From Limimaricola pyoseonensis (GTDB lineage: Bacteria > Pseudomonadota > Alphaproteobacteria > Rhodobacterales > Rhodobacteraceae): a stretch of DNA of 64,000 bases. Below the pieces are notes generated by a model. The model saw only the letters and a program-made list of their open reading frames with translations. It did not search any database and was not told where the DNA came from. The translations under genes and the position numbers were made by a program. Location: NCBI RefSeq assembly GCF_900102015.1, contig NZ_FNAT01000002.1, forward strand, positions 124,001 to 188,000. The letters run 5' to 3'. Of the stretch, positions 1 through 64,000 are shown one piece after another. The first letter of the stretch is position 1, and every line of letters begins with the position of its first letter.

Positions 1-806
1 CCGATCTGGTAGGAGGTCTCCTCGAAGGCCGTCACCGGCGTGACCTTGTGCATGTTGCCCGAAAGGAAGACCTCGTCGGCGTCGATGACGTCCTCGAAGC
101 TCATGACCGTCTCGTGCACGCGCACGCCGTCGGCGCGCAGGTTGGCGATGTGGCGCGCGCGGGTGATCCCGGCGAGGAAGGTGCCGTTCGGCACCGGCGT
201 GAACACTTCGCCGTCCTTGACGATGAAGACGTTGGAACTGGCGCTTTCGGCGACGTGGCCCAGCGCGTCGGCCACCAGCGCGTTGCCGAAGCCGCGGGCC
301 CGCGCCTCGGCGATCATCCGGGCGTTGTTGGGGTAGAGGCAGCCCGCCTTGGCGTTGACCACCGCGTCCTCCATGACCGGGCGGCGGAAGCGGGTGCGCC
401 CCAGCGTGGTCGCGGCCTCGGGCGGGGCCATCGGGATCGCCTCAAGCGCGATGGCGAAGCCGGTCGGGCCCTGCTCGGGCAGGATGCCGAGCGGCCCGCC
501 ATCGAGCGCCCAGTACATCGGCCGGATGTAGACCGCGGCGTCCTTCGGATAGGCCTTCAGCCCCTCGCGGACGATCTCGACCATCTCGCCCGCTTCGACG
601 GTCGGCTCGATCATCAGCGCCCGGGCCGAGGCGTTGGTGCGGGCGCAGTGCTTGTCGAGGTCGGGCGTCAGCCCATGGGCGTAGCGCGCGCCGTCGAACA
701 CCGTGGTGCCGAGCCATGCGCCGTGATCGGAGGCGCGGATCACGGCGACGTCGCCCTCGTGCCAGCGACCGTCGTGATAGGTGCGGATGTCGGTGCCCGT
801 GGCCAT
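1..806 (-). CDS. ilvE: Branched-chain amino acid aminotransferase, C-terminus cut by window edge
   Basis: PLP-dependent class IV (fold type IV) aminotransferase, transferring amino groups between branched-chain amino acids and 2-oxoglutarate in Leu/Ile/Val metabolism. The first 268 residues are present; the 3' end runs off the left edge. The likely PLP lysine lies in VVNAKAGCLYPNNARM, followed by the cofactor-binding segment GHVAESASSNVFIVKDG, both typical of the family. The ATG at 806 is preceded by GGGGAG at good spacing. The gene stands alone, 98 bp beyond the end of the VOC gene on the same strand. A D-amino-acid or aminodeoxychorismate lyase member of the same fold is possible, but the motif spacing favours IlvE. 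Confidence 0.85.
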   Translation of the reverse strand, partial: MATGTDIRTYHDGRWHEGDVAVIRASDHGAWLGTTVFDGARYAHGLTPDLDKHCARTNASARALMIEPTVEAGEMVEIVREGLKAYPKDAAVYIRPMYWALDGGPLGILPEQGPTGFAIALEAIPMAPPEAATTLGRTRFRRPVMEDAVVNAKAGCLYPNNARMIAEARARGFGNALVADALGHVAESASSNVFIVKDGEVFTPVPNGTFLAGITRARHIANLRADGVRVHETVMSFEDVIDADEVFLSGNMHKVTPVTAFEETSYQI

Positions 807-904
807 GTCGCGTCTCCCCTGCTCGGGCGCAGGGTAGGCGGGGGGGCGCGCATGGTCCAGAAGCGGCGGCGATCCGCCGGGCCGGGCGGGGCCGGGCGTT
901 GCCT

Positions 905-1387
905 TCACGCCTCGGCCAGCAGCGCCTTGATGTCGAGCGGGCGGTTGATCATCGCCAGCGTGCCGGTGTGGTCGCGCGGCCATTCGGCCTCGGGCCGGTC
1001 GCGGTAGAGCTCGACCCCGTTGGCGTCGGGGTCGCGCAGGTAGATCGCCTCGCTCACGCCGTGATCGGCGGCCCCCTCCAGCTCGACCCCGGCCTCGATC
1101 ACCCGCCGCAGCGCCCGCGCCAGCGCGGCCCGGTTCGGGTAGAGGATGGCGGTGTGGTAGAGACCGGTATGGCCGGGCGGCGGCGGGCTGGCGCCGAGGC
1201 TCTCCCAGGTGTTGAGCCCGACATGGTGGTGGTAGCCGCCGGCCGAGAGGAAGGCCGCGCCGTGACTGTAGCGCTGGGTCAGCTCGAGACCGATCACGCC
1301 GGTGTAGAAGGCGATGGCGCGGTCGAGATCGGACACGCGCAGATGCACGTGGCCGATCCGGGTCTCCGGCGGGGCGAGAGCGGGCAT
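905..1387 (-). CDS. VOC-family metalloenzyme (catechol-2,3-dioxygenase/glyoxalase-like)
   Basis: 160-residue vicinal-oxygen-chelate protein. The opening IGHVHLRVSDLDRAIAFY is the usual first beta-alpha-beta unit. Candidate metal ligands of the two-His-one-Glu type are the His in GHVHLRV, a His in GYHHHVGLNTW and the Glu in NGVELYRDRP, so the site looks intact. Closest family by eye is CatE-like dioxygenases; the substrate cannot be told. I chose the ATG at 1387 because GGAG lies six bases upstream; an in-frame extension to 1456 has no such site and its sequence is not VOC-like. Confidence 0.8.
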   Translation of the reverse strand: MPALAPPETRIGHVHLRVSDLDRAIAFYTGVIGLELTQRYSHGAAFLSAGGYHHHVGLNTWESLGASPPPPGHTGLYHTAILYPNRAALARALRRVIEAGVELEGAADHGVSEAIYLRDPDANGVELYRDRPEAEWPRDHTGTLAMINRPLDIKALLAEA

Positions 1388-1593
1388 GGCGGTCTCCGAG
1401 GCGGTCCGGGGATAGAATAGTGCAAACTGACCAAGCGGCACCCGTTTTCTGCTCACGGAACCGTGCAGGGGCCGTGCGCTGGCGCAGAGCCGGCTGTGCC
1501 TGCGCCCCGCGGACCCCTGCCTCGCGGCCTCGTGAGTTGCCCTTGCCGCCCCGGCGGGGGAGGCAGGGGCAAAACCCGAAGGAGATCGGCAGG

Positions 1594-2145
1594 ATGCAGA
1601 ACAGACGCCGTTTCATCGTCGGCGCGGGGCTCGGCCTCGTCGCCGCCGCCACCCCCGCCCTGGCCCTGGCCACGCCGGCGGTGCAGCGCAACCTCTCGGC
1701 GCTGCAGAGGGTCGACTGGCGCGACCATTTCGACGCGCTGGGCGTCGGCGTGATCGTCTCGGACACCGCGTCGCGGGCGCTGCATTACTGGGGCGGCGAC
1801 GGCGAGACCTACCGGCTCTACCCGACCTCGGTGCCGCTGAGCGAGGAGCTGACCAAGCTCGGCTACACCGAGGTGGTGCGCAAGGTCGCCGGGCCGACCT
1901 GGACGCCGACCCCCTCGATGCGCGAGCGCGATCCGTCGCTGCCCAAGGTGGTGCCCGCCGGGCCGGGCAACCCGCTCGGCACCCATGCGCTCTACCTGTC
2001 CTGGCAGTACTACCGCATCCACGGCACCCACGACACGCGCAAGATCGGCCGGCCCTCCTCGGATGGCTGCATCGGCCTCTACAACGAGCACATCGCCCGG
2101 CTCTACGGTCTGGTCGAGGTCGGCACGCGGGTGCGGCTGATCTGA
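1594..2145 (+). CDS. L,D-transpeptidase (YkuD domain), secreted
   Basis: 183-residue cell-envelope enzyme expected to form or edit 3-3 peptidoglycan crosslinks or attach proteins to peptidoglycan. The N-terminus MQNRRRFIVGAGLGLVAA is a twin-arginine-like signal followed by a hydrophobic stretch and an ALA cleavage site. The C-terminal half carries HGTHDTRKIGRPSSDGCIGL, matching the YkuD signature HGT...SxGC with catalytic His and Cys. The ATG at 1594 follows AAGGAG with a somewhat long spacer. The leader (about 1537-1572) can fold into an imperfect GC-rich hairpin just before the ribosome-binding site, which could influence expression. An in-frame extension to 1420 is low-complexity and probably untranslated. 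Confidence 0.85.
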   Translation: MQNRRRFIVGAGLGLVAAATPALALATPAVQRNLSALQRVDWRDHFDALGVGVIVSDTASRALHYWGGDGETYRLYPTSVPLSEELTKLGYTEVVRKVAGPTWTPTPSMRERDPSLPKVVPAGPGNPLGTHALYLSWQYYRIHGTHDTRKIGRPSSDGCIGLYNEHIARLYGLVEVGTRVRLI

Positions 2146-2150
2146 CGGCG

Positions 2151-2169
2151 CTGCCCGCAGAACGGGCAG
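2151..2169 (+). terminator. Weak hairpin after L,D-transpeptidase gene
   Basis: A 7-bp perfect stem (CTGCCCG/CGGGCAG) with a 5-base loop starts 5 bases after the stop codon. There is no T-tract, so it is at most a weak terminator or an RNA-stabilising 3' structure. Confidence 0.3.
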
Positions 2170-2294
2170 GGCGCGCCTCGCGCCACCCGTCTGCCGGGCA
2201 ATCGACCGACGCGAGGGGGAAATCGCGTCTCCGAGGGCTGACGCGGCGTCGGGCGACGGATAGGGCGGCGGCATCGCAACCACAGGAGATGCCG

Positions 2295-3302
2295 ATGCCC
2301 CCGATCCGTACCGCCGCCACGGCCCTCGCCACGCTCGCCGCGCTGCCCGCCGCGGCCCAGACCGCCGAGACGCCGATCGAGGTGCGCGCCTTCGTCGCCT
2401 CGATGTTCGAGATCGGCGAGCTGACCGGCGACCGCGCCGGCGAGTTCCAGTACTGGTACGAGAACCACTTCGACGGCGCCGAGCCGATCGCTGTCGCCGG
2501 CGCCAAGACGCCGGTGCACTGCAACGAGGACGGCGTCTGCGGCTCGGTGCTGGGCATGGGCAAGGTGGCCTCGTCGGCCTCGATGATGGCGATCCTGCTC
2601 GATCCGCGCTTCGACTTCTCCAACGCCTATTTCCTGCTCACCGGCGTCGCCGGCACGCCGCCCTCGCGCGGGACCATCGGCATGGTGAGCTGGGCCAGCC
2701 ACCTGATCGACTACGATCTCGGCCATCGCTGGGCCGAGGACGAGGTGCCCGCGGGCGAGCCGCTCTTCATGCCGCGCAGCGGCTACGAGGACATCCGCCG
2801 CTACGAGCTGAACCCCGCGCTGGTCGAGGCCGCCATGGCCGCGAGCGCGGATGTCGAGCTGGCCGACAGCCAGGAGGCGCGCGACTACCGGCTGCGCTAC
2901 CCCGACGAGGTGGCGCAGGGCGCGCCCTTCATCGGCACCGGCACCCACATGACCGGCGACACCTTCTTCCACGGGCCGGGCCTCTCGGAAGAGGCGCAGT
3001 ACATGGCCGAGCTCTACGAGGCGGCCGACTACGTCATCACCGAGATGGAGGCCGCCGCGATCGCGCAGGTGATCGACCGCCTGCACGGCACCGACCGGGT
3101 GCTGAGCCTGCGCGGCGCGGTGAACTTCGACCAGGGTCACCCCGACGAGACCACGCTCGAGCATCTCGACCCGGCGCCGGGCGAGACGGCGGGCGGCTTC
3201 GACGAGACGCTGGTGAACATCGAGCGGGTCGGCTCGGCGCTGCTGTCGGAGATCACCGGCAACTGGGACGCCTGGAAGGCCGGCGTGCCCGCGGCCGAAT
3301 GA
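2295..3302 (+). CDS. Purine nucleoside permease-like protein (NUP family)
   Basis: 335-residue exported protein resembling the NUP family (fungal purine nucleoside permeases; bacterial members have a nucleoside-phosphorylase-like fold and are probably periplasmic). A signal peptide (ATALATLAALPAAAQ) is followed by IEVRAFVASMFEIGE, LLTGVAGTPPSRGTIGMVSW, GTHMTGDTFFHGPGL and ITEMEAAAIAQV, blocks I recognise from this family. Despite the name, no membrane segments are visible after the signal, so a periplasmic nucleoside-binding or phosphorylase-like role is as likely as transport. The ATG at 2295 has AGGAG six bases upstream; the ATG at 2289 abuts that site. A purine transport/oxidation operon lies elsewhere in this window. 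Confidence 0.8.
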   Translation: MPPIRTAATALATLAALPAAAQTAETPIEVRAFVASMFEIGELTGDRAGEFQYWYENHFDGAEPIAVAGAKTPVHCNEDGVCGSVLGMGKVASSASMMAILLDPRFDFSNAYFLLTGVAGTPPSRGTIGMVSWASHLIDYDLGHRWAEDEVPAGEPLFMPRSGYEDIRRYELNPALVEAAMAASADVELADSQEARDYRLRYPDEVAQGAPFIGTGTHMTGDTFFHGPGLSEEAQYMAELYEAADYVITEMEAAAIAQVIDRLHGTDRVLSLRGAVNFDQGHPDETTLEHLDPAPGETAGGFDETLVNIERVGSALLSEITGNWDAWKAGVPAAE

Positions 3303-3310
3303 GGCACGCT

Positions 3311-3342
3311 CCCCGGCCGGCGCGCGATGCGGCCGGCCGGGG
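3311..3342 (+). terminator. GC-rich hairpin after the NUP-family gene
   Basis: An 11-bp stem formed by CCCCGGCCGGC and its reverse complement with a 10-base loop, 8 bases after the stop codon. No T-tract follows, so termination strength is uncertain. Confidence 0.5.
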
Positions 3343-3360
3343 ATCCGCGTAATTCGCGGG

Positions 3361-3393
3361 AAATAGAAAGGGCGGGCGTCGAGGCGCCCGCCC
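3361..3393 (-). terminator. Intrinsic terminator of trpS
   Basis: Read on the minus strand, a perfect 9-bp stem (GGGCGGGCG with CGCCCGCCC, 6-base loop) is followed by TTTCTATTT. It begins 7 bases after the trpS stop codon. Stem plus T-rich tail is the classic rho-independent form. Confidence 0.8.
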
Positions 3394-3399
3394 GGCGCC

Positions 3400-4416
3400 T
3401 CAGCGCAGCAGGCCCATGATCTCGGAGGTCCGGGCAAGGATCGGCTCGGCGATGGCGCGGGCGCGCTCGGCGCCGCGCTCAAGCGTGCGGTCGATCTCGG
3501 CCGGGTCGTCCATCAGCCGCGCCATCTCGGACGAGATCGGCGCCAGCTTCTCCACCGCGAGATCGGCGAGCGCCGGCTTGAACTGGCCCCAGCCCGCCCC
3601 GGCATATTCGGCGATCACCTGCTCGGCGGTCATGTTGGCGAGGCCGGCATAGATGTCGACGAGGTTCTTGGCCTCGGGCCGCTCGGCCAGCCCCTCGACC
3701 GTCTCGGGCAGCGGTGCGGGGTCGGTGCGGGCCTTCTTGAACTTCTTGGCGATGGCGTCGGCATCGTCGGTCATGTTGATCCGCTCCATGTCCGACTCGC
3801 CGGACTTGGACATCTTCTTGGTGCCGTCGCGCAGGTTCATCACCCGCATCGCCGGCCCCTCGATCACCGGGGTGGTGAGCGGGAAGAACTCGACGCCGTA
3901 GTCGTGGTTGAACTTGGCCGCGATGTCGCGGGTCAGCTCGACGTGCTGCTTCTGGTCGTCGCCCACCGGCACGTGGGTGGCGTGGTAGGCGAGGATGTCG
4001 GCCGCCATCAGCGAGGGGTAGGCGTAAAGGCCGAGCGACTGCTTCTCGGCGTTCTTGCCGGCCTTTTCCTTGAACTGGGTCATCCGGTTCATCCAGCCGA
4101 CCCGCGCCACGCAGTTGAACAGCCAGCCGAGTTCCGCATGGGCCGAGACGCGGCTCTGGTTGAACAGGATCGAGGTCTCGGGATCGATGCCGGAGGCGAG
4201 ATAGCCCGCCGCCACCTCGCGGGTGGCGCGCCGGAGCTCGGCGGGATCCTGCCAGACGGTGATGGCGTGCAGGTCGACCACGCAGTAGATCGTCTCGAAA
4301 TCGCCGCCCTGCATCTCGACGAAGCGCTTGATGGCGCCCAGATAGTTGCCGAGCGTCAGCCCGCCCGAGGGCTTGATGCCGGAAAAGACGCGGGGGGCGA
4401 ATTGGGCTTCGGTCAT
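3400..4416 (-). CDS. trpS: Tryptophanyl-tRNA synthetase
   Basis: 338-residue class I aminoacyl-tRNA synthetase charging tRNA-Trp, of normal bacterial length. The HIGH-equivalent is in [20 protein letters not shown] and the KMSKS loop is intact in [12 protein letters not shown]. The conserved segment [19 protein letters not shown] binds tryptophan and ATP. Translation starts at the ATG at 4416. The gene is divergent from the rhomboid-like gene (75-bp gap) and ends at an intrinsic terminator. Confidence 0.97.
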
Positions 4417-4491
4417 GGCGCTGTCCTGCTGGAAACCGGGTGGCGTCTCGATTAGCCATGCCCCCTGTCAAGGTCAACCGAAGGGACCCCC

Positions 4492-5205
4492 ATGCGACCC
4501 CAGGGCTATTACGACCGTCCCGACCCGAACCACGCGCCGATCGAGGGGCCGTTCGGCACCATCCCGCCGCTGATCCTCGCGCTTGCCGCCGCCATGGCGG
4601 TGATCGAGGTGGCCTTCAGCCTCGGGGCGACCGGCCTCGTCGGCGGGCCGCAGGCGGTGGGCTGGCGGATCGCCGCGATCGAGGGCTGGAGCGTGGTGCC
4701 CGCCGCGCTCGACCGGCTCATGGTGCAGTGGGACTGGCCGGTCGCCGGGCGCTTCCTGGGCTATCCCTTCCTGCATCACGGGCCGGTGCACGCGATGTTC
4801 GCCATCGCGCTGTTGCTGGCGCTGGGCAAGTTCGTGGGCGAGGTGCTGCACCCGCTGTCGCTGGTGGTGCTGCTTGTGGCCTCGACCCTGGTCGGCGCGC
4901 TGGCCTACGGCCTGGGCGTCGGCGCGAACTACCCGCTGATCGGGGCCTACCCGATGGTCTACGGGCTGATCGGCGGCTTCACCTACCTGATGTGGCTCAA
5001 GATCGGCCGCGGCGGCGGCAACCGCCTGGCCGCCTTCCGGCTGATCGGCGTGCTGATGGCGCTGCAGCTGGTGTTCGGCCTCATGTTCGGCGGCGACCCG
5101 GCCTGGGTCGCGGACGCGGCGGGGTTCATAGCCGGCCTCGTGCTGTCGCCGCTGCTGGCGCCCGGGGGCGCCAGCGCGTTTCTCGAGCGGATGCGCGCGC
5201 GCTAG
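4492..5205 (+). CDS. Rhomboid-fold membrane protein without catalytic residues
   Basis: 237-residue integral membrane protein with about six hydrophobic segments and a rhomboid-like layout (FLHHGPVHAMFA early, then GAYPMVYGLIGG, then VADAAGFIAGLVLSP). In active rhomboid proteases the GxSG serine and a later His form the dyad. Here Tyr153-Pro154 replace the Ser-Gly and Asp208 stands where the His should be, so proteolysis is not expected. The start at 4492 has AAGGGA upstream. The gene ends tail-to-tail with murJ, the two stops sharing one CTAG. A scaffold or chaperone role by analogy with eukaryotic iRhoms is inference only. Confidence 0.75.
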   Translation: MRPQGYYDRPDPNHAPIEGPFGTIPPLILALAAAMAVIEVAFSLGATGLVGGPQAVGWRIAAIEGWSVVPAALDRLMVQWDWPVAGRFLGYPFLHHGPVHAMFAIALLLALGKFVGEVLHPLSLVVLLVASTLVGALAYGLGVGANYPLIGAYPMVYGLIGGFTYLMWLKIGRGGGNRLAAFRLIGVLMALQLVFGLMFGGDPAWVADAAGFIAGLVLSPLLAPGGASAFLERMRAR

Positions 5206-6788
5206 CGCCGCACCGCGCGGCGGAACTCCGACAGGCGGAACGCGCCGAGCATCTGGCCGAAGGCGAAGTAGCCGGCGATGCCGATCGCCACCAGCAGCGC
5301 CAGCGCCGCGTAGCGCACGGTCGCGGTGGCGAGGAACGGCCCGAGCAGCGCCGCCGCGCCCAGCAGCACCACCGCCATCAGCGCCGAGGCGCCGCAGATC
5401 CGCCACAGCCGGCGGCGGAAGCGGTCGTCCCACTCGGCCGCCGCACCCATGCCGCGCGAGCCGCGCCACAGCAGCACCACCATCGCCCAGCCCGCGAGCG
5501 TCGTGCCGAGGGCGGCGGCGATGAAGCCCACCACCGGCGCGAGGCCGATCGCCACGCCCGCGTTCACCACCATCGCGACCAGCGCGTAGCGGAACGGGCT
5601 CTTCGTGTCCTCGCGCGCGAAGAACAGCGGCTGCAGCGCCTTCTGCAGCACGAAGGCCGGCAGGCCGAGGCCGTAGACCGCCACCGCCAGCGCCGTGGCC
5701 ATGGTGTCGTCGCTGTCGAAGGCGCCGCGCTCGAACAGCACCGAGACCAGCGGCACCGGGATCACCATCAGCGCCACGGCGGCCGGGATGGTCAGCGCGA
5801 GGCTCATCTCGGCGGCGCGGTTGAAGGCGTCGCGCCCGCCCGCCTCGTCGCCGGCGCGCAGCCGGCGCGAGAGATCGGGCAGCAGCACCACGCCGACGGC
5901 GATGCCGACCACGCCCAGCGGCAGCTGGTAGAGCCGGTCGGCGTAGTTGAGCCAGGCCACCGCGCCGTCGAAGAAGCTCGCCACCTGCCGGCCGACCAGC
6001 AGGTTGATCTGCACCACGCCGCCCGCCAGCGCCGCCGGTGCCGCGATCGCGGCGAGCTTCTTCAGCTCGGGCGTCATGCGCGGCCGCATCGGGCGCAGGT
6101 GGAAGCCCGCCCGCCGCGCCGCGATCCAGACGAGGCCGAGCTGCAGGACCCCCGCCAGCGGCACCGCGGCGGCCAGCGTGTCGCCGATCTCGAGCCGCAG
6201 CGCCTGGTCGATGCCGAGCCCGAGGCTCTGGGACGGGTCGCGCCCGAGCGCCGCGCCGACCAGCACCGCGGCGATGAAGATCACGTTCAGAAGCACCGGC
6301 GCGGCGGCGGCGGCCATGAAGCGTCCCGTGGCGTTCAGCACGCCCGAGACCAGCGCCGCCAGCGAGATGAACAGGATGTAGGGGAAGGCGAGGCGGCCAT
6401 ACTCGACCGCGAGGTCGAAGCGCTCGTCCTCGGCGAAACCCGAGGCCATCGCGAAGACCAGCCCCGGCATGGCGAGGATGCCGATCACGGTGAAGATCGT
6501 GAGCAGGAAGGCCATGCCGGCGAAGGCCTCCTGCGCGAAGCGCTCGGCGTCCTCGCCCGCCTCGACCTTCTTCGAGAACATCGGCACGAAGGCCATGTTG
6601 AACGCGCCCTCGGCGAAGAAGCGGCGGAACATGTTGGGCAGCGAGAAGGCCACGAGGAAGGCCTCGGCCACCGGGCCCGCGCCCAGATAGCCCGCGATCA
6701 TGATGTCGCGGGCGAAGCCGAAGACGCGCGAGAGCAGGGTCCAGACACCGACAGTGAGAAAGCCCTGGACGAGCCGGATCGGCTTCAA
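5202..6788 (-). CDS. murJ: Lipid II flippase MurJ
   Basis: 528-residue multi-pass inner-membrane protein of the MOP superfamily that moves lipid II to the periplasmic face for peptidoglycan synthesis. The N-terminus KPIRLVQGFLTVGVWTLLSR, then RVFGFARDIMIAGYLG and GAFNMAFVPMFSKK, are characteristic. Hydrophobic segments continue to the C-terminus. The start appears to be a TTG at 6788 preceded by GGAGGG; it overlaps the glnD stop as TTGA, indicating translational coupling. No in-frame ATG lies nearby upstream. Confidence 0.92.
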   Translation of the reverse strand: MKPIRLVQGFLTVGVWTLLSRVFGFARDIMIAGYLGAGPVAEAFLVAFSLPNMFRRFFAEGAFNMAFVPMFSKKVEAGEDAERFAQEAFAGMAFLLTIFTVIGILAMPGLVFAMASGFAEDERFDLAVEYGRLAFPYILFISLAALVSGVLNATGRFMAAAAAPVLLNVIFIAAVLVGAALGRDPSQSLGLGIDQALRLEIGDTLAAAVPLAGVLQLGLVWIAARRAGFHLRPMRPRMTPELKKLAAIAAPAALAGGVVQINLLVGRQVASFFDGAVAWLNYADRLYQLPLGVVGIAVGVVLLPDLSRRLRAGDEAGGRDAFNRAAEMSLALTIPAAVALMVIPVPLVSVLFERGAFDSDDTMATALAVAVYGLGLPAFVLQKALQPLFFAREDTKSPFRYALVAMVVNAGVAIGLAPVVGFIAAALGTTLAGWAMVVLLWRGSRGMGAAAEWDDRFRRRLWRICGASALMAVVLLGAAALLGPFLATATVRYAALALLVAIGIAGYFAFGQMLGAFRLSEFRRAVRR

Positions 6789-9601
6789 GACAGCGCCCTC
6801 CGCGCACCCGCCTCGATCGCCTCGCGCAGCCGGCGCTCCAGCGCGCGCTGCTTGGTCTCGGAATGGTATTTCAACCCGAACATGTCCTTCACGTAGAATG
6901 TATCGACCGCCTGCTCGCCATAGGTCGCGATGACGGCGGAGGAAATGTAGACGTTGGAGGAGGCCAGCGTCCGGGTCAGGTCGTAGAGCAGGCCCGGCCG
7001 GTCGCGCGTGTCGACCTCGATGATGGTGAAGATGTCGGAGCCCTCGTTGTCGAAGGTGATCGAGGTCGGCACCCGGAAGGCGCGCTCGCGCTTGCGGATC
7101 TTGTCGCGGCTCTTGATCGCGTCGCGCGCCACCACCTCGCCGCGCAGGGTCTTGCCGATCATCTCCTTGAGCCGGGGCAGGCGCTCTTCCTCGTAGGGGT
7201 GGCCCTCGGCGTCCTGCACCCAGAACACCGCCGTGCACATCCCGTCCTTGGCGGTGTAGGTGCGCGCGTCGACGATGTTGGCGCCGACCAGCGCCAGCGC
7301 CCCGGTGAGCCGCGAGAACAGCCCCGGATGGTCGGTGGTGGCAAAGCTCACCCGGGTCGCGTCGCGGTCGGCGTCGGGCTTGAGGTCGGTGCGGATGTCG
7401 TCGGCCTCGAGCCCGCGCAGCAGCTGCGCGAAGAGCACGTGGCTGTCCTGCGGCAGGCCCTGCCAGTAGGGCCCGTAATGCCGCCCCGTCTCGGCCCGGA
7501 CCTCGGCGGCGGGCCAGTCCGACAGCGCCGCGCGCAGGGCCCGCTTGGCCTCGGTCTCGCGCGAGCCGCGGCTCAGATCCTCGAGGCCGTTGGCAAGCGC
7601 ATGCGCGGTCGCGGCGTAGAGGTTGCGCAGCAGCATCGCCTTCCAGTTGTTCCAGGTGCCGGGGCCGACGCCGCGGATGTCGCAGACCGTGAGCACGCAG
7701 AGCAGGTCGAGCCGCTCCTTGGTCTTCACCGCGCGGGCGAAGTCGCGCACCGTGCGCGGCTCGGCGATGTCGCGCTTCTGCGCCATGTCCGACATCAGCA
7801 GGTGGTGGCGCACCAGCCATTCGACCGTGTCGCTGTCCTTGCGCGACAGCCCCAGCCGCGGCGCGACCCGCCGCGCGATCTGCGCGCCGAGCACGGAATG
7901 GTCCTCGTCGCGGCCCTTGCCGATGTCGTGCAGAAGCAGCGCCACGTAGAGCACCTTGCGGTTCACCCCGGCCTTGAGGATGCCCGAGGCCACCGGCAGC
8001 TCCTCGACCAGCTCCTCGCGCTCGATCTGCGCCAGCGTGCTGATGCATTGGATGGTGTGCTCGTCCACCGTGTAGTGGTGGTACATGTTGAACTGCATCA
8101 TCGCGACGATCGGCGCGAATTCGGGCAGGAAGGCCGACAGCACGCCGAGCTCGTTCATCCTTCTCAGTGCCCGCTCGGGGTTGCCGTGCTTGAGCAGCAG
8201 GTCGAGGAAGATGCGGTTGGCCTCGCGGTTCTCGCGCAGCGTCGCGTCGATCAGCTGCAGGTTGGCGGCCACCATCCGCATCGCGTCCGGGTGCAGCAGG
8301 TGGCCGGTGCGCAGGCTCTCGTCGAAGATCCGCAGAAGGTTCAGCGGGTCCGACAGGAAGGTCGCCTCGTCGCCGATGTCGAGCCGGTTCTGGGTGATCT
8401 TGTAGGGCGCGCGGGCGCGCCGGCGCCGCGCGAAGAGCCGGGTCAGCATCGGCTCGGATTTCAGATGCGTCGCCTCCTGCGCGGTCAGGAAGATGCGGCT
8501 CAGCTCGCCCACCCGCGTGGCATGGCGGAAGTAGTCCTGCATGAAATGCTCGACCGCGCGGCGACCGCCGCCGTCGAGATAGCCCATGCGCTCGGCCACC
8601 TCGACCTGCATGTCGAAGGTGAGCTGGTCCATCGCCCGGCCGGTGATCAGGTGCAGGTGGCAGCGCACCGCCCAGAGGAAATCCTCGGCACGGGCGAACT
8701 CGGAGAATTCCTCCTCGGTGAAGACGCCCTCGGTGACCAGCTCGGCCGCCTCGCGCACGTCGTAGACATACTTGCCGATCCAGTAGAGCGACTGCAGGTC
8801 GCGCAGGCCGCCCTTGCCCTCCTTGACGTTGGGCTCGACCACGTAGCGCTGGCCGCCCTGCTTGACGTGCCGCGCGTCGCGCTCGGCGAGCTTGGCCTCG
8901 ATGAAGGCGGCCTTGGTGGTGCGGAACAGCTCGGAGCGCAGCCGCTCGCGCAGGCTTTCGGCGAGCGCCGTGTCGCCGTCGAGATGGCGGCATTCGAGCA
9001 GCGCGGTGCGGATGGTGTGATCCTCCCGCGCCAGCCGCAGGCAGTCCTTCACGGTGCGGCTGGCATGGCCGACCTTCAGCCGCAGGTCCCACAGCATGTA
9101 GAGCATCGATTCGATGACGCTCTCGGCCCAGGGGGTGATCTTCCACGGCGTCAGGAACAGCAGGTCGACATCCGATTGCGGCGCCATCTCGCCGCGCCCG
9201 TAGCCGCCCACGGCCAGCAGCGACAGCCGCTCGCCCTCGGTCGGGTTGGGCAGCGGGTGCATCCGCAGCGCCACCTCGTAGCAGGCGGTGACGATCCGGT
9301 CGGTGAGCCAGGCGTAGGAGCGGGTCACCGGGCGGGCGGCGAAGGGGCGGTTGGCGAAGGCCTCGGCGATCGCGGCATGGCCGGCCTTGCGCGCCGCGCC
9401 GAGGCACTGCACCACGGCGCGCCGCGCGGCCATCGCGTCCTCGGCCCGCTCCAGGTCGGCCGCCAGCGCGGCGGCGATCCGGGTGGCGTCGAATATGTCG
9501 CGCGCCGGAAGGATCAGATCCTCCGGCGCGTCGGTCGGTTCGAGATTCAGCGTGGGCCGGTCAGAAACCGGCGCCGCGGAAGCTTGCGGGTGCGGGGTCA
9601 A
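6785..9601 (-). CDS. glnD: [Protein-PII] uridylyltransferase/uridylyl-removing enzyme
   Basis: 938-residue nitrogen sensor that uridylylates PII proteins when glutamine is low and removes UMP when it is high. The nucleotidyltransferase motif GGYGRGEMAPQSDVDLLFL is near residue 130. The HD hydrolase domain has HHYTVDEHTIQ near 510 and LLHDIGKGRDEDH near 555. Two C-terminal ACT domains begin near 750 (TTDHPGLFSRLTGAL) and 858 (TRDRPGLLYDLTRTL). The best start is a TTG at 9601 with AGGTGG upstream, overlapping the preceding lipoprotein gene by 41 bp; no ATG or GTG occurs before the conserved N-terminal region. It is co-transcribed with murJ. Confidence 0.95.
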   Translation of the reverse strand: MTPHPQASAAPVSDRPTLNLEPTDAPEDLILPARDIFDATRIAAALAADLERAEDAMAARRAVVQCLGAARKAGHAAIAEAFANRPFAARPVTRSYAWLTDRIVTACYEVALRMHPLPNPTEGERLSLLAVGGYGRGEMAPQSDVDLLFLTPWKITPWAESVIESMLYMLWDLRLKVGHASRTVKDCLRLAREDHTIRTALLECRHLDGDTALAESLRERLRSELFRTTKAAFIEAKLAERDARHVKQGGQRYVVEPNVKEGKGGLRDLQSLYWIGKYVYDVREAAELVTEGVFTEEEFSEFARAEDFLWAVRCHLHLITGRAMDQLTFDMQVEVAERMGYLDGGGRRAVEHFMQDYFRHATRVGELSRIFLTAQEATHLKSEPMLTRLFARRRRARAPYKITQNRLDIGDEATFLSDPLNLLRIFDESLRTGHLLHPDAMRMVAANLQLIDATLRENREANRIFLDLLLKHGNPERALRRMNELGVLSAFLPEFAPIVAMMQFNMYHHYTVDEHTIQCISTLAQIEREELVEELPVASGILKAGVNRKVLYVALLLHDIGKGRDEDHSVLGAQIARRVAPRLGLSRKDSDTVEWLVRHHLLMSDMAQKRDIAEPRTVRDFARAVKTKERLDLLCVLTVCDIRGVGPGTWNNWKAMLLRNLYAATAHALANGLEDLSRGSRETEAKRALRAALSDWPAAEVRAETGRHYGPYWQGLPQDSHVLFAQLLRGLEADDIRTDLKPDADRDATRVSFATTDHPGLFSRLTGALALVGANIVDARTYTAKDGMCTAVFWVQDAEGHPYEEERLPRLKEMIGKTLRGEVVARDAIKSRDKIRKRERAFRVPTSITFDNEGSDIFTIIEVDTRDRPGLLYDLTRTLASSNVYISSAVIATYGEQAVDTFYVKDMFGLKYHSETKQRALERRLREAIEAGARRALS

Positions 9602-10751
9602 GAATCACCACCTGGTTGTTGCGGATCGTGGCCACCGCGAGACCGCGCTGGTTGGTGCCGTCGGGCCGCAGCCGGAAGATGCCGGAGGTGCCGCTGAAGC
9701 CCTGGGTCTGGGTCAGGGCGCCGCGGGTCAGCGCATCGGCCCGGCCCGAGGCGGTCAGCGCGCCGATCGCGGCGATGCCGTCATAGGCGAGCCCGGCCAG
9801 CGGGTGCGGCTGGGCGCCGTAGGTCGCGGCGTAGCGCTGCTCGAAGGCACCGGCGCGGCCACGGTCGGGCACGGCGAAGAGGCCGCTCTGCAGACCCGGC
9901 AGCGCCAGCGCCTGAGGCGCCGCGTCCCAGCGGGTCAGGCCCAGCATCCGCGCCTCGTCGGGGGTCAGGCCGAGATCGTTCAGCGCGGTGGCGAGGATCG
10001 GCAGCTCGGCATTGACGCCGGCGGTGGTGAAGACGCCGGTCGCGCCCGCCTCGCGCGTCGTCTGCGCGATCTGCGGCGCCGCCGCCTGCACGCCGGGCTG
10101 GGTGAGCTCGTAGCCCTCGGTGCCGGCCACGGCCGCGCCGGCGCGGTTGACGGCGTTGACGATCGCGTCGCGCCCGATCGCGCCCTGCAGGTCGTTGCCA
10201 TGCGCCACCACGTAGCGCTGGATGCCGTTGCGCATGCCGTACTGCACCAGCCGGTCGGCGGTGTCGGCGAAGGTCTGGCCGAGGATGAAGACGTTGCCGC
10301 CGGCGATGGTCGGGTTGTTCGAGAAGGCCAGAACGTTCACGCCCTGGTTGGCCACCGCCACGCCCGCGGCGTTGGCGGCCTCGGCGTAGAGCGGCCCGAG
10401 AATGATCTGCGCGCCCTCGGCCACGGCGGTCTGCGCGGCCTGCGCCGCCTGCGACGGGTTGCCGGCGGTGGCGTAGGTCTGCAGCTCGATCTCGGCGCCC
10501 GACAGGTCGGCGATCGCCAGCCGCGCCGCGTTCTCGAGGTTGGAGGCCAGCAGCGCGTCGCTGGAGGAGCCCGAGCCCTCGGGCACCAGCAGCGCGACCT
10601 TCACCGGCGCGTCGGGCTCGACCCGCGCGGCGTCGGAGACCGGGCCGCCGGTGGCCATCGGCTCGCAGGCGGCGAGCCAGGCCAGCGACAGGAAGGCGAG
10701 GAGACGGGCCACAGCCTTGCGGGGCTGCGGCAAACGGGCGAACATGGACAT
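9561..10751 (-). CDS. Penicillin-binding protein activator (LpoA-like), periplasmic-binding fold lipoprotein
   Basis: 396-residue predicted outer-membrane lipoprotein. The hydrophobic signal ends in the lipobox LAAC followed by EP, so lipidation is expected. The rest resembles the leucine-binding (type I periplasmic-binding) fold used by LpoA, which activates PBP1A: VKVALLVPEGSGSSSDALLASN, IILGPLYAEAANAAG, FSNNPTIAGG. Start at ATG 10751 with GGAG six bases upstream; an ATG at 10745 is also possible. It is divergent from rsmI, an arrangement often seen near LpoA/YraM genes, which supports this over an amino-acid receptor. Confidence 0.8.
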   Translation of the reverse strand: MSMFARLPQPRKAVARLLAFLSLAWLAACEPMATGGPVSDAARVEPDAPVKVALLVPEGSGSSSDALLASNLENAARLAIADLSGAEIELQTYATAGNPSQAAQAAQTAVAEGAQIILGPLYAEAANAAGVAVANQGVNVLAFSNNPTIAGGNVFILGQTFADTADRLVQYGMRNGIQRYVVAHGNDLQGAIGRDAIVNAVNRAGAAVAGTEGYELTQPGVQAAAPQIAQTTREAGATGVFTTAGVNAELPILATALNDLGLTPDEARMLGLTRWDAAPQALALPGLQSGLFAVPDRGRAGAFEQRYAATYGAQPHPLAGLAYDGIAAIGALTASGRADALTRGALTQTQGFSGTSGIFRLRPDGTNQRGLAVATIRNNQVVILDPAPASFRGAGF

Positions 10752-10814
10752 CTGGTACTCCGACGGGCAAGGCGGGTTCGCAGGCAATCATAAACCGGGG
10801 CGACGAGGGGTCCA

Positions 10815-11711
10815 GTGACGAATTTCGAGACGAAGCCCGTTTCCGCCGGTCTGCATTTCGTGGCGACCCCGATCGGTTCGGCGCGCGACATCACGCTGCG
10901 CGCGCTCGACCTTCTGGCCGGGGCCGACGCGCTGGCGGCCGAGGACACGCGCACGCTGCGCAAGCTGATGGAAATCCACGGCGTGCCGCTGAACGGCCGG
11001 CCGCTTCTGGCCTATCACGACCATTCCGGCGCGCAGGACCGGGCGCGGGTGCTGTCGGTGCTCGAGCGCGGCGGCTCGGTCGCCTATGTCTCCGAGGCCG
11101 GCACGCCGCTGATCGCCGATCCGGGCTACGCGCTGGGCCGCGCCGCAATCGCCGCCGGCCACCGGGTCTTCGCCGCGCCGGGCGCCTCGGCCGTGCTGGC
11201 GGCGCTGGCGGTGTCGGGCCTGCCGACCGACCGCTTCGCCTTCGCGGGCTTCCTGCCGCCCGCCAAGACCCAGCGCGAGACCGAGATCGCCGCGCTCAGG
11301 TCGCTGCCCTTCACGCTGGTGCTCTACGAGAGCCCAAAACGCGTTCACGAGTTGTTAGCCTCCTTGCGCGATATTCTGGGCGTGGGCCGGCCCGTGGTGC
11401 TGTGCCGCGAACTGACCAAGCGGTTCGAGGAGGTGATCCGCGGCAGCGCGGCCGAGGTCTGCGATGCCATCGAGGGGCGGACCCTGAAGGGCGAGATCGT
11501 GGTGCTGGTCGGCCGGGCCGAGAGCGAGGAGGTGACCGGCGACGATCTCGACAGCGCGCTGCGCGAGGCGATGAAGACGATGCGCGTGAAGGACGCCGCC
11601 ACCGCGGTGGCGGGCGCGCTGGGCCTGCCGCGGCGCGAAGTGTACCAGGCCGCGCTGGCGCTCTCCGCCGGGGCGGGGGAGAGACGCGATGCAGATGGAG
11701 ATGACGCTTGA
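10815..11711 (+). CDS. rsmI: 16S rRNA (cytidine1402-2'-O)-methyltransferase
   Basis: 298-residue SAM-dependent methyltransferase of the tetrapyrrole-methylase fold that 2'-O-methylates C1402 in the ribosomal P site. Signature segments are LHFVATPIGSARDITLRALD, AEDTRTLRKLM, SEAGTPLIADPGY, LYESPKRVHELL and CRELTKRFEEVIRG. The start is a GTG at 10815 with GAGGGG upstream. Its 3' end overlaps the yraN start by about 23 bp. The rsmI-yraN-gshB order, divergent from an LpoA-like gene, is a common proteobacterial arrangement. Confidence 0.95.
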   Translation: MTNFETKPVSAGLHFVATPIGSARDITLRALDLLAGADALAAEDTRTLRKLMEIHGVPLNGRPLLAYHDHSGAQDRARVLSVLERGGSVAYVSEAGTPLIADPGYALGRAAIAAGHRVFAAPGASAVLAALAVSGLPTDRFAFAGFLPPAKTQRETEIAALRSLPFTLVLYESPKRVHELLASLRDILGVGRPVVLCRELTKRFEEVIRGSAAEVCDAIEGRTLKGEIVVLVGRAESEEVTGDDLDSALREAMKTMRVKDAATAVAGALGLPRREVYQAALALSAGAGERRDADGDDA

Positions 11712-12405
11712 GGCGGTAAGCCCGCCGCGCGCCCCGGCGCGCAGGCGACGAAGATCGCCGTCCCGCGGTGGCACATATGAGGCCGAAGGGCAGCTCTGCC
11801 TCGGGCTCTTCGGCGACCTGAAGGGCGGGACAGTCGAGAACGGGCAGGGGGCGGCTCCTTCGGGGCCGGCCCGACCCTTCCGTCAATCCGGCTCTGCCTC
11901 GAACGCCCGGCTCGGGCCTGCGAAGCCCGGCGCGCCGGGCAAGTCCGATGGCCGGGCGAGGCGCGGGGCGAAGGCGCTTCCGAATACCCCGCTGGCGTCA
12001 ACCGACGCAGCACCGCAGGCGGCCAGTGATCCCGCGGCCCGCCGCGCCGAGCGGGGGCGCAGGGGTTACCTCGCCGGTCTCGCCGCCGAGGAGGCGGTGG
12101 CGCGGCACTACGCCCGAAGCGGCCGCGCGCCGGCGCACCGGCGCTGGCGCGGACCGAGCGGCGAGATCGACCTCGTGCTGCGCGAAGGCCCACGCGTCGT
12201 CTTCGTCGAGGTGAAGGCCAGCCGCAGCTTCGACGCCGCCATCGCCCATCTCGGCCCGCGCCAAGCCCGCCGCATCCGCCGCTCGGCCGCCGCCTTCTGC
12301 GAAGGCGAGCCCGCCGGGGTGCTGACCGAGATGCGCTTCGACCTCGCGCTCGTCAACCGCCACGGCGCGGTCCGCGTGATCGAGAACGCCTTCGGTCACG
12401 ACTGA
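11689..12405 (+). CDS. yraN: UPF0102 (YraN) family protein with long basic N-terminal extension
   Basis: 238-residue protein whose last ~120 residues match the YraN/UPF0102 nuclease-like fold: GYLAGLAAEEAVARHYA, SGEIDLVLREGPRVVFVEVKA (the E-I-D...E-V-K core of the restriction-endonuclease fold), and RFDLALV near the end. The first ~115 residues are Pro/Ala/Arg-rich and low-complexity; YraN proteins normally lack this. No in-frame ATG, GTG or TTG lies between the extension and the conserved domain, so the reading frame itself argues for translation from 11689 (or ATGs at 11695/11701). GGGGGAG precedes 11689. Function in the family is unproven; a DNA-processing role is usually suggested. Confidence 0.75.
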   Translation: MQMEMTLEAVSPPRAPARRRRRSPSRGGTYEAEGQLCLGLFGDLKGGTVENGQGAAPSGPARPFRQSGSASNARLGPAKPGAPGKSDGRARRGAKALPNTPLASTDAAPQAASDPAARRAERGRRGYLAGLAAEEAVARHYARSGRAPAHRRWRGPSGEIDLVLREGPRVVFVEVKASRSFDAAIAHLGPRQARRIRRSAAAFCEGEPAGVLTEMRFDLALVNRHGAVRVIENAFGHD

Positions 12406-12555
12406 ACCCTGCAAGCGGCCGGGGGCGGCAGCGCGGCGTCGGAGATCGGCCAGAGGCGCGCCCGGCTGTGCGCCGGGGCGCAGCGCCCCCGCATTGCGTA
12501 GACGGGTCGCTTGCGTCATGGATCGTCCGACCGCATCCAAGCGAAAGACGCCCCC

Positions 12556-13506
12556 ATGTCGCCCAAGGCCCTGAAAGTCGCTCTCCAGATGGACCCGATC
12601 GGTGCCGTCAACATCGACGCCGACACCACCTTCCGCATCGGCGAGGAGGCGCAGGCGCGCGGCCACGAGCTGTTCTACTACACCCCCGACCGGATCGCCT
12701 TCCAGGAAGGCCGCGTGACCGCGCGCGGCTGGCCGCTGGAGCTGCGCCGCGAGAAGGGCAACCACTTCACCCTGGGCGAAGAGCGCGAGATCGACCTGTC
12801 GGAGATGGACGTGGTCTGGCTGCGCCAGGACCCGCCCTTCGACATGAGCTACATCACCATCACCCACCTGCTGGACATGATCCACCCCAAGACGCTGGTG
12901 GTGAACGACCCGTTCTGGGTGCGCAACTACCCCGAGAAGCTCCTGGTGCTGAACTTCCCGGATCTGACGCCGCCCACCGCCATCGCCCGCGATCTCGCCA
13001 CGCTGCGCGCCTTCCGCGACCGGCATGGCGACATCATCCTCAAACCGCTCTACGGCAATGGCGGCGCGGGGGTGTTCAAGCTGCATTCGCAGGACGGCAA
13101 CCTCGCCTCGCTGCACGAGATGTTCACCGGCATCTCGCGCGAGCCGCTGATCGTGCAGAAATACCTGCCCGCCGTGACCAAGGGCGACAAGCGCGTCATC
13201 CTGATCGACGGCGAGCCGGTCGGCGCGATCAACCGCGTGCCCGCCAAGGGCGAGACCCGCTCGAACATGCATGTCGGCGGCCGCCCCGAGAAGGTCGAAC
13301 TGACCGCGCGCGACCGCGAGATCTGCGCCGCGATCGGGCCGCTTCTGAAGGAGAAGGGCCAGATCCTCGTCGGCATCGACGTGATCGGCGACTGGCTGAC
13401 CGAGATCAACGTGACCTCGCCCACCGGCATCCAGGAACTCGAGCGCTTCGACGGCGTCAACGTCGCCGCGAAGATCTGGGAAGCGATCGAGGCGCGGCGC
13501 GGCTAG
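12556..13506 (+). CDS. gshB: Glutathione synthase
   Basis: 316-residue ATP-grasp enzyme joining gamma-glutamylcysteine to glycine, the second step of glutathione synthesis. Recognisable segments are [71 protein letters not shown] and [12 protein letters not shown]. Length matches the family. I took the ATG at 12556, where homology begins; its ribosome-binding site is weak (GAAAGA). The gene is convergent with yifB across a 21-bp gap. Confidence 0.95.
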
Positions 13507-13527
13507 GCCTCGCGCCGGAGGCGTGGC

Positions 13528-15036
13528 TCAAGCCTCGCGCCCCAGCGCCAGCCGGTAGCCCACGGCCTCGGCCACATGCGGGCGGCGCACCGTTTCCGAT
13601 CCGTCGAGATCGGCGATGGTGCGCGCCACCCGCAGCACCCGGTGATAGCCCCGCGCCGAGAGGCCGAACCGCTCGGCCACCCGGCCCAGCAGGGCGCGGC
13701 CCTCCGCGTCGGGCGTCGCCACCTCCTCTAGCAATTGCCCTTCCGCGTCGGCGTTGACCCACGCCGTCGTGCCCTCGTAGCGCGCCGCCTGCGCCGCGCG
13801 CGCCGTCTCGACCCGGCCGGCCACCTCGGCCGAACCCTCGGGCGGGTCGGGCAGGTCGAGATCGGTGAAGGCCACGGGCGGCACCTCGACGCGCAGGTCG
13901 ATCCGGTCCATCAGCGGGCCGGAGATGCGGCGGAGATACTCCTCGCCGCAGGCCGGCGCGCGGGCGCAGGCGCGGGCCGGGTCCGACAGGTAGCCGCAGC
14001 GGCAGGGGTTGGCGGCGGCGATCAGCAGGAAGCGGCAGGGGTAGCGCAGATGCGCGTTGGCGCGCGCCACCACCACCTCGCCGGTCTCGATCGGCTGGCG
14101 CAGCGTCTCGAGCACGGCACGCGGGAACTCGGGCAGCTCGTCGAGGAACAGCACGCCGTTATGCGCAAGGCTGATCTCGCCCGGCTTCGCGCCGCGCCCG
14201 CCGCCGGCGATGGCGGCGATCGAGGCGGTGTGGTGCGGCTCGCGGAAGGGGCGCGCCCGGTTGATCCCGCCCTCGGTCAGAAGCCCCGAGATCGAGTGGA
14301 TCATCGAGGTTTCCAGCGCCTCGAGCGGCGAGAGCGGCGGCAGCAGACCGGGGATGCGCGCGGCCAGCATCGACTTGCCCGAACCGGGCGGCCCCACCAG
14401 CAGCAGGTGATGCCGCCCGGCGGCGGCGATCTCGAGCGCGCGCTTGGCGCGCTCCTGCCCCTTCACGTCGCGCAGGTCGCGCGGCCGGTCGGGCGGGGCG
14501 GCGAGGCCGGCCTGTGCCGGCGGCAGCGGGTCGCCGGTGAAGTGGCGGATGGCGCGGGCGAGGCTGCCCGGCGCGATCACCTCCACCGCCTCGACCCAGG
14601 CGGCCTCGGCGCCGCAGGCGGCGGGGCAGAGCAGGCGGCGCCCCTCCTCGGCGGCGGCCATGGCGGCGGGCAGGGCGCCGATCACCGGCACCAGATCGCC
14701 CGAGAGCGACAGCTCGCCCAGCGCCACGGTGGCGGCCACGTCGTCCTCGGGCAGCACCTCGATCGCCGCCAGCAGCGAAAGCGCGATCGGCAGGTCGAAA
14801 TGCGAGCCCTCCTTCGGCAGGTCGGCGGGCGAGAGGTTGATCGTGATCTTCTTCGACGGCAGCGCGATGGCCAGCGCCGCCAGCGCCGCGCGCACCCGTT
14901 CGCGCGCCTCGCTCACCGCCTTGTCGGGCAGGCCGACGATGGCGAAGCCGGGCAGGCCGGGCGTGACCGCGCACTGCACCTCGACCAGCCGCGCCTCGAC
15001 CCCTTCGAAGGCCACCGTGTAGGCCCGCGCCACCAT
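13528..15036 (-). CDS. YifB/ComM-family AAA+ ATPase (Mg-chelatase-like)
   Basis: 502-residue protein. An N-terminal Lon-like domain (PGFAIVGLPDKAVSEARERVRAA) precedes a Mg-chelatase-type AAA+ module with Walker A GPPGSGKSMLAARIPG and Walker B NGVLFLDELPEF, a sensor segment containing AAANPCRCG, and a C-terminal winged region (SARGYHRVLRVARTIADL). In Haemophilus and Vibrio the homologue ComM is a DNA-branch-migration helicase used in natural transformation; most bacteria keep it without proven competence. Start at ATG 15036 with GGAGGGG upstream. It is last in the leftward run cobU-cobC-GST-yifB. Confidence 0.92.
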   Translation of the reverse strand: MVARAYTVAFEGVEARLVEVQCAVTPGLPGFAIVGLPDKAVSEARERVRAALAALAIALPSKKITINLSPADLPKEGSHFDLPIALSLLAAIEVLPEDDVAATVALGELSLSGDLVPVIGALPAAMAAAEEGRRLLCPAACGAEAAWVEAVEVIAPGSLARAIRHFTGDPLPPAQAGLAAPPDRPRDLRDVKGQERAKRALEIAAAGRHHLLLVGPPGSGKSMLAARIPGLLPPLSPLEALETSMIHSISGLLTEGGINRARPFREPHHTASIAAIAGGGRGAKPGEISLAHNGVLFLDELPEFPRAVLETLRQPIETGEVVVARANAHLRYPCRFLLIAAANPCRCGYLSDPARACARAPACGEEYLRRISGPLMDRIDLRVEVPPVAFTDLDLPDPPEGSAEVAGRVETARAAQAARYEGTTAWVNADAEGQLLEEVATPDAEGRALLGRVAERFGLSARGYHRVLRVARTIADLDGSETVRRPHVAEAVGYRLALGREA

Positions 15037-15076
15037 TGCCGCCCCTCCCTGTCCCGCAGGCTGGGGCGGCAATGGT

Positions 15077-15949
15077 TTAGGATTGGTAAACGGCCATGAA
15101 GGCGGGCCAGGCCTCGGCATCGGCCACGGTCTTGTCGCGGCAGCCGGCGTTGCAGAAGCCGAAGACCCGCCCGCCGATCTCGGCGAGATGGGTCGTGGGC
15201 TTGCCCGAATAGGGGCAGGCGGCGTTCTCGGGCGTGCCGTCCTCGACCGCGCGGGCGGGCAGGGGGGCGGGCCCGGGCCACGCGACCTGCGGCAGGCCCT
15301 GCGCATAGGGCATCGGGTCGTAGCGCTTCGTCAGGCCCAGCGCGCGCCAGCGGCGCAAGTCGGGCCGGGCGAGATGGGCGGCGACGTAGTCGCGCGCGGC
15401 CGCGCCCACCGGCAGGCCGTAGGTGGCGATCCGCGCCGCGACGGGGGCGTAGAACACGTCGGCGAGCGACCATTCGCCGAACAGCCACGGGCCGTCCGCG
15501 CCGTGCCGCTCGCGCGCCGTGGCCCAGAGCGTCTCGATCCGCGCGAGATCGGCCAGCACCGCTTCGGAGGGCGCGAAGCCGTCCCAGCCATGCGCCAGCA
15601 TCATCGGGCAGTCGCCGCGCAACGCGTTGAAGCCCGCATGCATCTCGGCCACGAGCCAGCGCGCCAGCGCCCGCGCCGCCGGATCGCGCGGCCAGAGCGC
15701 GATCTCGGGGTGCCGCTCGGCCAGCGTCTCGGCGATGGCGAGGCTGTCGGCCACCACGATCCCGTCGGGGGTGCGCATCGCAGGGACCTGCCGGGCCGGG
15801 GCGAAGGGGACGAGGTCGGCGGCCAGCGTGCCGGAATAGAGCCCGGCCTCGTGCAGCCGCACCGGCAGGCCGAAGCTTTCGAAGGCAAGCCAGCCGCGCA
15901 GCGACCAGCTCGAGAACAGCCGGTCGCCGATGATCAGGTCGTAAGTCAT
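15077..15949 (-). CDS. Glutathione S-transferase with C-terminal cysteine-rich metal-binding-like tail
   Basis: 290 residues. Residues 1-~200 are a GST: thioredoxin-like N-terminus (LIIGDRLFSSWSLRGWLAFE), cis-Pro region RQVPAM, ADSLAIAETLAERHP, then the all-helical domain with GDCPMM and EWSLADVFYAPVAAR. After a Pro/Ala linker, residues ~240-290 form a separate segment with Cys245 (CPYSG), Cys266 and Cys270 (GFCNAGCRDKT), resembling YHS/TRASH-type metal-binding domains. Start at ATG 15949 with GGAG eight bases upstream. The tail may bind a metal or sense redox state; that is inference. It sits 78 bp downstream of cobC. Confidence 0.85.
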   Translation of the reverse strand: MTYDLIIGDRLFSSWSLRGWLAFESFGLPVRLHEAGLYSGTLAADLVPFAPARQVPAMRTPDGIVVADSLAIAETLAERHPEIALWPRDPAARALARWLVAEMHAGFNALRGDCPMMLAHGWDGFAPSEAVLADLARIETLWATARERHGADGPWLFGEWSLADVFYAPVAARIATYGLPVGAAARDYVAAHLARPDLRRWRALGLTKRYDPMPYAQGLPQVAWPGPAPLPARAVEDGTPENAACPYSGKPTTHLAEIGGRVFGFCNAGCRDKTVADAEAWPAFMAVYQS

Positions 15950-16027
15950 TCTTGTCGCTCCGCAGGGTCGCGCGGAGCTAGCCACGGTTCGCGCGGATTG
16001 GCCAACGCCGTTTCGTGACGGCCGCCA

Positions 16028-16594
16028 TCACGGCAGGTGATTGATCGTGGCGGCGCGCCAGTTTCCGCCCTCGCGCGCGATCCGGGTCAGAGAGAGCGGC
16101 TCGATCCGGTGGCCGAAGACCTCGTGGGCGGTGCAGCCCAGCGCGCGCTGGAGCTGGGTGAGGATCACCCCGAAATGCGCGACCACGATCAGGTCTCCGC
16201 CGGTCCAGAGCCGGTCGATCGCGGCGTCGCAACGGGCGCGCAGCGCGTTCCAGCTTTCGCCGTTCGGGGGCGCGATGTCGCCGGGGCGGTCCCAGAAGGC
16301 GCGGATGTGGTCGGGCGCCTCGGCCTCGATCTCGTCATGGCGCTTCAGCTCCCACGCGCCGAAATGGATCTCGCGCAGGTCCGGCTCGTGCGGCAGGCGC
16401 GGCCGGCCGCCCGTCACCGCGTCGGCCGTGCGCACCGCGCGGTCGAGATCCGAGGACACCACCGGCGCCTCGGGCAGCGCGCCGGCGAGCCGCGCCACGG
16501 CCGCCGCGTCGGACAGGTCGGCCGGCAGGTCGGACCAGCCGCACATGCCCTTGGCATGGGTCGGCCCGTGCCGGATCAGCCATAGCGCGCTCAT
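16028..16594 (-). CDS. cobC: Histidine phosphatase, probable alpha-ribazole phosphatase
   Basis: 188-residue histidine-phosphatase-superfamily enzyme with the LIRHGPTHAKG motif (phosphoacceptor His) near the N-terminus, SSDLDRAVRTADA, IHFGAWELKRHDEI, and a second catalytic His in VVAHFGVILTQLQ. It overlaps the stop of cobU by ATGA, which supports a role as the phosphatase that removes phosphate from alpha-ribazole-5-phosphate in the lower-loop branch of cobalamin assembly. On sequence alone another small-molecule phosphatase cannot be excluded. Confidence 0.8.
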   Translation of the reverse strand: MSALWLIRHGPTHAKGMCGWSDLPADLSDAAAVARLAGALPEAPVVSSDLDRAVRTADAVTGGRPRLPHEPDLREIHFGAWELKRHDEIEAEAPDHIRAFWDRPGDIAPPNGESWNALRARCDAAIDRLWTGGDLIVVAHFGVILTQLQRALGCTAHEVFGHRIEPLSLTRIAREGGNWRAATINHLP

Positions 16595-17115
16595 GGCAGC
16601 TCTCCCTTCAGCGCCAGCGGCAGCCCGGCCATCACCGCGACGACCCGGTCGGCCCGCGCCGCCAGACGCCGGTTCAGACCGCCCTGCGCCGCGCGGAAGC
16701 GCCGCGCCAGCGCGTTGTCGGGCACGATCCCGGCGCCCACCTCGTTCGAGACCACGACGACCGGCACCGCGCAGGCCTCGATCGCCGCGATGAGCCCGGC
16801 CTCGGCGGCGGCGAGGTCGGCCTCGGCGAGGATCAGGTTCGACAGCCACAGCGTCGCGCAGTCGATCAGCGCGATTTCGCCGGCCCGCAGGCCGGACAAT
16901 GCCGATCCGGGGTCAAGCGGCGCCTCGACCGTGCGCCAGCCCGCCCCGCGCGCGGCGCGGTGGCGGGCGATCTTTTCTGTCATCTCGTGATCGAAGGCCT
17001 GTGCGGTGGCGATATAGACCGGTGCCCGAGCCGCCTTGAGAACAAGGGATTCCGCGTAATCCGACTTGCCCGAGGCGGCGCCGCCTAGAACCAGCGTGAA
17101 ATTCTGCAAGGTCAT
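16591..17115 (-). CDS. cobU: Adenosylcobinamide kinase/adenosylcobinamide-phosphate guanylyltransferase
   Basis: 174-residue bifunctional enzyme (called cobP in the aerobic pathway) that phosphorylates adenosylcobinamide and transfers GMP to it, late in B12 synthesis. The P-loop is TLVLGGAASGKSDYAE; ALIDCATLWLSNL and VVVSNEVGAGIVPDNALARRFR are family hallmarks. The ATG at 17115 places the P-loop at the usual position; an in-frame extension to 17157 looks unrelated. First gene of the leftward run; divergent from rpoH. The product supports the B12-dependent ribonucleotide reductase encoded at 54.7 kb. Confidence 0.93.
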   Translation of the reverse strand: MTLQNFTLVLGGAASGKSDYAESLVLKAARAPVYIATAQAFDHEMTEKIARHRAARGAGWRTVEAPLDPGSALSGLRAGEIALIDCATLWLSNLILAEADLAAAEAGLIAAIEACAVPVVVVSNEVGAGIVPDNALARRFRAAQGGLNRRLAARADRVVAVMAGLPLALKGELP

Positions 17116-17227
17116 GGGCGAAACTTTCTGAGGGGGGGCGGCGTTGGCAGGGCACATGAAAGGTGACTAGCAGGCCGCCCGGCCATGGCAAGCGCACCGA
17201 CCTCTTTGAAGTCCCGGGGACGATGAC

Positions 17228-18106
17228 ATGGCTTTTGACGGATTTGCGGACCAGACCATGACCCGCAACGCGATGCGGGCCGAATTGCTGGACGCCGAGA
17301 CCGAGCTCAGGCTCGCCTATGCGTGGCGCGACCAGCGCTGCGAGAAATCTCTGCACCGACTGATCACCGCCTACATGCGGCTCGCCATCTCGATGGCGTC
17401 GAAGTTCCGCCGCTACGGCGCGCCGATGAACGACCTCATTCAGGAGGCCTCCCTCGGCCTCATGAAGGCGGCCGACAAGTTTGACCCGGACCGGGGCGTG
17501 CGCTTCTCCACCTACGCGGTGTGGTGGATCAAGGCCTCGATCCAGGACTACGTGATGCGCAACTGGTCGATGGTGCGCACCGGCTCGACCTCTTCCCAGA
17601 AATCGCTGTTCTTCAACATGCGCCGCGTGCAGGCCCGGATCGAGCGCGAGGCCGCGGCCGAGGGGCGGGAGCTCGACGGCGCGACGCTGCGGAAGATGAT
17701 CGCCAAGGAGGTGGGCGTGCCGCTCGCCGACGTGGAGATGATGGAAGGGCGGCTCTCGGGCTCCGACTTCTCGCTCAACGCCACGCAATCCTCCGAGGAG
17801 GAGGGGCGCGAATGGATCGAGGCGCTCGAGGATGACGGGCTGCAGGCCGCCGAGCTGGTGCAGAACAGCCACGACACCGAGATGCTGCGCCAGTGGCTGC
17901 TGAACGCGCTGTCGGCGCTCAACGCCCGCGAGCAGTTCATCGTCCGCGAGCGCAAGCTGCGCGACGAGCCGCGCACGCTGGAGAGCCTCGGCGACGAGCT
18001 GGGCCTGTCCAAGGAGCGCGTCCGCCAGCTCGAGGCCGCCGCCTTCGGCAAGATGCGCAAGAGCCTCGAGGGCCAGTCGCGCGAGGTGCTGGGCTTCTTC
18101 GGCTGA
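17228..18106 (+). CDS. rpoH: Heat-shock/oxidative-stress sigma factor RpoH (RpoH-II type)
   Basis: 292-residue sigma-70 group factor. Region 2 is AYMRLAISMASKFRRYGAPMNDLIQEASLGLMKA with FDPDRGVRFSTYAVWWIKASIQDYVMRNWSMVR; the RpoH-type segment SSQKSLFFNMRRVQ follows. Region 4 helix-turn-helix is LESLGDELGLSKERVRQLE. In Rhodobacter sphaeroides two RpoH proteins exist, and the second is a RpoE-controlled singlet-oxygen-response sigma; the N-terminus MAFDGFADQTMTRNAM and the coaBC-dut neighbourhood fit RpoH-II, from memory and not by alignment. I could not identify a convincing RpoE promoter in the 112 bp upstream. Confidence 0.92.
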   Translation: MAFDGFADQTMTRNAMRAELLDAETELRLAYAWRDQRCEKSLHRLITAYMRLAISMASKFRRYGAPMNDLIQEASLGLMKAADKFDPDRGVRFSTYAVWWIKASIQDYVMRNWSMVRTGSTSSQKSLFFNMRRVQARIEREAAAEGRELDGATLRKMIAKEVGVPLADVEMMEGRLSGSDFSLNATQSSEEEGREWIEALEDDGLQAAELVQNSHDTEMLRQWLLNALSALNAREQFIVRERKLRDEPRTLESLGDELGLSKERVRQLEAAAFGKMRKSLEGQSREVLGFFG

Positions 18107-18142
18107 GCCGAGATTGCCCCCGGCCGATCAAGCGCATAGGGT

Positions 18143-18168
18143 CGCCCCGCATGAACTGCGGGGCGTTT
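18143..18168 (+). promoter_or_regulatory. Hairpin between rpoH and coaBC covering the coaBC ribosome-binding site
   Basis: A perfect 9-bp stem (CGCCCCGCA with TGCGGGGCG, loop TGAAC) followed by TTT, ending just before the coaBC GTG start at 18171. It can act as the rpoH terminator. Its 3' arm contains the only purine-rich stretch (GCGGGGC) able to serve as the coaBC ribosome-binding site, so in read-through transcripts it would also hide that site. Confidence 0.6.
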
Positions 18169-18170
18169 CC

Positions 18171-19394
18171 GTGTCTCACATCCTCCTGATCATCGGCGGC
18201 GGCATCGCGGCCTACAAGTCGCTCGAGCTGATCCGCCTGCTCACCAAGGCCGGGCACGAGGTCACGCCGGTGATGACCGAAAGCGCCGGGCAGTTCGTCA
18301 CGCCGCTCTCCGTCTCGGCGCTGGCCGGCAAGAAGGTGCACGAAGCGCTGTTCGACCTCACCGCCGAGGCCGAGATGGGCCATATCCAGCTCTCGCGCGT
18401 GGCCGACCTTCTTGTCGTCGCGCCCGCCACGGCCGACATGATGGCCAAGATGGCGCAGGGCCGGGCCTCCGACCTCGCCTCGACGCTGCTTCTGGCGACC
18501 GACACGCCGGTGATGATCGCCCCCGCCATGAACGTGCGGATGTGGCTGCACCCGGCGACGCAGCGCAACCTCGCCACGCTTCAGGGCGACGGCGTCGCGG
18601 TGGTCGGGCCGGACGAGGGCGACATGGCCTGCGGCGAATACGGCCCCGGACGGATGGCCGAACCGCAGGCGATCTTCGAGGCGATCGAGGCCGCGCTCGA
18701 CCCGGGCGCGAAGCCGCTCGCCGGGCGGCACGTGCTGGTCACGTCCGGCCCCACCCACGAGCCGATCGATCCGGTGCGCTACATCGCCAACCGCTCCTCG
18801 GGGGCGCAAGGGACCGCGCTGGCCGAGGCGCTGGTGGATCTGGGCGCGCGCGTCACCTTCGTCACCGGCCCGGCCAGCGCGCCGATGCCGAAAGGGGCGC
18901 ATGTCGTGCCGGTCGAGACCGCGGCCGAAATGCGCGACGCGGTCGCCGCGGCGCTGCCCGCCGACGCCGCGATCTTCGCCGCCGCCGTGGCCGACTGGCG
19001 GGTCGAGAGCGGGTCGGACCGCAAGATCAAGAAGCAGGACGGCGCGCTGCCCGAACTGCGTCTGGCCGAAAACCCCGACATCCTCGCCGGGGTGGCGCGC
19101 ATGGCCGAGGGGCGGCCGCGCCTCGTGGTGGGCTTCGCCGCCGAAACCCATGACGTCACCGCCAACGCCACCGCCAAGCGCGCCCGCAAGGGCTGCGACT
19201 GGATCGTCGCCAACGACGTCTCGCCCGGCACCGGCATCATGGGCGGATCCGAGAACGCGGTGACGCTGATCACCGCGACCGGGTCCGAGGACTGGCCGCG
19301 CATGGGCAAGGCCGATGTGGCCCGGCGGCTCGCGCAGCGGCTGGCCGAGGCGTTGGCAAACGAGGACGGGACCGCCTCCGGCGGGAGTATTTGA
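18171..19394 (+). CDS. coaBC: Bifunctional phosphopantothenoylcysteine synthetase/decarboxylase
   Basis: 407-residue fusion catalysing two consecutive steps of coenzyme A synthesis. The CoaC flavodoxin-like half has LLIIGGGIAAYKSLELIR and the substrate motif APAMNVRMW. The CoaB half begins near HVLVTSGPTHEPIDPVRYIANRSSG and contains KIKKQ and VGFAAET. The start is a GTG at 18171, placing the protein exactly at the conserved N-terminus. The dut start lies 10 bp after the stop, so coaBC-dut-ThiF gene form an operon. panC and panB, upstream in the same pathway, are at 28.5-30.2 kb. Confidence 0.95.
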   Translation: MSHILLIIGGGIAAYKSLELIRLLTKAGHEVTPVMTESAGQFVTPLSVSALAGKKVHEALFDLTAEAEMGHIQLSRVADLLVVAPATADMMAKMAQGRASDLASTLLLATDTPVMIAPAMNVRMWLHPATQRNLATLQGDGVAVVGPDEGDMACGEYGPGRMAEPQAIFEAIEAALDPGAKPLAGRHVLVTSGPTHEPIDPVRYIANRSSGAQGTALAEALVDLGARVTFVTGPASAPMPKGAHVVPVETAAEMRDAVAAALPADAAIFAAAVADWRVESGSDRKIKKQDGALPELRLAENPDILAGVARMAEGRPRLVVGFAAETHDVTANATAKRARKGCDWIVANDVSPGTGIMGGSENAVTLITATGSEDWPRMGKADVARRLAQRLAEALANEDGTASGGSI

Positions 19395-19403
19395 GGAGTG
19401 AAG

Positions 19404-19880
19404 ATGCCCGGGACCGCGACCCTGCGGCTGTGCTGGACCGATACGGCCGACCGCGACCTGCCGCTGCCCGCCTACCAGACCGCCGGCGCGGCGGGGGCCG
19501 ATCTCGTCGCCAATCTCGACCCCGCCGACCGCGAGAGCGGCATCGCGCTCGCGCCCGGCGCGCGGGCGCTGGTGCCGACCGGTCTGCGCGTCGCGGTGCC
19601 CGAGGGCCATGAGCTGCAGATCCGGCCGCGCTCGGGGCTGGCGCTGAAGCACGGCATCACCTTCCCCAACAGCCCCGGCACCATCGACAGCGACTATCGC
19701 GGGCCGCTGGGCGTGATCGTGATGAATGCCGGGCAGGAGAGCTTCACCGTGACCCATGGCATGCGGATCGCGCAGGCGGTGCTGGCGCCGGTCACGCGCG
19801 CGGCCTTCGTCACGGTCGAGAGCCTCGACGAGACGCCGCGCGGCGCGGGCGGCTTCGGCTCGACCGGGGGGATCGCGTGA
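19404..19880 (+). CDS. dut: dUTP diphosphatase
   Basis: 158-residue trimeric dUTPase that hydrolyses dUTP to dUMP, keeping uracil out of DNA and feeding thymidylate synthesis. The five motifs are visible: [51 protein letters not shown] and the P-loop-like C-terminal [10 protein letters not shown]. The ATG at 19404 has GGAG five bases upstream, better than the GTG at 19398. Its stop overlaps the GTG start of the next gene. Confidence 0.96.
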
Positions 19881-20923
19881 TCCTCGTCGGCGTCATGGCC
19901 GCGGCGCTGTGGGGCATCGGCGCGCTGACCGGCGCGCCGCGCGCGGCGCGGCTCAACATGATCGGCCTCTTGATGGTCGCGGTGATCGCCGGCCACCTGA
20001 TCCTGCCCGACGGCCACCCGCTGCGCGAGGCGACGGGCGGCGAGGCGGCCTTCTGGGTGCTGCTCTTGGCGCTGGGCGCGCTGGTCTGGCTCTACACCCG
20101 GGGGCTCGCGCTCCTGAAGAAGCGCGCCGCGCCGAAGGCGCCGGACGCGCCCGCGCGCAAGGGGTTCTCCGAGACCGAGCTGACCCGCTACGCCCGCCAC
20201 ATCGCCCTGCGCGAGATCGGCGGGCCGGGGCAGGGGGCGCTGCGCCGCGCGCGCGTGCTGGTGGTCGGCGCCGGCGGGCTGGGCTGCCCGGCGCTCACCT
20301 ACCTCGCGGCCTCGGGCGTCGGCACCATCGGCGTGATCGACCACGACACCGTCGATCTCAGCAATCTCGGCCGGCAGGTGCTCTACGACGAGGGGCAGAT
20401 CGGCATGCCCAAGGTCCACGCCGCCGCCGAGAAGCTGCGCGCGCAGAACCCGCATGTCGAGATCCGGCCCTACGAGCGGCGCCTGACAAGCGAGATCGCG
20501 CAGGAGCTCTTCGGCGACTACGACCTCGTGCTCGACGGCTGCGACGACTTCGGCACCCGCGCCGTCGTCAACCAGGCCGCCGTGGCCACCGGCACGCCGC
20601 TGATCGCCGCCGCGCTGACCCAGTGGGAGGGGCAGATCTCGCTCTACCACCCGGCGAAGGGCGCGCCCTGCTGGAGCTGCGTCTTCCCCGAGCGGCCCGA
20701 CCCGGCGCTGGTCCCCGCCTGCGCCGAGGCGGGAGTGCTCGGGCCGCTGCCCGGCGTGCTCGGCGCGATGATGGCGGCCGAGGCGGTCAAGCATCTGACC
20801 GGGGCGGGCGAGACCCTCGCCGGGCGGCTGGTGATCCACGACACGCTCTACGCCGAGACCCGCAGCGTGAAGCTCGCGCGCCGCGCCGGCTGCCCGGTCT
20901 GCGGCGAGGTGAACACCGCCTGA
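19877..20923 (+). CDS. ThiF/MoeB-family adenylyltransferase with N-terminal membrane segments
   Basis: 348 residues. Residues 1-~85 hold two to three hydrophobic segments ([51 protein letters not shown]). The rest is an E1-like domain: [35 protein letters not shown] (nucleotide binding), [27 protein letters not shown], and two CxxC pairs (CWSC, CPVC) for zinc. Such enzymes adenylate the C-terminal glycine of ubiquitin-like sulphur carriers (MoaD, ThiS). GTG start at 19877 overlaps the dut stop. No MoaD/ThiS gene is adjacent, so its partner is unknown. Confidence 0.88.
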
Positions 20924-21002
20924 CGCTTGCGTCGCGGGGCCGGCGTCGCATAGTGACGGGCGACGCCCTCGATCCCTGACCCGAGCCCGGAAGGACCTTC
21001 CC

Positions 21003-21785
21003 ATGACCCGCAGCCCGATCCTCGCCGCCGCCCTGCTCGCCGCGCTGCCCGCCGCCGCGCAGGACCTGCCCGATCTCGGTGGCCGCGAGGTCGTCGTGGC
21101 GGTCGAGAACGCCTACCCGCCGCTGCAGTTCCTCGACGCCGAGGGCGCGGCCGTCGGCTGGGAATACGACGCCGTGGCTGAGATGGCCGAGCGGCTGAAC
21201 TTCGAGCCGGTCTGGGAGGTGATGTCCTGGGACGCCACCATCCCCGCCGTGGCCGAGGGGCAGGTCGACATGGCGATGAACGGCATCACCATCCGCGAGG
21301 ACCGCGCCGAGGTGGTCGACTTCTCCGCCCCCTACATGACCAGCGAGATGGTCATGCTGGTGCGCGGCGACGAGGAGCGCTTCGCCGATGCCGCGGGCTT
21401 CGCCGCCGACGAGGACCTGCTGATGGCGGCGCAGCCCGGCACCACGCCGTTCTACGTGGGCGTCTACGAGGTGCTCGACGGCGACGAGGCCAACCCGCGC
21501 ATCCAGATGTTCGAGACCTTCGGCGCGGGCGTGCAGGCGCTGCGCGCGGGCGATGTCGACCTCGTCCTGACCGACAGCACCGCGGGCGAGGGCTACGTCT
21601 CGGCCTCCGACGGCGCGCTGAAGATCGTCGGCGAGAAGCTCGGCACCGAGGAGTTCGGCTTCATCTTTCCGCAGGACAGCGATCTGGTCGGCGCGGTCGA
21701 TGCCGCCATCGCCGCGATGCGGGCCGACGGCACGCTCGTGGCGCTGAACACCAAGTGGTTCCTCGACTACAAGATGGGCGAGTGA
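21003..21785 (+). CDS. Polar amino-acid ABC transporter, periplasmic binding protein
   Basis: 260-residue SBP family 3 receptor. Signal peptide PILAAALLAALPAAAQ, then VVVAVENAYPPLQFLDAEG, WEYDAVAEMAERLN, GQVDMAMNGITIREDRAEVVDFSAPY, the standard ligand-binding pattern, and a C-terminal VGAVDAAIAAMRADGTLVALNTKWF. AAGGA precedes the ATG at 21003. The ligand is probably a polar or basic amino acid but cannot be assigned. A permease gene follows 13 bp after the stop. Confidence 0.92.
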   Translation: MTRSPILAAALLAALPAAAQDLPDLGGREVVVAVENAYPPLQFLDAEGAAVGWEYDAVAEMAERLNFEPVWEVMSWDATIPAVAEGQVDMAMNGITIREDRAEVVDFSAPYMTSEMVMLVRGDEERFADAAGFAADEDLLMAAQPGTTPFYVGVYEVLDGDEANPRIQMFETFGAGVQALRAGDVDLVLTDSTAGEGYVSASDGALKIVGEKLGTEEFGFIFPQDSDLVGAVDAAIAAMRADGTLVALNTKWFLDYKMGE

Positions 21786-21798
21786 GCCGCCCGGCCTC

Positions 21799-22638
21799 GT
21801 GAAGCCCACCCCGTCTCCCGAGAAGGACTTTCCATGGTGGCTGGTCGTCGTCGCGACGACCGGCCTCTTCCTGTTCTGGCGCGCGGCGCAGGACGGGGTG
21901 CAGACACAGGTGCTCGAGACCCTGTCGCGCGGCATCGGCATCACCGTGATGGTGACGCTGGTGGCCTATGCCGGCGCCTGCGTCATCGGCCTCGCTCTGG
22001 CGCTGGCGCAGATGTCGCGCTGGCTGGTGCTGCGGCAGGCGGCGCGGCTCTATGTCGAGGTCATGCGCGGCATCCCGATCATCGTGCTGCTGCTCTACGT
22101 GGCCTTCGTGCTCGCCCCGGCCATGGTCGCGGGCTGGAACTGGATTGCCCAGCCCTTCGGCGCCGAGGAGCTGCGCACCCGCGACCTGCCGCTTCTGTGG
22201 CGCGCGGTGATCGCGCTGACGCTGGCCTATGCGAGCTTTCTCGCCGAGGTGTTCCGCGCCGGTCTCATGTCGGTCGACGAGGGGCAGGTCGAGGCGGCCG
22301 AGGCGCTGGGCCTCTCGCCGTGGCAGCGCTTCCGCCTCGTGGTCTTTCCGCAGGCCTTCCGCACCATCCTGCCGCCCCTCGGCAACGACTTCGTCGCCAT
22401 GGTCAAGGACAGCAGCCTCGTCAGCGTGCTCGGCGTGGCCGACATCACCCAGCTCGGCAAGGTCACGGCGGCGGGCAATTTCCGCTACTTCGAGACCTAC
22501 AACATGGTGGCGCTGATCTACCTCGTGATGACCATCGGCCTGTCGCTGGCGCTGCGCGGCCTCGAGCGGCGGCTCAGGGCGCGCGGCGGCCCGGACGGCG
22601 CGCGCCGCGCGGGCGAGGGCGGGGTGCTGCCGGGCTGA
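21799..22638 (+). CDS. Polar amino-acid ABC transporter, permease
   Basis: 279-residue HisMQ-type permease with about five hydrophobic segments and the cytoplasmic EAA loop EAAEALGLSPWQRFRLVVFPQAFRTILPPLGNDF, which contacts the ATPase. LARGIGITVMVTL-like opening (RGIGITVMVTLVAYAGACVIG) is typical. GTG start at 21799 lies close behind the receptor gene, so the two form an operon. The ATP-binding subunit expected in this family is not encoded next to them; an M3 peptidase gene follows instead, so an ATPase must be shared from elsewhere. Confidence 0.92.
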   Translation: MKPTPSPEKDFPWWLVVVATTGLFLFWRAAQDGVQTQVLETLSRGIGITVMVTLVAYAGACVIGLALALAQMSRWLVLRQAARLYVEVMRGIPIIVLLLYVAFVLAPAMVAGWNWIAQPFGAEELRTRDLPLLWRAVIALTLAYASFLAEVFRAGLMSVDEGQVEAAEALGLSPWQRFRLVVFPQAFRTILPPLGNDFVAMVKDSSLVSVLGVADITQLGKVTAAGNFRYFETYNMVALIYLVMTIGLSLALRGLERRLRARGGPDGARRAGEGGVLPG

Positions 22639-22700
22639 GAACGCGCGGGGTGGAAGACGGCCCCGGCCGGGCATAGCTTGGCCCCCAAAGGAGACCGCGC

Positions 22701-24716
22701 ATGACCAACCCGCTGCTCGAAGACTGGGACACGCCCTTCGGCCTGCCGCCCTATGACCGCATCACCGAGGACCACTGGGCCCCGGCGGTCGAGGCCGAGC
22801 TGTCGCGCGCCCGCGCCGCCGTCGCCGCCATCGCCGACAACCCCGAGCCGCCGAGCTTCGACAACACCGTCGCCGCGCTGGAGCGCGCCGATCTCGGGCT
22901 GGGCCGGGTGCTCGGCGCCTTCTACTCGGTCGCCGGGGCCGACAGCACGCCGGGGCTGCAGGCGCTGCAGCGCGACTTCGCGCCCAAGCTCTCGGCCTAC
23001 GGCTCGGAGGTGATCTCGAACGCCGCGCTCTTCGCCCGGATCGAGGATCTCTGGGACCGGCGCGAGACGCTGGGCCTGACCGACGAGGAGGCCCGCGTGC
23101 TGATGCTGACCCGGCGCGGCTTCGTCCGCTCGGGCGCGCAGCTCGAGGGCGAGGATGCGAAGCGCATGGCCGAGATCAAGTCGCGGCTCTCGGTGCTCGG
23201 CACGCAGTTCGCGCAGAACCTGCTCGCCGACGAGGCCGACTGGTCGATGCCGCTCTCGCCCGAGGCGCTGGCCGAGCTGCCCGCCGGGCTGCGCTCGGCC
23301 GCGACATCGGCGGGCGGCGAGAAGGGCCCGGTCATTACCCTCTCGCGCTCGCTGATCGTGCCCTTCCTGCAGTATTCGCCCGACCGCGCGGCGCGGCGGA
23401 AGGCCTACGAGGCCTGGGCTGCGCGCGGCGCACGGGGCGGCGAGACCGACAACCGCGCCATCGCCGCCGAGGTGCTGCGCCTGCGCGAGGAGCGCGCGAA
23501 GCTGCTTGGGCATGACGACTTCGCCTCCTACAAGCTCGAGACCGAGATGGCGAAGACGCCGGACGCCGTGCGCGAGATGCTGCACGCGGTCTGGACCCCG
23601 GCCCGCGAGCTGGCGCTGAAGGACGCCGCGATCTACGAGGAGATGCTGCGCGCCGACGGCCATGACGGGCCGCTCGAGCCGTGGGACTGGCGCTACTACG
23701 CCGAGGCCCGCCGCCGCGCCGAGCACGAGATCGACGACGGCACGCTCAAGCCCTACCTGCAGCTCGACCGGATGATCGAGGCGGCCTTCTCGGTCGCGCA
23801 TCGCCTGTTCGGCATCAAGGCGCGCGAGATCGAGGCGCCGCTCTACCACCCGGACGCCCGCGCCTTCGAGATCACCCGCGACGGCCGCCACCTCGCGGTC
23901 TTCGTGGGCGACTGGTTCGCCCGGCCCTCGAAGCGTTCGGGCGCGTGGTGCTCGGCGATGCGCCAGCAGCACCGGCTCTCGGACGAGGAGGTGCGGCCGC
24001 TGGTCGTCAACGTCTGCAACTTCGCCAAGCCGGGGGAGGGCGAGCCGGCGCTTCTGTCCTACGATGACGCGCGCACGCTGTTCCACGAGTTCGGCCACGC
24101 GCTGCACCAGATGCTGTCCGACGTCACCTTCGAGAGCATTTCGGGCACCTCGGTGGCGCGCGACTTCGTCGAGCTGCCGAGCCAGCTCTTGGAGCATTGG
24201 CTGGAGGTGCCGGAGGTGCTGCGCGACTTCGCCACCCATGCCGAGACCGGCGAGCCGATGCCCGAGGCCCTGATGCAGAAGATGCTGGCGGCGAAGAACT
24301 TCGACCAGGGGTTCGCCAGCATAGAGCAGACCGCCTCGGCCATCGTCGATCTGGAGTTCCATTGCGGCCCGGCCCCGGCCGACCCGATGCAGCGGCAGGC
24401 CGAGATCCTCGAAGGCCTCGGCATCCCGCACGCGATCCGGATGCGCCACGCCACGCCACATTTCGCGCATGTCTTCACCGGCGACGGCTACTCGGCCGGC
24501 TATTACAGCTACCAGTGGTCCGAGATGATGGACGAGGACGCCTTCGCGGCCTTCGAGGAAACGGGCGACGTCTTCGACCCCGAGACCGCGCGCAAGCTGG
24601 AAGAGCACGTGCTCTCCAGGGGCGGCGCGGAGGAGCCGGGCCTGCTCTACGAGCGGTTCCGCGGCCGGATGCCCGGGGTCGAGGCGCTGCTGAAGGGCCG
24701 CGGCCTCGCGGCCTAG
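22701..24716 (+). CDS. M3-family zinc oligopeptidase (Dcp/OpdA-like)
   Basis: 671-residue cytoplasmic metallopeptidase, no signal peptide, near the length of peptidyl-dipeptidase Dcp and oligopeptidase A. The zinc motif is HEFGH within ARTLFHEFGHALHQM, with the third ligand glutamate expected about 25 residues on (TSVARDFVELPSQL). DGYSAGYYSYQWSEMMDEDAF is the substrate loop region near the C-terminus. AAAGGAGA precedes the ATG at 22701. The stop shares CTAG with the convergent small gene. Dcp and OpdA cannot be separated by eye. Confidence 0.93.
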   Translation: MTNPLLEDWDTPFGLPPYDRITEDHWAPAVEAELSRARAAVAAIADNPEPPSFDNTVAALERADLGLGRVLGAFYSVAGADSTPGLQALQRDFAPKLSAYGSEVISNAALFARIEDLWDRRETLGLTDEEARVLMLTRRGFVRSGAQLEGEDAKRMAEIKSRLSVLGTQFAQNLLADEADWSMPLSPEALAELPAGLRSAATSAGGEKGPVITLSRSLIVPFLQYSPDRAARRKAYEAWAARGARGGETDNRAIAAEVLRLREERAKLLGHDDFASYKLETEMAKTPDAVREMLHAVWTPARELALKDAAIYEEMLRADGHDGPLEPWDWRYYAEARRRAEHEIDDGTLKPYLQLDRMIEAAFSVAHRLFGIKAREIEAPLYHPDARAFEITRDGRHLAVFVGDWFARPSKRSGAWCSAMRQQHRLSDEEVRPLVVNVCNFAKPGEGEPALLSYDDARTLFHEFGHALHQMLSDVTFESISGTSVARDFVELPSQLLEHWLEVPEVLRDFATHAETGEPMPEALMQKMLAAKNFDQGFASIEQTASAIVDLEFHCGPAPADPMQRQAEILEGLGIPHAIRMRHATPHFAHVFTGDGYSAGYYSYQWSEMMDEDAFAAFEETGDVFDPETARKLEEHVLSRGGAEEPGLLYERFRGRMPGVEALLKGRGLAA

Positions 24717-24964
24717 CCCTCCTTGCGGCGGGCCTCGGCGGCTTCGAGGATGTGGTGCATCTCGTCGGCGAGCGCGCCCTCGATCGAGAGGCCCTCGCCG
24801 GGCACCGCGCCCGGGTCCTCCTCGTCGCCGACCATGTGGCTGCGGTCGCGGATGTAGTCGCGCAGCTGCTCGCCCGCGGGGCCGTCCAGCGCCGCCACCA
24901 GCCGGGCCAGCACCTTGCGCTGCGCCAGAAGGCGGCCTTCGAGGCTGTCGATGGTGGTGGTCAT
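24713..24964 (-). CDS. Small hypothetical protein
   Basis: 83 residues, charged and mostly helical in appearance (SLEGRLLAQRKVLARLVAALD), with an acidic Gly/Pro-containing middle. No known domain recognised. GGGGAG lies about eight bases before the ATG at 24964. Stop shared with the M3 peptidase through CTAG. It lies 44 bp downstream of the CDF gene on the same strand. Reads like a real gene; function unknown. Confidence 0.7.
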   Translation of the reverse strand: MTTTIDSLEGRLLAQRKVLARLVAALDGPAGEQLRDYIRDRSHMVGDEEDPGAVPGEGLSIEGALADEMHHILEAAEARRKEG

Positions 24965-25008
24965 GGCGGCGCTCCCCGGTGGTCTGGCTGTCTGCCGGGG
25001 CAACGCGG

Positions 25009-25932
25009 CTATCGCGGGCGCTGTTCCGCGCCGGCGCGGCGCGGGTCGTGCGGGTCGCCCACCGGGTCCTTGTGGATGATCACGTCGGCGCGCGGGTAGC
25101 GCGCGAGGATGGCGCGCTTCAGAGCCGCGCCGATCTCGTGCGCCTCGTGCAGGCTCTGCTCGCCGTCGAGCTCGATATGCAGGTTCACGAAGACCCGGCT
25201 GCCGGCGCGGCGCGTGCGCAGGTCGTGATGGCCGTGCACGCCCGGGAAGTCGCCGGCGATGGCCTCGATCCCCGCGACCATGTCGTCGTCCACGGCGCGG
25301 TCCATCAGCGCATCCCATGCGCCGCGGCCGATCTTCAGCGCGCCGCCGACCATCAGCGCCGCCGCCCCCAGCGCCACCGCCGGGTCGATCCAGTCGAGCC
25401 CGAAGCGGCGCGAGGCCCAGAGCGCGCCGATCGCCCCCAGCGCCGGGATCAGGTCGCCGAGGTAATGCAGCGAATCCGCCGCCACCACGCGGTTGCCGGT
25501 CAGCCGCGCCACCCGGCGCTGCCACGCCACCAGCCCGGCGGTCAGCACGATCGACAGCGCCATCGCGGCGATGCCCGCGCCCTCGTTCGAAAGCGCGTCG
25601 CCGGGCGCGTTGAGCCGCATCATCGCGCCGCCCGCGATCAGCGCCGCCGAGACGAGGATGAACAGGCTCTGGCCCAGCGCCGCGAGATCCTCTGCCGAGG
25701 AATGGCCGAAGGCGTGGTCGGCATCGGCCGGGCGGCGGGCATAGGCGATGGCGGCGAGCGCGCCGAGCGACATCACGAGATCGAGCGCCGAGTCGGCCAG
25801 TGTCGCGGCCACCGAGAGCGCCCCGGTCTGCCACAGCGCCCAGAGCTTGGCCGCGATCAGCACCAGCGCCACGGAAACGGAGGCGATCCCGGCCGAGAGG
25901 TTCAGCCGGTCGTCTGAAGCCCGTCCCGCCAC
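25009..25932 (-). CDS. Cation diffusion facilitator (FieF-like)
   Basis: 307-residue divalent-metal/proton antiporter (Zn, Fe or similar). Six membrane segments are visible; the transport-site residues are in ATLADSALDLVMS (D..D in TM2) and AADSLHYLGDLIP (H...D in TM5). The cytosolic C-terminal domain has HGHHDLRTRRAGSRVFVNLHIELD. The start appears to be a GTG at 25932, four bases after the stop of the upstream SH3 gene, with only a weak ribosome-binding site, consistent with coupling. Confidence 0.92.
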   Translation of the reverse strand: MAGRASDDRLNLSAGIASVSVALVLIAAKLWALWQTGALSVAATLADSALDLVMSLGALAAIAYARRPADADHAFGHSSAEDLAALGQSLFILVSAALIAGGAMMRLNAPGDALSNEGAGIAAMALSIVLTAGLVAWQRRVARLTGNRVVAADSLHYLGDLIPALGAIGALWASRRFGLDWIDPAVALGAAALMVGGALKIGRGAWDALMDRAVDDDMVAGIEAIAGDFPGVHGHHDLRTRRAGSRVFVNLHIELDGEQSLHEAHEIGAALKRAILARYPRADVIIHKDPVGDPHDPRRAGAEQRPR

Positions 25933-25935
25933 GGA

Positions 25936-26556
25936 TCAGTCGCGGATCTCGTCGGGCGCGACGCCCCAGAGCGCGGTCTTGGGCGCCCATCCCTTGTAGC
26001 CCCCGGCCGAGACCCGGCACCATTCGGGCTCGCATTCGCCCAGCCGCGCCACCACGCCGGCCTCGAACTCGGCCACCACGGTGGCCTCGTCCTGCGGGCG
26101 GGCGCGCACCGGCAGCGGGTCGGCGTCGACGATCACCGTGCGCACGCCCGAAAGCATCGCGTAGTGCATCCAGCCGCCCACGCCCTCGCGGTCAGTGACG
26201 CGGCGCCAGTGGCCGTACTCGGCGGTCACCTGCAGCGGCATGTCGCGGCGCAGGAAGACCCAGTCGATCCGGTGCGACAGCGACGGCCCGCGCCGCACGT
26301 TGCCCCGGTCGCTCGAGAGCGAGACGAAGCGCGGCAGCGGCAGGTTGGTCTCGGGGCCGCGCGCCGGGCCTTCCGGCACCGCGAAGCGGCGCGGCGCGGC
26401 CGGCGCCTCGGGCGGCGCCGGCGCGGCCGGCTGTTCGGGTTCGGCGGCGGGCGGCGGCAGCGGCCGCGCGGCGGGGCGCAGCGGCGCGTCCTGCGCGGCG
26501 GCGGGCAGGGCGAGGCAGAGCGTCAACAGCGCCGCGATCCGTCCAAAGCCCGTCAT
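25936..26556 (-). CDS. Exported SH3-domain protein
   Basis: 206 residues: signal peptide (IAALLTLCLALPAAAQ), Pro/Ala-rich linker to about residue 65, then two bacterial SH3-like units (RFVSLSSDRGNVRRGPSLSHRIDWVF... and DADPLPVRARPQDEATVVAEFEAGVVARLGECEPEWCRVSAGGYKGWAPK). Such domains usually bind peptidoglycan or proteins in the periplasm. Starts at the ATG at 26556, divergent from the hydroxyacid dehydrogenase gene. No enzymatic module is present. Confidence 0.85.
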   Translation of the reverse strand: MTGFGRIAALLTLCLALPAAAQDAPLRPAARPLPPPAAEPEQPAAPAPPEAPAAPRRFAVPEGPARGPETNLPLPRFVSLSSDRGNVRRGPSLSHRIDWVFLRRDMPLQVTAEYGHWRRVTDREGVGGWMHYAMLSGVRTVIVDADPLPVRARPQDEATVVAEFEAGVVARLGECEPEWCRVSAGGYKGWAPKTALWGVAPDEIRD

Positions 26557-26668
26557 CCGTCCACCCGATCCTGCCTGATGCCGCCGGGCCGCCCGCGCTT
26601 GCGCGGCGGGCCCCGCGGGGCCACCTTGTCATGGAGAGGGGCCGAGGAAAAGCGCGGGGGGACGCGTC

Positions 26669-27655
26669 ATGGCGGGGAAACGCCTTCATGTGATCGCGAC
26701 GCGACGCCTGCCCGAGGCGGTCGAGGCGCGCATGGCCGAGCTGTTCGACTTCGTGCCCGGCCCGGCCGACGCGGCGATGGCGCCCGAGGCGCTGCGCGGC
26801 GTGCTCGAGGCGGCGGAGGTGCTGGTGCCGACCCTCTCTGACCGGATCGACGCCGACATGATCGCCGCGGCCGGGCCGCGCCTCAAGCTGATCGCCAATT
26901 ACGGCGCAGGCGTGGACCACATCGACACCGACGCCGCCCGCGCCCGCGGCATCGCGGTGACGAACACGCCCGGCGTGGTGACGGAGGACACCGCCGACGT
27001 GACCATGGCGCTGATCCTTGCCGTGACGCGGCGGCTGCCAGAGGGACAGGCGCTTATGCAGTCGGGCGAATGGCGCGGCTGGTCGCCCGACCTGCTGCTC
27101 GGCGGGCGGATCGGCGGGCGGCGGCTGGGCATCCTCGGGATGGGCCGGATCGGCCGCGCGGTGGCGCGCCGGGCGCGCGCCTTCGGCATGGAGATCGGCT
27201 ACCACAACCGCCGCCGCCTGCACCCGGAGATCGAGGCCGAATACGCCGCGCGCTTTTGGGACAGCCTCGACCAGATGGTCGCCCATTGCGACGTGATCTC
27301 GGTGCATTGTCCGCACACGCCGGCCTCCTACCACCTGCTCAACGCGAGGCGGATTGCGCTGATGAAGCCCGGCGCGGTGGTGGTGAACACCTCGCGCGGC
27401 GAGGTGATCGACGAGAACGCGCTGACGCGCGCGCTCCGGGCGGGCGAGATCGCCGGGGCCGGGCTCGACGTCTACGAGCAGCGGCGCGAGATCAACCCGC
27501 GGCTCAGGGCGCTGCCCAACGTGGTGCTGCTGCCGCATATGGGCTCGGCCACGCGCGAGGGGCGGATCGAGATGGGCGAGCGGGTGATGATCAACATCCG
27601 CGCGCTCGAGGACGGGCTGCCGCCGCCGGACCTGATCCTTCCCGATTTCGTGTAG
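26669..27655 (+). CDS. D-isomer-specific 2-hydroxyacid dehydrogenase (glyoxylate/hydroxypyruvate reductase-like)
   Basis: 328-residue NAD(P)-dependent enzyme. Cofactor loop GILGMGRIGRAVARRARAFG is followed by YHNRRRL; basic residues after the second strand usually indicate NADPH preference. Catalytic residues are the Arg in VVVNTSRGEVID, an acidic residue in GLDVYEQRREI and the His in LLPHMGSATREGR. Length matches glyoxylate reductases. ATG at 26669. Substrate not certain; glyoxylate or hydroxypyruvate is the usual call. Confidence 0.88.
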   Translation: MAGKRLHVIATRRLPEAVEARMAELFDFVPGPADAAMAPEALRGVLEAAEVLVPTLSDRIDADMIAAAGPRLKLIANYGAGVDHIDTDAARARGIAVTNTPGVVTEDTADVTMALILAVTRRLPEGQALMQSGEWRGWSPDLLLGGRIGGRRLGILGMGRIGRAVARRARAFGMEIGYHNRRRLHPEIEAEYAARFWDSLDQMVAHCDVISVHCPHTPASYHLLNARRIALMKPGAVVVNTSRGEVIDENALTRALRAGEIAGAGLDVYEQRREINPRLRALPNVVLLPHMGSATREGRIEMGERVMINIRALEDGLPPPDLILPDFV

Positions 27656-27718
27656 CTGCGGGAACCGATTCGCCGGTGCCGCATTGCAGCGACGTCGAGA
27701 TCGTCACGGAGCTGTCAC

Positions 27719-27919
27719 ATGCGCAACTGGGCCATCGCCTTGCTGTCGCTCGCGCTGGTTTCGGGCCTGGCCTGCCTCGGCGCGAACACGCCGGACGAAC
27801 ACGGCGTGGCGCGGGTGCTCATGGTGCTGTTCGGCGTGCTCGGCGCCTATGCCGCGACCGCGCATCTGCTGCGCGGCCGCGCCCGCCCCGGCCATGCGGA
27901 CGGAGCGATCGAGACCTGA
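27719..27919 (+). CDS. Small two-helix membrane protein
   Basis: 66 residues with two hydrophobic segments (AIALLSLALVSGLACLG and VLMVLFGVLGAYAATAHLL) and a charged tail. GGAG lies eight bases before the ATG. Convergent with the next lipoprotein gene, whose stop follows directly. No family recognised. Confidence 0.6.
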   Translation: MRNWAIALLSLALVSGLACLGANTPDEHGVARVLMVLFGVLGAYAATAHLLRGRARPGHADGAIET

Positions 27920-28480
27920 TCAGTTGCTGACGCGGCGCAGGATGCGCTGGCCGGGCAGGTCGGCGCCCAGCACCTGCATGCGCGCGTCGCGCGCGAAGGC
28001 CTCGAGCAGGTCGCGATAGTAGCCGCCGGCCGAGTTCACCGCCGCCCCCAGAAGCGCGCCGCCCGTGCCCTCGGCGGCCTCGCCGGCAAGCACCTGGATC
28101 GTGTAGCTGCCGCGCAGCGCGCCCGAGGGGTCGATGATCCGCACCGCGCCCGACAGGCGCGACTGGTCGCGCCCGAAGGCGGTCGAGGTGCCGCCCGCCA
28201 CGTTCAGCCGCGACACGTCGACCTGCATCTGCCACTGGCCGCCGCGGCCCAGCCGGTCGGCGAACTCGCGCGCCAGCGCGGTCTCGAGATCGGGCGCGAG
28301 GCGGCTGGAGAAGCGCTGCGCCGCGCCGCTTTCGAAGCCGGTGCCCTCGGTCGCGACCGAGATGGTCGAGAGCTGCATCTCGGCCCGCGCGCTGCGCGAC
28401 AGCGGGTTCGGGTCGGGCGTGCCGCAGGCCGCCAGCGTGGCGGCGGCGGCAAGGGCAATCAGGCTGCGGCGGGTGAACAT
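27920..28480 (-). CDS. Predicted lipoprotein of unknown function
   Basis: 186 residues. N-terminus MFTRRSLIALAAAATLAAC has a twin-arginine-like pair and a lipobox LAAC followed by GTPDP. The mature part contains LSTISVATEGTGFESG, QVDVSRLNVAGGTSTAFGRDQSRLSGAVRI and ends in GQRILRRVSN; it looks like one mixed alpha/beta domain I cannot name. GGAG sits six bases before the ATG at 28480. It follows panB by 24 bp, so is probably co-transcribed with panC-panB. Confidence 0.75.
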   Translation of the reverse strand: MFTRRSLIALAAAATLAACGTPDPNPLSRSARAEMQLSTISVATEGTGFESGAAQRFSSRLAPDLETALAREFADRLGRGGQWQMQVDVSRLNVAGGTSTAFGRDQSRLSGAVRIIDPSGALRGSYTIQVLAGEAAEGTGGALLGAAVNSAGGYYRDLLEAFARDARMQVLGADLPGQRILRRVSN

Positions 28481-28504
28481 CGGCATCTCCGGAACTGGCA
28501 TGGA

Positions 28505-29317
28505 TTAACGGTAGACCTCGTCCTCGGTCGGGAAGGCGCGGGTCTTTACGTCCTCGGCGTAGCGCTTGACCGAATCCTCGATCATCGGCCCGAGCTGGCC
28601 ATAGACCTTGACGAATTTCGGCGTCCACGGGTTCAGCCCCAGCATGTCCTCGAGCACGAGGATCTGGCCGTCGCATTCCGCGCTCGCGCCGATGCCGATG
28701 GTCGGGATCTCGATCGCCTTGGTGATCTTGGCGGCGAGCGGCTCGACCATGCCCTCGAGCACCACGGCGAAGGCGCCGGCCTCGGTCACGGCGCGGGCAT
28801 CCTCGAGATGCGCCTCCCAGCTGTCCTCGTCCCTACCTTGCGTCTTGAAGCCGCCCATGACGTGGCTCGACTGCGGGGTGAGCCCGATATGCGCCATCAC
28901 CGGGATGCCGCGCTCGGTCAAAAAGCGGATGGTCTCGGCCATGCGGGTGCCGCCCTCGAGCTTCACCGCGCCGCACTGGGTTTCCTTCATGATCTGCGCG
29001 GCGTTGCGGAAGGCGACCTGCGGGCTTTCCTCGTAGGTGCCGAAGGGCATGTCGACGACGATCAGAGCCTTCTTCGTGCCGCGCACCACGGCGCGGCCAT
29101 GCATGATCATCAGCTCGAGCGACACGCCGACCGTGCTCTCCATGCCGTGCATCACCATGCCGAGGCTGTCGCCCACGAGGATGAAGTCGGCGTAGCGGTC
29201 GACGATGGCGGCGGTGTGCGCGTGGTACGAGGTCAGCGACACGATCGGCTCGCCGCCCTTGCGGCGGGCGATCTGCGGCACGGTCACCCGGCGGATCGTC
29301 TCGGTCTGGCTGCTCAT
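28505..29317 (-). CDS. panB: 3-methyl-2-oxobutanoate hydroxymethyltransferase
   Basis: 270-residue TIM-barrel enzyme making ketopantoate from alpha-ketoisovalerate and methylene-tetrahydrofolate, first committed step to pantothenate. Motifs [28 protein letters not shown] (metal-binding Asp), [28 protein letters not shown] and [10 protein letters not shown] are intact. Its ATG overlaps the panC stop as ATGA. Confidence 0.97.
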
Positions 29318-30171
29318 GGGGTGATCTCCCTCTGATCGATCAACAGGACCTCGCCGAACTGGGCCGAGATCATAATGGCTATGGGCTCCGACAGCGGCGC
29401 GTCGGGCGATTGTCCCAAGGGGGCGAGGCTGCCAGGCGACACGATGTCGAGCCCGGTGAGCGTGGCGCGCGGCTCGTCCGAGACGGTGGCGCGGATCGCC
29501 TCCTCGATCTGGCGCGGGCTGCCGCCCTCGGCCGCGACCCGCTCGGCCCGGCCCAGCGCGCGGTTGAGGCAGACCGCGGCGGCGCGGTCCTCGGAGGTGA
29601 GCCGCACGTTGCGCGACGACATGGCCAGACCGTCGGCCTCGCGCATGGTCGGCACGCCGACGACCTCGAGCGGCATGTGCAGGTCGCAGGCAAGGCGGCG
29701 GATCACCTGCAGCTGCTGGTAGTCCTTCTCGCCGAAATAGGCGGCGTCGGGGCCAACGATGTTGAAGAGCTTGGTGACCACGGTGGCGACGCCGCGGAAA
29801 TGGCCGGGCCGGACCGCGCCGTGCAGCCTGTTCGCCAGTTCGCGGGTCTCGACCACGGTCTCGTCGCCCTCGGGATAGATCTCGTAGGCCTGCGGGATCA
29901 GCACGGCGTCGCAGCCGGCCGCCTCCAGCGCCGCGAGATCGGCGGCCTCGGTGCGCGGGTAGGTCTCGAGGTCCTTGGGGTCGCCGAACTGGGTCGGGTT
30001 GACGAAGATGGTGGCCACGACCCGGTCGTTGCCGGCCTTGGCGGCGGCGACGAGGCTCATGTGGCCGTCATGCAGCGCGCCCATTGTGGTGACGAGGCCG
30101 ACGCGTTCGCCTGCCGCGCGGAAGCCCGCGACGGCGTCGCGTATCGCACTGATGCTGCGGCAGATCTGCAT
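29314..30171 (-). CDS. panC: Pantoate-beta-alanine ligase
   Basis: 285-residue ATP-dependent ligase joining pantoate and beta-alanine. The HIGH-like motif is [38 protein letters not shown] and [16 protein letters not shown], then [15 protein letters not shown], cover the active site. ATG at 30171. Coupled to panB by ATGA; 62 bp downstream of the lipase-like gene on the same strand. Confidence 0.97.
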
Positions 30172-30233
30172 GATGCCCTCCCAGACGCTGGCTGTCTTTT
30201 ACGGGGCCGGGCAGGGCGGCACAACAGCGCCGC

Positions 30234-30878
30234 TCAGGCGGTCGGGGGCCAGGCGCGCGGGAAGCCGGCGGGCAGGTCGCCCTCCAGCGCCTCGATGTAG
30301 CTCGCGATCGAGTGGCCCTCCTCGACGTCGCCGGCGGGCGGGTTCAGCCAGTGCACCGAGCCGAGATGGCGGAAGCCCAGGAAGCGCGGCGGCAGGTGGC
30401 ACAGCGTGTCGTCGATGCGGCAGACGTTCAGCACGAAGCCCTCGCGCCCGAAATGCGCGCGCCCGTGCAGCGTGCGCGGGCTGCCGAAGGCGAGAGTGGG
30501 CACGCCGAGCGAGGCGCCGACGATCTGCGCCGAGGCCGCGCCCAGCGAATGGCCGATGATGAAGGCGGGCTTCTGCGGCTTGGCGAAGGCGTAGACGATC
30601 TGCGCGTGTTCGAGAAAGCCCGCGTGCCACAGCGCGCCGCTGTCGCCCGGCGCCATGCGGAAGCCATGCGCGTCGGGCGCGCGGTCGTGGATGAAGTCGA
30701 AGTTGAACTCGAACCAGTCCGAGAATTCGTTGGTGCCGGCGATGTAGAGGATGCCGCGCTTCAGCATCGCGGCCTGCACGCCGCGCAGGTCGAGCGTCTC
30801 GACCACGTCCGGCCCCTCCAGCCCGCCATTCATGCGGTCGATGATCCGCGCGGCCTCGATCGGCTCGAGCGTCTTCAT
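30234..30878 (-). CDS. Lipase class 3-like alpha/beta hydrolase
   Basis: 214 residues. The nucleophile elbow GHSLGAASAQIVGASLG follows KPAFII, and AFGSPRTL, CRIDDTLCHLPP provide a plausible Asp; a His near HLGSVHWL could complete the triad, the usual class 3 lipase layout. No signal peptide, so cytoplasmic. Start at ATG 30878 with a strong GGAGGGAGG upstream; a longer in-frame form from 30905 lacks a site. Substrate unknown. Divergent from the flavoprotein gene. Confidence 0.75.
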   Translation of the reverse strand: MKTLEPIEAARIIDRMNGGLEGPDVVETLDLRGVQAAMLKRGILYIAGTNEFSDWFEFNFDFIHDRAPDAHGFRMAPGDSGALWHAGFLEHAQIVYAFAKPQKPAFIIGHSLGAASAQIVGASLGVPTLAFGSPRTLHGRAHFGREGFVLNVCRIDDTLCHLPPRFLGFRHLGSVHWLNPPAGDVEEGHSIASYIEALEGDLPAGFPRAWPPTA

Positions 30879-31038
30879 GGCGGCCCTCCCTCCTGGCCCC
30901 ACCATTCACGCCGCAAGCGCCCCGCCTGTCCAGCACGGGCCGCGCGTGTCGCATTCGGCGCGCGAGATGTCGCCCGGCTTCGCCCCTTTTCGGCCAATCG
31001 CGCGATGGTGCGGACAAGGCCAGCCCGGAGACCGCCCG

Positions 31039-33540
31039 ATGAAGACCCATGTCAAAGCTCTCGTCGTCGGCGGTGGCGCCGTCGGCACCTCGATCGCCTA
31101 CCACCTCGCCAAGGCCGGGTGGGACGACGTCATGCTGCTCGAACGCGACGAGCTGACCTCGGGCTCGACCTGGCACGCGGCGGGGCTCTTGCCCTACTTC
31201 AACATGTCCTACGCGACCACCTGGATCCACGACCACTCGATCAAGCTTTACAAGACGCTGGAAGAGGAGACCGGGCTCGACGCCGGCTTCTTCGTGGTGG
31301 GCAACCTGCGCATGGCGCAGTCGAAGGCGCGCATGGACGAGTACATGCTCTACGCCTCGACTGCCGAGACCGTCGGCGTGCCGTTCGAATGGATGACGCC
31401 CGCGCAGATCAAGGAGCGCTGGCCGCTGGTCCGGACCGAGGATCTCGAGGGTGCGATCTACCACCCGACCGACGGCTACATTAACCCCGCCGACGTCACC
31501 ATGGCGATGGCCAAGGGCGCGCGGCAGAGGGGCGTTTCGATCGAGCGCAGGTGGCAGGTCGACGGCTACGCCTGGACCGGCTCGGAATGGCGGGTGACGG
31601 TGACCAAGATGGTCGAGAAGGGCGGCAACCTCGTCCCCTCGGATGAGCAACAGGTCATCACCGCCGAGCATGTCGTGACCGCGACCGGCAACCACGCGCA
31701 GCGCACGGCGCGGCTTCTGGGGATCAAGATCCCGGCGATTCCGGTCGAGCACCAGTTCATCGTCACCGAGCCCGACCCGGCGCTGGTCGAGTGGCGCAAG
31801 TCGAACCCGCAGCACCCGGTGCTGCGCGACGCCGACGCCAAGTGGTACGTGCGCGAGGAGCGCGGCGGCTGGATCCTCGGCCCCTACGAGCGAGGCGCCC
31901 CCGCGCGCTTCCCCTATGGCGTGCCCGACAGCTTCCGCGCCGACCTGTTCCCGCTCGATCTCGACCGGATCGAGGAGGAGTACATGTCGATGATCCACCG
32001 CATCCCCTCCTCGGAGGAGGTGGGTCTGAAGGACGATTTCAACGGCCCGATCTGCTACACGCCCGACGGCAACCCGCTGATCGGCCCGGCGCCGGGCCTG
32101 CGCAACATGTGGCTGGCGGAGGGCTTCTCCTTCGGCATCACGGCGGCGGGCGGCGCGGGGCACTACCTCGCGCAGATGATGGTCGAGGGCGAGGCCGAGA
32201 TCGACATGGCGTCGCTCGACCCCAAGCGGTTCGGGTCGTGGATGACCACAGACTACGCCGTGGCCAAGAACGAGGAGGCCTACGAGCACGTCTACATCCT
32301 GCACCACCCCGACGAGGAGCGCCCGGCCGCGCGACCCTTGCGCACCTCGCCCGCCTATGACCGGCAGAAGGAGAGGGGCGCGCAGTTCGGGCAGGTGAAC
32401 GGCTGGGAGCGGCCGAACTATTACGGGCCGGTCGATGCGCCCGAGGGCTTCGACCACGACGCGCGCTCGTTCCGGCGCGGCGGCTGGTGGGAACATGCGG
32501 CCGCCGAGGCGAAGGCGATCCGTGAGGGCGTGGGCCTGATCGACGCCACCGCCTTTGCCAAGCACGAGGTGAAGGGGCCGGGGGCCGCGGCCTTCCTCGA
32601 CTGGTTCACCACCAACAAGCTGCCGAAGGTCGGCCGCATCAACCTGACCTACGCGCTGACCGATGCCGGCACGACCCGCACCGAATACACCATCGTGCGG
32701 CTGGCGGAGGACCGGTTCTACCTCGTCTCGGCGGGCGCCTGGAGCGCCTATGACGGCGACTTCCTGAGGAAGGCCATCGAGGACAAGGAGCCCGAGTTCG
32801 GCCGCATCGACGTGCAGGACGTGACCACGCAATGGGGCGTCTTCGCCATCGCCGGGCCGCGCTCGCGCGAGGTGCTGAACCGGCTGGTGCGCGACGCCGA
32901 CCCGGCGACGGTGCTGTCGAACAAGCGCTTCCCGTGGCTGTCGGTGCGCGACATCGAGCTTGGCATGGTGCCGGTCCGCGCGTTGCGCGTGGCCTATACC
33001 GGCGAGCTGGGCTGGGAGCTGCATCACCCGATCGAGATGCAGACCCACCTGTGGGACAGGCTGATGGCGGCGGGCGAGCCGTCGGGCATGAAGCTGGTGG
33101 GCGCGCGGGCGCAGAACTGGCTGCGGCAGGAGAAGTCCTACCGCGCCTTCGGCACCGAGCTCGGGCGCGACGCGACGCCGCTCGAGGCCGGTCTCGACCG
33201 CTTTGTGGATCTCTCGAAGGAGTTCCACGGCAAGGCGGCGATGGAGGCGATCGGGCTGCGTTCGAAATGCGTGACGCTGCTGATCGACGGCCCGCAGGAC
33301 GCCGACCCCTGGGGCCGCGAGGCGCTGTTCTCGGAAAAGGGCGAGCGGGTCGGGCGGCTTACCTCGGGCGGCTGGTCGGCGGCCTTCGGCAAGTCGATCG
33401 GTATGGGCTACGTGCGCCCCGAGCTTGCGGCGCCCGGCACGAAGCTCAAGGTGCGGATGTTCCGCGAGCTGTGGGACGCCGAGATCTGCGAGGACAGCCC
33501 CTACGACCCGACCAACGCCACCATCCGCGCGGATGGCTGA
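31039..33540 (+). CDS. Dimethylglycine/sarcosine dehydrogenase-like flavoprotein (DAO + GcvT)
   Basis: 833 residues. The N-terminal FAD domain has VKALVVGGGAVGTSIAYHLAK; TSGSTWHAAGL contains the His that carries covalent FAD in mammalian dimethylglycine and sarcosine dehydrogenases. DGNPLIGPAPGLRNMWLAEGF closes the DAO part. A linker domain and a GcvT-like folate-binding region (RVAYTGELGWELHHPIEMQ, FGTELGRDATPLEAGLDRFV) form the C-terminal half, which would pass formaldehyde to tetrahydrofolate. The likely role is oxidative N-demethylation of betaine-derived methylamines; the exact substrate is uncertain. ATG at 31039 with GGAG upstream. Confidence 0.88.
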   Translation: MKTHVKALVVGGGAVGTSIAYHLAKAGWDDVMLLERDELTSGSTWHAAGLLPYFNMSYATTWIHDHSIKLYKTLEEETGLDAGFFVVGNLRMAQSKARMDEYMLYASTAETVGVPFEWMTPAQIKERWPLVRTEDLEGAIYHPTDGYINPADVTMAMAKGARQRGVSIERRWQVDGYAWTGSEWRVTVTKMVEKGGNLVPSDEQQVITAEHVVTATGNHAQRTARLLGIKIPAIPVEHQFIVTEPDPALVEWRKSNPQHPVLRDADAKWYVREERGGWILGPYERGAPARFPYGVPDSFRADLFPLDLDRIEEEYMSMIHRIPSSEEVGLKDDFNGPICYTPDGNPLIGPAPGLRNMWLAEGFSFGITAAGGAGHYLAQMMVEGEAEIDMASLDPKRFGSWMTTDYAVAKNEEAYEHVYILHHPDEERPAARPLRTSPAYDRQKERGAQFGQVNGWERPNYYGPVDAPEGFDHDARSFRRGGWWEHAAAEAKAIREGVGLIDATAFAKHEVKGPGAAAFLDWFTTNKLPKVGRINLTYALTDAGTTRTEYTIVRLAEDRFYLVSAGAWSAYDGDFLRKAIEDKEPEFGRIDVQDVTTQWGVFAIAGPRSREVLNRLVRDADPATVLSNKRFPWLSVRDIELGMVPVRALRVAYTGELGWELHHPIEMQTHLWDRLMAAGEPSGMKLVGARAQNWLRQEKSYRAFGTELGRDATPLEAGLDRFVDLSKEFHGKAAMEAIGLRSKCVTLLIDGPQDADPWGREALFSEKGERVGRLTSGGWSAAFGKSIGMGYVRPELAAPGTKLKVRMFRELWDAEICEDSPYDPTNATIRADG

Positions 33541-33547
33541 CACCCGA

Positions 33548-33574
33548 CCGGCGGCGCGCGACCCGCGCCGCCGG
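33548..33574 (+). terminator. Hairpin after the flavoprotein gene
   Basis: A perfect 11-bp stem CCGGCGGCGCG/CGCGCCGCCGG with a 5-base loop, seven bases after the stop codon; no T-tract follows. Lies in a 254-bp gap that otherwise shows nothing recognisable. Confidence 0.5.
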
Positions 33575-33794
33575 ATCACGCGGGGGGTAGGGTCGGAGCC
33601 GGCGGCGGCGATCTGCGCCGCGCGAAGTCCCGCCATGCGCGTTTTGCCGCTTCCCTCCGCCGGGCGCGCGCTATGTGATGCGGGCGCGACCGGTTCCGTC
33701 ATGGCGTGATCGCTGCGGCCCAAGGGACACCCGCGGCTGCCGGACCGGGTCGTATCCGGCCCCGTCCCCGGGGTGTTTGGACTTGGACCCCTCC

Positions 33795-34460
33795 ATGAAC
33801 AGAAAGAAGAACAGGACCTTCGCCATCATCGGCCTCGGCAATTTCGGCGCCACGGTCGCGAGCGAGCTGGTCCGCTTCGGCAATTACGTCATCGGCCTCG
33901 ACAGCGACCGGAAGGTGGTCGGGCACTACGCCGAGAAGCTCAGCCAGGCCATGGTGGTCGACAGCCGCGACGAGGCGGCGCTGCGCGAGGCCGGGGTGGG
34001 CGATTGCGACGTGGCGCTGATCGCGATGGGCGAGAACCTCGAATCCAGCGTGCTCACCGCGATCAACCTGCGCATGATCGGCGTGCCCACGGTCTGGGCC
34101 AAGGCGGTCAGCAAGTCGCATCACCGCATCCTGTCGAAGCTCGGCGTCGACCGCATCATCCACCCCGAGGAGGAGGTCGGCCGCCACACCGCTCAGGTGC
34201 TGCACAACCCGCTGGTGCGCGACTATGTCAGCCTCGGCAACGGCTTCCACGTGGTGAGCTTCCGCGTGCCCGAATCGCTCGAGGGCCGCAGCGTGCACGA
34301 GCTGAAGCTGCGCGAGCGCCACGACCTGCGCTGCATCGGCGTGATGCGCGGGGCCGAGTACCTGGGCGACGACGGCGCGCCCGTGACCTTCGCCGAGCAG
34401 GACCGGCTGCTGCTTCTGGGCACGCGGCAGAACCTGCGCGACTTCGCGGCGACGCTTTGA
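33795..34460 (+). CDS. ktrA: Potassium-channel regulatory subunit (KtrA/TrkA, RCK)
   Basis: 221-residue cytoplasmic ring-forming subunit that gates a K+ channel in response to nucleotides. The RCK_N Rossmann motif is FAIIGLGNFGATVASELV with the acidic residue in VIGLDSD; the RCK_C part has SVHELKLRERHDLRCIGVMR and FAEQDRLLLLGT. A single RCK pair identifies it as KtrA-like, unlike the duplicated TrkA of enterobacteria. Start ATG 33795. The channel gene begins seven bases after its stop. Confidence 0.92.
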   Translation: MNRKKNRTFAIIGLGNFGATVASELVRFGNYVIGLDSDRKVVGHYAEKLSQAMVVDSRDEAALREAGVGDCDVALIAMGENLESSVLTAINLRMIGVPTVWAKAVSKSHHRILSKLGVDRIIHPEEEVGRHTAQVLHNPLVRDYVSLGNGFHVVSFRVPESLEGRSVHELKLRERHDLRCIGVMRGAEYLGDDGAPVTFAEQDRLLLLGTRQNLRDFAATL

Positions 34461-34467
34461 GCCGGCC

Positions 34468-35817
34468 ATGACCTCGCACCCCATGCGCGCGGCCTGGAGC
34501 CGGGCCCGGCTCTACCGCCTGCCGCCGCCGGCGCTGCTGGCGCTGCTCTACGTCACCTTCATCCTCGTCGGCACCGCGCTGCTGCGCACGCCCTGGGCCA
34601 TGGTCGAGGATCTCGGCTGGGGCGGCGCCTTCTTCACCGCCACCTCTGCGGTCACCGTGACCGGCCTCGTGCTGGCCGACACCGGCGCGGCCTTCACCCC
34701 CTTCGGGCAGGGCGTGATCGCGGTGCTGATCCAGATCGGCGGGCTCGGGCTGATGGTCTTCGCGGTGCTGCTGCTGACCGCGCTGGGCATCCCGATCGGC
34801 ATGCCGCAGCGGATCATCCTGCGCGAGGATCTGGGCCAGACCTCGCTGTCGAACCTCGCGCAGCTGGCGCGGCTGGTGCTGAAGGTGGCGCTTCTGTGCG
34901 AGGCGGTGGGCGTCGCCGCGCTGATGCTGGTCTTCGTGCCCGAATTCGGCTGGGCCGGGGGCGCCTGGCAGGCGGTGTTCCACACCGTCTCGGCCTTCAA
35001 CAACGCGGGCTTCGCGCTGTTTCCCGACAGCCTCTCGCGCTGGGCCGGCAACCCTATGGTCAACCTCGTCGTGCCGGCGCTGTTCATCATCGGCGGCCTC
35101 GGCTTCGTGGTGATCGGCGACATCGCCCAGAAGCGCGCCTGGCGGCCGTTGACCCTGCACAGCAAGCTGATGCTGGCGGGCTCGGCGGCGCTGATCGCCT
35201 GGGGCTGGGCGATGGTGCTGCTGCTCGAATGGGACAACCCCGGCACGCTGGGGCCGATGGGACCGGCCGAGAAGCTGATGGCCTCGTGGTTCCAGGCGGT
35301 GACGCCGCGCACCGCCGGCTTCAACACCATCGACATCGCCGCGATGGAGGAGAGCACGGCGCTGGTGACGATCCTGATGATGCTGATCGGCGGCGGATCG
35401 ACCTCGACCGCGGGCGGCATCAAGGTGACGACCTTCATCGTGCTGCTGCTCGCGACGGTGGCCTTCTTCAAGCGCCGCACCACGCTGCACGTCTTCGGCC
35501 GCAGCCTCGGGGTCGAGGAGGTGATGAAGGTGATGGCGCTGACCACGGTGAGCATCCTCGTCACCATGACCGCGCTGTTCCTGATCTCGATCCGCTGGGA
35601 GGGCGAGATGTTCGACCTCGGCTTCGAGGTGGCCTCGGCCTTCGGCACGGTCGGGCTGTCGCGCGGCGCGACGACCGAGCTCGACGGCTTCGGCCAGCTG
35701 GTGATCTGCGCGGTGATGTTCCTCGGCCGGGTCGGGCCGCTGACGCTGGGCTTCTTCCTCGCCACCCGCAGCCGCCCGCGTGTGGGCTACCCCGACGGGC
35801 AGGTCTACCTGGGCTGA
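34468..35817 (+). CDS. ktrB: Potassium uptake channel subunit (KtrB/TrkH)
   Basis: 449-residue channel with four M1-P-M2 repeats. The four filter regions are readable: TSAVTVTGLVLAD, SAFNNAGFALFP, TPRTAGFNTID and ASAFGTVGLSRG, each with the single filter glycine. A flexible gate region GGGSTSTAGGIKV lies in the third repeat, as in KtrB/TrkH. With the adjacent RCK gene it forms a complete K+ uptake system. Ends at a strong hairpin. Confidence 0.94.
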   Translation: MTSHPMRAAWSRARLYRLPPPALLALLYVTFILVGTALLRTPWAMVEDLGWGGAFFTATSAVTVTGLVLADTGAAFTPFGQGVIAVLIQIGGLGLMVFAVLLLTALGIPIGMPQRIILREDLGQTSLSNLAQLARLVLKVALLCEAVGVAALMLVFVPEFGWAGGAWQAVFHTVSAFNNAGFALFPDSLSRWAGNPMVNLVVPALFIIGGLGFVVIGDIAQKRAWRPLTLHSKLMLAGSAALIAWGWAMVLLLEWDNPGTLGPMGPAEKLMASWFQAVTPRTAGFNTIDIAAMEESTALVTILMMLIGGGSTSTAGGIKVTTFIVLLLATVAFFKRRTTLHVFGRSLGVEEVMKVMALTTVSILVTMTALFLISIRWEGEMFDLGFEVASAFGTVGLSRGATTELDGFGQLVICAVMFLGRVGPLTLGFFLATRSRPRVGYPDGQVYLG

Positions 35818-35824
35818 GTGCCGG

Positions 35825-35851
35825 GGGAGGCCCGCCGGCGGCGGGCCTCCC
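35825..35851. terminator. Hairpin shared by convergent ktrB and VOC genes
   Basis: A perfect 12-bp stem (GGGAGGCCCGCC/GGCGGGCCTCCC) with a 3-base loop fills most of the 37-bp gap between two converging genes. The symmetric stem could end transcription from both sides; no T-tract either way. Confidence 0.6.
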
Positions 35852-35854
35852 GGG

Positions 35855-36334
35855 TCACGCGTTCTCGTAGGCGCGGCGCAGCGCGGCGAGGTCGAGCTTC
35901 ACCATCTCCATCATCGCCGCCATCAGCCGCTTCGACTGATCCTCGTCCGCCTCGCGCAGCATCGCCTCGAAGGGCTCGGGCACCAGCTGCCAGCGCAGGC
36001 CGAAGCGGTCCTTGAGCCAGCCGCACTGCATCTCCGCGCCGCCGCCTTCGAGCAGCGCGGACCAGAGCCGGTCCAGCCCGGCCTGGTCGGGGCAGGGGAC
36101 CGAGAGCGAGACCGCCTCGTTGAAGCTGGTATAGGGCCCGCCGTTCAGGGCCTGCATCTCCTGCCCGTCGAGGCCGAACTCGACGAGGATGACGTCGCCG
36201 GCGCGGCCGCCGGGCCAGTCCACGGCGCTGGTGTTGCGGGCAGTGACCCGCGAGTTGGGAAAGACCGAGACGTAGAACTCGGCGGCTTCCTCCGCCTGCC
36301 CGTCGAACCACAGGCACGGTCTGATCTTCGGCAT
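35855..36334 (-). CDS. VOC-fold protein of the PhnB type
   Basis: 159 residues. MPKIRPCLWFDGQAEEAAEFYVSVFPNSRV, GQEMQALNGGPYTSFNEAVSLSVPC and GWLKDRFGLRWQLVPE are the standard blocks of the family once mis-named 3-demethylubiquinone methyltransferase. The usual metal-ligand positions are poorly conserved in this family, and enzymatic function is unknown. ATG at 36334 with GGAGG upstream. Lies downstream of, but separated by a terminator from, the purine operon. Confidence 0.82.
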   Translation of the reverse strand: MPKIRPCLWFDGQAEEAAEFYVSVFPNSRVTARNTSAVDWPGGRAGDVILVEFGLDGQEMQALNGGPYTSFNEAVSLSVPCPDQAGLDRLWSALLEGGGAEMQCGWLKDRFGLRWQLVPEPFEAMLREADEDQSKRLMAAMMEMVKLDLAALRRAYENA

Positions 36335-36394
36335 GTCGCGTCCTCCCTGTCGCCGGCGCCATGCTACACCCGGAACGGGTGGTGCGCGCATGCG

Positions 36395-36422
36395 AAAAGG
36401 CCCGCCACGGGGGGCGGGCCTT
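36395..36422 (-). terminator. Intrinsic terminator of the purine operon
   Basis: On the minus strand, a perfect 10-bp stem AAGGCCCGCC/GGCGGGCCTT with a 6-base loop runs into TTTTCGC, 23 bases after the stop of the binding-protein gene. Confidence 0.85.
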
Positions 36423-36445
36423 CGGGTGCCGTTCGGACGTGCCGC

Positions 36446-37522
36446 TTACTGCGGGATGTCGCCCTCGATGCCCTCGACGTAGAAGTTCAGGCCGAGCAGC
36501 GTCCCATCGTCGGCGGTCTCGCCCTCGGCGAGCCATTCCGAGCCGTCCTGCTTGTTGAGCGGGCCGGTGAAGGGGTGCACCTCGCCCGCGGCGATCGCGT
36601 CCTTCAGCTCGAGCGCGGCCTCGCGCACCTCGGCCGGCACGGCCTCGGTGATCTCGCCGATCTCGACCATGCCGCTGTCGATGCCGGCCCAAGTGTCGGT
36701 CGATTCCCAGGTCCCGTCGATCACCGCACCGACGCGGTCGACATAGTACTGGTTCCAGTTGTCGATGATCGAGCTGACGCGCGGCTTCGGCGCGTAGTCG
36801 AGCATGTCGGAGGCCTGGCCGAAGGTGATGACGTCACCCGCCTCCTGCGCCGCGGCCTGCGGCGCGGTCGAGTCGGTGTGCTGCAGGATCACGTCGGCGC
36901 CGGCGTCGATCAGCGCCTTGGCGGCCTCGGCCTCCTTGGCGGGGTCGAACCAGGTGTAGGCCCAGACGATGCGGAACTCGACCTCGGGGTTCACCTTCTT
37001 GGCCTGGATGTAGGCCGCGTTGATGCCGCGGATCACCTCGGGGATCGGGTAGGAGCCGATATAGCCGATGATGTTGCTCTCGGTCATCTCGCCGGCGATC
37101 AGGCCCTGCACCGCGCGGCCCTCGTAGAAGCGGGCCGAGTAGGTCGAGACGTTGTCGGCGCGCTGGTAGCCGGTGGCGTGCTCGAACTTCACGTCCGGGA
37201 ACTTCTGGGCGACGTTCATCGTCGCTTCCATGAAGCCGAAGGAGGTGGTGAAGATCATGTCGGCGCCCTGCAGCGCCATCTGGGTCAGCACGCGCTCGGC
37301 GTCCGGGCCCTCGGGCACGCTCTCGACATAGACCGTCTCGACCTGGTCGCCGAAGGCCTCCTCGACCGCGAGCCGGCCCTGGTCGTGCTGGTAGGACCAG
37401 CCGAGATCGCCGATCGGGCCGACATAGATGAAGCCGACCTTGGTCTTGTCGTCCTGGGCCATGGCGCCGGTGGCCACGGCCATCGCGGCGGTCGCCCCCA
37501 GAAGCAGTTTCTTGATCGTCAT
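36446..37522 (-). CDS. BMP-family ABC transporter substrate-binding lipoprotein-like protein (nucleoside/purine)
   Basis: 358 residues with a signal peptide ending ATGAMAQ (no lipobox Cys, so a soluble periplasmic receptor). The BMP/PnrA fold is recognisable: VGFIYVGPIGDLGWSYQHDQGR, DMIFTTSFGFMEATMNVAQKFPDV, YSARFYEGRAVQGLIAGEMT, ADVILQHTDSTAPQ. Members bind purine nucleosides. It is the last gene of the operon; expression as the final cistron before a terminator suits a highly abundant receptor. Together with the two permeases and double ATPase it forms a complete importer. Confidence 0.9.
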   Translation of the reverse strand: MTIKKLLLGATAAMAVATGAMAQDDKTKVGFIYVGPIGDLGWSYQHDQGRLAVEEAFGDQVETVYVESVPEGPDAERVLTQMALQGADMIFTTSFGFMEATMNVAQKFPDVKFEHATGYQRADNVSTYSARFYEGRAVQGLIAGEMTESNIIGYIGSYPIPEVIRGINAAYIQAKKVNPEVEFRIVWAYTWFDPAKEAEAAKALIDAGADVILQHTDSTAPQAAAQEAGDVITFGQASDMLDYAPKPRVSSIIDNWNQYYVDRVGAVIDGTWESTDTWAGIDSGMVEIGEITEAVPAEVREAALELKDAIAAGEVHPFTGPLNKQDGSEWLAEGETADDGTLLGLNFYVEGIEGDIPQ

Positions 37523-37555
37523 GTCGTGTCCCCTGTTGGTGGTTGTCCCCGCGCC

Positions 37556-38467
37556 TCAGCTCGAGGCGTGGAAGCTGCGGCCCAGCGATCCCGGAGCGCG
37601 CCCGGTCCGCAGGATAACGAGAACCAGGATGGTCGCCAGGTAGGGCGCCATCTGGAGGTATTCGATTGGGATCTGCACGCCGCCCGAGGCCTGCAGCGCC
37701 AGCTGCAGCGCCGTGGTGCCACCGAACAGCCAGGCGCCCAGCACCAGCCGCCCCGGCCGCCAGCTGGCGAAGACCACGATCGCCAGCGCGATCCAGCCGG
37801 CGCCGGCGGTCATGCCCTCGGTCCATTGCGGCACGCGCACGAGGCTGAGATAGGCGCCGCCCAAGCCCGCGCAGGCGCCGCCGAAGGCGATCGCCATCAG
37901 CCGCACCCGCACCACCTTGTAGCCCAGCGCATGCGCGGCATCGTGGTTCTCGCCCACCGCGCGCAGCACCCGGCCCGCGCGCGAGCGGTTGAGGAACCAC
38001 GCCACGCCGGCGACGATGCCGAGCGCCAGGTAGACGATGATGTCGTGGCGGAACAGCACCGGGCCGAGCACCGGGATGTCGCGCAAAAGCGGCAGGTAGA
38101 GGTCGGGCACCGAGGGGCCCTTCACGCCGATATAGCCCTGGCCCAGCAGGGCCGAGAGGCCGAGGCCGAACAGCGTCAGCGCCAGGCCGGTGGCGACCTG
38201 GTTCGACAGGAAGACCTGCGTCAGCACGCCGAACACCATCGACAGCGCCGCCGCACCCAGCGCCGCGCCGGCGAAGCCGAGCCAGGGGGAGCCCGAGGCT
38301 GTGGCGACGACGAAGCCGCAGACCGCGCCGGTGATCATCATGCCCTCGACGCCGAGGTTCAGCACGCCCGCGCGCTCGACCACCAGCTCGCCGATGGCGG
38401 CGAGCAGGATCGGGGTCGAGACGACGATCAGCGCCGAGAGCAGCAGGACCGGGTCGATGTTGCTCAT
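37556..38467 (-). CDS. Nucleoside ABC transporter permease 2
   Basis: 303-residue branched-chain-transport (BPD_transp_2) type permease with about eight hydrophobic segments. ERAGVLNLGVEGMMITGAVCGFVVA near the N-terminus and RAVGENHDAAHALGYKVVRVR, the ATPase-contact loop, are typical of the BMP-linked partners (YufQ/NupQ-like). Its ATG overlaps the first permease's stop as ATGA. Confidence 0.92.
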   Translation of the reverse strand: MSNIDPVLLLSALIVVSTPILLAAIGELVVERAGVLNLGVEGMMITGAVCGFVVATASGSPWLGFAGAALGAAALSMVFGVLTQVFLSNQVATGLALTLFGLGLSALLGQGYIGVKGPSVPDLYLPLLRDIPVLGPVLFRHDIIVYLALGIVAGVAWFLNRSRAGRVLRAVGENHDAAHALGYKVVRVRLMAIAFGGACAGLGGAYLSLVRVPQWTEGMTAGAGWIALAIVVFASWRPGRLVLGAWLFGGTTALQLALQASGGVQIPIEYLQMAPYLATILVLVILRTGRAPGSLGRSFHASS

Positions 38468-39546
38468 GCCACGGCCCCCCGGCCCAGACGGAAGCGGAAA
38501 TGCGTCAGCAGGTCGACCGCCAGCAGGAAGAACAGCAGCATGCCCTGGAACATCTGGATCGCGGCCAGAGGCAGGTTCATCTGCAGCTGCGCCAGCTCGC
38601 CGCCGATATAGGTGAGCGCCATCAGGAGCCCCGCGAGCAGGATGCCCACCGGGTTCAGCCGGCCGAGGAAGGCGACGATGATCGCGGTGAAGCCGTAGCC
38701 CACGTTGAAGTCGATGCTGAGCCGGCCGGCCGGGCCCGCCACCTCGAACATGCCGGCGAGGCCGGCCAGGGCGCCCGAGATGCCCATGCAGATCACCACG
38801 AGCCGGCCCGGATTGACGCCGCCGAACACCGCGGCGCGCGGGCTCTCGCCCGCCAGCCGGATGCGGTAGCCGAGCTGGTGGCGCGCCATGACGACCTGCG
38901 CGACGATCACCGCCACGAAGGCCAGCAGCACGCCCCAATGCATGCCGGTGTTCGGCAGCAGCTCGAGATTGGCGGCCGAGGGGTATTGCGAGAGGTTGCG
39001 CGAGCCGGGAAAGCCCATGCCCTCGGGGTTTCTCAGCAGGCCCAGCGACATCGAGGCCAGCAGCGCCTCGGCCACGTAGACCAGCATCAGGGAGACCAGA
39101 ACTTCGTTGGTGCCGAAGCGCACCTTCAGAAGCGCCGGGATCATCGCCCAGAGCAGGCCGCCGAGCGCGCCCGCGACGATCATCGCGGGAAACACGATCC
39201 AGCTTTCGGCGGGGTAGATGGCGAGGCCGGTCGCGGCGGCGAAGATAGCGCCGAGGATGTACTGGCCCTCGGCGCCGATGTTCCAGATCCCGGCCTTGAA
39301 GCCGAGGCTCAGGCCGATCGCGATCAGGATCAGCGGCCCGGCCTTCACCAGAAGCTGCGGCCGCGAATAGGAGGCGAAATCGCCGAAGAGCGGGTCCCAG
39401 AAGATGGTGCGGATCGCCGCGACCGGGTCCTTGCCAAGCATGGCGAAGAGCAGCCCGCCCGCCACCATGGTCAGCGCCACGGCGACGAAGGGCGTGGCCA
39501 GCGTCCAGGCGCGCGACGGCTCGGGGCGGCGTTCGAGACGGATCAC
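38464..39546 (-). CDS. Nucleoside ABC transporter permease 1
   Basis: 360-residue permease (YufP/NupP-like). GFKAGIWNIGAEGQYILGAIFAAA and the contact loop RIRLAGESPRAAVFGGVNPGR are clear; about nine hydrophobic segments. The start is a GTG at 39546 with GGAGG immediately upstream; no in-frame ATG precedes it. Between ATPase and permease 2 in the operon. Confidence 0.9.
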   Translation of the reverse strand: MIRLERRPEPSRAWTLATPFVAVALTMVAGGLLFAMLGKDPVAAIRTIFWDPLFGDFASYSRPQLLVKAGPLILIAIGLSLGFKAGIWNIGAEGQYILGAIFAAATGLAIYPAESWIVFPAMIVAGALGGLLWAMIPALLKVRFGTNEVLVSLMLVYVAEALLASMSLGLLRNPEGMGFPGSRNLSQYPSAANLELLPNTGMHWGVLLAFVAVIVAQVVMARHQLGYRIRLAGESPRAAVFGGVNPGRLVVICMGISGALAGLAGMFEVAGPAGRLSIDFNVGYGFTAIIVAFLGRLNPVGILLAGLLMALTYIGGELAQLQMNLPLAAIQMFQGMLLFFLLAVDLLTHFRFRLGRGAVA

Positions 39547-39605
39547 GCCGCCTCCGCGGGGCGGCGCGGCCCCCTGTTCATCTTCCCAGAAATACGCAAC
39601 TTTCC

Positions 39606-41129
39606 TCAGCTCTCCCCAAGCGCCGGTTCCATGTCGTGGGCGCCGCCCAGCATCATTCCGATTTCGTGCAGACCCAGCCCCTCGGCCGGGCGCGGCGCCC
39701 CCAGCCGGCCGGCGTTCAGCGCGGCGAAGCGGTCCGAGATTTCCATCAGCTCGTCGAGATCCTGGCTGATCACGATCACCGCCGCGCCGCGCTCGGCCAG
39801 GTCGAGCAGCGCCTGCCGGATCGTGGCCGCCGCCATCGCGTCGACGCCCCAGGTCGGCTGGTTCACGACCAGGATCTCGGGCCGCTGCAGGATCTCGCGG
39901 CCGATCACGAACTTCTGCAGGTTGCCGCCCGACAGCGCGCGCGCCGCCGTGCCGGCGCCGGGGGTGCGCACGTCGAAGGTCTCGATCACCTTCTCGGCGT
40001 AGCCCTTGGCGCGGCCCCAGCGCAGGAAGCCGTGGCGCACGAGATCCTCGCGCGGGCCGGCGGTGAGCATGGCGTTCTCGGTCAGGCTCATGTCCGGCAC
40101 GGCGGCGTGGCCCATGCGCTCCTCCGGCGCGCAGAGCAGGCCGATCCGGCGGCGCGCGGTGACGCCGAGCCGGCCGATCTCGCGGCCCTTGAAGCGGATC
40201 ATGCCGGGCGCGGTGGCCATCTCGCCCGAGAGCGCCATCGCCAGCTCGTCCTGGCCGTTGCCGGCGACGCCGCCGATGCCTAGCACCTCGCCCGCGCGCA
40301 GCTCGAGGTCGATGTCGCGCAGCGCGGTGCCGAAGGCGCGCGGCGCCGGGGCCGAGAGGCCCTTGAGTTCCAGCACCACCTCGCCGGTGGCGCCGAGGCT
40401 GCGCGAGGGCGTCGACAGGGTCGCCCCGACCATCTGCTCGGCCATGTCGCGCGCCGCGGTGGTCTTGGGGTCGCACTTGCCGACCACGCGGCCCTGCCGG
40501 AGGATCGTCGCGGTGTCGCACAGCGCGCGGATCTCTTCGAGCTTGTGGCTGATATAGAGGATCGACACCCCCTCGGCGCGCAGCTTGCGCAGCGTCTCGA
40601 ACAGGATCTCGACCTCCTGCGGGGTCAGCACCGAGGTCGGCTCGTCCATGATCAGAAGCCGCGGCTCCTGCAGCAGGCAGCGGATGATCTCGACCCGCTG
40701 GCGTTCGCCGGCCGACAGGTCGCCGACGGTGCGCGATGGGTCGAGCGGCAGGCCGTAGGACCGGCTGACCTCGCGAATCTGCTGGGCGAGCTGGCCCAGC
40801 GGCGGCGGGTTCTCCATGCCGAGGGCGACGTTCTCGGCCACGTTCAGCGCGTCGAAGAGCGAGAAGTGCTGGAACACCATGGCGACGCCGGCGGCGCGCG
40901 CGGCGCGCGGCTCGGCCGGGGCGAAGGCGGCCCCGTTCATCCGCATCTCGCCGCGGTCGGGCTGCACCAGGCCGTATATCGTCTTGACCAGCGTGGATTT
41001 CCCGGCGCCGTTCTCGCCCAGGAGCGCGTGCACCTCGCCCTTCGCGATCTCGAAGGAGACGTCGGCATTGGCCACGACGCCGGGATAGGCCTTGGTCAGG
41101 CCGTCAAGCTTCAGCAGCGGCTCGCTCAT
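39606..41129 (-). CDS. Nucleoside ABC transporter, double ATP-binding subunit
   Basis: 507 residues with two ABC domains. The first has Walker A GENGAGKSTL, signature LSAGERQRVEI and Walker B LLIMDEP. The second has a degenerate Walker A (IGGVAGNGQDELAMALSG) and signature LSGGNLQKFVIGRE with VVNQPTWGVD in place of the usual Walker B acidic pattern, as is normal for RbsA/NupO-like double ATPases. ATG at 41129 overlaps the xdhC stop as ATGA, tying the transporter to xanthine dehydrogenase. Confidence 0.93.
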   Translation of the reverse strand: MSEPLLKLDGLTKAYPGVVANADVSFEIAKGEVHALLGENGAGKSTLVKTIYGLVQPDRGEMRMNGAAFAPAEPRAARAAGVAMVFQHFSLFDALNVAENVALGMENPPPLGQLAQQIREVSRSYGLPLDPSRTVGDLSAGERQRVEIIRCLLQEPRLLIMDEPTSVLTPQEVEILFETLRKLRAEGVSILYISHKLEEIRALCDTATILRQGRVVGKCDPKTTAARDMAEQMVGATLSTPSRSLGATGEVVLELKGLSAPAPRAFGTALRDIDLELRAGEVLGIGGVAGNGQDELAMALSGEMATAPGMIRFKGREIGRLGVTARRRIGLLCAPEERMGHAAVPDMSLTENAMLTAGPREDLVRHGFLRWGRAKGYAEKVIETFDVRTPGAGTAARALSGGNLQKFVIGREILQRPEILVVNQPTWGVDAMAAATIRQALLDLAERGAAVIVISQDLDELMEISDRFAALNAGRLGAPRPAEGLGLHEIGMMLGGAHDMEPALGES

Positions 41130-42055
41130 CCGGCCCTGTCCCTCGTCATTCTCTCGTTCCCGCCTCTCAGTAACGCGGCCGCGACGCCGACGGCAATGGC
41201 CTGGGGATCGCGACCGAGGGTCGTGTCGCCTATGGGACAGGCGATGCACGAAATCGAGGCGGATGAATGGCCTAGCGCCGAAAGACGCGACCGGAAGCGG
41301 GCCCATTTGGTGGCCGATCCGATCAGCCCGCAGCTGGCGAATCCGCGGCCCAGCGCGGCGTGGCACAGCTCGAGATCGAGGTCGTGGCTGCGGGTCAGGA
41401 TCAGGTGGTCGGCGTCGCGCGGCGCGCGCGGCATCAGCGCGGCGGGGGCGGCGGCGGGGATCGCGGTGACGCCCTCGGGGACGCTGTCGGGGAAGCAGTC
41501 GGGCGCGAGGTCGATCCAGGTGATCGACAGCCCCGGCATCGGCGCCATGACCGACACGATCGCCCGCCCGACATGGCCCGCGCCCCAGACCCAGAGCGGC
41601 CGGCGCAGGGGCGGGGCGGCCTCGACGAGCCAGCCTTCGACCAGCGCCGGGGCGGCGCCGGGCCGCATGGCACGCGCCTTGGCGGCGACCGCGCCGGGCT
41701 GCGCGCCCGCCGGCCCGAGCGGGCGGGCGAAGGGCAGGGCGTCGGGCAGGCTGGCTTCCTCGAAACGTTCCCAGACCAGCGTCACCGCGCCGCCGCAGCA
41801 CTGTTTCAGGGCCGGGCCGAGCGGCAGGCGCCTCTGCGCCGCACGGCGGCCCGCCGCCAGCATGTCGCGCGCCGCCGTCACCGCCTCGTGCTCCAGCGCG
41901 CCGCCGCCGATGGTGCCGGACTGGCCCCCGGCCCAGACCAGCATCGCCGTGCCCGCGTCGCGCGGCGCGGAGCCGGCGGTGGCGGCGACCAGCACCCGCA
42001 CCACCGGCCCGTGCGCCGCCACCGCGGCGGCGAGCGCCTCGCGCTCGAAGCTCAT
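41126..42055 (-). CDS. xdhC: Xanthine dehydrogenase accessory protein XdhC
   Basis: 309 residues. XdhC binds molybdenum cofactor, supports its sulfuration and inserts it into XdhB without being part of the mature enzyme (known from Rhodobacter capsulatus). Visible segments are VRVLVAATAGSAPRDAGTAMLV, GTIGGGALEHEAV, LGPALKQCCGGAVTLVWE (conserved Cys pair) and a Rossmann-like LWVWGAGHVGRAIVSV, then GLIGSATKWARFRSRL. Overlaps both xdhB and the ABC ATPase gene through ATGA. Confidence 0.93.
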   Translation of the reverse strand: MSFEREALAAAVAAHGPVVRVLVAATAGSAPRDAGTAMLVWAGGQSGTIGGGALEHEAVTAARDMLAAGRRAAQRRLPLGPALKQCCGGAVTLVWERFEEASLPDALPFARPLGPAGAQPGAVAAKARAMRPGAAPALVEGWLVEAAPPLRRPLWVWGAGHVGRAIVSVMAPMPGLSITWIDLAPDCFPDSVPEGVTAIPAAAPAALMPRAPRDADHLILTRSHDLDLELCHAALGRGFASCGLIGSATKWARFRSRLSALGHSSASISCIACPIGDTTLGRDPQAIAVGVAAALLRGGNERMTRDRAG

Positions 42056-44454
42056 CCCCGCGCCCTCTTTGCCGCCGCGAGCACGCGTTCCGCCGTGGCG
42101 GGCGCGTCGAGCGCGGGGTAGTGGGGCCCGCAGGCCGCGGCCGCGTGGCTCAGCGCCAGGAAGGCCGAGATGCCGAGCATGAAGGGCGGCTCGCCCACCG
42201 CCTTGGAGCGGTAGATGGTCTGCGCCGGGTTCGGCGCGTCCCACAGGTTCACGTGAAACACGTCCGGCCGGTCCGAGCAGGCGGGGATCTTGTAGGTCGA
42301 GGGGGCGTGGGTGCGTAGCGCGCCCTTGTCGTCCCAGACCAGTTCCTCGGTGGTGAGCCAGCCCGCGCCCTGCACGTAGCCGCCCTCGATCTGGCCCTTG
42401 TCGAGCGCCGGGTTCAGCGAATGGCCCGCATCGTGCAGGATGTCCGTGCGCAGGATGCGGTTTTCGCCGGTGAGCGTGTCGATCGCCACCTCTGTCACGG
42501 CGCAGCCATGGGCGAAGTAGAAGAACGGCCGGCCCTGGCCCTTGATGCGGTCCCATTTCAGGTCCGGCGTCTTGTAGAAGCCGGTGGCCGAAAGGCTGAC
42601 CCGCGCCTCGTAGGCGAGCTTCACCGCCTGCTCGAAGCTCAGGCTTTCGCCGCCGACATGCACCTGGTCGTCGGCGAAGCGCACCTCGGAGGGCTTGCAC
42701 TGGTGCAGGCCGGCCAGGAACTCCGAGATCCGGTCGCGGATCGTGTCGCAGGCGGCCTGCGCCGCCATGCCGTTCAGGTCCGAGCCCGAGGAGGCGGCGG
42801 TGGCCGAGGTGTTGGGCACCTTGTGGGTGTCGGTCGCGGTGATGCGCACCCGCTCGGGCGAGACGCCGAAGCGCGCGGCGGCGACCTGCGCCACCTTGCG
42901 GAACAGGCCCTGTCCCATCTCGGTGCCGCCGTGGTTCAGGTGGATCGAGCCGTCCTGGTAGACATGCACCAAGGCGCCCGCCTGGTTCAGGTGCGTCAGC
43001 GTGAAAGAGATGCCGAACTTCACCGGCGAGAAGGCGATGCCGCGCTTCAGCACCGGGTTCTCGGCGTTCCACTCGGCGATGGCCGCGCGGCGGGCCTTGT
43101 AGTCCGAGGTCTCGAGCAGCCGCTCGGTCATCTCGTGCAGGATGAAGTCGGTGACTTCCATGCCATAGGGCGTGGTGTTGGCGCCCGTCTCGGGCGCGGC
43201 CCCGCCGCTTGGCAGCTGCGCCTGCGCGCCGCGCGAGGCGAGGTCGGTGTCGCCGTCCTTGGGCAGGGCGGGGGCGGGGTCGTCGTGGTGCTGCGGCGCC
43301 TCGTTCAGCTCCGACGCCGCGCGGTAGAAGTTGCGCCTGCGCACCTCGAGCGGGTCGAGGCCCAGCTCATGCGCCACCTCGTCCATCACCCGCTCGATCC
43401 CGAGCACGCCCTGCGGGCCGCCGAAGCCGCGGAAGGCGGTGGCGGACTGGTGGTTGGTCTTCAGCCGGTGCGAGGTGATCCGCACCGCGTCCAGCAGGTA
43501 GGCGTTGTCGGCATGCAGCATCGCCCGGTCGGCCACCGGCAGCGACAGGTCGAGCGACCAGCCGCAGCGGGTGTAATGGGTGAAGTCGACGCCCAGCACC
43601 CGTCCGTCCTCGTCGTAGCCGACCTCGTAGTCGACCCGGAAGTCGTGCCGCTTGCCGGTGATGGTCATGTCGTCGTCGCGGTCGTAGCGCATCCGGCAGG
43701 CGCGGCCGGTCTTCCCGGCAACGATGGCGCAGGCCACGGCGAGCGCGTTGCCCTGGCTTTCCTTGCCGCCGAAGCCGCCGCCCATGCGCCGGCACTCGAC
43801 CTTCACCGCCGACATCGGCAGGCCGAGCGCGTCGGCCACCTTGTGCTGGATCTCGGTCGGGTGCTGGGTCGAGGAATGGATCGTGACCCCGTCCTCCTGC
43901 GGCTGGGCCATCGCGGCCATGCCCTCGAGGTAGAAATGCTCCTGACCGCCCATCTCGAGCCGGCCCTTGAGCCGGCGCGGAGCGTTCGAGATGGCGGTCT
44001 CGGCGTCGCCCTTGGACCAGACCCGCGGCCCGTCCTCGAAGCGGGAGTTGGCGGCGAGCGCCTGCTCGACGGTGAGGATCGGCTCCTCTTCCTCGTACTC
44101 CACCTCCGCCAGCCGCGCCGCCTTGCGCGCGGCGAGATGGCTGTCGGCGGCCACGAGGAACAGCTGCTGGCCCATGTAATGCACCGTGCCGTCCGACAGC
44201 AGCGGCTCGTCATGCGCGCTGGGCGAACAGTCGGCGGGCCGGTCGAGGTCGTCCGCCGTCAGCACCATGGCGACGCCGGGCGCGGCGCGGACCTTGTCGA
44301 GCTTCATCGACACCACGCGCCCGCGCGCGATGCGCGACAGGCCGAAGGCGAGGTGCAGCGCATGGGCGGGGGCCGGGATGTCGTCGACATAGCGCGCCTG
44401 TCCGGTGACGTGCAGCACCGCGCTGTCATGCGGGAGGGGCTTGCCGACGCTCAT
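42052..44454 (-). CDS. xdhB: Xanthine dehydrogenase, molybdenum-binding subunit
   Basis: 800-residue large subunit that hydroxylates hypoxanthine and xanthine to urate. Moco-binding motifs: RRMGGGFGGKESQ, AFRGFGGPQGVLGIERV (substrate Arg), GGTEMGQGLF, and the catalytic Glu in SKAVGEPPFMLG. Around residues 380-425 a Gly/Ala/Pro/Asp-rich stretch sits where I recall only a short loop in the R. capsulatus protein. Coupled to xdhA and xdhC by ATGA. Confidence 0.95.
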   Translation of the reverse strand: MSVGKPLPHDSAVLHVTGQARYVDDIPAPAHALHLAFGLSRIARGRVVSMKLDKVRAAPGVAMVLTADDLDRPADCSPSAHDEPLLSDGTVHYMGQQLFLVAADSHLAARKAARLAEVEYEEEEPILTVEQALAANSRFEDGPRVWSKGDAETAISNAPRRLKGRLEMGGQEHFYLEGMAAMAQPQEDGVTIHSSTQHPTEIQHKVADALGLPMSAVKVECRRMGGGFGGKESQGNALAVACAIVAGKTGRACRMRYDRDDDMTITGKRHDFRVDYEVGYDEDGRVLGVDFTHYTRCGWSLDLSLPVADRAMLHADNAYLLDAVRITSHRLKTNHQSATAFRGFGGPQGVLGIERVMDEVAHELGLDPLEVRRRNFYRAASELNEAPQHHDDPAPALPKDGDTDLASRGAQAQLPSGGAAPETGANTTPYGMEVTDFILHEMTERLLETSDYKARRAAIAEWNAENPVLKRGIAFSPVKFGISFTLTHLNQAGALVHVYQDGSIHLNHGGTEMGQGLFRKVAQVAAARFGVSPERVRITATDTHKVPNTSATAASSGSDLNGMAAQAACDTIRDRISEFLAGLHQCKPSEVRFADDQVHVGGESLSFEQAVKLAYEARVSLSATGFYKTPDLKWDRIKGQGRPFFYFAHGCAVTEVAIDTLTGENRILRTDILHDAGHSLNPALDKGQIEGGYVQGAGWLTTEELVWDDKGALRTHAPSTYKIPACSDRPDVFHVNLWDAPNPAQTIYRSKAVGEPPFMLGISAFLALSHAAAACGPHYPALDAPATAERVLAAAKRARG

Positions 44455-45935
44455 GGCTGCACCTCCAGCACGTTGGTTCGCTGGCCCGACATCTCTGCGA
44501 ACCAGCGCCGCGCGAGGCCCTGCGCCGCCTCGAGCCGGTATTGGGCCGAGGCGCGCATGTCGGTGAGCGGGGTGAAGTCCTGCGCCAGCGCCGGCAGGGC
44601 GGCCTCGACGCTCTTTGCGGTCCACGGCTGGCCGGTCAGCGCCGCCTCGAAGGCCGCCGCGCGCTTGGGCGTCGCGGCCATGCCGCCGAAGCCGGTGCGG
44701 ATGGCGGTGACGCTGCCGTTCTCGACGGTCGCGTCGAAGGCGGCGCAGACGGCCGAGATGTCCTGATCGAAGCGCTTGGAGATCTTGTAGACCCGGAAGT
44801 TCTCGCGGGCTTCGGGCAGGCTCACCGCCTCGACGAACTCGCCGGGCTGCCGGTCCTGCTTGCCGTAGTCGATGAAGAACTCCTCGAGCGGCAGGTCGCG
44901 CCGGTCGTCGCCGCGGCGCAGGTGGATCGTCGCACCCAGCGCGATCAGCGCGGGCGCGTTGTCGCCGATCGGCGAGCCGTTGGCGAGGCTGCCGCCGATC
45001 GTGGCGGCGTTGCGTACCTGAACCGAGCCGTAGCGGCGCACCATCTCGGCATAGGAGGGGTAGGGTGCGGCCAGCGTCTCGAGCACGCGGGTCATGGTGA
45101 CGCCCGCGCCGAAGCGGATGCGGCCCTCTTCGCGGGTGATCGTCTTCAGATCTTCGCAGCGGTTGAGGAAGGCGGTCTCGGGCAGGGCGCGCAGCCCCTT
45201 GGTGACCCAGAGCCCGACATCGGTGGCGCCGGCGATCAGCGTCGCCTCGGGGTGGTCGAGATACCAGGCGGCCAGCTCGTCGGCGGTCTCGGGGATGAAG
45301 CCCGGTGCCTCGGTCAGCGTGGCGTCGGTGCCTTGGCCCGCCTCGGGCTCGTAGGGGGCGCGGCCGCCCGCGGGGCCGCTCGCGGCATCGGCGCGCGCGG
45401 CCGCGTCGCCCGCCGTCTGCGCGGCGGAAAGCGTCTTCAGCTTCTCGCGGTCGCTCTCGATCCAGCCGGGCAGGGGCGCGCCCTGGGCGGCCTCGGCGGC
45501 GCGGATGATCGGCGCGTAGCCGGTGCAGCGGCACAGGTTGCCGGCGAGCTGGTCGTCATGGTCGGTGCGGCCCTGCGCATGGGCCGCGGCCATCGCCATG
45601 ACGAAGCCCGGCGTGCAGAAGCCGCACTGGCTGCCGTGATAGTCCACCATCGCCTGCTGCACGGGATGCAGCGCGGCCCCTTCGGCCAGCCCCTCGACGG
45701 TGCGCACGGCGCGGCCGGCGAGCTGCGGCAGGAACAGGATGCAGGCGTTGAGCGCGCGCAGGCCCCCCTCGGGGTCGGTGACGATCACCGTGCAGGCGCC
45801 GCAATCGCCCTCGTTGCAGCCTTCCTTGGTGCCGGTCAGGCCCTTCTGCTCGCGGAGGTAGTCGAGCAGGGTGCGCGTCGGCGCTCCGCCGGCACGGACC
45901 GTCTCTCCGTTCAGAAGAAACGCGATATCGGTCAT
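44451..45935 (-). CDS. xdhA: Xanthine dehydrogenase, Fe-S/FAD subunit
   Basis: 494 residues. The 2Fe-2S ferredoxin domain has CNEGDCGACTVIV; the second cluster domain has GSQCGFCTPGFVMAM and NLCRCTGYAPI. After an Ala/Gly/Pro-rich linker (about 170-212) comes the FAD domain with LIAGATDVGLWVTK and IGGSLANGSPIGDNAP. Somewhat longer than the R. capsulatus subunit as I remember it, because of the linker. First gene of the operon; the ATG at 45935 lacks a strong ribosome-binding site. Electrons pass Moco to Fe-S to FAD to NAD+. Confidence 0.95.
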   Translation of the reverse strand: MTDIAFLLNGETVRAGGAPTRTLLDYLREQKGLTGTKEGCNEGDCGACTVIVTDPEGGLRALNACILFLPQLAGRAVRTVEGLAEGAALHPVQQAMVDYHGSQCGFCTPGFVMAMAAAHAQGRTDHDDQLAGNLCRCTGYAPIIRAAEAAQGAPLPGWIESDREKLKTLSAAQTAGDAAARADAASGPAGGRAPYEPEAGQGTDATLTEAPGFIPETADELAAWYLDHPEATLIAGATDVGLWVTKGLRALPETAFLNRCEDLKTITREEGRIRFGAGVTMTRVLETLAAPYPSYAEMVRRYGSVQVRNAATIGGSLANGSPIGDNAPALIALGATIHLRRGDDRRDLPLEEFFIDYGKQDRQPGEFVEAVSLPEARENFRVYKISKRFDQDISAVCAAFDATVENGSVTAIRTGFGGMAATPKRAAAFEAALTGQPWTAKSVEAALPALAQDFTPLTDMRASAQYRLEAAQGLARRWFAEMSGQRTNVLEVQP

Positions 45936-46246
45936 CGAAGTAGATCCGCCGCCTTACCATATGGCCGAGGACGCCAGAGCCCGGTCGATGCGGCGTAGAC
46001 CGGGCCGTCCTATCGCTGGACAACATGAAAGCCGATGGGGGCGCGACTTGGCAAGCCCCGCCTTCGTTTCGTTGCGGAATGCGCGCCGGGCGTGGGCCTT
46101 CCACGTCGTCCGTCCGCCGCTTTCGGCACGAAATTGACCGCGCGGGGCGGCGCGGCATGGCGCCGGCATCACGTTTGCACGACGCCGCGTGACCCATGGG
46201 CCCGCGCGGCTTTCCGGACCGCCCCGGCCGGGGTAGAACCGCCTCC
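45936..46246. other. Divergent intergenic region between xdhA and dnaE
   Basis: 311 bp without a convincing gene. It must hold the promoters of the purine operon (leftward) and dnaE (rightward). TTGACC at 46134-46139 is a possible -35 element for dnaE, but the matching -10 is poor. No clear palindromic operator was found for a purine-responsive regulator. Confidence 0.5.
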
Positions 46247-49200
46247 ATGGCCGATCCTCGATTCATCCACCTGCGCGTCCACACCGAGCATTCGCTGCTC
46301 GAAGGCGCGATCCCCGTGAAGAAGCTGCCGGGCCTCGCCGCCAAGGCCGAGATGCCCGCGGTGGCGATCACCGACACCAACAACATGTTCGCCGCGCTGG
46401 AATTTTCCGAGACGGCGGCCAAGGCCGGGGTGCAGCCGATCGTCGGTTGCCAGGTCGACCTGTGCTACCTGCCGCCCGAGCCGGGCAAGCGCCCCGAGCT
46501 GCCCGCGCCGCTGGTGCTGCTGGCGCAGACCGAGGCCGGCTACATGAACCTGATGAAGCTGAACTCCTGCCTCTATCTGAAGGAGGACGGGCAGCTGCCG
46601 CAGGTCTCGGTCGAGGAGATCGAGGCGCTCTCGGGCGGGCTGATCTGCCTGACCGGCGGCCCCGACGGCCCCGTCGGCCGGCTCTTGCGGCAGGGCCAGC
46701 GGCCCAAGGCCGAGGCGCTGATGCAGCGTCTGAAGGCGGCATTCCCGGACCGGCTCTATGTCGAGCTGCAGCGCCATCCGGGCGAGGACGGCCTGCCGGA
46801 GGCCGAGAAGCTGTCGGAGCGCGGCCATGTCGAGATGGCCTACGCCATGGACCTGCCGCTGGTCGCGACCAACGACGTCTATTTCCCGAGGCCCGAGATC
46901 TACGAGGCGCATGACGCGCTGATCTGCATCGCCCAGGGCGCCTATGTCGACCAGCAGGAGCCGCGCCGCAGGCTGACCTCGCAGCACTACTTCAAGAGCC
47001 CGCAGGAGATGGCGACGCTGTTCGCCGACCTGCCCGAGGCGCTGGAGAACACGGTCGAGATCGCGAAACGCTGCGCCTTCAAGACCTACAAGCGCGCGCC
47101 GATCCTGCCGAAATTCGCCGATGACGAGGTGGTCGAGCTCAGGCGCCAGGCGCAGGAGGGCCTCAAGGCCCGCCTCGCGGTGATCCCGCACGCGGTCAGC
47201 GTCGAGGAGTACGAGCAGCGGCTCGAGTTCGAGCTGGGCATCATCGAGGGGATGGGCTTTCCCGGCTACTTCCTGATCGTCGCCGACTTCATCAAGTGGG
47301 CCAAGGAACACGACATCCCGGTCGGTCCGGGCCGGGGCTCGGGTGCGGGCTCGCTCGTGGCCTACGCGCTGACCATTACCGACCTCGACCCGCTGCGCTA
47401 CTCGCTGCTGTTCGAACGCTTCCTCAACCCCGAGCGGGTCTCGATGCCCGACTTCGACATCGACTTCTGCATGGACCGCCGCGAGGAGGTGATCCGCTAC
47501 GTGCAGGAGAAGTACGGCCGCGAGAAGGTCGGGCAGATCATCACCTTCGGCGCGCTGCTCTCGAAGGCCGCCGTGCGCGATGTCGGCCGGGTGCTGCAGA
47601 TGCCCTACGGCCAGGTCGACCGGCTGTCGAAGATGATCCCCGTGGAGGGGGTGAAGCCGGTCTCGATCGAGAAGGCGCTGGCCGACGAGCCGCGGCTCAG
47701 GGAGGAGGCCAAGAACGAGGAGGTGGTGAACCGCCTGCTGACCTACGCCCAGCAGGTCGAGGGGCTCTACCGCAACGCCTCGACCCACGCCGCCGGCGTG
47801 GTGATCGGCGACCGGCCGCTCGACGCGCTGGTGCCGCTCTACCGCGACCCGCGCTCCGAGATGCCGGCGACCCAGTTCAACATGAAATGGGTCGAGCAGG
47901 CGGGGCTGGTGAAGTTCGACTTCCTCGGCCTGAAGACGCTGACCGTCATCCAGAACGCGATGGACCTGATCCTGAAATCGGGCCGGCCGCTGCACGTGGC
48001 CGAGGACGGGACCGAGCTCTATACACCGCCAGAGGGCGGCGAGAACCAGATCAACCTGATCCCGCTCGACGACGAGAAGACCTACAGGCTCTACTCGCGC
48101 GCCAAGACCGTCGCGGTGTTCCAGGTGGAATCCTCGGGCATGATGGATGCGCTCAAGCGCATGAAGCCCACCTGCATCGAGGATATCGTGGCGCTGGTGG
48201 CGCTCTATCGCCCGGGTCCGATGGAGAACATCCCGGTCTATTGCGAGGTCAAGAACGGCCAGCGCGAGATCACCTCGATCCATCCCTCGATCGACTACAT
48301 CCTGGCCGAGACGCAGGGCATCATCGTCTACCAGGAACAGGTGATGCAGATCGCGCAGGTCATGGCGGGCTACTCGCTCGGCGGCGCCGACCTTCTGCGC
48401 CGCGCCATGGGCAAGAAGATCGCCGAGGAGATGGCCAAGGAGCGCCCGAAGTTCGTCGAGGGCGCGATGGCGAACGGGGTCGACAAGAAGAAGGCGATGG
48501 AGGTCTTCGACCTTCTCGAGAAGTTCGCCAATTACGGCTTCAACAAGTCGCACGCCGCCGCCTACGCTGTGGTCAGCTACCAGACCGCGTGGCTCAAGGC
48601 GAACCACCCGGTCGAGTTCATGGCCGGTGTGATGAACTGCGACATCCATCTCACCGACAAGCTGGGCGTCTATTTCCAGGAGGTGAAGAAAGGCCTCGGC
48701 CTCGACTGGACGCCGCCCTGCGTGAACCGCTCACAGGCGATGTTCGACGTGGTGGACGGCAAGCTGGTCTATGCGCTGGGCGCGCTCAAGAATGTCGGCG
48801 TCGAGGCGATGAAGCTGATCGTCGACGGCCGCGGCGAGCGCCCCTTCGCCACGATCTACGACATGGCGCGCCGGGTCGACCTGAAGAAGATCGGCAAGCG
48901 GCCCTTGGAGATGCTGGCCCGCGCCGGTGCCTTCGACGTGCTCGACCGCAACCGCCGGCGGGTCTTCTCGGGGCTCGACGCGCTGGTGGCCTATTCGGCC
49001 GCGATCCACGCCCAGAAGGAAAGCGCGCAGGTCTCGCTCTTCGGCGAGGCGGGCGAGGACCTGCCCGAGCCGCGCATGCCGCAGGTGACCGACTGGCTGC
49101 CGGCCGAGCGGCTGGCCGAGGAGTTCAAGGCGGTCGGCTTCTACCTCTCGGGCCACCCGCTTGACGACTACCTCGCGCCTCTGAAGCGCAAGGGCGTGAT

Positions 49201-49756
49201 GACGCTCGACGAGGTGACCGAGAAGGCGGGCGAGCGCGGCGCCTTCGTCGGCAAGATGGCCGGCACCGTCGCAGGCCGGCAGGAGCGCAAGTCGGCGCGG
49301 GGCAACCGCTTCGCCTTCGTGCAGCTCTCGGACCCGACGGGGCAGTACGAGGTGACGATGTTCTCCGACACGCTGGAGGTCGCGCGCGAGCATCTCGAGA
49401 CCGGCAGCCAGGTGGTGGTGCAGGTCGAGGCGACGATGGAGAGCGACCAGCTGAAGCTCCTCGGCCGTTCGGTCGCGCCGATCGACACGGTGGTGGCCGA
49501 TGCCGGCGGCTCGGGGCTCAGGGTCTTTCTCGACCAGCCCGACGCGATCACCATGCTCAAGGGTGTGCTCGAGCAGGCCGGGCGCGAGGTGCAGCGCGGC
49601 CAGCGCATCGCGCGCGGCCCAATCAGCATCTGCCTGATGGGCGAGGGGCTGCCAGGCGAGGTCGAGATCGACTGCGGCGCCGACTGGCCGGTGACACCGC
49701 AGATCAAGGGCGCGCTGCGCTCGCTGCCGGGCGTGGTCGAGGTCGAGGAGGTCTGA
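46247..49756 (+). CDS. dnaE: DNA polymerase III, alpha subunit
   Basis: 1169-residue replicative polymerase. N-terminal PHP domain (FIHLRVHTEHSLLEGA, then AITDTNNMFA), polymerase core with VGPGRGSGAGSLVAYAL and the catalytic PDFDIDFCMDRREEVI, fingers region ASTHAAGVVIGDRPL, ALVALYRPGPME, and GYGFNKSHAAAYA-type segment (NYGFNKSHAAAYAVVSYQTAW). The C-terminal OB fold is around FAFVQLSDPTGQYEVTMFSD. The ATG at 46247 begins the conserved N-terminus; the upstream in-frame stretch is not similar to anything. Confidence 0.97.
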   Translation: MADPRFIHLRVHTEHSLLEGAIPVKKLPGLAAKAEMPAVAITDTNNMFAALEFSETAAKAGVQPIVGCQVDLCYLPPEPGKRPELPAPLVLLAQTEAGYMNLMKLNSCLYLKEDGQLPQVSVEEIEALSGGLICLTGGPDGPVGRLLRQGQRPKAEALMQRLKAAFPDRLYVELQRHPGEDGLPEAEKLSERGHVEMAYAMDLPLVATNDVYFPRPEIYEAHDALICIAQGAYVDQQEPRRRLTSQHYFKSPQEMATLFADLPEALENTVEIAKRCAFKTYKRAPILPKFADDEVVELRRQAQEGLKARLAVIPHAVSVEEYEQRLEFELGIIEGMGFPGYFLIVADFIKWAKEHDIPVGPGRGSGAGSLVAYALTITDLDPLRYSLLFERFLNPERVSMPDFDIDFCMDRREEVIRYVQEKYGREKVGQIITFGALLSKAAVRDVGRVLQMPYGQVDRLSKMIPVEGVKPVSIEKALADEPRLREEAKNEEVVNRLLTYAQQVEGLYRNASTHAAGVVIGDRPLDALVPLYRDPRSEMPATQFNMKWVEQAGLVKFDFLGLKTLTVIQNAMDLILKSGRPLHVAEDGTELYTPPEGGENQINLIPLDDEKTYRLYSRAKTVAVFQVESSGMMDALKRMKPTCIEDIVALVALYRPGPMENIPVYCEVKNGQREITSIHPSIDYILAETQGIIVYQEQVMQIAQVMAGYSLGGADLLRRAMGKKIAEEMAKERPKFVEGAMANGVDKKKAMEVFDLLEKFANYGFNKSHAAAYAVVSYQTAWLKANHPVEFMAGVMNCDIHLTDKLGVYFQEVKKGLGLDWTPPCVNRSQAMFDVVDGKLVYALGALKNVGVEAMKLIVDGRGERPFATIYDMARRVDLKKIGKRPLEMLARAGAFDVLDRNRRRVFSGLDALVAYSAAIHAQKESAQVSLFGEAGEDLPEPRMPQVTDWLPAERLAEEFKAVGFYLSGHPLDDYLAPLKRKGVMTLDEVTEKAGERGAFVGKMAGTVAGRQERKSARGNRFAFVQLSDPTGQYEVTMFSDTLEVAREHLETGSQVVVQVEATMESDQLKLLGRSVAPIDTVVADAGGSGLRVFLDQPDAITMLKGVLEQAGREVQRGQRIARGPISICLMGEGLPGEVEIDCGADWPVTPQIKGALRSLPGVVEVEEV

Positions 49757-49846
49757 GCGGCGCGCCGCCAGCGCCGTGGGCAGGGTCGATGGACTGGGCC
49801 GGGCGGCGCGCTAGACTGGCCGCCAGACCCTGTCACGGAGACCGCG

Positions 49847-50413
49847 ATGCGCCGCCCTTTCGTATTCCTGACCGCCGCGATCGCGCTGTCGGCCTGCGCG
49901 GCGGGCCTGGCCGGCGGCAGCGCGACATGGTCGGGCCCCGCGCCCGATGCCCGCGAGGTCGCGCCCGGCACGATCCTGCCCTTCGGGCAGATGGCCCGGG
50001 TCTGCGGCCTGCCGGACGACGCGCTGGGCACGGCGGTCGAGGCGGCCTCGGGCTTCACGCTGCATGACAGCGCCGCCGGCGACACCGCGCCGCGCACGCA
50101 TTACGTCACGGGCTTTTCCGATGGCTGCGCGCGGCAGTTCACCGCGGCGCTGGCGCTGTTCGGCGACACCGGGGTCCACGAGGCGACGGCCTATGGGGCG
50201 GGGGTGGCGCATGAGCCGGTGGCGGCGGCCTATGAGGAGGTGAAGCGGCAGATCTGCGGCGTGCCGAAGGGCCAGCCCTGCGGCCGCTCGGCCGAGCGGC
50301 TCGCGGCGAACACCACTTTCCTGACCGCCTACGCCGCCTTCGGCGCCAGCGGCCGGCACGCCGACATGCTGCTGCATGACCGGCGGGCGCTGGCGATGGG
50401 GGTGGAGCGCTGA
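49847..50413 (+). CDS. Predicted lipoprotein, unknown function
   Basis: 188 residues: signal FVFLTAAIALSAC with a lipobox (LSAC), then VAPGTILPFGQMARVCGLPDDALG, YVTGFSDGCARQFTAALALFGD and GVPKGQPCGRSAERLA. Three or four Cys in the mature part may form disulfides. GGAG precedes the ATG. Looks conserved-family-like but I cannot name it. Convergent with slyX, two bases apart. Confidence 0.75.
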   Translation: MRRPFVFLTAAIALSACAAGLAGGSATWSGPAPDAREVAPGTILPFGQMARVCGLPDDALGTAVEAASGFTLHDSAAGDTAPRTHYVTGFSDGCARQFTAALALFGDTGVHEATAYGAGVAHEPVAAAYEEVKRQICGVPKGQPCGRSAERLAANTTFLTAYAAFGASGRHADMLLHDRRALAMGVER

Positions 50414-50415
50414 GC

Positions 50416-50619
50416 CTACCAGTGCGGCGGGCGCTGGTCGCCCAGCACGACGCCGCCCGAGCCCTCGGCCTCCGCCTCGGCCAGGCGCTCGCGCAGATGT
50501 GCGACCTGCCGTGTCAGCACGGCGATCTCGCGCTCCTGCCGCGCCACCACGTCCGAAAGATCGTCGACCGTGCGGATCAGGTGGCTCAGCTTCTCCTCGA
50601 TGTCGATCTGCTTCGTCAT
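50416..50619 (-). CDS. slyX: SlyX-family protein
   Basis: 67-residue coiled-coil protein (IDIEEKLSHLIRTVDDLSDVVARQEREIAVLTRQVAHLRERL) ending in the typical PPHW-like motif (RPPHW). The family's function is unknown. ATG at 50619; divergent from hisS. Confidence 0.88.
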   Translation of the reverse strand: MTKQIDIEEKLSHLIRTVDDLSDVVARQEREIAVLTRQVAHLRERLAEAEAEGSGGVVLGDQRPPHW

Positions 50620-50705
50620 GCGTCCTTAACACACGAGGTCGCGCGGGGTTGCAAGCGCGGCGCGGAGGTTGCTCCCGCGGGCCGCCCGCGCTAAGCCCGC
50701 GCGCG

Positions 50706-50735
50706 ACTGTGCCCGCGAAGACTGTGCCCGAGAAG
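50706..50735 (+). repeat. 15-bp tandem duplication in the hisS leader
   Basis: Two adjacent copies of ACTGTGCCCG(C/A)GAAG differing at one base, 50706-50720 and 50721-50735. The second copy contributes to the AAGGA ribosome-binding site of hisS. Confidence 0.85.
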
Positions 50736-50746
50736 GACGCCCATCC

Positions 50747-52255
50747 ATGGCCAAGGACAAGATCCGCCGCCCCCGCGCCGAGACGCCGAAGGGGTTCCGC
50801 GACTATTTCGGCGCCGAGGTCACCGCGCGCGCCGCGATGCTGCGCCGGATCGCCGAGGTCTATCATCGCTACGGCTTCGAGGCGCTGGAAACTTCGGGCG
50901 TCGAGACGGTCGAGGCGCTGGGCAAGTTCCTGCCCGACGTGGACCGCCCGAACGAGGGCGTCTTCGCATGGCAGGAGGACGCCGAGGGCGACAGGCCCGG
51001 CGACTGGCTGGCGCTGCGCTACGACCTGACCGCGCCGCTTGCGCGGGTCTACGCCCAGCACCGCAACGACCTGCCGACCCCCTATCGCCGCTACGCGATG
51101 GGCCCGGTCTGGCGCAACGAGAAGCCGGGGCCGGGGCGGTTCCGCCAGTTCTACCAGTGCGACGCCGACACGGTGGGCGCGCCCTCCGTCGCGGCCGATG
51201 CCGAGATCTGCGCCATGCTCGCCGACACGCTCGAGGCCGTGGGCATCGCGCGCGGCGACTACGTGGTGCGGGTCAACAACCGCAAGGTCCTGAACGGCGT
51301 GATGGAGGTGGCCGGCGTGCTCGACCCCTCCGACCCGGAGAAGTTCACCCGTGAGCGTGGCATCGTGCTGCGCGCCATCGACAAGCTCGACCGGCTCGGC
51401 ACCGATGGCGTGCGGATGCTGCTGGGCGAGGGCCGCAAGGACGACTCGGGCGACTTCACCCAAGGCGCCGGGCTGCAGCCCGCGCAGGCCGAGGTGGTGA
51501 TGGGCTTCATGGAGGCGCGGCGCGACACGGCAGGCGAGACGCTGGCGCGGCTGCGCGAGCTGGTCGGCGGCTCGGCCATTGGCGCCGAGGGCGTGGACGA
51601 GCTCGAGACCATCGCCGCGCTGCTCGAGGCGCAGGGCATGGGGCCCGACCGCGTCGTGATCGACCCCTCCGTCGTGCGGGGCCTGGGCTACTACACCGGC
51701 CCGGTCTTCGAGGCGGAGCTGACCTTCGAGATCCTCGACGAGAAGGGCCGTCCGCGCCAGTTCGGCTCGGTCGCGGGCGGCGGGCGCTACGACGACCTCG
51801 TCAAGCGCTTCACCGGCCAGGCCGTGCCCGCCACCGGCGTCTCGATCGGCGTCGACCGGCTGCTCGCGGCGCTGGCCGCCAAGGGCCGCGGCGCGACCGA
51901 GGCGCAGGGTCCGGTGGTCGTCACCGTGATGGACCGCGACCGCATGGCCGACTACCAGGCCATGGCGTCCGAGCTGCGGGCGGCAGGCATCCGCGCCGAG
52001 GTCTATCTCGGCAACCCGAAGAACTTCGGCAACCAGATGAAGTACGCCGACCGGCGCGGCAGCCCGGTGGCGGTGATCGAGGGCGGCGACGAGAAGGATC
52101 GCGGCGTCGTGCAGATCAAGGACCTGATCCTTGGCGCGCAGATCGCGAAGAACGCGACGCTGGAGGAGTGGAAGGACCGCCCCTCCCAGGTCGAGGTGCC
52201 GCGCGCCGAGCTCGTCGAGCGCGTCCGCGCGATGATCGAGGGCCAGTCGTCATGA
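50747..52255 (+). CDS. hisS: Histidyl-tRNA synthetase
   Basis: 502-residue class II synthetase. Motif 2 is [27 protein letters not shown]; the histidine-binding signature [11 protein letters not shown] and motif 3 [13 protein letters not shown] with [13 protein letters not shown] are intact. The C-terminal anticodon-binding domain follows ([22 protein letters not shown]). Start ATG 50747 with AAGGA upstream. Coupled by ATGA to hisZ, an arrangement linking tRNA charging and histidine synthesis. Confidence 0.96.
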
Positions 52256-53346
52256 TGCCCGGACCCATGGGCGCCGCCGCCCGCGCCGAGGCGGCGCGGC
52301 TCTCGGCGCTGTTCGAATCCGTCGGCGCGCAGGCGGTCGACACCTCGATCCTGCAGCCCGCCGACGTGCTGCTCGACCTCTATGGCGAGGACATCCGCGC
52401 GCGCGCCTACGTCACCGCCGACCCGCTCAGGGGCGAGATGATGCTGCGGCCGGACTTCACCGTGCCGGTGGTGCGCGCCCACATGGAAGAGGGCGGCGAC
52501 CCGGCGCGCTACACCTATGCCGGCGAGGTGTTCCGCCGGCAGGAGACCGACCCCGACCGGCCGATCGAGTTCCTGCAGGTCGGCTTCGAGCTGTTCGGCG
52601 GCGACCCGGCCGAGGCCGATGCCGAGGTCTTCGCGACCATCGCAGGCGCGCTGTCGGGTCTCGACCTGCGGCCCTCGACCGGCGACATCGGCATCCTGAT
52701 GGCGGCGGTGCGCGGCTTGCAGACCAGCGACGCCCGCAAGGGCGCGCTTTTGCGCCACATCTGGCGGCCGCGCCGCTTCCGGGCGCTGCTCGACCGCTAC
52801 AGCGCCCGCACGCCGCTGCCCGCGCACAAGAAGACGCTGCTCGCCGCCGCCGACCCGTTCAAGGAGGCCGGGCCGCAGGTCGGCGTCCGCAGCCGCGCCG
52901 AGGTCGCGGACCGCATCAGCACGCTGCGCGAGGACGCCGACACCCGCCCGCTCTCCGAGGAGGAGACGGCGCTGATCGACATGATCCTCGACCTGCGCGA
53001 GACCGCGCCCAACGTGCTCTCGGCGCTGCGCGACATCGCCGTCGACATGCCCGCCATCACCGAGGCGGTCTCGGGGCTGCGCCGCCGGCTCGACGCGCTC
53101 TCGGCGCGCGGGGTGGATGTCGACGCGCTGCCCTTCGAGGGCAGCTTCGGCCGCACCACGCTCGAGTATTACGACGGCTTCGTCTTCGGCTTCCAGCATG
53201 CCAGCCGCGCCGACCTGCCGCCCGTCGCCACCGGCGGGCGCTACGACGCGCTGACCCGCGTGCTGGGGCAGGGGCGCTCGGTCGCCGCGGTGGGCGGCGT
53301 GGTCCGCCCCGAGCTTGTCGTCCGCATCAGGGAGGGCCGGGCATGA
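52252..53346 (+). CDS. hisZ: ATP phosphoribosyltransferase regulatory subunit
   Basis: 364-residue histidyl-tRNA-synthetase paralogue lacking the anticodon-binding domain. [62 protein letters not shown] and [17 protein letters not shown] are the retained catalytic-domain blocks. It forms a hetero-octamer with short HisG and is required for activity and feedback inhibition by histidine. Overlaps hisS and hisG through ATGA on both sides. Confidence 0.94.
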
Positions 53347-54035
53347 CGATCCGTCTCGGCGTGCCGTCCAAGGGACGGCTGATGGACAAGACCTTCGACT
53401 GGTTCGGCGCGCGCGGCCTGACCCTGCGCAAGAACGGCAACGACCGCGAATATGCGGGCGTGGTCGAGGGCATCGGCGGGGTCGAGCTGGCGCTGCTGTC
53501 GGCGGGCGAGATCCCGCGCGAGCTGGCCGCGGGCCGGCTGCATCTGGGCGTCACCGGCTCCGACCTCGTGCGCGAGAAGGTGGCCGGCTGGGACCTGCGC
53601 CTGCGCGAACTGGCGCGGCTCGGATTCGGCGGGGCGGATCTGGTGATCGCGGTGCCGCAGGGCTGGGTCGATGTCGACACGCTCGACGATCTCGACGCGG
53701 TCGCCGCCGCCTTCCGCCGCCGCCACGGCTTCAGGCTGCGCATCGCCACCAAGTATCACCGGCTGACCCGCGAGTTCCTGAAGGAGCACGGCGTGGCCGA
53801 CTACCAGCTGGTCGACAGCCAGGGCGCGACCGAGGGCGTGGTCCGCAACGAGACCGCCGAGGCGATCTCCGACATCACCTCGACCGGCGAGACGCTGCGC
53901 GCCAACGGGCTGAAGATCCTCTCTGACGGGCTGATCCATTCCAGCCAGGCGACTCTGTTCCGCTCGGGTGCGGCGCAATGGAGCGAGGCGCACCGCGCCA
54001 CGCTCGAGGCGCTGGAGGAAAAGCTCGGGATCTAG
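53343..54035 (+). CDS. hisG: ATP phosphoribosyltransferase, short catalytic subunit
   Basis: 230-residue short-form HisG, the first enzyme of histidine synthesis (ATP + PRPP). [20 protein letters not shown] opens the protein; HLGVTGSDLVREK and the PRPP loop EAISDITSTGETLRANGL are present. The C-terminal regulatory domain of long HisG is absent, consistent with hisZ next to it. Stop shares CTAG with the convergent DUF1489 gene. Confidence 0.95.
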   Translation: MTIRLGVPSKGRLMDKTFDWFGARGLTLRKNGNDREYAGVVEGIGGVELALLSAGEIPRELAAGRLHLGVTGSDLVREKVAGWDLRLRELARLGFGGADLVIAVPQGWVDVDTLDDLDAVAAAFRRRHGFRLRIATKYHRLTREFLKEHGVADYQLVDSQGATEGVVRNETAEAISDITSTGETLRANGLKILSDGLIHSSQATLFRSGAAQWSEAHRATLEALEEKLGI

Positions 54036-54457
54036 AGCACGCCGATCTCGGCCAGCGCCGCCTGCAGCGCCGGCGGCAGCGGCTCTTCCGGCTCGGCCCC
54101 GGCGGCGATGTCGCGAGGCGCGTCGCCGGGCTTGAGGTAGCGCCAGCCCTGGAAGGCGCGCTTCGGCGTCGCCGCCACGCGCCTGAGATCCGGTTCGCAG
54201 ACGATGGCGCAGCGGCGAATGCCGTCGCCGCGATCGACCTCGTCGAATCGCAGCACGCGCTGGCGGCACAGGATCACGCCCTTGATCACCCAGTAGATCG
54301 AGCCGCCGTCGAGCACCTCCTCGGCGCGCTTGGGCCACATCCGGGTGACGTGGCGGGGCAGGCCGTCGGGGCCCTGTCCGCGCGGGTCGGACTGCCATGC
54401 GGCGAGGTCGGCCACGTCCTCCGTGCCGACCGAGAGCTTGATGAGATGAAGAGCCAT
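54032..54457 (-). CDS. DUF1489 family protein
   Basis: 141 residues beginning MALHLIKLSVGTEDVADLAAWQ, followed by RHVTRMWPKRAEEVLDGGSIYWVIKGVILCRQRVLRFD and CEPDLRRVAATPKRAFQGWRYL. This matches the alphaproteobacterial family DUF1489 of unknown function. ATG at 54457. Divergent from nrdJ. Confidence 0.88.
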   Translation of the reverse strand: MALHLIKLSVGTEDVADLAAWQSDPRGQGPDGLPRHVTRMWPKRAEEVLDGGSIYWVIKGVILCRQRVLRFDEVDRGDGIRRCAIVCEPDLRRVAATPKRAFQGWRYLKPGDAPRDIAAGAEPEEPLPPALQAALAEIGVL

Positions 54458-54528
54458 GACAGGGACTTAGACGCGGCGCGGGGTCGCCTCAAGTCGCGAT
54501 TTCGTGTTGCCGTGGGGTCGCAATTTCT

Positions 54529-54537
54529 TGTGGATAA
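54529..54537 (-). promoter_or_regulatory. Perfect DnaA box upstream of nrdJ
   Basis: TGTGGATAA, the exact reverse complement of the consensus DnaA box TTATCCACA, 130 bp before the nrdJ start in a patch noticeably richer in A/T than the surrounding DNA. Confidence 0.6.
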
Positions 54538-54551
54538 GCCTATGTCAAGCA

Positions 54552-54565
54552 CAAGCTGTAGCTTG
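54552..54565. promoter_or_regulatory. Perfect palindrome in the nrdJ promoter region (possible NrdR site)
   Basis: CAAGCTGTAGCTTG, a 14-bp interrupted palindrome (CAAGCT-GT-AGCTTG). It overlaps CTTGAG (54562-54567), which with TATATC (54584-54589, 16-bp spacer) could form the promoter. A second inverted repeat, GCTGG-7-CCAGC, is at 54577-54593. Position suits a repressor such as NrdR, but the match to an NrdR box is only loose. Confidence 0.45.
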
Positions 54566-54666
54566 AGGCGTGCTATGCTGGTCTATATCCAGCGTCGACG
54601 GTGGAGCGACTGCCGCCCCCGATCTTGATACATTCCAGACCCCGCCCCAGCCGAAGGATCGCTGCC

Positions 54667-56943
54667 ATGACCCGTTTTTCCGCGCCCATCGCCGAACAGA
54701 TCTGGGACATGAAATATCGGTTCAAGCAGAGCGACGGCACGCCGATCGACACCAGCGTCGAGGACAGCTGGCGCCGCATCGCCCGCGCGCTCGCCGCGCC
54801 CGAGAAGGACCCTGCCCACTGGGAGGAGAAGTTCTACGGCGCGCTCGAGGATTTCCGCTACCTGCCCGCCGGCCGGATCACCGCCGGCGCCGGCACCGCG
54901 CGCGCGGTGACGCTGTTCAACTGCTTTGTCATGGGCACCGTGCCCGATTCGATGTCGGGCATCTTCGACATGCTGAAGGAAGCGGCGCTGACCATGCAGC
55001 AGGGCGGCGGCATCGGCTACGACTTCTCGACCATCCGGCCGCGCGGCGCCGAGGTGAAGGGCGTGGCGGCCGACGCCTCGGGCCCGCTCTCCTTCATGGA
55101 TGTCTGGGACGCGATGTGCCGCACCATCATGTCGGCGGGCTCGCGCCGCGGCGCGATGATGGCGACGATGCGCTGCGACCACCCCGACATCGAGAGCTTC
55201 ATCACCGCCAAGTCCGACCCGGCCCGCCTGCGCATGTTCAACATGTCGGTGCTGGTGACAGACCCGTTCATGGAGGCCGTGAAGGCCGACGGCTCGTGGG
55301 ACCTCGTCTTCAAGGACAAGGTCTACAAGACCGTGCAGGCGCGTGACCTGTGGAACGCGATCATGAAGTCGACCTACGACCAGGCCGAGCCGGGCGTGAT
55401 CTTCATCGACCGCATCAACCAGATGAACAACCTCGGCTACTGCGAGGAGATCTCGGCCACCAATCCCTGCGGCGAGCAGCCGCTGCCGCCCTACGGCGCC
55501 TGTCTGCTGGGCTCGATCAACCTCGCCAAGCTGGTGAAGAACGCCTTCGAGAAGGGCGCCAAGCTCGACGAGGCCGAACTCGACGATCTCGTGGCCCTCG
55601 CGGTGCGGATGATGGACAACGTCGTCGACGCCTCGAACTTCCCGCTCGAGGCGCAGGCCGAGGAGGCCCGCAACAAGCGCCGCATCGGCCTCGGCGTCAC
55701 CGGCCTTGCCGACGCGCTCTTGATGGTCGGGCTGCGCTACGGCTCGGACGAGGCCGCCGCCCAGACCGAGGCCTGGATGAAGCGCATCGCGCGCGCCTCC
55801 TACCTCGCCTCGGTGGAGCTGGCGAAGGAGAAGGGCGCCTTCCCGCTGTTCGACGCCAAGAAGTACCTCGCCTCGGGCAACATGCAGCAGATGGACAAGG
55901 ACGTGCGCGACGCGATTGCCAAGCACGGCATCCGCAACGCGCTGCTGACCTCGATCGCGCCGACCGGCACCATCTCGCTCTACGCGGGCAACGTGTCCTC
56001 GGGCATCGAGCCGGTCTTCGCCTATGCCTACACCCGCAAGGTGCTGCAGAAGGACGGCACCCGCACCGAGGAAGAGGTCGTCGACTACGCCGTGCAGGCC
56101 TGGCGCGAGAAGTTCGGCGATGCCGAGCTGCCGGACTACTTCGTCAACGCCCAGACGCTGAAGCCGATGGAGCACGTGAAGATGCAGTCGGCCGCGCAGA
56201 AGTGGATCGACAGCTCGATCTCCAAGACGATCAACTGCCCCGAGGACATTTCCTTCGAGGACTTCAAGGACGTCTACATGGAGGCCTACGAGACCGGCTG
56301 CAAAGGCTGCACCACCTACCGGCCGAACGACATCACCGGCTCCGTGCTGTCGGTCTCCGAGCCCGCCAAGGCGCCCGAGGCCAAGACCGCGCCGAAGGAG
56401 GCCGAGGGCGGCGAGGTGATCTACATGTCCGAGCCGCTCGACCGCCCCTCCGAGCTCGAGGGCGCGACCTACAAGCTGAAGTGGCCCGACAGCGAGCACG
56501 CGATCTACATCACCATCAACGACCTGGTCGTGGGTGGCCATCGCCGGCCCTTCGAGGTGTTCATCAACTCGAAGAACATGGAGCATTTCGCCTGGACCGT
56601 GGCGCTGACGCGGATGGTCTCGGCGGTGTTCCGGCGCGGCGGCGACGTGTCCTTCGTGGTCGAGGAGCTGAAGGCGGTGTTCGACCCGCGCGGCGGCGCC
56701 TGGATGCAGGGCAAGTACGTGCCCTCGATCCTCGCGGCGATCGGCGGCGTGATCGAGAAGCACATGATCTCCACCGGCTTCCTCGCCGGCGAGGGCATGG
56801 GCCTGAAGGAGGACCCGCAGCAGCAGGTGGTCAACCTCGACGCCCCCCGCGGCCCGGCCTGCCCCTCCTGCGGCAGCTTCGAGATGCGCATGGTCGAGGG
56901 CTGCATGACCTGCGGCAGCTGCGGCCACTCCAAGTGCGGCTGA
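54667..56943 (+). CDS. nrdJ: Adenosylcobalamin-dependent (class II) ribonucleotide reductase
   Basis: 758-residue enzyme making deoxyribonucleotides with a B12-generated thiyl radical, oxygen-independent. Active-site cysteines: RAVTLFNCFVMGT, and NPCGEQPLPPYGACLLGSINL with the radical-bearing Cys. SIAPTGTISLYAGNVSSGIEP forms the substrate loop. The C-terminus carries GCKGCTTYRPN and a Cys-rich tail (CPSCGSF...CMTCGSCGHSKCG) for thioredoxin-type re-reduction. ATG at 54667. Depends on cobalamin, two late synthesis genes for which are in this window. Ends at a strong terminator after a 118-bp untranslated stretch. Confidence 0.96.
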   Translation: MTRFSAPIAEQIWDMKYRFKQSDGTPIDTSVEDSWRRIARALAAPEKDPAHWEEKFYGALEDFRYLPAGRITAGAGTARAVTLFNCFVMGTVPDSMSGIFDMLKEAALTMQQGGGIGYDFSTIRPRGAEVKGVAADASGPLSFMDVWDAMCRTIMSAGSRRGAMMATMRCDHPDIESFITAKSDPARLRMFNMSVLVTDPFMEAVKADGSWDLVFKDKVYKTVQARDLWNAIMKSTYDQAEPGVIFIDRINQMNNLGYCEEISATNPCGEQPLPPYGACLLGSINLAKLVKNAFEKGAKLDEAELDDLVALAVRMMDNVVDASNFPLEAQAEEARNKRRIGLGVTGLADALLMVGLRYGSDEAAAQTEAWMKRIARASYLASVELAKEKGAFPLFDAKKYLASGNMQQMDKDVRDAIAKHGIRNALLTSIAPTGTISLYAGNVSSGIEPVFAYAYTRKVLQKDGTRTEEEVVDYAVQAWREKFGDAELPDYFVNAQTLKPMEHVKMQSAAQKWIDSSISKTINCPEDISFEDFKDVYMEAYETGCKGCTTYRPNDITGSVLSVSEPAKAPEAKTAPKEAEGGEVIYMSEPLDRPSELEGATYKLKWPDSEHAIYITINDLVVGGHRRPFEVFINSKNMEHFAWTVALTRMVSAVFRRGGDVSFVVEELKAVFDPRGGAWMQGKYVPSILAAIGGVIEKHMISTGFLAGEGMGLKEDPQQQVVNLDAPRGPACPSCGSFEMRMVEGCMTCGSCGHSKCG

Positions 56944-57061
56944 TCTGATGGCGCGAGGTTGCTGCTGAGCCGGCGCTCCCGCGTTTTTCCGAGGGGCCGT
57001 GAGAAACACGCGGAAGGTACCGAAGCGAGGGGCCGTTCGACCACGGAGCCCACGAGAAGAC
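56944..57061 (+). other. Untranslated stretch between nrdJ and its terminator
   Basis: 118 bp with no credible ORF. CGAGGGGCCGT occurs twice (near 56989 and 57026), and CCGCGTTTTTC near 56979 can pair imperfectly with GAGAAACACGCGG near 57001. Could be a structured 3' UTR or a 3'-derived small RNA released with the terminator. The whole gap to 57274 (331 bp) otherwise holds only the terminator and leader of the next gene. Confidence 0.35.
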
Positions 57062-57093
57062 GGGCCGCGGCATTGCCGCGGCCCTTTTCGTTT
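57062..57093 (+). terminator. Intrinsic terminator downstream of nrdJ
   Basis: Perfect 10-bp stem GGGCCGCGGC/GCCGCGGCCC with a 3-base loop, followed by TTTTCGTTT. Confidence 0.88.
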
Positions 57094-57274
57094 CGCGGAT
57101 CCGAGCCCGACGGCTGACATCTGTCGGCGTCACCGGACGACGCCTCCGGATTCGAGCGGCCGGGTTCTCGGGGGCGCAAGGAATCCCCCGCCGCCGGTTT
57201 CGAAATTTCGCTCGCGCCGCGATCGCGGCAGCGGTGCTATGATGCCCTTGATGCGCAGCGAGGAGGAGCGATCA

Positions 57275-57628
57275 GTGGCTTGGATCATGGCTTATGCCGG
57301 GGCAGTCCCGACGGCGAAGAAGGATGAGTATCAGGCGCATGCCGCGCGGATGGCGGAGGTGTTCCGCAAGCACGGCGCGACGCGCGTCGTCGAGAGCTGG
57401 GGCATGGCCGTCCCGCCGGGGGAGGTGACGTCCTTCCCGCTCGCCGTGCAGGCCGGCCCGGACGAGACGGTGGTGATGGGCTGGCAGGAATGGCCGGACC
57501 AGGCCACGCAGGAAGCCAAGTTCCGGGAGGCCATGCAGGACCCGGCCATGGGCGACATGGGAGAGGTGCCGATCAACGGCAAGACGATGATCTTCGCCGG
57601 GTTCGAGGTTCTGACGGACCTGTCGTAG
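57275..57628 (+). CDS. DUF1428 family protein
   Basis: 117 residues. AYAGAVPTAKKDEYQAHAARMAEVFRKHGATRVVE, PGEVTSFPLAVQAGPDETVVMGW and NGKTMIFAGFEVL match DUF1428 (E. coli YbaA-like), small ferredoxin-fold proteins of unknown role. The GTG at 57275 lies eight bases after AGGAGG, the best ribosome-binding site here; the ATG at 57287 is too far from it. Probably monocistronic. Confidence 0.82.
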   Translation: MAWIMAYAGAVPTAKKDEYQAHAARMAEVFRKHGATRVVESWGMAVPPGEVTSFPLAVQAGPDETVVMGWQEWPDQATQEAKFREAMQDPAMGDMGEVPINGKTMIFAGFEVLTDLS

Positions 57629-57810
57629 CGCCACGGGCGCCGGGCTGAGGCACGCGCCCCCGTGTCCGCGGTGAAGACGGCGCCCGCCCGGCCGCCGACC
57701 GCGACGGCGGCCTTCGACCCGCGCGCCGAGAGCCCGCAGGGACCGGGGCCCGCCGGGCGCGGAGCCGCGACCTGCGGGCGCGCGGTGCCGGGTGGCATGG
57801 CCCGAGACGG

Positions 57811-58695
57811 TCAGACCTGGTTCAGCACCCAGTTGCGGAACATCTGGACGCGGGGCAGGTCCGTCTTGTCCCAGGGGGTCACGAGATAGTACCCGCCGGG
57901 GCTGACGACCCGGACGGGGAACGGCGCGGTCAGGCTGCCATTGGCGATGTCGTCGTCGGCGAGGTATCTCGGCAGGAGCCCGATCCCCAGCCCCGACTTG
58001 GCGGCCTGCAGAACCATGTAGAAATGCTCCAGCCGCAGGGTCTTGTCGTAGCCGTCGGTGCCGGCACCCACGGCCTGCAGCCAGTGGGACCATGTGCCGG
58101 GGCGCGAGGAATGCGCGATCAGGCTGTGCCGGCGCAGCTGGTCGTAATCGGTCAGGGGGTAGGGGCCGTCCATGATCCGGGGCGAGCAGACGACCTGCAG
58201 CTCCTCCGACATCAGGGGCTCGGCCCGCGCGTCGGGCCAGTTGCCGTAGCCGAAGCGGATCGCCACGTCGATTCCCTCGTCGGCGAAGGCGAGATCGCCG
58301 TCGCTGCTCGTGATGTCGACGGTCAGCTCCGGGTGCAGCTGCATGAAGGAGCCGAGGCGGGGCAGCAGCCATTTCGTGCCGAAGGTGGGCAGCATGCCGA
58401 CGCTGAGCGTGCCGCGCCCGGCCCGGGTGTCGATCAGCTCGCGCGAGGCGCCTTCGAGGATGTCCATCGCCTTGGAGATCTTGCCGGCGTAGTAGACGCC
58501 GTCTTCGGTCAGGCTGATCTGCCGGCCGGCGCGCTGGAACAGCTGCAGCTCGAGATGCTCCTCCAGCCCCTTGATCATGCGGCTGACGGCGCTTTGCGTC
58601 ACGTTCAGCTCTTCGGCGGCACTGGTGAAGCTGCCGTGCCGGGACACGGCCTCGAACGTCCTCAGGGCGTTCAGGGAGGGAAGGGCGCGGCTCAT
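57811..58695 (-). CDS. LysR-family transcriptional regulator (GcvA-like)
   Basis: 294 residues. Helix-turn-helix: LPSLNALRTFEAVSRHGSFTSAAEELNVTQSAVSRMIKGLEEHL. The effector domain has GRGTLSVGMLPTFGTKWLLPRLGSF and AIRFGYGNWPDARAEPL; the subgroup resembles GcvA/AmpR-type regulators. ATG at 58695 is preceded by GGAATACAGG. It is divergent from, and separated by 117 bp from, the four-gene cluster that follows, so it is the likely regulator of that cluster, responding to an unknown metabolite. Confidence 0.93.
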   Translation of the reverse strand: MSRALPSLNALRTFEAVSRHGSFTSAAEELNVTQSAVSRMIKGLEEHLELQLFQRAGRQISLTEDGVYYAGKISKAMDILEGASRELIDTRAGRGTLSVGMLPTFGTKWLLPRLGSFMQLHPELTVDITSSDGDLAFADEGIDVAIRFGYGNWPDARAEPLMSEELQVVCSPRIMDGPYPLTDYDQLRRHSLIAHSSRPGTWSHWLQAVGAGTDGYDKTLRLEHFYMVLQAAKSGLGIGLLPRYLADDDIANGSLTAPFPVRVVSPGGYYLVTPWDKTDLPRVQMFRNWVLNQV

Positions 58696-58812
58696 CCTGT
58701 ATTCCAAAAACTCATTAAAGCACCAGAATTTCGCAGGTTGAGACGCTAGTCAATTCCGGCCGATCCTGTCCTCGAAACAGTGTTGCCGCGACGGCATGAC
58801 GGGAAACCGACC
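58696..58812. promoter_or_regulatory. Divergent promoter region of LysR gene and four-gene cluster
   Basis: 117 bp; the LysR-proximal 58701-58731 stretch is strikingly A/T-rich for this window and contains ATTCC...GGAAT-like half sites (ATTCC and CAGAATTT). A LysR operator (T-N11-A) is expected here but I cannot single one out. Confidence 0.5.
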
Positions 58813-59991
58813 GTGAACCTCAGCAAGATCACATACAGCCTGACCGCGGTCGCGATGGGCATTCATGCCCTCGAACGCCAGAGAAACGACGGCAACAGCC
58901 TGCTGGATGGCGAGGGCCTTGTCCCGATCTACACCGGCGGCGACATGGTGGCCCCGCGCCGCTACGAGGATTGGGACACCGCGCGGCGCGAACTGCTGCA
59001 GCTCGAGGCCGCGCTGGGCGGTATCGCGCCGGGGGAACGGCGCACATTCCTTGAAGGAATGATCGCATCGCTGCTTCTGGCGGTGCGGCTGTTTTCCGGG
59101 GGCAGCCCGACCTACGAGCAGAAGGTCATGGGGCTGGTCGGTGCCGATCGCGGGCACGAGGATGCGGGCATGATCGCCGGCTGCCGCGACCGCATCGACC
59201 GGCTCCTGACCCGGATGGGCTTCGTGCGCGGATCGCTGGCCGACAGGGTGCGGTCGTGGGAGGACGCCCGCGCCATCGACGAGGGCCGGCTGGACGCCGC
59301 CCTGGCCGAGCTGGTGGCCGAGGCCAAGCGCCGCACCGACGAGATGATCTTCGATACCGGCGACTTCACGATGGAGATCCGCCCGGTGCGCGACGTGCCC
59401 TACCCGGCATGGTGCGGCTTCGCCGAGCGGCGGGTGGACCTGAACGTCGACATGATGTTCTCGCGCGCCGGGCTGAAGCACATCATCTGCCACAACATCT
59501 TTCCCGGCCACGCGACCCAGGCGCTCTACGCCCATGCCGAGGTCGCGGCGGGGCGCTCGACCGTGGACGCGCTGCTCATCTCGGCCAACGCCGTCACCGG
59601 CTGCGTGCAGGAGGGCATCGGCGATCAGGGCATCTACCTGATCGACTGGATGGAAGACGAGGACGACGAGCTGACGGCGGAGCTGCGCAACCTGCGCTCC
59701 GCCTGCCAGACCAGCGCCACATGGGCCTACATGGCCGAGGGGCAGTCGGCCGAGCGCACGGTGAACTACCTGCGCGACACGGCGCTGGGGCAGGATGCGT
59801 GGGTGCGCGGCCGCCTGCGCTCGGCCGCGCATCCGTTCAAGGGCCCCTTCGCCGCCTCGTTCTGGACGGGCAACGAGGTGGTGCGCCGCGTGCGGGAGCG
59901 GGTGTCCGACGCCCATCGTCCCGAGTTCATCCGATACCTGTACGGGCGGGCGCACAGCCCCCGGAGCCTGGAAATGTACCAGCCAGCTTAA
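58813..59991 (+). CDS. Divergent DUF885-like protein with HNxxPGH in place of HExxPGH
   Basis: 392 residues, no signal peptide. The only strong signature is HNIFPGHATQ at 227-236, which aligns position by position with the HExxPGHxxQ zinc motif of DUF885 peptidase-like proteins, but Asn228 replaces the catalytic Glu. A candidate third ligand is Glu267 in VQEGIGDQGIYLIDW. The C-terminal part (LRSACQTSATWAYMAEGQSAERTVNYL, FWTGNEVVRRVRERV) vaguely follows the family's helical layout. The start is uncertain: GTG 58813 (GGGAAA upstream) is preferred, TTG 58780 possible. First gene of the cluster; next gene 15 bp on. Assignment to the family is by motif only. Confidence 0.6.
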   Translation: MNLSKITYSLTAVAMGIHALERQRNDGNSLLDGEGLVPIYTGGDMVAPRRYEDWDTARRELLQLEAALGGIAPGERRTFLEGMIASLLLAVRLFSGGSPTYEQKVMGLVGADRGHEDAGMIAGCRDRIDRLLTRMGFVRGSLADRVRSWEDARAIDEGRLDAALAELVAEAKRRTDEMIFDTGDFTMEIRPVRDVPYPAWCGFAERRVDLNVDMMFSRAGLKHIICHNIFPGHATQALYAHAEVAAGRSTVDALLISANAVTGCVQEGIGDQGIYLIDWMEDEDDELTAELRNLRSACQTSATWAYMAEGQSAERTVNYLRDTALGQDAWVRGRLRSAAHPFKGPFAASFWTGNEVVRRVRERVSDAHRPEFIRYLYGRAHSPRSLEMYQPA

Positions 59992-60006
59992 CCACCGGAG
60001 ACATAG

Positions 60007-61089
60007 ATGAAGATGACAATCGTTGGCGCCGGCGCCATCGGCGGGCTTGCGGGCGCGTACATGACCCGTGCCGGACATGATGTGACGCTGACCGACCGCT
60101 GGGCCGAGCACGTGGACCGGATGAAGGAGCGCGGCCTGTTCATCGACGGCGTTCGCGGCGAGATGACGATCCCCGTCAGGGCGCTGCACCCCTCCGAACT
60201 CGAGGCCCCGCTCGACATGGTGCTGATCGCCACGAAATCGCAGCACGCGGTCGAGGCGGTCGAGCAGCTGGCCCCGCTGATGACGGCCGACACCGCCGTC
60301 GTGTCGTTCCAGAACGGCTTCAACGAGCCGGCCCTCGTCGCGGCGCTGAACGCCGCGGGCCTGCCCGGCGACAGGATGGTGATCGGCGCGATCCCGAACT
60401 ACGGCGGCGCGCTCGTCGATCCCGGCTACATCGAATACGTGCATGAAGGCCCGATCCAGCTGGGCGAGATGGATGGAAGCTCGACCCCGCGCCTGAAGGC
60501 GCTGGCCGAGGCGCTGGGCGCGCTGACGGAGGTGCAGCTTTCCGACAAGATCTGGGGCCAGATCTGGGCCAAGGAGGTCTATGCCAGCCAGGTCGTCTTC
60601 TCGGCGCTGGTGGATGACCGCATCCGCAACACGCTGGGCGTCGAGCGCTACGCCCGGATCGCCGGGGCGATCGTCAAGGAGGCGCTGGAGATCGCGGATG
60701 CCAACGGCATCGACGTGCAGGCCTTCGATTTCTTCGACCCGGCCAATTACCGCGTCAGGACCGCCGACGACACGCGCAAGCTGCTCGACAACATCAACCA
60801 CGCGATCTGGCTTCTGAAGAAGGACCAGGACACCAAGCCGACCCACGACTTCAAGAAGAAGGGCTCGGGCATCTGGTGGGACATCGTCTACCGCAAGCGC
60901 CCGTCCGAGACCCGGTCGTCGTCGGGCAAGCTGATCGATTACGGCAGGGCGGCGGGGGCCGACACGCGGCTCAACGCCAAGCTCTTCGACATGATCTACG
61001 AGATCGAGGACGGCAAACGCGCGCTGGGCTTCCACAACTACGACGAGCTCGAAGCCTATGTCGCCGAATGCGGAAAGGCCCTGCCATGA
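60007..61089 (+). CDS. Ketopantoate reductase-family (PanE/ApbA fold) dehydrogenase
   Basis: 360 residues. NAD(P)-binding MTIVGAGAIGGLAGAYMTRAG, then SFQNGFNEPALVAAL (the NG motif) and IWGQIWAKEVYASQVV, where the Lys matches the catalytic Lys of PanE. The C-terminal catalytic region departs from PanE: the usual Ser...Glu pattern is replaced by THDFKKKGSGIWWDIVYRKR, and the protein is about 60 residues longer than typical PanE. A substrate other than ketopantoate is therefore likely; related proteins act on opine-like or other 2-oxo/2-hydroxy acids. ATGA overlap with the next gene. Confidence 0.8.
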   Translation: MKMTIVGAGAIGGLAGAYMTRAGHDVTLTDRWAEHVDRMKERGLFIDGVRGEMTIPVRALHPSELEAPLDMVLIATKSQHAVEAVEQLAPLMTADTAVVSFQNGFNEPALVAALNAAGLPGDRMVIGAIPNYGGALVDPGYIEYVHEGPIQLGEMDGSSTPRLKALAEALGALTEVQLSDKIWGQIWAKEVYASQVVFSALVDDRIRNTLGVERYARIAGAIVKEALEIADANGIDVQAFDFFDPANYRVRTADDTRKLLDNINHAIWLLKKDQDTKPTHDFKKKGSGIWWDIVYRKRPSETRSSSGKLIDYGRAAGADTRLNAKLFDMIYEIEDGKRALGFHNYDELEAYVAECGKALP

Positions 61090-62195
61090 GCGCGGCGAGA
61101 CTTGGCGTCGGGGTGATCGGCACCCATGCCTGGGCCGACAAGGCGCATCTGCCGGGCTACGTCGCGCATCCCGATGTCGACCTCGTGGCCGTCTGCGACG
61201 TGGATGAAGGCCGGGCCCGCGCGGCGGCCGAGAAATTCGGCGCGCGCAAGGTCTTCACCGACGCGCAGCAGATGATCGCCGACCCCGAGGTGCAGATGGT
61301 CGATGTCTGCACCCCCACCCACACGCATCTGCCGCTCAGCCTCGCGGCGATCGCGGCCGGAAAGCACGTGCTGTCTGAAAAGCCCCTGCACACCGAGGCG
61401 GGCCCGGCCTTCGACGCCGCCGCCCGGGCCGATGCGCGCGGGGTGCGCACCAAGCTCGGCTTCACCTTCCGCTATTCCCCGGCGATCCGGCAGCTCAAGG
61501 CCTGGATCGATGACGGAACGCTGGGCGAGATCTTCCACATCAACGGGTTCGAGCAGAACTCGCAGTGGCTGCACCCCGACGAGCCGCTGCGGCAGGTGCC
61601 GCCCGACGCGGACCGCTCGACGCTGATCCCGGCCTCGATCGTCGGCTACGGCTCGCATCTGATCGATCTGATGCGCTGGCTGGGGGGCGAGTTCTCGGCC
61701 GTGGCCTCCTCGATGCGGAACTTCGTGCCCGAACGGGTGGTACGCGGCGAGGCGGGCCGGCAGAAGATCATGATCGACGACGGCACGGTCGGGCTGGTGG
61801 AATATACCGGGGGCGCGCTGGGCACGATCCAGACCAGCTACGTCACCGTCGGCAACTACCCGGGCGTGGAGATCCGCGTCTACGGCTCGAAGGGCGCGGC
61901 GGTGGCGCGGCTGATCTCCGAGTTCGACGTGGCCGAGACCCTGACCCATGCCAGGCCGGACGCGGTGGAATTCGTGCCCTACGAGCTGACCGAGGCGGCG
62001 CTGCCGCCCGGCACCACGCTCGCCACCCCCTGGCCCGAGCTCTACTACCGCAACCTCGTGCGCCATTTCGTGGACGAGATCCTGCAGGACAGGCCGCAGG
62101 AATGCACCTTCTTCGACGGCGCCAAGAGCCAGGAGATCGTCGATGCGATGATCCTGGCCCATCGCGAACGCCGCTGGGTGGGCTTGGGCGCATGA
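61086..62195 (+). CDS. Gfo/Idh/MocA-family oxidoreductase
   Basis: 369 residues. Rossmann opening LGVGVIGTHAWADKAHLPGY (GxGxxG partly altered to GVIGTHA), VDVCTPTHTHLPLSLAAIAAGKHVLSEKPLHTE with the EKP catalytic Lys, and C-terminal GYGSHLIDLMRWLGGEFSAV holding the conserved Asp/His. The family oxidises or reduces sugar, inositol and related alcohols or ketones with NAD(P). Coupled by ATGA to genes on both sides, so it must work in the same pathway. Confidence 0.88.
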   Translation: MSAARLGVGVIGTHAWADKAHLPGYVAHPDVDLVAVCDVDEGRARAAAEKFGARKVFTDAQQMIADPEVQMVDVCTPTHTHLPLSLAAIAAGKHVLSEKPLHTEAGPAFDAAARADARGVRTKLGFTFRYSPAIRQLKAWIDDGTLGEIFHINGFEQNSQWLHPDEPLRQVPPDADRSTLIPASIVGYGSHLIDLMRWLGGEFSAVASSMRNFVPERVVRGEAGRQKIMIDDGTVGLVEYTGGALGTIQTSYVTVGNYPGVEIRVYGSKGAAVARLISEFDVAETLTHARPDAVEFVPYELTEAALPPGTTLATPWPELYYRNLVRHFVDEILQDRPQECTFFDGAKSQEIVDAMILAHRERRWVGLGA

Positions 62196-63775
62196 CGGGG
62201 CTGGTGGGCGACTACCTCGCGCATCGCTTCCGCTGGCGGCCGGTCGACGCCAGCTTCATGGGGGCGGAGGGGCACGATCACCGGCTGCCGCCGGTGGAGC
62301 CCGGCTGCATCGAAGCCGAGCTGGAGGAGATCCGCGCCCTGCACGAGAAGGCCGCGCGGGACGGTGCGGCCCATCCCCACGACCGGCGCATGATCGCGGC
62401 GGAGATGCGGGTGGAGGAGGCGAACCTCGAGAGCCGCCCGCGGCAGAGAAACCCGGCCTGGGCCACGGGCGAGGCGGGCTTCGGCGTGATCTCGCTGCTG
62501 CTGCCGCAATCCACGCCGTGGCGGCGCGACGCCATCGCGGCCCGGCTCGCGGCCATCCCCGCCTTCCTGGACGGGGTCCGCGCCCTGATCGGCGACGGCC
62601 CGGTGCCGCGGGGCTGGTGCGAACGGGCGATGACAGAGGCGGCGGCGCTGTCGCTGTTCCTGCGCGAGGACATGCGCCTGCACGAGGCGTGGCTTGCCGA
62701 CTGGGCGGCCCCGGCCGAAGCGGCGGCCGAGGCCTTCGACGGTTTCGCCGCCTCTCTAGCGCAGCTGCCCGACGCCGATCCGGCCTGCGGAACGGTGCAT
62801 CTGGAGCTGGTCCTGCGCGAACTGCACGAGCTGCCGCTCGGCGCGGACCGGGCGATGGAGGCGGCCCGCGCGGCCTTCGAGCGCTGCGGCACGGAACTGG
62901 AGGAGATGGCCGCCCGGATCGACCCCGACACCGGCTGGCAGGATCAGCTCGCCGCGCTGGCGGACATGCATCCCGCCGCGGCCGACGACGTGATCGCGAG
63001 CTACCGCCTCTGGGACGCGGCGGCGCGCGACGCCGCCGAGACCCACGGGCTGGTCACGCCGGATGACGGCTACGGGCTGGATTACCGCCCGCTGCCCGCC
63101 TGTTTCCGACGCGTGGCCGGGCCGCTCTACTTCCTGTTCTACCGCTCGCCGCCGGGGCTGAACCCCGGATCGGGCAGCGTCTACTGGGTGATGTCCGCGG
63201 CCGATCCGTTGGCGCATGGCACGGCCATGGTCAAGGCGATCCACGCCGTGCACCACGGCTCGGTCGGACACCACACCCAGAACGGCCGCGCCCGGGCGGC
63301 GGCCTCGCGGCTGGGCCGGATCGCGGCGACCGACTGCGCCATGGGCCTGGCGTTCCAGGGCGCGCTGACGCTGGTGGAAGGCTGGGCCTGCCATGTCGAG
63401 GACCTGCTGATGGAGGCCGACGGCTTCTATTCCCCGGCGGAGAAGCTGCTGCTGAAATCCTTCGAGCGGCGCAATGCCGCCTCGGTGCTGGTCGATCTGG
63501 GCCTGCACAGTGGGGCGTGGTCGATGGCCGAATGCGAACGCTTCTATGCCGAGGAGGCGGGCTTCGCCCCGGCGCGCGTGCATTCCGAAGTGGTGCGCAA
63601 CTCCATGTTCCCCGCCTCGCGCGCGACCTACTGGCTCGGGGTCGAGGGTATCCGCGCCCTGCGCCGCCGCTGGACAGGCACGACGCGGGCCTTCCACGAC
63701 ACGCTCCTGTCCTTCGGCCACGTGCCGCTGAAGCTCGTCGAGGACGAGATGGCCGCCCGGGGGCTGCTGCAATGA
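62192..63775 (+). CDS. DUF885-family protein with HHxxVGH in place of HExxPGH
   Basis: 527 residues, no signal peptide. The C-terminal third matches DUF885: motif HHGSVGHHTQ (354-363), VEGWACHVEDLLMEADGFY with Glu396 as third zinc ligand, ERRNAASVLVDLGLHSGAWSMAECERFYAEEAGF, and HSEVVRNSMFPASRATYWLGVEGIRALR. Both zinc His (354, 360) and Glu396 are kept, but His355 replaces the catalytic Glu and Val358 the Pro. DUF885 members are predicted metallopeptidases of the cytoplasm; this one probably binds metal but uses other chemistry. Overlaps the MocA-type gene by ATGA; last gene before the window's end. Confidence 0.78.
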   Translation: MTGLVGDYLAHRFRWRPVDASFMGAEGHDHRLPPVEPGCIEAELEEIRALHEKAARDGAAHPHDRRMIAAEMRVEEANLESRPRQRNPAWATGEAGFGVISLLLPQSTPWRRDAIAARLAAIPAFLDGVRALIGDGPVPRGWCERAMTEAAALSLFLREDMRLHEAWLADWAAPAEAAAEAFDGFAASLAQLPDADPACGTVHLELVLRELHELPLGADRAMEAARAAFERCGTELEEMAARIDPDTGWQDQLAALADMHPAAADDVIASYRLWDAAARDAAETHGLVTPDDGYGLDYRPLPACFRRVAGPLYFLFYRSPPGLNPGSGSVYWVMSAADPLAHGTAMVKAIHAVHHGSVGHHTQNGRARAAASRLGRIAATDCAMGLAFQGALTLVEGWACHVEDLLMEADGFYSPAEKLLLKSFERRNAASVLVDLGLHSGAWSMAECERFYAEEAGFAPARVHSEVVRNSMFPASRATYWLGVEGIRALRRRWTGTTRAFHDTLLSFGHVPLKLVEDEMAARGLLQ

Positions 63776-64000
63776 TGAGTTTTCCGACATGCGGGCCGAA
63801 CGCGGCCCGGGCCCGGCCCGCCCGTAGGCGCGGGGCCCTGCCACGCGACATCCCGGGTCGGAAGGCGCCGCGCGCCGCCGGTTTCGATGCGTTGAAAAGC
63901 CGTGCGGAACGTATGTTTTCCGGGCGATTGACCGACCTTGGCCCGGTGGGCGCCACCCCCGTTCAACCGACGGATGCCGCGCGCGGCCACGGTCGCAGGC
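63776..64000. other. Right-edge non-coding stretch
   Basis: 225 bp. An ATG at 63775, overlapping the last stop as TGATG, opens a frame to the edge, but its Arg/Ala/Pro-rich sequence looks non-coding. GCGGGCCG near 63791 can pair with CGGCCCGC near 63813 as a possible terminator without T-tract. Confidence 0.35.

Follow-up and report, generated by a model that had tools for sequence, protein, structure and literature searches.

A LysR-flanked gene cluster of Limimaricola pyoseonensis containing a Gfo/Idh/MocA dehydrogenase and a DUF885 protein with an altered HExxH motif

Described systems closest to the cluster

The DUF885 family (PF05960) is placed among the HExxH proteins of the Peptidase_MA clan in PMC12572635, a passage of which deals with predicted zinc sites. 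No tested function of this family was found in the open-licence literature, and its solved structures (3iuk, 3u24 and 3o0y) bear titles that give none. A metal-dependent lyase built on a metallopeptidase-like fold is described in PMC4108388, namely DddP, the DMSP lyase of Roseobacter denitrificans.

A combination of oxidation followed by elimination is known from the catabolism of other compounds. The levoglucosan pathway (LgdA/LgdB1/LgdB2/LgdC) follows this logic (PMC7676230), and in the DgpA/CGE system a Gfo/Idh/MocA dehydrogenase generates the ketone on which the following enzyme performs the elimination. In an Agrobacterium case, the ketone-making dehydrogenase is a flavoenzyme. PMC10628242 presents CGE and AtOGE as metal enzymes with a catalytic His (the proposal for AtOGE is that the keto group is polarised by the metal and deprotonation is carried out by the His) and describes the known 3-keto-glycoside beta-eliminases as TIM-barrel proteins.

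No characterised pathway containing the gene set described below was found in the open-licence literature, although its absence from print is unproven; an initial sequence-only reading of the locus likewise knew of none.

Layout of the locus and distribution of its genes

The analysed stretch of L. pyoseonensis DNA (64,000 nucleotides, referred to as the window) contains four genes, A to D, on the + strand and a LysR gene on the − strand:

57811..58695, − strand: LysR-type regulator of the GcvA-like subfamily (PF00126 and PF03466), divergent from the operon, with its ATG at 58695
58696..58812, no strand: divergent promoter region with conserved blocks (MAFFT, 8 intergenic regions), possibly including a LysR operator
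58813..59991, + strand: A, 392 aa, by sequence a remote DUF885 relative, with HNIFPGH replacing HExxPGH and the third-ligand motif QEGIGD retained
60007..61089, + strand: B, 360 aa, PanE/ApbA-fold NAD(P)-dependent dehydrogenase (PF02558, 5.5e-32; PF08546, 1.1e-7)
61086..62195, + strand: C, 369 aa, Gfo/Idh/MocA dehydrogenase (Pfam) with an EKP motif and a conserved H191
62192..63775, + strand: D, 527 aa, DUF885 protein (PF05960) with predicted ligands H354, H360 and E396, with H355, and with C400 at E396+4

The coordinates bear out the gene arrangement described in the sequence-only reading, with a divergent LysR gene, a 15-bp gap between the end of A (59991) and the start of B (60007), and ATGA overlaps between B and C (61086-61089) and between C and D (62192-62195). 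Alignment with homologues makes the GTG at 58813 the likely start of A, an alternative earlier start being the GTG at 58780.

The LysR protein exceeds the cut-off of the GcvA model NF008352 (310.1 bits against 288). Its homologue stands in front of A in all 10 proteobacterial A loci (in L018 it is cut by the contig end). No close homologue of the window's LysR was found in the five Deinococcus loci, where an IclR gene adjoins A. The alignment of the eight intergenic regions, from which that of L024 was omitted as too long, revealed the conserved blocks ATTCCAAAAACTCAT (58701-58715) and GTCAATTCC (58749-58757), which are possible candidates for a LysR operator. No sigma-70-like promoter was found in the LysR-A divergent region, and a search of the aligned intergenic regions for a T-N11-A LysR box gave nothing in common.

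Out of 72,556 plasmid records, an identical set of eight (two from Ensifer, one from Lichenicola and five from Deinococcus) proved to contain a close homologue of each of the four genes, with a wide identity gap below these eight in the match list of each gene. In genome contigs, the gene order A-B-C-D and a divergent LysR gene are common to all six loci found with A (LysR being truncated in L018, as noted above). C accompanies D in 18 of 18 loci, being adjacent to it in 17; in genome G642 it sits on a different contig, at its end. Close homologues of C were present in 1 of 398 genomes of the phylum and in 4 of 295 genomes of the family, every one of them a D carrier. On the other hand, A was undetectable genome-wide in three genomes that have both C and D (G446, G642 and G1118), and G446 and G642 likewise lack a close B, as does the 20-kb stretch around C-D in G1118. 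The minimal core of the cluster is therefore C and D rather than the four genes. The set is nonetheless a genuine unit under conservation. The overall spread is scattered among distantly related bacteria (Rhodobacteraceae, Ensifer, the lichen-derived Lichenicola and Deinococcus) and often involves plasmids; phage records gave no match to D at E 1e-5.

The HExxH-related proteins and the dehydrogenases

D is matched by PF05960 over the whole model with 158.1 bits (cut-off 32.4); all 14 D homologues scanned belong to the same Pfam family. Structure prediction, suggested at the outset as a check on D, gave a model (pLDDT 74.9, below 50 at residues 344-350, just ahead of the motif, and 379-387) whose best structural matches are DUF885 crystal structures (Foldseek TM ~0.7 to 3iuk), indicating the same fold. 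A canonical comparison set came from searching 100 genomes of this phylum with PF05960, which returned 39 matches besides the window's; 29 were fetched, and the motif was readable in 28, the 29th being a sub-cut-off fragment without it. All 28 readable motifs contain HE.

Compared with this set, and with gluzincin-type HExxH metallopeptidases in general, D has the His, His and Glu metal ligands but not the general-base Glu. Ligands H354, H360 and E396 are kept in 18/18 D proteins and aligned identically in 17/17 D and 28/28 canonical sequences, and metal binding by D is predicted from these residues. The general base, Glu in 28/28 canonical proteins, is His355 in 18/18 D proteins, whose motif (HHGSVGHH in the window) reads HHGS[VI]GHH from Alphaproteobacteria to Deinococcus, with the PGH of the family changed to VGH or IGH. 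Further D-specific residues are C400 (Leu in 27/28 canonical proteins), N470 (Tyr in 24/28), N428 (Arg in 27/28) and R477 (Ala in 26/28). Eleven positions are invariant in 14/14 aligned D proteins from two phyla (H354, H355, G356, S357, G359, H360, H361, T362, E396, C400 and D404). With the base replaced in every copy seen, the ligands kept and one dehydrogenase found each time, the D subfamily provides a clean entry to the chemistry of the DUF885 fold.

The HNIFPGH motif of A is present as first described, and the assignment of both outer proteins to DUF885 could be sustained for D only. For the window's A, Pfam yielded nothing even with the E-value limit raised to 1, and PF05960 matches 10 of 14 A family members at this threshold (best 3.1e-5); judged by these poor or missing matches, A is a remote relative rather than a clear member of DUF885. 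The AlphaFold model of A has a pLDDT of 42.7 (7 alignment rows). Asn replaces Glu in 6 of the 15 A loci, all within one Rhodobacteraceae clade (that of the window), whereas HExxPGH is retained in the other 9, and distant A-like proteins have HE in 15/15. The initially emphasised losses of Glu from two proteins of one operon are not equivalent: that of D occurs in all 18 proteins, that of A in a single clade, so that most operon copies have one Glu-less protein. In the window's clade, A is constrained (dN/dS ~0.16) and shows 12 fixed differences, and the importer (see below) is of another type than in other loci. A may originally have been a metallohydrolase, of the amide/peptide type in most lineages. 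The occurrence of HE and HN forms of A in otherwise alike operons amounts to a natural experiment on the role of the catalytic Glu. Oceanicola granulosus has the HN form, Ensifer adhaerens and Deinococcus ficus the HE form.

The median dN/dS within the window's clade is 0.222 for D, 0.110 for B and 0.109 for C. Loss of a catalytic residue is a classic sign of a dying enzyme, and the B gene is broken on one plasmid; nevertheless, the values of 0.11-0.22 reflect purifying selection, and genomes independent of one another carry identical residues (six loci with HN, 18 with HH). We have therefore rejected decay of the cluster, in agreement with the sequence-only reading, and consider decay or sequencing error a highly improbable source of the Glu losses. 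Alternatively, D could be non-catalytic, a pseudo-enzyme that binds metal and serves to bind the substrate for C or to shield it, with A of the window's clade being likewise a pseudo-enzyme. Both proteins are indeed devoid of the Glu that HExxH peptidases need, and the pace of evolution is higher in D than in B and C. However, the 11 invariant residues of D exceed the needs of a passive scaffold, making this an unlikely explanation.

The Pfam matches confirmed the dehydrogenase assignments made at first sight for B and C. C has the N-terminal Rossmann and the C-terminal domain of the Gfo/Idh/MocA family (PF01408, 85.8 bits; PF22725, 71.3; PF02894, 62; all above cut-off), with EKP in 15/15 rows. 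Its H191, judged by alignment because a regular expression for the SHL part missed 4 of the 15 rows, is invariant in 14/14. The best NCBIfam model for C is the levoglucosan dehydrogenase NF052479 (139.7 bits against a cut-off of 650), and the nearest solved sequences are 4h3v, 6a3f, 4fb5, 4gqa and 7xr9. The last of these is DgpA, and 6a3f, titled 'Putative dehydrogenase', we take to be levoglucosan dehydrogenase. As NF052479 and DgpA both come from oxidise-then-eliminate pathways, they were counted in favor of such a role here, even though the score of C is far below the cut-off and C could have any of the many Gfo/Idh/MocA activities.

Both PanE domains of 2-dehydropantoate 2-reductase (PanE/ApbA) are present in B, and 14/14 B rows share the QNG motif and the WxKE-segment Lys of that enzyme. 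In contrast, the Asn four residues past this Lys, which presumably binds the substrate in pantoate enzymes, is not retained in B (alignment with 8wl3). TIGR00745 scores 128.2 bits, under its cut-off of 141.35, and the other pantoate reductase models among the best 25 of 40 matches fall further under their own cut-offs.

Neighbouring genes and the proposed pathway

A peptide-type (Opp/Dpp-like) ABC importer adjoins all 18 D loci, and PF00496 is matched by one importer binding protein of each of the two types, that of the window's clade and that of Ensifer; importers of this kind carry non-peptides too. In the window's genome, the importer genes (downstream) and a gene for a GhrA-like 2-hydroxyacid reductase are located just beyond the window. 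GhrA adjoins 10 of the 15 A loci, and GhrA, RraA or aminotransferase genes occur near many loci. The importer and reductase genes beside the operon point to import and catabolism, which we regard as the probable function of the cluster as a whole. If so, the cluster would open the way to a catabolic pathway common to Rhodobacteraceae, Ensifer, Lichenicola and Deinococcus.

A role in detoxification of, or resistance to, a peptide-like natural product, instead of feeding on it, would agree with the patchy and often plasmid-borne distribution and with the potential of two redox enzymes and hydrolases to inactivate an antibiotic; moreover, MFS and EamA transporter genes lie just past the importer in L047 (G642). 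Nutrition is nevertheless a better fit to an importer at every locus seen and to the many GhrA, RraA and aminotransferase genes of ordinary metabolism, and we consider detoxification improbable.

An extra peptidase or amidase gene adjoins at least 10 of the 18 D loci: M24 and M29 peptidases in all five Deinococcus loci, GGT in the Lichenicola locus, an M20 peptidase in the window's genome and in L049, and CN_hydrolase with S15 in G642 and G1118. In the other 8 loci, several of them represented by short stretches, a search for the named families found no extra complete peptidase or amidase. These neighbours, the peptide type of the importer and the ligands conserved in every D would be consistent with D still being a hydrolase, in which H355 serves as the general base beside the metal; A and D would then be two amidases or peptidases that cleave the incoming peptide, leaving the products to B and C. 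Set against this, the changes to N470, N428 and R477 at near-fixed DUF885 positions go beyond what replacing the base alone would require, and C was found with D each time whereas the peptidases differ between loci. We regard a hydrolytic D as possible, if doubtful.

The explanation that we find best overall, although advanced tentatively and at somewhat short of an even chance, is a LysR-controlled import-and-catabolism operon in which C oxidises a substrate and D cleaves the ketone-activated product. The substrate would be a small peptide-like or amide-linked compound with an oxidisable hydroxyl, brought in by the Opp/Dpp-like importer. C would oxidise its secondary alcohol with NAD(P)+ as cofactor, the metal of D (on the HHE ligands) would hold the new carbonyl, and His355 might act as the base that breaks the activated bond, by elimination or related lyase chemistry rather than peptidase-style activation of water. 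A further redox reaction, on a portion resembling a hydroxy or oxo acid, may fall to B, and reduction of a liberated 2-oxo acid to the GhrA-like enzyme. A would act in most lineages as an amide/peptide metallohydrolase, and its job in the window's clade may have changed or been taken over after the Glu-to-Asn replacement. Pantothenate, opines, Amadori compounds and mycosporine-like amino acids were considered as substrates and dropped for lack of evidence.

Taken separately, an oxidation by C followed by an elimination by D is a possibility that we hold with considerable reserve. It has parallels in the levoglucosan and DgpA/CGE/AtOGE systems on the side of C, but D has a peptidase fold and not a TIM barrel, and the cluster's importer belongs to the peptide class. 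For a metal-dependent lyase on a metallopeptidase-like fold DddP is a precedent, yet it differs from D in its fold (M24), in its binuclear metal site and in belonging to an unrelated family. More speculative still is the notion that D is the first of a novel class of lyases, metal-dependent and built on the DUF885 metallopeptidase fold, the Glu-to-His change having produced a proton-abstracting eliminase with C as obligate partner in a widespread, undescribed pathway for a peptide-like natural compound; A of one Rhodobacteraceae clade would be following the same road (Glu to Asn, with a change of importer).

Among the ORFs scanned, no TIM-barrel eliminase gene was recognised beside C at any locus. 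The only isomerase-like TIM-barrel gene noticed, of the AP_endonuc_2/xylose-isomerase kind, is in L030 (Deinococcus D7000), ~10 kb beyond A. It and another Gfo/Idh/MocA gene are found ~9-11 kb beyond A, and the two look like parts of a separate sugar operon.

Gene set and recurrence in genomes and plasmids

The sequence-only reading had described a LysR gene (57811-58695, minus strand) divergent from four plus-strand genes, A to D (58813-63775), and all five genes were found as stated. Clear Pfam families were assigned to LysR, to the PanE/ApbA-fold dehydrogenase B, to the Gfo/Idh/MocA dehydrogenase C and to the DUF885 (PF05960) protein D. A of the window has no Pfam family and is linked to DUF885 weakly, via its relatives; its homologues in named Rhodobacteraceae relatives are 83-88% identical to it. 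A PF05960 search (E 0.001) of the window's 3.9-Mb genome returned D as the sole match.

The comparison covered 18 loci with D (the window, L018-L023, L050, L024, L025, L026-L028, L030, L031, L046, L047 with L089, and L092) and 15 with A (the same set minus L046, L047 and L092). Left out as duplicates were L032, a second Ensifer strain with the same matches, and L048, L049, L051 and L052 (the contigs of L021, L022, L023 and L018, respectively). Searching genome contigs with A returned six loci, in Primorskyibacter, Oceanicola, Marinibacterium, Pseudoponticoccus, a Rhodobacteraceae MAG and Pseudoroseicyclus; we take the five named genera to belong to the same family, and the hosts of all six loci to be marine. 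The proposed co-occurrence held at 6/6 of these loci, with B, C and D in the same order and LysR divergent (the L018 LysR gene is truncated by the contig end). Among 72,556 plasmid records A had 15 matches (eight that cover at least 95% of A and are 45-54% identical to it, five in Neorhizobium at 30-31% identity, two partial). D reached at least 80% query coverage in 8 of 24 records, B 60-80% identity in 8 of 316 (the next drop being to 35%) and C 60-80% identity in 8 of 1,661 (next, 31%); the same eight accessions (two Ensifer adhaerens, Lichenicola cladoniae and five Deinococcus) carry close A, B, C and D. The Deinococcus arrangement is importer-B-C-D, with A divergent.

In the plasmid of Deinococcus sp. 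KNUC1210 (L031) B is broken into three tblastn pieces (~6849-7940), the region being annotated with one hypothetical protein only; the matches to A, C and D extend over the length of these genes. The Ensifer, Lichenicola and Deinococcus copies found are on plasmids (their chromosomes were outside the search), and the window's operon is on a 763-kb contig, downstream of unrelated genes (53343-54035 and 54601-56943) that by eye are hisG-like and ribonucleotide reductase-like. Between LysR and A, two blocks (58701-58715 and 58749-58757) are near-identical across all six loci whose A reads HN in place of HE; the first is identical in L050 too and partly retained in L023 (both HE type). The blocks are a candidate operator.

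Minimal core and neighbourhood

In a sample across the class, D was found in 3 of 385 genomes; within the family the count was 6 of 394 (the window's genome is in both), and within the family of genome G446 it was 3 of 7. Close C (E 1e-90) occurs in 1/398 genomes across the phylum and 4/295 of the family, own genome included, and all carriers are D carriers; the C and D samples were not identical, and in the large samples scoring was confined to the few best candidates of each genome. G845, of the window's genus, has neither gene.

The four genes, earlier read as one unit, do form a conserved set in the A loci, but A was undetected at E 1e-10 in whole-genome searches of three genomes of one family that carry C and D (G446, G642 and G1118; completeness 95%, 89% and 97%, respectively). 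The same A model recovers A in the window's genome. Close B is missing in G446 and G642 (best matches at most 218 bits, on other contigs) and within the 20-kb stretch examined in G1118. In the stretch seen, G446 has nothing but C-D and an importer. C and D of G642 sit on two contigs, each at a contig end, and the neighbours in G642 and G1118 are a CN_hydrolase, an S15-type hydrolase and a second importer. The minimal unit is therefore C, D and the importer, and A and B are a frequent extension.

In G642 the importer of the C-D locus is adjoined by MFS and EamA transporter genes (L047, 7244-9486). Two TauD-family dioxygenase genes (L092, 1244-2245 and 2248-3138) lie upstream of the C-D cluster of G1118.

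The window's own operon is followed by these features:

Just past the window end: GhrA-type 2-hydroxyacid reductase (PF02826)
Just past the window end: importer genes for binding protein (L018 homologue PF00496), permease and ATPase
Just past the window end: M20 peptidase gene (by eye, more finely, PepT)

GhrA is found at 10/15 A loci, and the M20 gene in L049 as well (the L048 and L052 copies are cut by stretch ends). M24, M29, RraA, SDR and IclR genes are present at 5/5 Deinococcus loci, a VOC gene in Ensifer, Lichenicola and Pseudoroseicyclus, and GGT in Lichenicola. An extra complete peptidase or amidase, sought as named families in stretches several of which are short, was seen at 10/18 D loci. 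With its importer, hydrolases and oxo-acid enzymes, the cluster is arranged like a catabolic operon.

In L019 (6731-8988) the operon is adjoined by a class I/II aminotransferase gene (by Pfam) and an aspartate dehydrogenase-type gene (PF01958); L021 (7806-9044) and L050 (16601-17821) have the aminotransferase gene there too (both by homology).

Loss of the glutamate in A

The general-base Glu had been read as lost in both outer genes. This holds for the window, with A reading HN and D reading HH, but A keeps HE in 9 of 15 loci (L023, L050, Ensifer, Lichenicola and the five Deinococcus), the HN loci being six (the window and L018-L022). Glu is most likely ancestral in A, because distant A homologues (Neorhizobium, Tsukamurella) and 15 further A-like proteins read HE.

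Sites fixed differently between the HN and HE groups number 12/386 in A, 2/355 in B, 2/368 in C and 1/506 in D (Fisher p 5.6e-5 for A versus the rest, a description more than a test, as all these sites fall on a single branch of the same tree). The HN-HE branch length is 0.44 for A, 0.10 for B, 0.13 for C and 0.09 for D (some inner supports are low). Median dN/dS in the window's clade (15 pairs each; NG86, rough values given strongly diverged synonymous sites) is 0.155, 0.110, 0.109 and 0.222 for A to D. The long branch, the fixed sites and the low dN/dS point to one fast change in A, constrained again since.

The importer binding protein is 88-100% identical to the window's in the six HN loci, and 57-70% identical to that of Ensifer (itself the reference) in the nine HE loci. 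Importer type differs along with the state of A, possibly through one event, the relation being a correlation only. In the C-D-only genomes the binding protein is of the window type in G642 and G1118 (57-59%) and of the Ensifer type in G446 (68%).

Two Neorhizobium galegae plasmids (L029, 12034-13260; L033, 11998-13179) encode an A homologue of 30-31% identity with HEAFPGH intact, preceded by genes for an ABC importer, for M24-type peptidases and for an amidohydrolase (PF01979; its XaaProDiPepCaul model match is under the cut-off), and by a gene of aspartoacylase type that is annotated in L029 and was recognised by eye in L033. This is a different catabolic cluster on the same A family.

Active site of D and a proposed reaction

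The claim that D carries the zinc motif without its Glu was borne out: HHGS[VI]GHH is present in 18/18 D proteins, the window's included, with metal ligands unchanged. In the HMM alignment to 3u24 the HH of D falls on HE. As a control, 100 genomes gave 39 DUF885 matches in addition to the window's own; 29 of them were fetched and 28 showed the motif, which reads HE in 28/28; ligands H354, H360 and E396 of D are identical in 28/28. In contrast, D has H355 where the control has E, and C400 replaces L (27/28), N428 R (27/28), N470 Y (24/28) and R477 A (26/28). C400, four residues past ligand E396, may face the metal. The predicted structure of D has a fair pLDDT overall (74.9), poor beside the motif.

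The main rival is that D is a hydrolase with the His as base. Our preferred reading, a tentative and rather unlikely one drawn by analogy, is that C would oxidise the substrate and D would then eliminate a bond of C's product. We prefer it because the metal ligands are kept, His stands in place of the water-activating Glu and D was never seen without C, and because the enzymes behind C's best NCBIfam model and one of its nearest solved sequences act before eliminases and AtOGE pairs metal and His. Levoglucosan dehydrogenase is the best NCBIfam model for C (score far under cut-off) and DgpA one of the nearest solved sequences; both oxidise a sugar carbon, after which the next enzyme eliminates a bond (PMC7676230 and further abstracts). 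In AtOGE the metal is proposed to polarise a keto group, His134 taking the proton (excerpts of PMC10628242). DddP, in excerpts of PMC4108388 a lyase on a metalloproteinase-like fold, is thus a precedent for such a change in D. No described pathway with this gene set was found in the searches made of open-licence literature.

Beyond A on the plasmid of Deinococcus sp. D7000 (L030, 22435-24587), a separate-looking sugar operon contains another Gfo/Idh/MocA gene together with a gene for a xylose-isomerase-like TIM-barrel protein (PF01261).
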